Shown piece by piece: positions 1 through 20,579 of a stretch of 20,579 nt of DNA. The DNA is from a virus. Numbering within the stretch: the first letter of the stretch is position 1; the number at the start of each line of letters is the position of its first letter. The notes under the pieces were generated by a model, which had not been told where the DNA came from, did no database searches, and worked only from the letters and a program-made list of their open reading frames with translations. Location of the stretch: the IMG/VR virus record IMGVR_UViG_3300025649_000018, positions 1 through 20,579 of that record; one strand, 5' to 3'. A program made the position numbers and the translations under genes.

Positions 1-2
1 GA

Positions 3-386
3 AAAATAACACGGGTATTGGAGCCTGTGCCAGCTAAGATTAGTTCTGTAGAATACAATCCTTGGGCACACCAGATTGATGTGGATGTTGATGTTGTGGG
101 TGCAAACATTTCTACAGTTACGAAATGCACGAAATGCCATAAGGATAATGTGGATGTATATCTTCCCTGTTCTATTCCAACTGGTGCGAATGGAAGCTGG
201 GCGGATCTTGCGGACAAGTTATTAATGCCCCTAAATAGAGGAAATTTGTGTGCTACCGTTCGCGAATTTCCGTATATGCAAGAAGGCCATGTTGGGTTCC
301 TAGCTAATGGGTTGATCACTTTTATGTATAAATCAGCGCGTGTCCGTTGTTGTATTTTGCTGGCAGTGCGTGATCTATGGCAATAG
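3..386 (+). CDS. 3' end of an unrecognised protein (partial)
   Basis: The frame is open from base 3 to a TAG stop at 384-386 with no stop upstream, so this is probably the C-terminal part of a gene that starts before the window. A TTG at 18 could start translation but has no clear ribosome binding site. About 127 residues are visible. They include a CTKC pair (two cysteines two apart) near the visible start, further cysteines, and a hydrophobic, basic C-terminus. I do not recognise the family. Its place upstream of a DUF2213 protease gene would suit a portal- or minor-head-associated gene, but nothing in the sequence shows that. Its last 12 bases overlap the end of the convergent lysozyme-like gene. 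Confidence 0.45.
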   Translation, partial: KITRVLEPVPAKISSVEYNPWAHQIDVDVDVVGANISTVTKCTKCHKDNVDVYLPCSIPTGANGSWADLADKLLMPLNRGNLCATVREFPYMQEGHVGFLANGLITFMYKSARVRCCILLAVRDLWQ

Positions 387-794
387 GTATTTACGGCAAC
401 GCCCCCAGTAGGCCAACGTGTTCTCATCCCATGGCCCCGTCACCGGGTTGCCATTCCAGTGCCGCAGCCAATCTTGCACGCTCCCGTTGGGGTGGTAATG
501 CAGGCAGGATACCACGAACATCTGCATTGATTTCCTGATATCATTCCGATCAGCGTACGTGAATCGAATCGACAGTTTTTTCAGGCGACAAATTCGGTTC
601 GCGTCATCCACCCTGATCTTCCATATCTGAAGCGGCCCAATCGCTTTTCCGCCGTCACCTGGCCGTGGATGTAACTGCCCAGAACCCTCCACCATCCACA
701 CCACATGCAGCGCCACCCGCATGTCGTCCAGCTTCGCCCCCGCCGCACAAACACTCGATACTACCAAGACGATTACCACTGCCAGCATTCTCAT
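375..794 (-). CDS. Exported lysozyme-like (transglycosylase-fold) protein
   Basis: Predicted 139-residue exported peptidoglycan-active protein. The ATG at 794 is chosen over the one at 818 because GAGGAGG lies seven bases upstream of it. Residues 2-20 form a signal peptide (basic start, hydrophobic core, A-G-A before the likely cut). The mature part resembles lysozyme/SLT-like proteins: Glu36 in VEGSG is the candidate catalytic acid. It is followed by GDGGKAIGPLQI at about 47-58, like the substrate-cleft motif in these families, then VDDANRI. A WNG motif and a YW near the C-terminus also fit. It lies on the strand opposite to every other gene here, is richer in GC than its neighbours, and overlaps the end of the upstream gene tail to tail. 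It could be the phage endolysin, a late-acquired cargo gene, or a host-derived gene. Fold assignment is from motif recognition only. Confidence 0.7.
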   Translation of the reverse strand: MRMLAVVIVLVVSSVCAAGAKLDDMRVALHVVWMVEGSGQLHPRPGDGGKAIGPLQIWKIRVDDANRICRLKKLSIRFTYADRNDIRKSMQMFVVSCLHYHPNGSVQDWLRHWNGNPVTGPWDENTLAYWGRCRKYLLP

Positions 795-1147
795 TGTATT
801 TCCTCCTCTATAAGACACAAATCTTCTAACACGTTCCCCATATCGGTTATTTAGTACATGAACTTTAGCTTTAAGCTAGATAGTTAAGATTTTTTACGTT
901 TCAGCCCTATTACGCATAATATATAAGCCCCTAGCATCCCACGTAACAGCCTAACTCCTTTCCTCCTACCCCATAATACCCCCTAACGATTTCACGCCCT
1001 TATACGTAAGATTTTGGTATTTCTCAGCGCTTTAATATGTACGCGCGTAAGGGCCATGCGAAATTTATAGATTTGGGATGCAACAGGCGGTAAATTTTAA
1101 GCTGACGCTTGGTACGATTGGGATTGATTTATATAGGAGATGATACG
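795..1147. other. AT-rich intergenic region between divergent genes
   Basis: This gap of about 350 bases separates the minus-strand lysozyme gene from the + strand structural operon, so it should hold promoters for both. I see no coding sequence. Visible elements are: a perfect 6+1+6 palindrome TAGCTTTAAGCTA at 866-878; a 9-base direct repeat TAAGATTTT at 885-893 and 1006-1014; an inverted pair GCCCTTA (996-1002) and TAAGGGC (1048-1054); and an AT-rich core at 911-926. On the + strand, TTTACG (893-898) and CATAAT (915-920), 16 bases apart, are a weak promoter candidate. None of these is strong enough for a firm call. Confidence 0.4.
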
Positions 1148-2611
1148 ATGCTCAAAAATTCAGCAACGATGGGCAAAACGTTTCATCGCGTTGTCTGCAA
1201 TCTCAAACCAAAGGACATGAGGCTAGATAACTTACAGGGTAAAGAATATCTGGTTGTGCCTATGGTTATGCTACTGGAGGGGGTACACAACGGAAGCGAA
1301 GGGGCATATTTCTATCCTGCCAAAGAACTCAAGAAGCGCCCCATGATGTGGAATTCTAAACCCATTGTGGTTTATCATCCCAGTGAGCCTAGTGCCTGCT
1401 CCCCTTTGGTTCTCAATACGCGTGGTATCGGTACTATCATGAACACCAAATGCGTAAAAGGCAAACTGTCTGCTGAAGCTTGGTTGGATAAGGACCGGGT
1501 GGAATTGATTGATAATCGTATTTCGGATGCTATCACAAAGAAAGAAATATTGGAGGTGTCTACCGGGTTGTTTGCTGATAGTGACGAGACTCCAGGTGTG
1601 TGGAATGATGAAGAGTATCAGGGCACACTATCTAATATCGGCCCTGATCATCTAGCTATTCTGCCGGATCAAATTGGTGCGTGTTCTGTTGAGGATGGTG
1701 CTGGGTTATATCGTAACCAAGCCAATGAGAAAATACATATTTCCCCAGCTTGGTTAAAACGATTTGAAAACGAACAGTCGTCTAACGAGTTGCGGACTGC
1801 TTTGAACGAAGCCATCTATAAGGATGGTGAATACAATTGGGTGGAAGATGTTTTTGATACGTACTTTATCTATTCCACAGATAATGGCAACAAATTGTTC
1901 AAGCGTGATTTCAAGGCCGATGGTGATGTTATCACATTAGAAGGGTTGCCGGAGGAGGTGGTCCGAAAAATAAGTTATCCCGTAGCGAATGTAAACGTAC
2001 ACAACAAAAATGAAGTTGCTAATTTGAAAGGGAGTACAATGGATCGCACAAAAGCGATTAATAGTCTCATCGCCAATAAAGCAACCCAGTGGGAGGAAGA
2101 TGACCGTGAGTTTCTTAATGGGTTGAAGGATGAGCAGCTGGAGAAATTGGAGCCTGTGAAAAACGAGGAGAAAGAGACCAAGCCCAAAGCTAAGCCCGAA
2201 GCCAAGCCCGACGTGATTGACGATAAGGTGGAAAATAAGGAGACGCCGAAAGTCGAACCGCAAACGGATGAGGAGTATCTAAACTCTATGCCCCCGGCAT
2301 TTCGCAAGCGCTGGGAAACACTCGTTCATAACGAGGAGGCCGAGAAGGATCGGCTCATTGATATCATCACCAAGAACGAAAAGAGTAAGTTTACTCCGGA
2401 ATGGCTCAAGACGCAGGATGTTGAGATGCTACAAAATCTTGCCGTTCTGGCCAAAGACGAAATCACGGATACCCAAGACAACGTGCCAAATGTACTGCGT
2501 TTCAACTATGAAGGGCAGGGTGATCCCGTAGCCAACGGCGATACATCGAACGTGCCGAAGTTGGGTTTGCCTGTGACGTTCGACCAGAAGAAAGCGGAAA
2601 AGACAGCTTAG
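1148..2611 (+). CDS. DUF2213-type prohead protease with C-terminal scaffold region
   Basis: Predicted 487-residue capsid maturation protease fused to a scaffold. The start is the ATG at 1148 behind AGGAG at 1135-1139. A TTG at 1109 is in frame but lacks a binding site. The N-terminal ~200 residues match the DUF2213 phage family: LEGVHNGS, the Y-P-A-KEL stretch, KPIVVYHPS, EVSTGLFAD, and the signature GPDHLAILPDQIGACSVEDG. A middle section (about 210-290) has the WVEDVFDTYFIYS and ITLEGLPEEVVR pattern that often follows in this family. From about residue 298 the protein becomes highly charged, with a K/P/E-rich linker, like a scaffold. It comes first in the head operon, ahead of the decoration and major capsid genes, as expected. 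The proteolytic role of DUF2213 is inferred from family context; I did not identify catalytic residues. Confidence 0.85.
   Translation: MLKNSATMGKTFHRVVCNLKPKDMRLDNLQGKEYLVVPMVMLLEGVHNGSEGAYFYPAKELKKRPMMWNSKPIVVYHPSEPSACSPLVLNTRGIGTIMNTKCVKGKLSAEAWLDKDRVELIDNRISDAITKKEILEVSTGLFADSDETPGVWNDEEYQGTLSNIGPDHLAILPDQIGACSVEDGAGLYRNQANEKIHISPAWLKRFENEQSSNELRTALNEAIYKDGEYNWVEDVFDTYFIYSTDNGNKLFKRDFKADGDVITLEGLPEEVVRKISYPVANVNVHNKNEVANLKGSTMDRTKAINSLIANKATQWEEDDREFLNGLKDEQLEKLEPVKNEEKETKPKAKPEAKPDVIDDKVENKETPKVEPQTDEEYLNSMPPAFRKRWETLVHNEEAEKDRLIDIITKNEKSKFTPEWLKTQDVEMLQNLAVLAKDEITDTQDNVPNVLRFNYEGQGDPVANGDTSNVPKLGLPVTFDQKKAEKTA
2027..2041 (+). promoter_or_regulatory. Internal ribosome binding site and start for nested scaffold
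   Basis: AAAGGGAG followed by TACA and ATG, in frame within the protease gene. It is as good a site as those in front of the independent genes of this operon. It is preceded by an A/C-rich, probably unstructured stretch (1998-2010). Confidence 0.55.
2039..2611 (+). CDS. Nested in-frame scaffold protein (internal start)
   Basis: An in-frame ATG at 2039 inside the protease gene is preceded by a strong ribosome binding site, AAAGGGAG (2027-2034). It would yield the C-terminal 190 residues alone. The start sits at the change from the globular protease part to the charged, helical, K/P/E-rich part. That is the arrangement of lambda C and Nu3, where the scaffold is made from an internal start in the protease gene. 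The product would be a free capsid scaffold that fills the prohead and is later cleaved. What is seen: the start, its binding site and the composition change. What is inferred: that it is translated separately. The match between start position and domain edge makes chance less likely. Confidence 0.6.
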   Translation: MDRTKAINSLIANKATQWEEDDREFLNGLKDEQLEKLEPVKNEEKETKPKAKPEAKPDVIDDKVENKETPKVEPQTDEEYLNSMPPAFRKRWETLVHNEEAEKDRLIDIITKNEKSKFTPEWLKTQDVEMLQNLAVLAKDEITDTQDNVPNVLRFNYEGQGDPVANGDTSNVPKLGLPVTFDQKKAEKTA

Positions 2612-2670
2612 CATTATTGGTTGGGGCAATAACAAAAAAACAACAACACACGTAAATAGGAGATATGACA

Positions 2671-3117
2671 ATGGCACTTAGTAAGCAGATGATTGCCGTC
2701 AAAAACTTTGGTGGTGTGGTCTACCACGAGCGGGATGCCGCAGAGGCTGGGATTTATCCCGGCATGGCATTGAAAATCGACAGTGATGACGAGTACGCCA
2801 TCTTTGACACCGAGGGTGGTGATGGTCCTTTGGTCGTTGCGATTGAGGATGCCTTGCAAGGTAAAACAGTGAGCGATGTTTACGTTCTCGCCTATCCAGT
2901 GCGTGCAATACAATTCCGGGCTGGCGAAGAGTTTCACGGCCTCGTCCCTGCTGGACAGGATATCACGCACGGCGAAATGCTTACGCGAAATGATTCCGGG
3001 CTGTTCATCAGCAATTCCGACAGTGGTGATAAGGGCGATACAGTAGCCCAAGCGCTGGAGGATGAGGAAATCGGTAGTGGGGCAGACAGCGTGCTTGTGC
3101 GCATGGTAGCTGTGTAA
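2671..3117 (+). CDS. Putative capsid decoration/stabilisation protein
   Basis: A 148-residue protein between the protease/scaffold gene and the major capsid gene, the usual place for a decoration (cement) protein. An ATG at 2665 is also in frame, but AGGAG at 2658-2662 is only two bases from it and eight from the ATG at 2671, so 2671 is the better start. The sequence is acidic, glycine-rich and predicted to be mostly beta-strand, with stretches such as YPGMALKIDSDDEYAIFD, VYVLAYPVRAIQFRAGEEF and a C-terminal SVLVRMVAV, typical of small head-surface proteins. No catalytic motif or membrane segment is visible. An AT-rich hairpin (TTATTG 2614-2619 with CAATAA 2627-2632) and an A/C-rich leader precede it. 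The role rests mainly on position and overall character. Confidence 0.6.
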   Translation: MALSKQMIAVKNFGGVVYHERDAAEAGIYPGMALKIDSDDEYAIFDTEGGDGPLVVAIEDALQGKTVSDVYVLAYPVRAIQFRAGEEFHGLVPAGQDITHGEMLTRNDSGLFISNSDSGDKGDTVAQALEDEEIGSGADSVLVRMVAV

Positions 3118-3184
3118 CGATTAGTCAGGGATTGATCGTATCAAAACAAAACACAACAGATTACATTGAATGAAAGGAAGTAAA

Positions 3185-4279
3185 ATGGAGCGTCGAACTT
3201 TGAATGCACAGATTGGCGGATTGGACGGTCCCAGTCTCCTGAAGCTTATGGATGCTGAGGGCGATCCCGGTATTCTGCGTCCGTTTCAGCATGATGGTAA
3301 GTGTTACGTAGAATTGTGGAATAAAAGCAAAGGCGAACGGGAAACGCATCGGGTGCCCCACAATACAGCAACGTTGCCGCATGAGGTGTGGCTGGAAATC
3401 GATCAGACTGTTACGCGTGCTATGCGTAAGCGTCTGAAGGCTGTGGCTGATGTGGAAGAGGCCGGTCTCGTCCGCAACATTCCCAATGGTTTCGCCGTAC
3501 AGGCACTTATGACCCAGCGGGCCAGTCGTGTTGGGACTGCAAACCTTGGAATGGACCCGATGCAAACAGGTCCCAAGGATCGGCACGTGAACGATACGGT
3601 TCTGATTCCCCTGCCTTGTATTTGGGCTGATTGGGGTTTTGGAGCGCGTGAACTGGCCGTTAGTCGTCGAGGTGGATTGCCGTTGGATTTGGCTTCGGCA
3701 GAGGATCAGGCGTTTGCTTGTGCCGAACTAGCTGAGAAGATGCTTATCGGTAACAGCGAGTATGATCAGTATCAGTACATCGCCAATGCCAAGATTTGGG
3801 GTTATACCGATTTCACCTCGCGTGTTACAGGCACCATTACTATTCCGACTGCTGATGCTTGGGTTGGATCAACACTGTTGGGTGAACTTCTTACGGCTAT
3901 CCAGGCATTGATCGCGGTTAAGAAGTATGGCCCTTACATGATGTACCTGGCTCCGGCTTGGTCGCGGTATTTGGAAAACGATTATCTGTCCACGACTGCC
4001 GGACAGACGACCACAATCACCACACGTGAGCGTATTCTGAAACACGGCGAAATTCAGGATATTCGCAGCCTTGACTATCTGACAGGTTGGGACATTCTGC
4101 TCGTCCAGATGGAAACGGAAACCGTGCGTGAAATCATCGGCATGGATTGGACTACGGTTCAGTGGGAAGAGCAAGGTGGTAATTTGCTTAACTGGCGTAT
4201 CCTGGGAATTCGTGTGCCACAGATTCGCAGCGACTACGACGGGAACTGCGGTGTGTGCCATCTGACTGTCGCGACGTAG
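3185..4279 (+). CDS. Major capsid protein (HK97 fold, encapsulin-like branch)
   Basis: A 364-residue protein predicted to form the icosahedral shell. The ATG at 3185 is chosen because AAAGGAAG lies just before it; the ATG at 3170 has no binding site. It resembles the encapsulin-like branch of HK97-fold capsid proteins: a long N-terminal helical part with VWLEIDQTVTRAMRKRL, then DWGFGARELAVSRRGGLPLD (about residues 155-175), then an AEKMLIGN helix and the NAKIWGYTDF stretch. These parallel the E(R/L)..SRRGG.PLD and E..L..G pattern of that branch. The C-terminal part has the expected beta-rich capsid domain. Its size and its place after the decoration gene both fit. The leader at 3137-3168 is A/C-rich and unstructured, which would suit high expression. 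No head-type accessory insertion is obvious. Confidence 0.85.
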   Translation: MERRTLNAQIGGLDGPSLLKLMDAEGDPGILRPFQHDGKCYVELWNKSKGERETHRVPHNTATLPHEVWLEIDQTVTRAMRKRLKAVADVEEAGLVRNIPNGFAVQALMTQRASRVGTANLGMDPMQTGPKDRHVNDTVLIPLPCIWADWGFGARELAVSRRGGLPLDLASAEDQAFACAELAEKMLIGNSEYDQYQYIANAKIWGYTDFTSRVTGTITIPTADAWVGSTLLGELLTAIQALIAVKKYGPYMMYLAPAWSRYLENDYLSTTAGQTTTITTRERILKHGEIQDIRSLDYLTGWDILLVQMETETVREIIGMDWTTVQWEEQGGNLLNWRILGIRVPQIRSDYDGNCGVCHLTVAT

Positions 4280-4332
4280 TTCTAGTTGTGTTTTAGTGAA
4301 AGTTGATAATCTCGTTTGGAAAGGCGAATAAC

Positions 4333-4740
4333 ATGTTGTTTCGATTGAAGATGCAGGATGAGCAGGGTAATAAGGTTGGCATTCATATTGTGGGCGATAC
4401 GACTTATCATCCTGGGGATACGATTGAAAGTGCGGTTGATCTGTGCAAGCTTGTCCGTAACAAGTTTGAGTTGGTGGCTCCGGACGTCAACGTACCCCGT
4501 CCTGTGATTCCAGTAGTCACTTCCACCGAACGGAACGGAGGGGCGATGTTCGGCTTTCGCCCCTCCAGTTCCAAAGTGCTCAATTTAACAGAGGACTATC
4601 CGCAAGCGCAGGCGGTCGGCGTTGAGGTGTTGTATAATACGCAGACAAAACGGTTTGCGGTGAGGAAAGACAAGCACATCCTTGTTAGGGTGAGCAAGAT
4701 CGTATCGTTGGAAAACTATCTGGACGGACTTGTAAAGTAA
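4333..4740 (+). CDS. Hypothetical protein following the capsid gene
   Basis: A 135-residue protein starting at ATG 4333 behind GGAAAGG; a TTG at 4303 is in frame but unlikely. I do not recognise it. The N-terminal half looks like a small beta-strand domain (LFRLKMQDEQG, then HIVGDTTYHPGDTI). A proline-rich link (VPRPVIPVV) follows, and the C-terminal half is basic with a long strand pattern. There are no membrane segments or catalytic motifs. It is co-directional, lies 53 bases after the capsid gene and ends three bases before the next gene. A minor head protein or an adaptor is possible, but position is the only support. Confidence 0.6.
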   Translation: MLFRLKMQDEQGNKVGIHIVGDTTYHPGDTIESAVDLCKLVRNKFELVAPDVNVPRPVIPVVTSTERNGGAMFGFRPSSSKVLNLTEDYPQAQAVGVEVLYNTQTKRFAVRKDKHILVRVSKIVSLENYLDGLVK

Positions 4741-4743
4741 GCT

Positions 4744-5397
4744 ATGTCTGTTTGGACGATAGATCCTGTTTGGCTAGGTGGTGATGTGTTTATCATCGGC
4801 GGTGGCCATAGTTTGCAAAAGATGAAGTTTGATTGGTCGTTGTTACATGATGAACACACGATTGGATGTAATGATGCCTACAAATGGGGTGAGCGGGTTT
4901 GCAAACTATGTTTTTTTGGAGACATGACGTGGTATAAACACCACAGAGATAATTTGTCTCGATTCTCTAATCCAGTTTTTACCAACGTTACAGGACTTAA
5001 GAAGACTAAAGATTTGTGGTTGTGGTTTGTGAAGCGGTACGGTACGGGACTACATCCGGACGGTATTGGTTGGAATGGCAACACGGGTGCAGCTGCCATT
5101 AACCTAGCTATATTGTTGGGAGCCCAACGAATCTACTTATTGGGTTTTGATATGCAACGAATAGATGACAAATCTAATTGGCATGTTGATAACGTTAGAC
5201 CTGCGGCAACCGCACCCAAGATTTATGAAATGTTTGTTAGATGTTTCAAAAGGCTTGTGCACGATTGGAAAGCAAAGTTTTCTGATGTTGAAATCTACAA
5301 TGTTACAGATTGTAGTGCTTTGTCGTCTGATCTTATTCCTTGGCTGAATCCAACTGAGTTTTGGGCTGCGCGTACGTGTGAGAAAGGGATCGACTGA
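4744..5397 (+). CDS. DUF115/MptE-like Rossmann protein, putative transferase
   Basis: A 217-residue protein resembling the DUF115/MptE-like and Cst-type sialyltransferase-like Rossmann proteins. Seen: VFIIGGGHSL (15-24), a nucleotide-binding-type turn; HTIGCNDA (38-45); CFFGD (56-60); GNTGAAAINLA (112-122); RIYLLGFDM (129-137); and NWH (145-147). This order, G-G-G-x-S-L, then I-G-x-N-D-A, then a GN.G..A.NLA..LGA helix and L-L-G-F-D, is characteristic of the group. Such proteins bind nucleotide or nucleotide-sugar substrates; a glycosyl- or diphospho-transfer role is inference. No signal peptide or membrane segment is seen. It starts three bases after the preceding gene with only a weak binding site, and its stop overlaps the next start (TGATG), so it is translationally tied to the head operon. 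It might modify the capsid, the DNA or a host surface sugar. Confidence 0.65.
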   Translation: MSVWTIDPVWLGGDVFIIGGGHSLQKMKFDWSLLHDEHTIGCNDAYKWGERVCKLCFFGDMTWYKHHRDNLSRFSNPVFTNVTGLKKTKDLWLWFVKRYGTGLHPDGIGWNGNTGAAAINLAILLGAQRIYLLGFDMQRIDDKSNWHVDNVRPAATAPKIYEMFVRCFKRLVHDWKAKFSDVEIYNVTDCSALSSDLIPWLNPTEFWAARTCEKGID

Positions 5398-5807
5398 TGG
5401 CTGTCAGGACAACGGAAGCTTTGGTTGGCACAATAGTCGAGTTGGATTCGGATACGTCTGTTGATTCCATCATCACGGTTGCGAATGTCATCGTGACCAA
5501 ACATTGTACTGATACTGCTTTGACAGCGACTGAATTGGAATTGATTGAACGGTATCTAACGGCTCATTTGTATTCGTTGAAGTACAGGCGAACGATTTCG
5601 GAAAAAGTGAGTACAATCGCGGATACTTTTCAACATTCCGAGGATCTTGGTTTCAATTCGACGGAGTTTGGCCAAACTGCAATGAGGTTGGATTGGAGTG
5701 GCGCGCTTGCGGCACTGGACAAATCGATGAAAGAGGGTTTAGGGAGAACGGTTGACTTGGATTGGGCGGGTACAGAAAATCCCAATTCAACGGAAACCAG
5801 TTCATGA
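5397..5807 (+). CDS. Putative head-tail connector (adaptor)
   Basis: A 136-residue protein in the place of a gp6-like head-tail adaptor. The start overlaps the previous stop by one base (TGATG), with AAAGGG upstream. It is helical in the first half, with LTATELELIERYLTAHLYSL (about 42-61), followed by a sequence with SEDLGFNSTEFGQTAMRLDW, the typical GF.ST.yGQ.A..LD pattern I associate with small phage adaptor proteins. The tail end is acidic and probably flexible. It has no catalytic or membrane features. It would bind the portal ring to extend the neck. The family call is from pattern and position, not from a named domain match. Confidence 0.6.
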   Translation: MAVRTTEALVGTIVELDSDTSVDSIITVANVIVTKHCTDTALTATELELIERYLTAHLYSLKYRRTISEKVSTIADTFQHSEDLGFNSTEFGQTAMRLDWSGALAALDKSMKEGLGRTVDLDWAGTENPNSTETSS

Positions 5808-5816
5808 GGAGGCACA

Positions 5817-6173
5817 ATGGATAGTTCGCCATTAACACAGCTTGGGATTGGCGGTATTTTTTGCATCGTTGTTTTGAGGGAGGTTTTTGGATTTCTAAAT
5901 CGAACCAAGAGTAACGGAACCAAGGGTAACGGAAGTTTGAAACAAGTTGTGACTAGGGATGAGTTGGACCGCAAATTTAGCACTGTCCAACACACTGACA
6001 ATTGCCAACAGATAGTTAGACGGTTTGACATCATGTTTGAAACGATTGTTGCGCAGCGAAAGGAAGATTTGGAGGCACAGAAAGAAAATCGTACAGCACA
6101 GGACACTCAGTTTGAAAGAATGATAGTTACACTGAATAGGGTCCAGGTTTTGGTTGAGAAAACAGATGCCTAA
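5817..6173 (+). CDS. Small membrane-anchored coiled-coil protein
   Basis: A 118-residue protein behind a strong AGGAGG site (5807-5812). Residues 6-27 (LTQLGIGGIFCIVVLREVFGFL) form one hydrophobic segment. A polar linker rich in G, N and K follows, then a long charged helix from about residue 50 to the end, likely a coiled coil. It has one membrane segment with the long part on the other side. Small phage proteins like this are sometimes annotated as holin-like, but a holin would be expected near a lysis gene, and here the neighbours are neck genes. It could instead be a scaffolding or superinfection-related membrane protein. I cannot choose between these. The next gene overlaps its end by eight bases. 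Confidence 0.55.
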   Translation: MDSSPLTQLGIGGIFCIVVLREVFGFLNRTKSNGTKGNGSLKQVVTRDELDRKFSTVQHTDNCQQIVRRFDIMFETIVAQRKEDLEAQKENRTAQDTQFERMIVTLNRVQVLVEKTDA

Positions 6174-6528
6174 TAAAAGCCGTATCCAAAATCAGGATTG
6201 TGTGTATTGGCCCCTGGATCTCACTGAGTCTGGTGCTCAGAGTTTCAATAGCTATGGGGAGCCACAGTTTGCAACTCCTCAAGCGTTGAAATGTCGTTGG
6301 GAGGGAAGAATAGAAAAGTTTATGGATGATAAGGGAGAGGAGGTTGTAAGCAAAGCTGTAGTAATGGTGGATGGTGTTGCGGTGGGTGGTGTTTTGATGG
6401 AAGGTGAGTTGACGGATATAACGGACGCCGACAACCCATTGCTGAATGACGGAGCGTACCAAATCAAACGATACGATACAGTGCCCAATAGAAAAGCTAC
6501 TGTGATGTTTAGGTGGGCGTACTTGTAA
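6166..6528 (+). CDS. Putative head-closure/neck protein
   Basis: A 120-residue protein between the connector and the HK97 gp10-like gene, the slot of the head-closure (stopper) protein. The ATG at 6166 is preferred; an in-frame TTG at 6154 also exists. It overlaps the previous gene by eight bases. The sequence has QDCVYWP near the start, an AYGEPQF-like turn (YGEPQF), CRWEGRIEKFMDDKGEE, then SKAVVMVDG and VGGVLMEGEL, and a beta-rich end. The RW.........D..G.E..S.A.V.VD....GG pattern recurs in phage neck proteins. It probably forms a ring under the adaptor that seals the DNA. The function is inferred from pattern and place. Confidence 0.6.
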   Translation: MPNKSRIQNQDCVYWPLDLTESGAQSFNSYGEPQFATPQALKCRWEGRIEKFMDDKGEEVVSKAVVMVDGVAVGGVLMEGELTDITDADNPLLNDGAYQIKRYDTVPNRKATVMFRWAYL

Positions 6529-6890
6529 TGGCAAGGATAACACATGTTACTGGTGTTTCAAGTATCATGGCGAAACTCCGTGCGGTTGGCATGCAGCAGG
6601 GAATGCTTATGGAGGGACGTCTCAAAAGGGCCGGTTTGTTTGTTCAGCGGGAAAGTCAAAAAGTGGTGCCTGTGGAATATGCGGTGTTGAAAAATTCAGC
6701 CTTCACACGCAAATTGAAAGGGATTGGATTTACAGCTGATATTGCTGTTGGCTATACGGCTTTTTATGCTGCGTATGTCCACGAGGATTTGCAGGCTAGG
6801 CATAAACCGGGAAAGAAAGCAAAGTATCTTGAACATCCAGTAATAGAGAATCGCAGAAAGATACTTGCTATCATAGCGGGCACGATATGA
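6528..6890 (+). CDS. HK97 gp10-like neck/tail-completion protein
   Basis: A 120-residue protein. The start overlaps the previous stop (TAATG), with AGGTGGG upstream; a GTG at 6513 is in frame but less likely. It fits the HK97 gp10-like family: an N-terminal helix with LKRAGLFVQRESQKVVPVE, then VPVEYAVLKNSAFTR (about 44-58), then VGYTAFYAAYVHED (about 75-88), then HKPGKKAKYLEHPV and a C-terminal helix. The VP....L..S and VGY...YA..VHE motifs are the family's signature. It acts at the head-tail junction or in tail completion. Length and place (after head closure, before tail genes) agree. Confidence 0.8.
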   Translation: MARITHVTGVSSIMAKLRAVGMQQGMLMEGRLKRAGLFVQRESQKVVPVEYAVLKNSAFTRKLKGIGFTADIAVGYTAFYAAYVHEDLQARHKPGKKAKYLEHPVIENRRKILAIIAGTI

Positions 6891-6912
6891 CGTGGTATAA
6901 AGGGAGATAATT

Positions 6913-7188
6913 ATGGCGGGTACTTGGGACTTCAAGCTGGCTGTTGAGGATATTGAAAATCAGATTGTAAGGATCAACGCCACACGATCCGACGATGCCA
7001 CAAATCCTCCAACTACTGTATCTGTTGCTCTCAGCGCTGATATTTCAACCCCGGAATTGAAGTTGGCCGCTTTGGATAGGTTATGGGCAAAATACGAGAC
7101 TATCACAACCAAAGCTGCTGCGATTAAAAATGTTTTGGGTACGTTGGAAGCGGCAGCTAAAGCAAATTTTGAAGCACGGGAGGCATAA
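6913..7188 (+). CDS. Small hypothetical protein
   Basis: A 91-residue protein starting at ATG 6913, preceded by AAGGGAG about seven bases upstream. I do not recognise it. The first half is polar and rich in threonine and aspartate. The second half is an alanine/lysine-rich predicted helix ending in KANFEAREA. It has no cysteines and no membrane segment. It stands between the gp10-like gene and another small unknown gene, and stops two bases before the next start. A neck or tail accessory role is possible but unsupported. Confidence 0.6.
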   Translation: MAGTWDFKLAVEDIENQIVRINATRSDDATNPPTTVSVALSADISTPELKLAALDRLWAKYETITTKAAAIKNVLGTLEAAAKANFEAREA

Positions 7189-7189
7189 G

Positions 7190-7630
7190 ATGCTCGCAAA
7201 ATACTTTAGATTTCGAGTGCTCAGTGCTCTTGATTTGACGTTGACTTTCAACGATGGTGCCGTCATTGAGGTGACGTGGATTCCTTGGAAGTTTGATGGC
7301 GGGGCCAGAAGTAACGGGGCTGAGGTCAAGCAGAATTCTGCTTTCCTGACGACTGGTGGATCGCTGGCAGCTGCTGCTGAAACTGAGGGGACTGTGGTCG
7401 ATAACAGTTCCGATTTGTATCTCGGTCTCAATGGAACCTTCCGCGTCGTCGCCGATCTGACCAGTAGCGATGGTACGATGTATCTCTATGTCGAAGAATC
7501 AACAGACAACAGCGTATGGCCCTCCGATCAAGCCGACTTCGATATTGAACTACACATGGATTTTGTCTGTGCGTTGCAAATGAGTACAGACGCTGCTGAT
7601 GAAGGGGCGGCTAAAAACTTTAGTCTCTGA
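7190..7630 (+). CDS. Hypothetical beta-rich structural protein
   Basis: A 146-residue protein. The ATG at 7190 is chosen because GGGAGG lies six bases upstream and the previous gene stops at 7188; the open frame extends further back but overlaps that gene. The sequence is acidic and predicted to be beta-rich, with NGTFRVVADLTSSDGTMYLY (about 83-102), then VEESTDNSVWPSDQADFDIE, a pattern I associate with jelly-roll-like phage virion proteins. There are no catalytic motifs. It ends five bases before the large LamG-repeat gene, suggesting the two are made together. It could be an adaptor or partner for that protein. Confidence 0.6.
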   Translation: MLAKYFRFRVLSALDLTLTFNDGAVIEVTWIPWKFDGGARSNGAEVKQNSAFLTTGGSLAAAAETEGTVVDNSSDLYLGLNGTFRVVADLTSSDGTMYLYVEESTDNSVWPSDQADFDIELHMDFVCALQMSTDAADEGAAKNFSL

Positions 7631-7635
7631 CGACA

Positions 7636-10230
7636 ATGCCTATCTTCGCTCCATCCAAATTGGTTCTCCCCGGCACTGATGGTCTCGTCGGCCTGTGGGA
7701 CCCGTCTATCCAGGGAGCGGGCGGAACAAAGCTTGTCGATCTGAGCGGGTATAATTCGCATGGAACGTTTGGCACGTCTTCGCATGTGTCATGGCAAACA
7801 TCTTCAATAGGCACCGTTCTTGACTTCGATGGTTCCTCAGTCGGCGTTAGCGGTGTCCCCAAGAATCTCACAGGATATCCGTTCTCAGTTTCATTGTGGA
7901 TGCTCTCTACTGCAACGACGTGGTCAACTTTGTTCTGGATGGGGGATGGCACTAGGACTGACAAGATGTTCGTTGTATGGTTTCGGAATGTCTCCGGCCA
8001 TATAACGATTTCCGCCAGAAATGCAAGTGAGAAGTACACTGCTTCCACCAACGCATTCAACGATGGGAACTGGCATCACGTCGTGGCCGTGTTTGCTACG
8101 GCGACTGATAGGCGTCTTTACGTGGACGGCAATTTAGAGGCGTCCAATGCGTCTTCAGTCCCGTTCATTACATCGATGAACAAGTGGACGCTTGGCCTTG
8201 CCGGTGACTCGTCCCCCGGTGCTGCATACGAAGGGCACTTGGATTCTGTCTCGCTCTATAATTGCGAGCTTAGCCCTTCTGTAATCCGTAGTTTCTACCG
8301 CGATTCCCGCCAGATGTTCCGCCGCGAGCCCATCGAGTTCTGGGGGGCGTTGGTCGGCAGTGGTGGGACATCCCAGGCTTTAGCGGGAGTAATTGCAGCT
8401 CAAGCGGCTGTGACTGGTTCTATGTCTCTTGCGGCATCGTTAGCGGGGTCTACAGCAGCCGTATCCACTGTCTCAGCTGCGATCTCGGTCGGTATGGGTA
8501 TATCTGGCCTTATTACGGGTACAACGGCTCTAACAGGCCGTGTGGCGGTTGTACGGGGTATCAGTGGAGCTATCGCGGCGGTTACAACCGTTTCGGGCGG
8601 TTTAACCGTTGCTCGAAACATACAAGGAGCAATAGCAAGTCAATCGGTCGTCAGTGGTTCACTTTCAACAGATAAAAAGTTGGCAGGATTAACGACAGTT
8701 CAATCTGTCGTAAGTGGTTCGCTTTCAACAGATAAAAAGTTGGCAGGATTAACGACAGTTCAATCGGTCGTCAGTGGTTCACTTTCAACAGATAAAAAGT
8801 TGGCAGGATTAACGACAGTTCAATCTGTCGTAAGTGGTTCGCTTTCAACAGATAAAAAGTTGGCAGGATTAACGACAGTTCAATCGGTCGTCAGTGGTTC
8901 ACTTTCAACAGATAAAAAGTTGGCAGGATTAACGACAGTTCAATCTGTCGTAAGTGGTTCGCTTTCAACAGATAAAAAGTTGGCAGGATTAACGACAGTT
9001 CAATCAGTTGTTAGTGGTTCACTTTCAGTCGGTAAGAAGTTAGCAGGAGCAGTAACAGCCCAATCTGTCGTAAGTGGTTCACTTTCGGTTGAAGGTGCTG
9101 TTGATTTACAGGGTATTATCGCGGCACAATCGGTTGTTGTTGGCGCTCTTTCAGTCGGTAAGAAGTTAGTTGGATCATCATCAGTCCAATCAGTTGTTAC
9201 AGGTTCACTTTCAGTTAGTAAGAAAGTACAAGGAGCAATAACAAGTCAATCGGTTGTTGTGGGTGGTTTAGCAGTCACCCGAAATGTGCAAGGTGTAGTA
9301 GCATCGCAATCGGCTGTTGTAGGTTCACTTTCAGTCGGTAAGAAGTTGGTTGGCGTAGTAGCATCGCAATCAGTTGTTTCAGGTGCTCTTACTATTAAAG
9401 GTTCTGTCGAACTACAAGGAGCAATAACAAGTCAATCGGTTGTTGTTGGCGCTCTTTCAGTCGGTAGGAAGTTAGCAGGATCAACGGCGGCGCAATCAGT
9501 CGTTACGGGCACGCTTACAGTTGAAGAAATACTCGTTACTTTACAAGGTTCCATAGCAGCCCAATCAGCCGTTACCTGTTCCATTTCGATTGTACGGGAA
9601 GTACAAGGTACAGTAGTAGCACAATCAGTTGTTACAGGCACGCTTAGCAGAGTAGTGAGTTTAAAGGGGAGTTTGGCTGCTACATCGTCCCTATCTGCTA
9701 ACCTATCAACGTTACTGATAGAATTGGTAGGATCGATAGCGGCCCAATCGACTGTAACCGGTGCATTGGGTGTTGAATCTGCCCCAGTCATATCTGCGGG
9801 CACCCTTCCACAATCAACTATTCTTGCTGCCTATTTGAAAGCCCAAGATTTATTTTCCGATCCTTCTGAAGATGATGATTGGCCTGTTTTCACTCGCAGA
9901 TTTCCCGAAGCAAGCGACGTCGCCAACAATCTTGGATGTCTCTATGATACCACAAGCATTGTGGATGGGAAGGGTATGGGGGGGACAGAGAATGAGCGGC
10001 ACGGAATACAATTCAGAATAAGGGGCGTGGGTTATAGCACTACCAGTTCCAAATTAGCGTTAACATTGGATAATTTGAAAACCGTAGCAGGGGAAAATGT
10101 AACGGTAGAAAGTAGGGTGTTCAAAATACACAACATTCAACGCACAACAACGATTCATCATTTGACACGGGATAAAAAACGTAGGGATCATTTTGTAACT
10201 AATCTGTTACTGGCGTATTCAGAACTTTAA
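7636..10230 (+). CDS. LamG-like lectin, 20-residue repeat array and tail-terminator-like domain in one protein
   Basis: An 864-residue protein with three parts. Residues ~10-235 are a LamG/concanavalin-A-like domain: GLVGLWDPS, LVDLSGYNSHGTF, VLDFDGSS, FSVSLWM, DGNWHHVVAVF, RRLYVDGNLE and a closing LDSVSLYN, so glycan binding is plausible. Residues ~249-716 hold 23 repeats of about 20 residues with consensus GxIAAQSVVxGSLSVxKKL, alternating hydrophobic and small residues, probably a solenoid or fibre. Residues ~725-864 resemble a tail-terminator/minor capsid domain (YL...LF, DWPVFTRRFPEA, GKGMGGTENERHGIQ, a late HNIQR) and align with the free-standing protein at 11101-11547. There is no good binding site at ATG 7636; translation may be coupled to the stop five bases upstream. 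It would display a host- or particle-binding fibre from the tail top or neck. The fusion is unusual; a sequencing frame error is unlikely because the frame is open for 2.6 kb. Confidence 0.8.
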   Translation: MPIFAPSKLVLPGTDGLVGLWDPSIQGAGGTKLVDLSGYNSHGTFGTSSHVSWQTSSIGTVLDFDGSSVGVSGVPKNLTGYPFSVSLWMLSTATTWSTLFWMGDGTRTDKMFVVWFRNVSGHITISARNASEKYTASTNAFNDGNWHHVVAVFATATDRRLYVDGNLEASNASSVPFITSMNKWTLGLAGDSSPGAAYEGHLDSVSLYNCELSPSVIRSFYRDSRQMFRREPIEFWGALVGSGGTSQALAGVIAAQAAVTGSMSLAASLAGSTAAVSTVSAAISVGMGISGLITGTTALTGRVAVVRGISGAIAAVTTVSGGLTVARNIQGAIASQSVVSGSLSTDKKLAGLTTVQSVVSGSLSTDKKLAGLTTVQSVVSGSLSTDKKLAGLTTVQSVVSGSLSTDKKLAGLTTVQSVVSGSLSTDKKLAGLTTVQSVVSGSLSTDKKLAGLTTVQSVVSGSLSVGKKLAGAVTAQSVVSGSLSVEGAVDLQGIIAAQSVVVGALSVGKKLVGSSSVQSVVTGSLSVSKKVQGAITSQSVVVGGLAVTRNVQGVVASQSAVVGSLSVGKKLVGVVASQSVVSGALTIKGSVELQGAITSQSVVVGALSVGRKLAGSTAAQSVVTGTLTVEEILVTLQGSIAAQSAVTCSISIVREVQGTVVAQSVVTGTLSRVVSLKGSLAATSSLSANLSTLLIELVGSIAAQSTVTGALGVESAPVISAGTLPQSTILAAYLKAQDLFSDPSEDDDWPVFTRRFPEASDVANNLGCLYDTTSIVDGKGMGGTENERHGIQFRIRGVGYSTTSSKLALTLDNLKTVAGENVTVESRVFKIHNIQRTTTIHHLTRDKKRRDHFVTNLLLAYSEL
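8380..9783 (+). repeat. 23-unit array of degenerate ~60-bp (20-residue) repeats
   Basis: Inside the 864-residue protein. I count 23 units of 20-23 codons from LAGVIAAQAAVTG (8380) to the GALGVESA end. The conserved core is QSVVxGSLS with a leucine or valine opening each unit. Units 1-4 and 12-23 are diverged; units 5-11 are nearly identical. Units 12, 17, 19 and 22 carry one to three extra residues before the next unit. Confidence 0.85.
8641..9000 (+). repeat. Perfect 120-bp tandem repeat, three copies (six 60-bp units A-B-A-B-A-B)
   Basis: Six 60-bp units alternate strictly between two versions. They differ at only three bases (first seen at 8646 g versus 8706 t, 8652 c versus 8712 a, 8661 a versus 8721 g), all synonymous. 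The real DNA unit is therefore 120 bp in three exact copies, while the protein unit is 20 identical residues. This is what duplication of an A-B dimer would leave. Confidence 0.95.
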
Positions 10231-10242
10231 GGAGTTTGGATC

Positions 10243-10671
10243 ATGGCGATTATGACTGAAGGATTTCCAACAACGATGACGTTTGCTGATGCTGCTTCGG
10301 GTGTAGCTCTTTATTTTGAGGAGCAAGCTGTAACTCCCCCCGGTGTGGATGGTGGTGGCCCGAATGATGTGACGAATATGCGGAATACAGCATGGCGGAC
10401 GAAATATCCAAAAACCCTCAAGAGTTTGTCTGGATCACAAATGACATGTCATTACGATCCGGCCTTTATTGATGGTATTTTGGATATGATTAATGCTAAC
10501 CAATCAATTTTGCTTACTTTTCCAGACGATCAGACGTGGACTTTCTTTGGATGGATTAATTCGTTCATGCCGAATGAAATCGTTGAAGGTAGCGCTCCGA
10601 CAGCTACAGTCTCTATTGAGGTCAGCAACATAGATGGCAGTGGTGATGAGATTGCACCCGCACTAGGATAA
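10243..10671 (+). CDS. Tail tube (major tail) protein
   Basis: A 142-residue protein starting at ATG 10243 behind AAGGAG (10229-10234). It is the expected size for a siphovirus tail tube subunit, and its place before the chaperone and tape measure genes is right. It is beta-rich: DVTNMRNTAWRTKYPKTL (about 45-62), SGSQMTCHYDPAFIDGIL (about 66-83), LLTFPDDQTWTFFGWINSF (about 92-110), then EIVEGSAPTATVSIEVSNI (about 113-131). The last part, E....S..TA.V.I.VS, is the usual closing strand pattern of lambda gpV/TP901-type tube proteins. The subunits stack as hexameric rings to make the tail tube. Confidence 0.75.
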   Translation: MAIMTEGFPTTMTFADAASGVALYFEEQAVTPPGVDGGGPNDVTNMRNTAWRTKYPKTLKSLSGSQMTCHYDPAFIDGILDMINANQSILLTFPDDQTWTFFGWINSFMPNEIVEGSAPTATVSIEVSNIDGSGDEIAPALG

Positions 10672-10674
10672 TGA

Positions 10675-10699
10675 TCTACTTGTTGCAGTAGACATTTTG
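10675..10699 (+). terminator. Weak hairpin after the tail tube gene
   Basis: TCTACT (10675-10680) can pair with AGTAGA (10687-10692) around the loop TGTTGC, followed by CATTTTG. The stem is six base pairs and the T run is only four. At best it is a partial terminator or a transcript-end stabiliser after a highly expressed gene. Confidence 0.3.
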
Positions 10700-10721
10700 T
10701 AGAAATGGAAAGGATAATCAA

Positions 10722-11117
10722 ATGGGAAGTTTTTCAAACTACTGGGAAATTGCGATTTTGGATCACTTGTTTGGTAAAGGTGTTTACACCCCGCCGACGA
10801 TTTGGGTGGGTCTATCTACTGCTGACCCTGAGGAAAGTGGGGGTGGGCTGGCTGAACCAAGTGGCAATTCGTACGCGCGTGTAGAAACGGCAGCGTCTGA
10901 TTGGGATGCGGCTGCTGCGGGTGCGACAGCTAATGCCGCTGCTATTGAATTTGCAGAATCGTCGGGGGCTTGGGGCGAAATAACTCACTTCGGGCTCTTT
11001 AATGCTCTAACTGCTGGTCAGCTACTAGCCCATGGTTCTGTTACAGTACCCAAGACTATTGGGGATGGTGACACCGCAAGCTTTGCTATTGGCGATCTTG
11101 ATGTTACCCTTGATTGA
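10722..11117 (+). CDS. gp80-like phage tail structural protein
   Basis: A 131-residue protein behind GGAAAGG (10707-10713). It belongs to a common small phage family: SNYWEIAILDHLFGK (about 5-19), YTPPTIWVGLSTADPEE (about 22-38), NSYARVE, ATANAAAIEFAE, WGEITHFGLFNALTAGQLLA (about 84-103), then a GD.ASFAIGDLDVTL end. In other phages this family is often annotated as a tail fibre or gp80-like virion protein. It lies between the tail tube gene and the second terminator-like gene, which it overlaps by 17 bases. It is probably a virion component of the tail; its exact location is not shown by the sequence. Confidence 0.65.
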   Translation: MGSFSNYWEIAILDHLFGKGVYTPPTIWVGLSTADPEESGGGLAEPSGNSYARVETAASDWDAAAAGATANAAAIEFAESSGAWGEITHFGLFNALTAGQLLAHGSVTVPKTIGDGDTASFAIGDLDVTLD

Positions 11118-11547
11118 TACAGTAGGATCGGCAGCAGATGTTTTGGCTGAGTATTTGACAACTACACTGGAGCTTTTTACAAAGCCTGCGGTGAGTGATA
11201 CTTGGCCTCTGTTTACAGGCAATTTGCCAGATCATAATAGTGTTGAGGATTCTGCTGCAGCCGTTCATGATGTCAGCGGCGATTACCAAGGCAAGAACAT
11301 GAATGGTGAGGAACATCAACGCTATTGTGTTTTGGTGTGCGTTAGAGCCGCGTCTTATAGGGTTGCTTGGACTAAGTTGTCTGCAACAATTAAAACTTTG
11401 ATTGCTCTTAGCAATCGGTATGCGACTGTTGACGAAAGGGTTTACACAATTTTGAATATCAGCAGAGAAAGTGGAATAGTGACCGAAAGTGTGGACTCCA
11501 AACAAAGGAACATTCTATCGGTAAAGTTGTTGGCTTCACTAAAATAA
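11101..11547 (+). CDS. Tail-terminator-like/minor capsid-type protein
   Basis: A 148-residue protein. ATG 11101 is the first start giving a compact product and overlaps the previous gene by 17 bases; an in-frame ATG at 11032 would overlap it far more. The binding site is weak, so coupling is likely. The sequence matches the last ~140 residues of the protein encoded at 7636-10230: YL....ELF, DTWPLFTGNLPDH, D.SG...GKNMNGEEHQR, V.VRAASY..A..KL, YTILNISRES, and a final K.R pattern. This resembles tail terminator / minor capsid proteins that cap the tail tube. Its place between tube and chaperone genes differs from the usual place before the tube gene, which is held by the fusion protein. Which copy is the working terminator is not known. 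Confidence 0.6.
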   Translation: MLPLIDTVGSAADVLAEYLTTTLELFTKPAVSDTWPLFTGNLPDHNSVEDSAAAVHDVSGDYQGKNMNGEEHQRYCVLVCVRAASYRVAWTKLSATIKTLIALSNRYATVDERVYTILNISRESGIVTESVDSKQRNILSVKLLASLK

Positions 11548-11579
11548 TAGCACACGCGAAAAATGGAAAGGTTTGTCAG

Positions 11580-11948
11580 ATGGGAGATCCAATCAAACTC
11601 AGTTTGAAACTGGAAGAGCAGCCTGTTATTCTCACAGATACGACAGGTCAGGAAGCAACCTACAGCTTGCGAGAAATGTCCGGGGATGACCTGGAAGGAT
11701 ATCTCGAATCCAATCGAGAAAGATTGGATGTTGAGGTAGATGAGACAGGCAAGGTGAAGGTAAAGACTATCAAGAGTTATAAAGGCATGTACAGTTCTTT
11801 GCTGTCTTTCTGTTTGCATAAAGCGAACGGGGAGAAAGTTACAGTAGATGAGATTGGCAAATTCCCTCACAAGGTTCAAAAGGAATTGTTTGGAAGCGCA
11901 CAAAAACTCAACAAGCTTGATGAGAAAGATGAGACTGAGGGAAACTGA
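11580..11948 (+). CDS. Tail assembly chaperone, short form (gpG-like)
   Basis: A 122-residue protein starting at ATG 11580 behind GGAAAGG (11565-11571). It is acidic and helical, with REMSGDDLEGYLESNRERLD (about 36-55) and a C-terminal EKDETEGN. It sits between tail protein genes and the tape measure gene, the fixed position of lambda G and its analogues. These proteins coat and keep the tape measure soluble before tube assembly and do not remain in the virion. The stop at 11946-11948 directly follows a slippery heptamer, so a fraction of ribosomes should continue into the next frame. The identification rests on place, size and the frameshift signal; the sequence itself is fast-evolving. Confidence 0.85.
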   Translation: MGDPIKLSLKLEEQPVILTDTTGQEATYSLREMSGDDLEGYLESNRERLDVEVDETGKVKVKTIKSYKGMYSSLLSFCLHKANGEKVTVDEIGKFPHKVQKELFGSAQKLNKLDEKDETEGN

Positions 11949-12328
11949 CGATTCGGGAGCGTAGTTGGTACCGACTCGCTACCCGATTACATATGTCCAA
12001 ACAAAGGTGCCAACAAGAAACAACAGCTACAGAGTTTTACAAATGGCGAATCATTTTTAAGGAAGAGGACGAACGCATAGAAGCAACAACGTGCAGGGAG
12101 CATGTACAAGAGAGGTATTTAGCACAGATTGCTATGTATATCGTTAAAACGCATACAAACGATCCAAGCCAGATTAAGCTGGAATCTTTTTTGATTCGTG
12201 GAAAGAAAAAACCCAAGAGTATTACACCTGAAGAAAAGGCGAAAAGCGTTAGTAGGGTTAAAGCATATTGGCGTCAATTTATTTTGGCTTCCAGTAGTGT
12301 GAAACGAAAACCTAAAAAGAGGACCTAG
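11580..12328 (+). CDS. Tail assembly chaperone, -1 frameshift product (gpGT-like)
   Basis: A -1 shift on GGGAAAC at 11939-11945 joins the 122-residue short form to a downstream frame that has no other good start. The shifted frame reads from CTG at 11945 to the TAG at 12326-12328 and adds 127 residues, for 249 in all. The frame is closed just upstream of the slip (TGA at 11936-11938), so entry only works at this point. The added part begins LTIRERSWYRLATRLHMSK, then ATEFYKWRIIF, like the F..W...  motif of gpT. An ATG at 11993 could start a separate 111-residue protein, but it has no binding site. In lambda-like phages both forms are needed, in a fixed ratio, to build the tail with the tape measure protein encoded next. 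Confidence 0.85.
11939..11986 (+). promoter_or_regulatory. Programmed -1 ribosomal frameshift signal
   Basis: GGGAAAC at 11939-11945 reads G GGA AAC in the gpG frame, the X XXY YYZ form, immediately followed by the TGA stop. After a seven-base gap comes a hairpin of about 14 base pairs: 11953-11961 pairs with 11977-11986 with one bulged A (11981), and 11963-11967 pairs with 11972-11976 around the loop GTAC. Slippery site, spacing and stem all match the standard design. Confidence 0.88.
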
Positions 12329-12329
12329 C

Positions 12330-15158
12330 ATGTTTAGTTTGGACTTAGGCAATTTGCTTGTACATCTGAAGCTCGAGAGTGACCAGTGGACTAGGGTTAT
12401 GCGAAATGTAGAAACTCGCATGACTCGGGCTGAGAACAGGCTGAATTCTTTCGGTCGTAATATGACCATGAAAGTTACAGTTCCACTTTTGGCTTTAGGT
12501 GTGGCTTCTATTAAGACATTTGCTTCGTTCGATGATGCGATGGTACGATCTACTGCTATCATGGGTAACGTGACTGATGATATGGATGCAGACATGCGAT
12601 CGTTGGCCCGAACGTTATCTATGGAAGGTGTACAGTCAGCTACGCAATTGGCTGAATCGTATTTCTTCTTAGCTAGTGCTGGTTTGGATGTGAAGCAATC
12701 TATAGCAGCGCTTCCTGTTGTACAGAAGTTTGCAACTGCGGGCGCTTTTGAAATGGCGTTGGCAACAGATTTGGTTACGGATGCCCAATCTGCTTTGGGT
12801 TTGACCGTAAACGATTCTCAGCAGAATATGACGAACATGGTGAAAATCACTGACATTTTAACGGGTGCGAATACTCTTGCTAACGCCAGCACCCAACAAT
12901 TCTCAGAAGCACTGATGCGCGCTGGTCCTGCGATGAAGGCATACGGAATAGAATTGGAGGATGGTGTAGCAACGTTAGCAGCGTATGCAGATCAAGGAAA
13001 AAAGGGCGCTGAAGGTGGTGAATTGTTTGGACGAATGTTGAGATTGATGATCAAAGGTTTCAATGACAACAGGGAGGCGTGGGATAGATATAACATATCT
13101 ATTGTGGATGCTCAAGATAACCTACGACCGATGGCTGATATCGTTCGGGATTTGACAGGTGTTTTAGGTACGATGGGTGTGACGGAAAAAGCTGCGGCAC
13201 TTGAATTGCTCGGTTTTCAAGCTCGAAGTCAGCAAGCCGTAATGCCATTACTTGGATTGGGGAATGCGATAGAGCAATACAATAAAGACCTGCATCAAAT
13301 GGCTGGGATTACGGAAGAGGTCGCCAACAAGCAGTTAAAATCACTCGGCAGCCAGTTGCGGATTATTTGGATTCATGTTAAGGCTGTTGCCGCTTCTTTC
13401 GGAAGCACTTTAGAACCTATGGTTTTAAAAGTGGGGGAGGGTGTAAAAACATTTGCGAAATTCTGGTTGAATCTGAATAAAGAGACTCAACGGACTGTCG
13501 GTATTGTTGCCGTTCTCGCAGCATCACTAGGCCCTATCGCATTGGCTATGGCGTTAATCGTAAAGGTTGGGGCATTAGTGGTGGGTGTTTTTGCAGCGAT
13601 GAATGTAGCAGCGTTGGGGTGGGTGGGTACTGCTGTGTTGGTAGCAGGTATCGCATATACATTACGCGCAGCTTGGGAGCAGAATCTAAGCGTCATTAAG
13701 GATCGCATGGAGGAATGGCTGTTGGCGTTTCAAACAGGTTTGGAATGGCTGTGGGATTCTCCAATTGGCGGTTTTCTCAAGTATTTTGTTGCAGGTTTTA
13801 CAGATGCCTATACTACAATCAGAGATGGTTGGGCTGATACGATAGTAGATATTGCGGCCATGGCTATGGGTGCAGGATCGTTTTTGCGTGAGCTAAAAGA
13901 TGCTATTTCAGATGCATGGGTGGCACCTGATATTTCTACGATGGTAACGCGATTCGAGAGTGGGTTGCGCAAAGCAAAAACAGAATGGGCTTCTGCGTTC
14001 GAGCATACGTTTGATGCGCTTAAACCTTCAGCAGATGATGCTGCTTTATATGTTCATAAAAAGTTTACAAGTATTCCATTAGTCATAGAGGCTTTTGGTG
14101 CGGCTTCTGTAGAGCATCTTGGTGATTTACTATCTGCTGTTAAGGTTCAGTTTGGGCAGGATTTTGAGGGTATTGTTGATCTTGTAAAACAAGCAATGCC
14201 AGATTTAACTTCTGCTATTGATGAAGCTATGCGGTCGATGGGGGGTGTGTCAATAGGTCCTGTTGTACAACCCATTGAAAGCGATTGGAAGTGGGCTGGC
14301 GTCTACCCTCAAATGCAAGCTGCGTCTAAAGATATGATAGATGCCATGTCAGAGGAGTCTATATGGGCTGCGTGGGATCGTATGTATGATGGATTGAATG
14401 ATAAGTCGGCTGAATATTTCAACTTCCAACAGAAGAAATTGGAAAAGGAAGTGGAATTGTGGCAGAAGAATGCATCTGTCATAGCTAAACAATTTGATAT
14501 GGAAAAGGATGCGGTATTGAATCTGATTGATGTATACGAAAAAGAGCAAAGGGTTTTGATTGAGATTGCAGAGTTAAAACAGGGTGGATGGGCAGATGGA
14601 TTAAAAGCATTCGCGATGGAGTCTACACGGACGTTCAAAACGGCGGGTGAGAAGGCATTCGAGTTCGCTCAATCAATGGAGCGATCGGTATCAAATGGTT
14701 TGCAAGGTATGTCCCGTGATATGGATAATTGGGGAGCACATGCTCTGCGGATTTTGGAAGATATTTATTTTGAAGCCATTAGGATAGCATTCATCCAGCC
14801 AGTCGCAAGTGGATTAGCTTCATCTTTTGCCGGAGCGTTTGCCCAACCTTCGGGTGCTGTTTCAAGTGGGCAAGGACCTTCGCTACCCCACTATGCTGAA
14901 GGCGGTATTGCCTGGAAGCCACAAATTGCTAGTCTAGCTGAAAACGAACCGGAACTTATCACACCGTTTTCCGAATTGAGAAAGATGCAAGATACTTCTA
15001 AGGCTAGTGGTTTTTCCCTGCATATTGAAAACATTACCAACATGCCGATAGAAGCGGAGGATATCGATTTCGATCCAGATCGTATGATAGCTAATATCAC
15101 CATTAGAGATAAACGAAATAGAGGTCCTGTCAGTAGAGCCAGTAGAAGTCGAGGATAA
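12330..15158 (+). CDS. Tape measure protein
   Basis: A 942-residue protein starting at ATG 12330, one base after the gpGT stop, with AAGAGGA upstream. The N-terminal third has the TP901-type tape measure core: VTVPLLALGVASIKTFASFD (about 49-68), then AMVRSTAIMG, QLAESYFFLASAGLD, QFSEALMRAGPAMKAYG and ELFGRMLRLMIKGF. Hydrophobic segments lie at about 389-449 (GIVAVLAASLGPIALAMA and ALVVGVFAAMNVAALGWVGT), the kind of region thought to enter the host membrane when DNA is injected. A long helical part follows, with a coiled stretch near 690-760. The C-terminus carries HYAEGGIAWKP and ENEPELITP, common in this family. Its length sets the tail length; using roughly 1.5 angstroms per residue, tail length would be about 140 nm, an estimate only. 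Confidence 0.92.
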   Translation: MFSLDLGNLLVHLKLESDQWTRVMRNVETRMTRAENRLNSFGRNMTMKVTVPLLALGVASIKTFASFDDAMVRSTAIMGNVTDDMDADMRSLARTLSMEGVQSATQLAESYFFLASAGLDVKQSIAALPVVQKFATAGAFEMALATDLVTDAQSALGLTVNDSQQNMTNMVKITDILTGANTLANASTQQFSEALMRAGPAMKAYGIELEDGVATLAAYADQGKKGAEGGELFGRMLRLMIKGFNDNREAWDRYNISIVDAQDNLRPMADIVRDLTGVLGTMGVTEKAAALELLGFQARSQQAVMPLLGLGNAIEQYNKDLHQMAGITEEVANKQLKSLGSQLRIIWIHVKAVAASFGSTLEPMVLKVGEGVKTFAKFWLNLNKETQRTVGIVAVLAASLGPIALAMALIVKVGALVVGVFAAMNVAALGWVGTAVLVAGIAYTLRAAWEQNLSVIKDRMEEWLLAFQTGLEWLWDSPIGGFLKYFVAGFTDAYTTIRDGWADTIVDIAAMAMGAGSFLRELKDAISDAWVAPDISTMVTRFESGLRKAKTEWASAFEHTFDALKPSADDAALYVHKKFTSIPLVIEAFGAASVEHLGDLLSAVKVQFGQDFEGIVDLVKQAMPDLTSAIDEAMRSMGGVSIGPVVQPIESDWKWAGVYPQMQAASKDMIDAMSEESIWAAWDRMYDGLNDKSAEYFNFQQKKLEKEVELWQKNASVIAKQFDMEKDAVLNLIDVYEKEQRVLIEIAELKQGGWADGLKAFAMESTRTFKTAGEKAFEFAQSMERSVSNGLQGMSRDMDNWGAHALRILEDIYFEAIRIAFIQPVASGLASSFAGAFAQPSGAVSSGQGPSLPHYAEGGIAWKPQIASLAENEPELITPFSELRKMQDTSKASGFSLHIENITNMPIEAEDIDFDPDRMIANITIRDKRNRGPVSRASRSRG

Positions 15159-15162
15159 AATT

Positions 15163-15540
15163 ATGGCACAGCCTGTATTTCCATCATTCGCACGGTATCC
15201 AGTAGCAAGTGGATTTAATAAGTCCTATGCTTTTGACAATAGGATTGTAACTGAATTTGATAATGGGCCTTACCTGTCACAGGCTCGTCACACGGACGTT
15301 CCTAGATCCTGGACTGTTGTGTGGAGCTTTATGACAGCAGCGAATGTAGCGGCTCTGAATACATTTTATGAGGGAAGCGCTAATTGGGGGGCAGAGCCTA
15401 TCAAATGGACAGATCGGTCGGATGATGTTGACTACTTCGTTTATTTCAACGGACCGCCTGAATACAAACCGGAAAACGAGGATGCCTCTTTATGGCGAAT
15501 CTCCGTCACATTTATTGAGGCTCTTGGTAGTTACACGTAG
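15163..15540 (+). CDS. Minor tail protein, lambda M-like/DUF2460-like
   Basis: A 125-residue protein starting four bases after the tape measure stop, with GAGGAT upstream. It is beta-rich: FPSFARYPVASGFNKSY near the start, then PRSWTVVWSFMTAANVAALN (about 48-67), TFYEGSANWGAEPIKWTD (about 68-85) and a closing LWRISVTFIEAL. The W.V.W.F.T......F......W....F.W pattern is shared with gpM and related tail-tip proteins. It would sit between the tube end and the L-like protein in the tip complex. The order tape measure, M, L, K matches lambda. Confidence 0.75.
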   Translation: MAQPVFPSFARYPVASGFNKSYAFDNRIVTEFDNGPYLSQARHTDVPRSWTVVWSFMTAANVAALNTFYEGSANWGAEPIKWTDRSDDVDYFVYFNGPPEYKPENEDASLWRISVTFIEALGSYT

Positions 15541-15548
15541 GGGGACTA

Positions 15549-16160
15549 ATGTCTGTAAGCATGCCATCTAATATCACTAAGATTAAGAATGATTTGAATC
15601 AACCTGGAGCTTGGCCTTGGTTGATTGTTCTTACCACTCCTGATTCAACTATCCTTCGTTACGCTGGCAATACGGAGGATGTTTCTTATGATGGGGATAC
15701 GTATACAGCCTTGAATTTCAGTATTGATCAATTTTCTTTTAATACAGAAGGTGAGATTCCGGAAATCACGGCTTCGATTTCAAATATAGGTTATGCATTA
15801 CAATCATATATTCAAGACGGCGTGATCGGCGGTACTGTCAGTTTTCTTCAGGTCAATACGGATTACTTGGCTGAGGATTATTCTGAAGACCTATTGACGT
15901 TTACAATTTCTGGAGTGGAGGTCACATGGACGATTGTAAACTTTACCTTATCTATATCTCCGGAACTTCGATTCCGTACTCCTGAGGATCGATTCAATCC
16001 GTATACTTGTCGTCACAAGTTTAAAGGTGGACGATGTGGATATACAGGCGTTTTGACTTATTGTGATCGCAACCCAGATTCTTGCTCTGAGCGTGGCCGT
16101 TTCCCAGGTAGTTATGGTGGTCCTTTGTCCATGAGACGTGAAGCTGTGAGGTATGCATAA
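15549..16160 (+). CDS. Minor tail protein, lambda L-like with cysteine quartet
   Basis: A 203-residue protein starting at ATG 15549 behind GGGGA. The N-terminal 150 residues are a beta-rich tail domain: ILRYAGNTEDVSYDGDTYTA, EIPEITASISNIG, LTFTISGVEVTWTIVNFTLS. The C-terminal part holds cysteines 154, 163, 172 and 179, spaced C-x8-C-x8-C-x6-C around KFKGGRCGYTG. In lambda gpL and its relatives four C-terminal cysteines bind an iron-sulfur cluster; the same outer spacings here suggest the cluster is kept. It would close the tail tube and hold the J-like part. The stop overlaps the next start by one base (TAATG). Confidence 0.85.
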   Translation: MSVSMPSNITKIKNDLNQPGAWPWLIVLTTPDSTILRYAGNTEDVSYDGDTYTALNFSIDQFSFNTEGEIPEITASISNIGYALQSYIQDGVIGGTVSFLQVNTDYLAEDYSEDLLTFTISGVEVTWTIVNFTLSISPELRFRTPEDRFNPYTCRHKFKGGRCGYTGVLTYCDRNPDSCSERGRFPGSYGGPLSMRREAVRYA

Positions 16161-19100
16161 TGGTACGATTCACTCAACAAGAGTTGAATGAGATAATGGC
16201 TGAGTTTCTTGGCAAGCCGTATGAAGCAAAGGCTACAGGACCCGATAGCTATGATTGTTATGGATTGGTAAAAGTCTTTGCGGAACGGTTGGGTATGGAT
16301 CTACCTGATATCGGTTTGGTTGATCCCAAGGATGCGCGTCCTGTTTATGATCAACAGCAGCAGAATTACGAACAGTGTTTGTTCCCACGTCCATTTTCCC
16401 TTGTTACGTTTTCATCTAAGACTCTTTTGGATACTCATATCGGTTTGGTCCTCCCGAATGATAATCTATTTATCCATTGTCCAGGCAGGGCTCATGGAAA
16501 GGTTCTCGCGGAACCTTTGAGTCGTCGGCCTTGGCGGGATAAAGTTGATGGTTATTGGTGGGCGAAAGATTGGATTGAAGTAGTCATTATGCTCACACCC
16601 ATGACGACTTCTAAACGAGCTACACAGTTTGTCCGGGCAGGACGTTCGCTTGCGGAAATAATTGAACAGGATATAACTCGTGGACAGGATATACCACTCC
16701 ACGTTTTTTTGGATGCTGAACCCATTCTAAGGGCCGATTGGGCGGGGACCTACCCTACGTACGCCCAACAGATAGTTATCCGCCCCGAGCTGGCGAGAGG
16801 GGCCAAGCCTGTACAACTGATGGGTATGTTAGCCCTTGCTGTAGCTGCTCCGGCTATAATGGGGGCTGTCGCTCCTGGTTTGACTGGCGCTGCGAGTGCA
16901 ATGATGGCTGGGGAAGCTGCATATAGTGCTGGTACTATGATGGCCTATTCATTAGGCACTGCTGCAATTATGATGGGTGGGGCATTAGCCCTGAATGCGT
17001 TGGTGGGTGCGGATGAGGGTAAAGAAACAGAATCACAATCATATACCTGGAATCCCAAGACAACGCAACGAGTAGGTACACCTGTTCCTTTGGTGTATGG
17101 GACGTATGGCGTTCGAGGTGTTTTGATATGTAGCTACGCCTCAAGCAAATTAACGGAAGGGACAGACTTTCTCACAAAGGATGCATCAGTCACTTCTGCG
17201 GAAGACCTTATCCATCTAAAGATTGCGTATTCAGACGGTCCAATTGAAGGTATCGTGGATGGCACGGAAGAACTTAATAACAGGTCCATTGAATCTTATA
17301 ATGATGCAGATGATTGGGTGTTGGAGCATTTCACAGGAACAGAATCTCAGGCGGCTTCTACGGTAACAGATGCTTTCGAGATTCCAGTAAATCAAATGTG
17401 TAAAGACCAAAATCAGGATGATCATGAAATCACTAAGACTTTTACAGCAGTTGATTGCGATAAGGTTGCTATCGTTTTACGTTTCCCAAATGGTTTGACA
17501 AATTTCGATGCAGAGGGAGATGCAAATACTACCCGGATCGACACGAAAATTGAAATGCGTATTGCTGGAGGTTCTTGGCATACGTTGTTTGATTCACAAA
17601 TTATAGGTAAGAGCCGTGATCCGGTTCGTCTTAGATATTTTTGTCATGAGACATACGAGGGAGGCAGTGCTTTTACTATCACCCCAGGAATAGAATATGA
17701 AGCGCGGGTTTCGCGTAATAGCAGCCAACATTCAGATAGGGGTGATAATTTTTACTTCGATTCCATTCAATGTGTATTCGATACAGCTCAAAAACATCCA
17801 GGACTTGCTTACACAGCGATTGGGGCTGGGGCGGGGCAGGAGTTATCGGGTAGTATTGATTACTATGCACAGATAGAAGGGAAGCTCGTTTGTATTTATG
17901 ATTCTGGTGGGAATGTTACAAGTATCGAATGGTCAGATAATCCAGCATGGATTGCAGTAGATGTAGCCACACGTCCTGTTATTTCTGGTACAGGTGAGAG
18001 TGGTGATGCTTATGCGGTAGAGTATTATCGTCGGATGGACCCCAGTGACATTACGATGTCTGAATTTATCACTTTTGCGACATGGTGTGATGAGCAGGTT
18101 CCAATAACAGATGAGAGTGGTGATACTGAGAATCGATATGTGTTTAACGGTGTGATCGATTCTGAAATGGTAACGTGGGACGCCGTCCAACGGGTATGTA
18201 GAGCTGGATGTGCTATGCCGACGTTGACGGGAAATATTCTTGGTGTGGTAGTAGACAAACCTGCTACTCCATCCCAGATGTTCAATGTTTCAAATTTGCG
18301 TCCTGGTTTCCGCGTTACCTATCTGCCAACGAATGAAGTAGCTACAATCTATGATGCTGAATTTTATGATGAGACTGGGGACTATGCCAGAGAGAGTTAC
18401 CCCATTCCATTAAGAGGGGCAGCAGCGGATATTCCAGCGAATTTAGATTGTTGGGGAGCTACAAAACGTTCGCAAGTTTGGCGTAGAGCTACAAGGCAAC
18501 TTCGTATAAATCAGTACATGAAAAAGATGGTGGAGTTGCCTGCTGCCATTGATTCGATTTACACATCGTTAGGGGATGTTATATATGTCCAGCACCCGGC
18601 GATTGCTACTGGTGAAGGCGGTCGAATTGATACAGTATATGCCAATGGTATCAAAACGGATAAGGAATTGGATGTTGAGAGTGGTGAAACCTATACGTTG
18701 TTGATTCGTACACATGATGGTTCTGCTGAAAGGCTTAGTTATTATACTGTTGCTTCAGTAACGGGTGATAAGAATGATATAGTAACGATTGTCGGCGCGT
18801 GGGATTACACACCGAATGAAATGGATTTGTGGACGTTTGGAACTGCCACTGATGTTGTTGATACTTATAGGGTAACTGGTTTCCGGCGTCAGCGTTCTGG
18901 TAAAGTCATCCTTCAAGGAATGCAGTATACAACGGATTACTATACTGATGATGAAAACGCTCCTCGGATAGAGCCCCAAGTTTATTCTACAACGAAAGGG
19001 GGGACATCACCCTCCCTACTTCCTACAACTCAGCAAGCTGTAGCTGGACAAAAGCCGGGGGTGAGTCATATAGAGGAGTCCATCAAGTGGTATGGTTTGA

Positions 19101-20579
19101 ATTTTACTGGTGATGATGTTGATACCGTGACATGGACAGTCGATTTGGGCGGGGGGATCAAATACCAAGGCACTTGGGTTCCCATAGCGGATTCACAGTT
19201 TGGGGAGACGACAGATAAGTACATTTATTTTGATCCTAACATAGGCGATCCAAGATATCTTCAAACAACAAATGAGCTTTCTGATTTGTCCGGTGAAGCT
19301 CGTTATTTGTTCTGCATCAATGAGGGCGGCGTGGCGTTCTTTAAAGAGGGTGTTCTTGTTGCTAAGAATGGATCGTACATCGACGCCGACGATATGCCGA
19401 TTAGTGGCTCCGGCGCGAATCTCTTCGACGAGACTTTTGAGGATGCGTTCGGTCAAGTGACGTCTCACTGGGAACTGTATTCCAGCCATTCGATGACGTA
19501 CGCGGTGGCGTCGGCCAGCGGGGTTGCTGGCGGGAAGGTTTTGCAGTGTAGTGAGAATGTCGGGGCGATCTGGCACAAGCAGAGCATTCCGTTTGATCCG
19601 TCAAAACTCTATCGAGTTCGGATTCGGGCGAAGCGAACGGCGGGCATCTGTTCGCTTTATGCAGGGGTCGCCGGTCGCAATTCAGCCGATACGGCTTGGG
19701 TGGACTATACCGGGGCGGCGACGGCAAGGATGTGGGGCCAGCATTACGTGGTAGCGGTCGCTGAGTCGGGCGACGGCGCGTGGGAAATCTTCACGGGGTA
19801 TTTCAAGGGGCACGCAATTGGCAATGGGACGAACGTGGAATGCCCTGACCCGGCCAATCCTGGTGCGCTGCACGAAGACGTGCGGTATTTCCGGCCCTTC
19901 TTGTACATCAGTCAGAGCTCCGGTGAGTCGTGGGAGATTGACGAGTTCGCTATCGACGTCATCCCCGAGGACGCCGACCAAATCCCCGAGGGCGGCACCA
20001 ATAAATTTGCCGCTGAGTCGGGCGCCGACGTAACTGCGAACAATGCGGTAGATATTACGCACGTTGGCGTCGCGGCTCCTGGTTCACCTCAGGAAGGCTG
20101 GGTATGGTGTGACACGAGTGTTTCGCCCAATATGCTCAAGCGATATAGTGGCGCTGCTTGGATACAAATTGCAACGGTCGATGGGTCTTGGTCGCTTATC
20201 GTCGATGACGACGGGCACAAGCCCGAGGACGGTGCTGACGTAACTGCGAACAATGCGGTAGATATTACGCACGTTGGCGTCGCGGCTCCTGGTTCACCTC
20301 AGGAAGGCTGGGTATGGTGTGACACGAGTGTTTCGCCCAATATGCTCAAGCGATATAGTGGCGCTGCTTGGATACAAATTGCAACGGTCGATGGGTCTTG
20401 GTCGCTTATCGTCGATGACGACGGGCACAAGCCCGAGGACGGTGCTGACGTAACTGGCGACCACGAAGGCGATATCCAGTTAGACAATTGCGTCGAAGGC
20501 GTCAAGGGCGCCAAAACGTTCCATGACTACTTTCAAAATCCAGACAACGACGTCGCGACACGGTGGGTCAACCAGAGCG
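16160..20579 (+). CDS. Giant tail-tip protein: NlpC/P60 (K-like), I-like and J-like regions in one frame (partial)
   Basis: ATG 16160 opens a frame that I read through to the window end with no stop: more than 1473 codons. Residues ~8-140 are an NlpC/P60 cysteine peptidase: YDCYGL with Cys33, THIGLVL with His93, and FIHC with His106 as candidate catalytic residues; it would cut the cell wall on entry. Residues ~144-216 resemble the small I-like domain (VRAGRSLAEII, a late IVIRPEL). Residues ~217-284 are hydrophobic and Ala/Gly-rich, then YTWNP....RVGTPVPLVYG at ~295-314 opens the J-like hub. Residues ~1084-1270 look like a jelly-roll/carbohydrate-binding domain (SKLYRVRIRAKR, RYFRPFLYI, EIDEFAIDV). 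From 1290 come two identical 70-residue repeats. In lambda K, I and J are separate genes. An in-frame ATG at 16589 might make a J-only form, but has no clear binding site. Confidence 0.88.
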   Translation, partial: MVRFTQQELNEIMAEFLGKPYEAKATGPDSYDCYGLVKVFAERLGMDLPDIGLVDPKDARPVYDQQQQNYEQCLFPRPFSLVTFSSKTLLDTHIGLVLPNDNLFIHCPGRAHGKVLAEPLSRRPWRDKVDGYWWAKDWIEVVIMLTPMTTSKRATQFVRAGRSLAEIIEQDITRGQDIPLHVFLDAEPILRADWAGTYPTYAQQIVIRPELARGAKPVQLMGMLALAVAAPAIMGAVAPGLTGAASAMMAGEAAYSAGTMMAYSLGTAAIMMGGALALNALVGADEGKETESQSYTWNPKTTQRVGTPVPLVYGTYGVRGVLICSYASSKLTEGTDFLTKDASVTSAEDLIHLKIAYSDGPIEGIVDGTEELNNRSIESYNDADDWVLEHFTGTESQAASTVTDAFEIPVNQMCKDQNQDDHEITKTFTAVDCDKVAIVLRFPNGLTNFDAEGDANTTRIDTKIEMRIAGGSWHTLFDSQIIGKSRDPVRLRYFCHETYEGGSAFTITPGIEYEARVSRNSSQHSDRGDNFYFDSIQCVFDTAQKHPGLAYTAIGAGAGQELSGSIDYYAQIEGKLVCIYDSGGNVTSIEWSDNPAWIAVDVATRPVISGTGESGDAYAVEYYRRMDPSDITMSEFITFATWCDEQVPITDESGDTENRYVFNGVIDSEMVTWDAVQRVCRAGCAMPTLTGNILGVVVDKPATPSQMFNVSNLRPGFRVTYLPTNEVATIYDAEFYDETGDYARESYPIPLRGAAADIPANLDCWGATKRSQVWRRATRQLRINQYMKKMVELPAAIDSIYTSLGDVIYVQHPAIATGEGGRIDTVYANGIKTDKELDVESGETYTLLIRTHDGSAERLSYYTVASVTGDKNDIVTIVGAWDYTPNEMDLWTFGTATDVVDTYRVTGFRRQRSGKVILQGMQYTTDYYTDDENAPRIEPQVYSTTKGGTSPSLLPTTQQAVAGQKPGVSHIEESIKWYGLNFTGDDVDTVTWTVDLGGGIKYQGTWVPIADSQFGETTDKYIYFDPNIGDPRYLQTTNELSDLSGEARYLFCINEGGVAFFKEGVLVAKNGSYIDADDMPISGSGANLFDETFEDAFGQVTSHWELYSSHSMTYAVASASGVAGGKVLQCSENVGAIWHKQSIPFDPSKLYRVRIRAKRTAGICSLYAGVAGRNSADTAWVDYTGAATARMWGQHYVVAVAESGDGAWEIFTGYFKGHAIGNGTNVECPDPANPGALHEDVRYFRPFLYISQSSGESWEIDEFAIDVIPEDADQIPEGGTNKFAAESGADVTANNAVDITHVGVAAPGSPQEGWVWCDTSVSPNMLKRYSGAAWIQIATVDGSWSLIVDDDGHKPEDGADVTANNAVDITHVGVAAPGSPQEGWVWCDTSVSPNMLKRYSGAAWIQIATVDGSWSLIVDDDGHKPEDGADVTGDHEGDIQLDNCVEGVKGAKTFHDYFQNPDNDVATRWVNQS
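20027..20456 (+). repeat. Perfect 210-bp direct repeat in the tail-tip gene
   Basis: Bases 20027-20246 are identical to 20237-20456, a period of 210 bp (70 codons, in frame). Two full units are present; a third begins at 20447 with the same ten bases and then diverges. Each protein unit runs from DVTANNAVDITHVGV through EGWVWCDTS and LKRYSGAAW to HKPEDGA. The identity includes all silent positions. Confidence 0.95.

Follow-up and report, generated by a model that had tools for sequence, protein, structure and literature searches.

The −1 frameshift that produces the tail proteins G and GT of phage lambda, and its homologues in tailed phages, were reportedly described by Levin in 1993 and Xu in 2004. 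The slippery heptamer of lambda is GGGAAAG. In G/GT systems of tailed phages an RNA structure after the slip site is common without being essential, and the fusion protein is produced at a low, constant ratio that tail assembly requires. The G/GT mechanism in tailed phages is treated in a review (PMC5009743). In Burkholderia phage KL1, a GGGAAAC directly before TGA has been predicted for gp18/gp19, tail chaperones of the G-T type, as outlined in the account of that phage (PMC3483164), and for the Caulobacter phages an account names AAAAAAC as the slippery sequence of the phiCbK group and GGGAAAC as that of Colossus (PMC3556154). A stop codon next to the slip site is described as letting the release factor compete with slippage (PMC4373837).

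The stretch of DNA analyzed here, the window, is a virus record of 20,579 bases, and all features of the cassette described below lie on its + strand. A 0-frame open reading frame of 122 aa (11580–11948), resembling the gpG-like tail assembly chaperones, ends with the slippery heptamer G GGA AAC (11939–11945) and a TGA stop codon that abuts it (11946–11948). A first-pass annotation, made from the letters of the window, had described GGGAAAC in the X XXY YYZ phase with TGA at once after it, a −1 frame shut one base before the heptamer, and a hairpin of about 14 pairs seven bases on. These elements were borne out: the heptamer is in phase with the 0 frame, a TGA at 11936–11938 closes the −1 frame just 5′ of it, and the predicted stimulatory hairpin of 14 pairs (11953–11986) follows the seven-base spacer TGACGAT. 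Since the −1 frame is closed at 11936–11938 and open to 12328, a −1 slip would be confined to the ten bases 11939–11948. The T-like extension in the −1 frame (11945–12328) comprises 127 codons after the slip and a stop, and splicing the two frames in silico gives a product of 249 aa, the length that the annotation had assigned to the fusion. The cassette sits just 5′ of the tape measure protein gene (12330–15158), which follows the extension directly, and a Shine-Dalgarno-like sequence is present both before 11580, with GGAAAGG upstream, and before 12330.

In terms of protein families, the product of 122 aa hits the tail assembly chaperone family PHROG 344 (E 3.2e-4) and has no Pfam match at E 0.1. 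Among relatives, the family scans covered five (L033, L049, L050, L053, and L058); the G parts of all five also match PHROG 344 (E 1.9e-6 to 0.044), three of them weakly (E 0.03–0.05). The window's own T-like part gave a weak match to PHROG 24020 (E 0.0063), a family without known function, and matched neither PHROG 337 nor PF06223 in the PHROG and Pfam scans. The T-like parts of all five scanned relatives match PHROG 337 (tail protein; best E 1e-16), two of them pass the cut-off of PF06223, Phage_tail_T (L033, E 3.7e-10; L053, E 4.6e-7), and the PF06223 matches of L049, L050, and L058 fall below it. The probable assignment of the window's extension to the T family rests on these relatives. 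The tape measure protein matches PHROG 1533 (E 1.4e-59) and PF10145 (E 4.9e-27). When the two parts of the window's cassette were searched by tblastn against 50,697 GenBank phage records, there were zero matches at E 1; the tape measure protein was the sole one of three proteins tried with GenBank phage matches, all of them below 60% identity.

Elsewhere in the window, a 217-aa open reading frame lies among the head genes (4744–5397); it has no Pfam match at E 0.01, and by eye it may resemble transferases of the pterin or sugar type. An 864-aa open reading frame (7636–10230) contains a Laminin_G_3 domain (E 7.4e-20) and, after it, 20-residue repeats that resemble one another, and a DNA array within it (8640–9086) has a period of 60, 7.4 copies, and 90% matches. 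The lack of a long listed open reading frame at 16160–20579 had raised the suspicion of an alternative code or decayed genes; a stop-to-stop scan found an open frame there and nothing that looks broken. This single frame (16142–20578) is open for 1479 codons and runs off the end of the record. Searched in two pieces, it gave a weak NlpC/P60 match near its start (E 0.0042, below the cut-off) and Phage-tail_3 further on (E 1.5e-8), and it may perhaps join a tail tip protein to a peptidase-like domain. Near the record end, inside the same frame, an exact two-copy direct repeat of 210 bases (20027–20456) is either a real duplication or an assembly artefact.

Relatives of the cassette were collected by protein searches of viral contigs and genomes, which gave 47 viral loci and 1 locus in a bacterial MAG. 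The search patterns were located downstream of the slip site, hence the presence of a heptamer was not forced by the search. The heptamer was examined in 46 loci, L012 and L013 being omitted because they duplicate the contigs of L001 and L002, in which the aligned cassette matches that of the window exactly. Reduction at 97% identity over 110 bases left 32 non-redundant rows, in which L011, also with an identical cassette, represents the window. All 46 loci carry an in-phase GGGAAAC or AAAAAAC, the outcome of the conservation check that the first-pass annotation had proposed; among the 32 rows, 21 have AAAAAAC and 11 have GGGAAAC, and a conserved Trp codon lies 24 to 39 bases from the start of the heptamer. 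In later parts of these frames, 26 of 3715 positions hold an in-phase heptamer, and the heptamer at the slip site is not present by chance. The terminal branches of the protein tree are long (median 0.52 changes per column), so the conservation of the heptamer is deep.

Two of these relatives show features of their own. In L014 (2585–3004, on the same contig as L005), which is 75% identical to the window, the G part is 18 residues longer and carries a CPKCG knuckle immediately ahead of the slip site, a motif found in neither the window nor L004; beyond the extra G segment the cassette is nearly unchanged. L058, together with L089, L090, L092, and L093, lies on a 171-kb contig of a Planctomycetaceae MAG that also holds phage head genes, an intein domain, and an integrase, with a cyclophilin gene about 1 kb beyond the integrase. 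This contig is perhaps a large prophage, judging by its gene content, and its Planctomycetaceae link says nothing firm about the host of the window.

The hairpin at 11953–11986 consists of 9 + 5 pairs, each arm having a single bulged base, and has a folding energy of −18.9 kcal/mol on its own. The 55 bases 3′ of the heptamer fold with z = −3.34 (0 of 200 shuffles equal), and the corresponding 65 bases, taken from the identical relative L011, with z = −2.23; over 121 bases the fold is unremarkable (z = −1.41, 20 of 200 shuffles equally good). The contribution of coding was evaluated by synonymous recoding of the 54 bases from heptamer base 7, keeping the −1-frame protein unchanged and sampling codons according to the usage of each locus. 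Across the 32 rows the mean z is −2.33, with 22 rows below −1. Controls taken 60, 120, and 180 bases farther downstream have a mean of −0.37, with 26 of 96 below −1 (Mann-Whitney p 3e-7 on the assumption that the rows are independent). The first-pass annotation had named, as the case against it, relatives that lack both heptamer and stem and keep two frames with separate starts. No locus among the 46 is without the heptamer, whereas the hairpin is not clearly above recoding in 10 of the 32 rows, with z above −1 (L018, L019, L020, L026, L027, L028, L035, L044, L045, and L058; positive in 3).

Covariation was assessed for a 13-pair stem in a gap-free alignment of the 32 rows anchored at the conserved Trp codon, and the stem occupies a nearly constant place after the heptamer among relatives. 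The covariation score is 0.327 versus a shuffled mean of 0.222, a value reached in 0 of 500 shuffles, and the best slid register scores 0.196. Pairs with both sides changed number 9, a count that is less telling, as 74 of 500 shuffles are as high. In a 22-row subgroup the covariation score is reached in 1 of 500 shuffles, with pair types no better than shuffles (235 of 500 as high). The window's own group comprises 6 distinct rows in which the stem is partly shifted by one base and two pairs have changed on both sides; here 5 of 500 shuffles attain the score, but pair types do no better than shuffles (478 of 500 as high). In L005/L014, both substitutions within the hairpin hit the two positions that form the bulges in the fold of the window. 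Compensatory changes in the stem, which had been suggested as a check, are thus upheld by the covariation score and not by some of the pair-change and pair-type counts. Taken across the relatives, the predicted hairpin is stronger than coding alone explains and its pairs covary.

A −1 frameshift like that of lambda G/GT is consistent with the protein families, the gene order, the conserved heptamer and its phase, the selection on the hairpin beyond coding, and the covariation. These lines support the earlier proposal of a frameshift cassette for tail chaperones, and we consider it very probable that a long-tailed phage makes its tail assembly chaperones G and G-T from this locus through programmed −1 frameshifting. 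In the predicted mechanism, most ribosomes would stop at the TGA (11946–11948) and release the 122-aa G-like protein, and a minority would be delayed by the hairpin, which begins 7 bases beyond the heptamer. The delayed ribosomes would slip one base back, the Gly and Asn tRNAs on GGA AAC re-pairing with GGG AAA, and would translate to 12328, yielding a G-T fusion of 249 aa. If lambda is a guide, the tape measure protein would be bound by the G part and the major tail protein recruited by the T part. The architecture, conservation, covariation, and homology are observed features of this locus and its relatives; from them we infer the occurrence of slippage, its rate, and the role in tail assembly. 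The locus belongs to a diverse phage family, represented here almost entirely by metagenome contigs, in which a tail-chaperone frameshift can be traced by sequence alone and in which a hairpin appears to be maintained within a coding frame through synonymous choice.

The same two frames could be read as two genes, the −1 frame beginning at its own ATG (11993–11995), perhaps by re-initiation after the stop at 11946–11948. This ATG opens a 111-aa open reading frame in the correct frame, 17 of 32 relatives have ATG and 1 has TTG at the matching position, and 29 of 32 have some ATG, GTG, or TTG within the first ~22 codons of the −1 frame. However, ATG 11993 has no Shine-Dalgarno-like sequence before it, the matching codon is none of the three in 14 of 32 relatives, and in three of them (L043, L045, and L046) the first ~22 codons contain no ATG, GTG, or TTG at all. 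The position also lies inside the domain: a start at 11993 would lose W9, A13, and L16, residues that are invariant in 11 aligned sequences (the window and 10 relatives), and a separate start gives no account of the in-phase heptamer in 46 of 46 loci. We therefore regard two independently initiated genes as very unlikely, and judge that the ATG is no real start and that the extension at 11945–12328 is translated solely as the G-T fusion. The first-pass annotation's statement that the downstream frame has no credible start holds in that a start at 11993 is unlikely from the absence of a Shine-Dalgarno-like sequence and from the comparative data, although an open reading frame does begin there. 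Two adjacent frames with a single continuous homologous product could also arise from one gene split by a sequencing or assembly frameshift, a possibility to which we assign next to no weight, as separate contigs whose proteins are 100%, 80%, and 75% identical show the same arrangement, and so do deep relatives.

The stem itself is open to other readings. A stable G+C-rich stem adjoining a stop codon might be a transcription terminator or a processing site unrelated to slippage, but no terminator-like site was found in 11540–12400, Rfam gave no match at gathering score in the window, and the stem is embedded in a conserved coding frame, with a near-constant distance from the heptamer in relatives; we hold this to be highly improbable. 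A less remote variant is that an H-type pseudoknot stimulates the frameshift, with GUUGGUACC (11964–11972) in the upper hairpin pairing with GGUGCCAAC (12006–12014). In the window's group this pairing has nine continuous pairs and a duplex energy of −16.3 kcal/mol, its z against synonymous recoding is −1.7 to −2.2 in L011, L014, and L015, and in L027 the pairing is strong as well (z −2.85). Both strands, however, lie in conserved codons (W and RCQ), the pairing competes with the upper stem of the hairpin, and the mean z over 32 relatives under synonymous recoding is −0.22. A pseudoknot as a family-wide element is thus not supported, and as a variant it has a low probability.

Two features of the slip site are less ordinary. 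The second heptamer codon is AAC in all 32 non-redundant rows, and the heptamer's C begins a −1-frame codon for Arg in 21 rows and for Leu in 11. From synonymous use in the same loci, C would be expected at ~53%, which gives 32 of 32 a naive probability of 1e-10, a figure that overstates the case because the rows are related. AAC thus seems to be chosen over AAA and AAT; a G at that place would change the −1-frame residue, so avoidance of AAG is not readable from codon use. In E. coli, A_AAA_AAC is given as less shift-prone than A_AAA_AAG (PMC5009743), a point that counts against the frameshift reading. In the one family-linked MAG we found tRNA-Lys with TTT and with CTT anticodons (30 of 43 tRNA matches examined), and from this one genome it could be that a dedicated CUU tRNA makes AAG unslippery. 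Where Arg follows the −1-frame Lys (21 rows), the codon is CGA in 14, CGA making up 208 of 944 CGN codons in these loci; in those 14 rows the 0-frame codon before the stop is Asp or Glu.

The 0-frame stop follows the heptamer after 0 codons in 9 of 32 rows and after 1 codon in 18, the others lying at 6, 10, 11, 11, and 34 codons, and the training set of phage frameshifts described for PRFect has a mean distance of 26 bases (PMC10274946). A stop within 1 codon in 27 of 32 rows exceeds the 19.0 expected from synonymous recoding (0 of 2000 recodings as high, the rows being related). As the rows are related and stop distances cluster on a tree of weak resolution (good support for 8 of 29 inner branches), selection on stop placement is suggestive only. 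Earlier work with the HIV-1 slippery sequence in bacteria, as reported in PMC4373837, found less slippage with a stop as the next codon and none with extra RF2; by analogy, these effects make it reasonable that the stop would tune the chaperone ratio. One tentative and on balance unlikely reading is that of a release-factor-gated frameshift, in which termination at a stop 0 or 1 codon on would compete with slippage in one paused ribosome and AAC would be constant because AAG would be unslippery in hosts with a tRNA-Lys(CUU). If true, the chaperone ratio would report the release-factor and tRNA state of the host. The constant AAC and the near stop also offer a simple reporter system for effects of the tRNA set or of release factor on natural phage frameshifting.

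Compared with lambda G/GT, the locus has the same plan of a short chaperone gene, a heptamer near its 3′ end, a T extension in the −1 frame, and then the tape measure gene, but the heptamer of the window ends in C and the stop directly abuts it. The first-pass annotation had implied that this arrangement of heptamer and stop is special, a status that does not stand beside the GGGAAAC directly 5′ of TGA already predicted in KL1 (PMC3483164); given that prediction, the window is a further example of a known arrangement. KL1, likened here by its description, differs in having an additional tail gene ahead of the tape measure gene (PMC3483164). The phiCbK group and Colossus, as described, use the same two heptamers as the window's family and are different phages, and the haloarchaeal viruses HCTV-1, -2, and -5, which appear in PMC5009743, form a close system that differs by its archaeal hosts. 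A stop as the codon after the slip site, as in the window, is also described for Rous sarcoma virus and barley yellow dwarf virus (PMC4373837), which are eukaryotic viruses with genes unrelated to those of the window. Apart from the constant AAC and the close stop, the case agrees with what is known.
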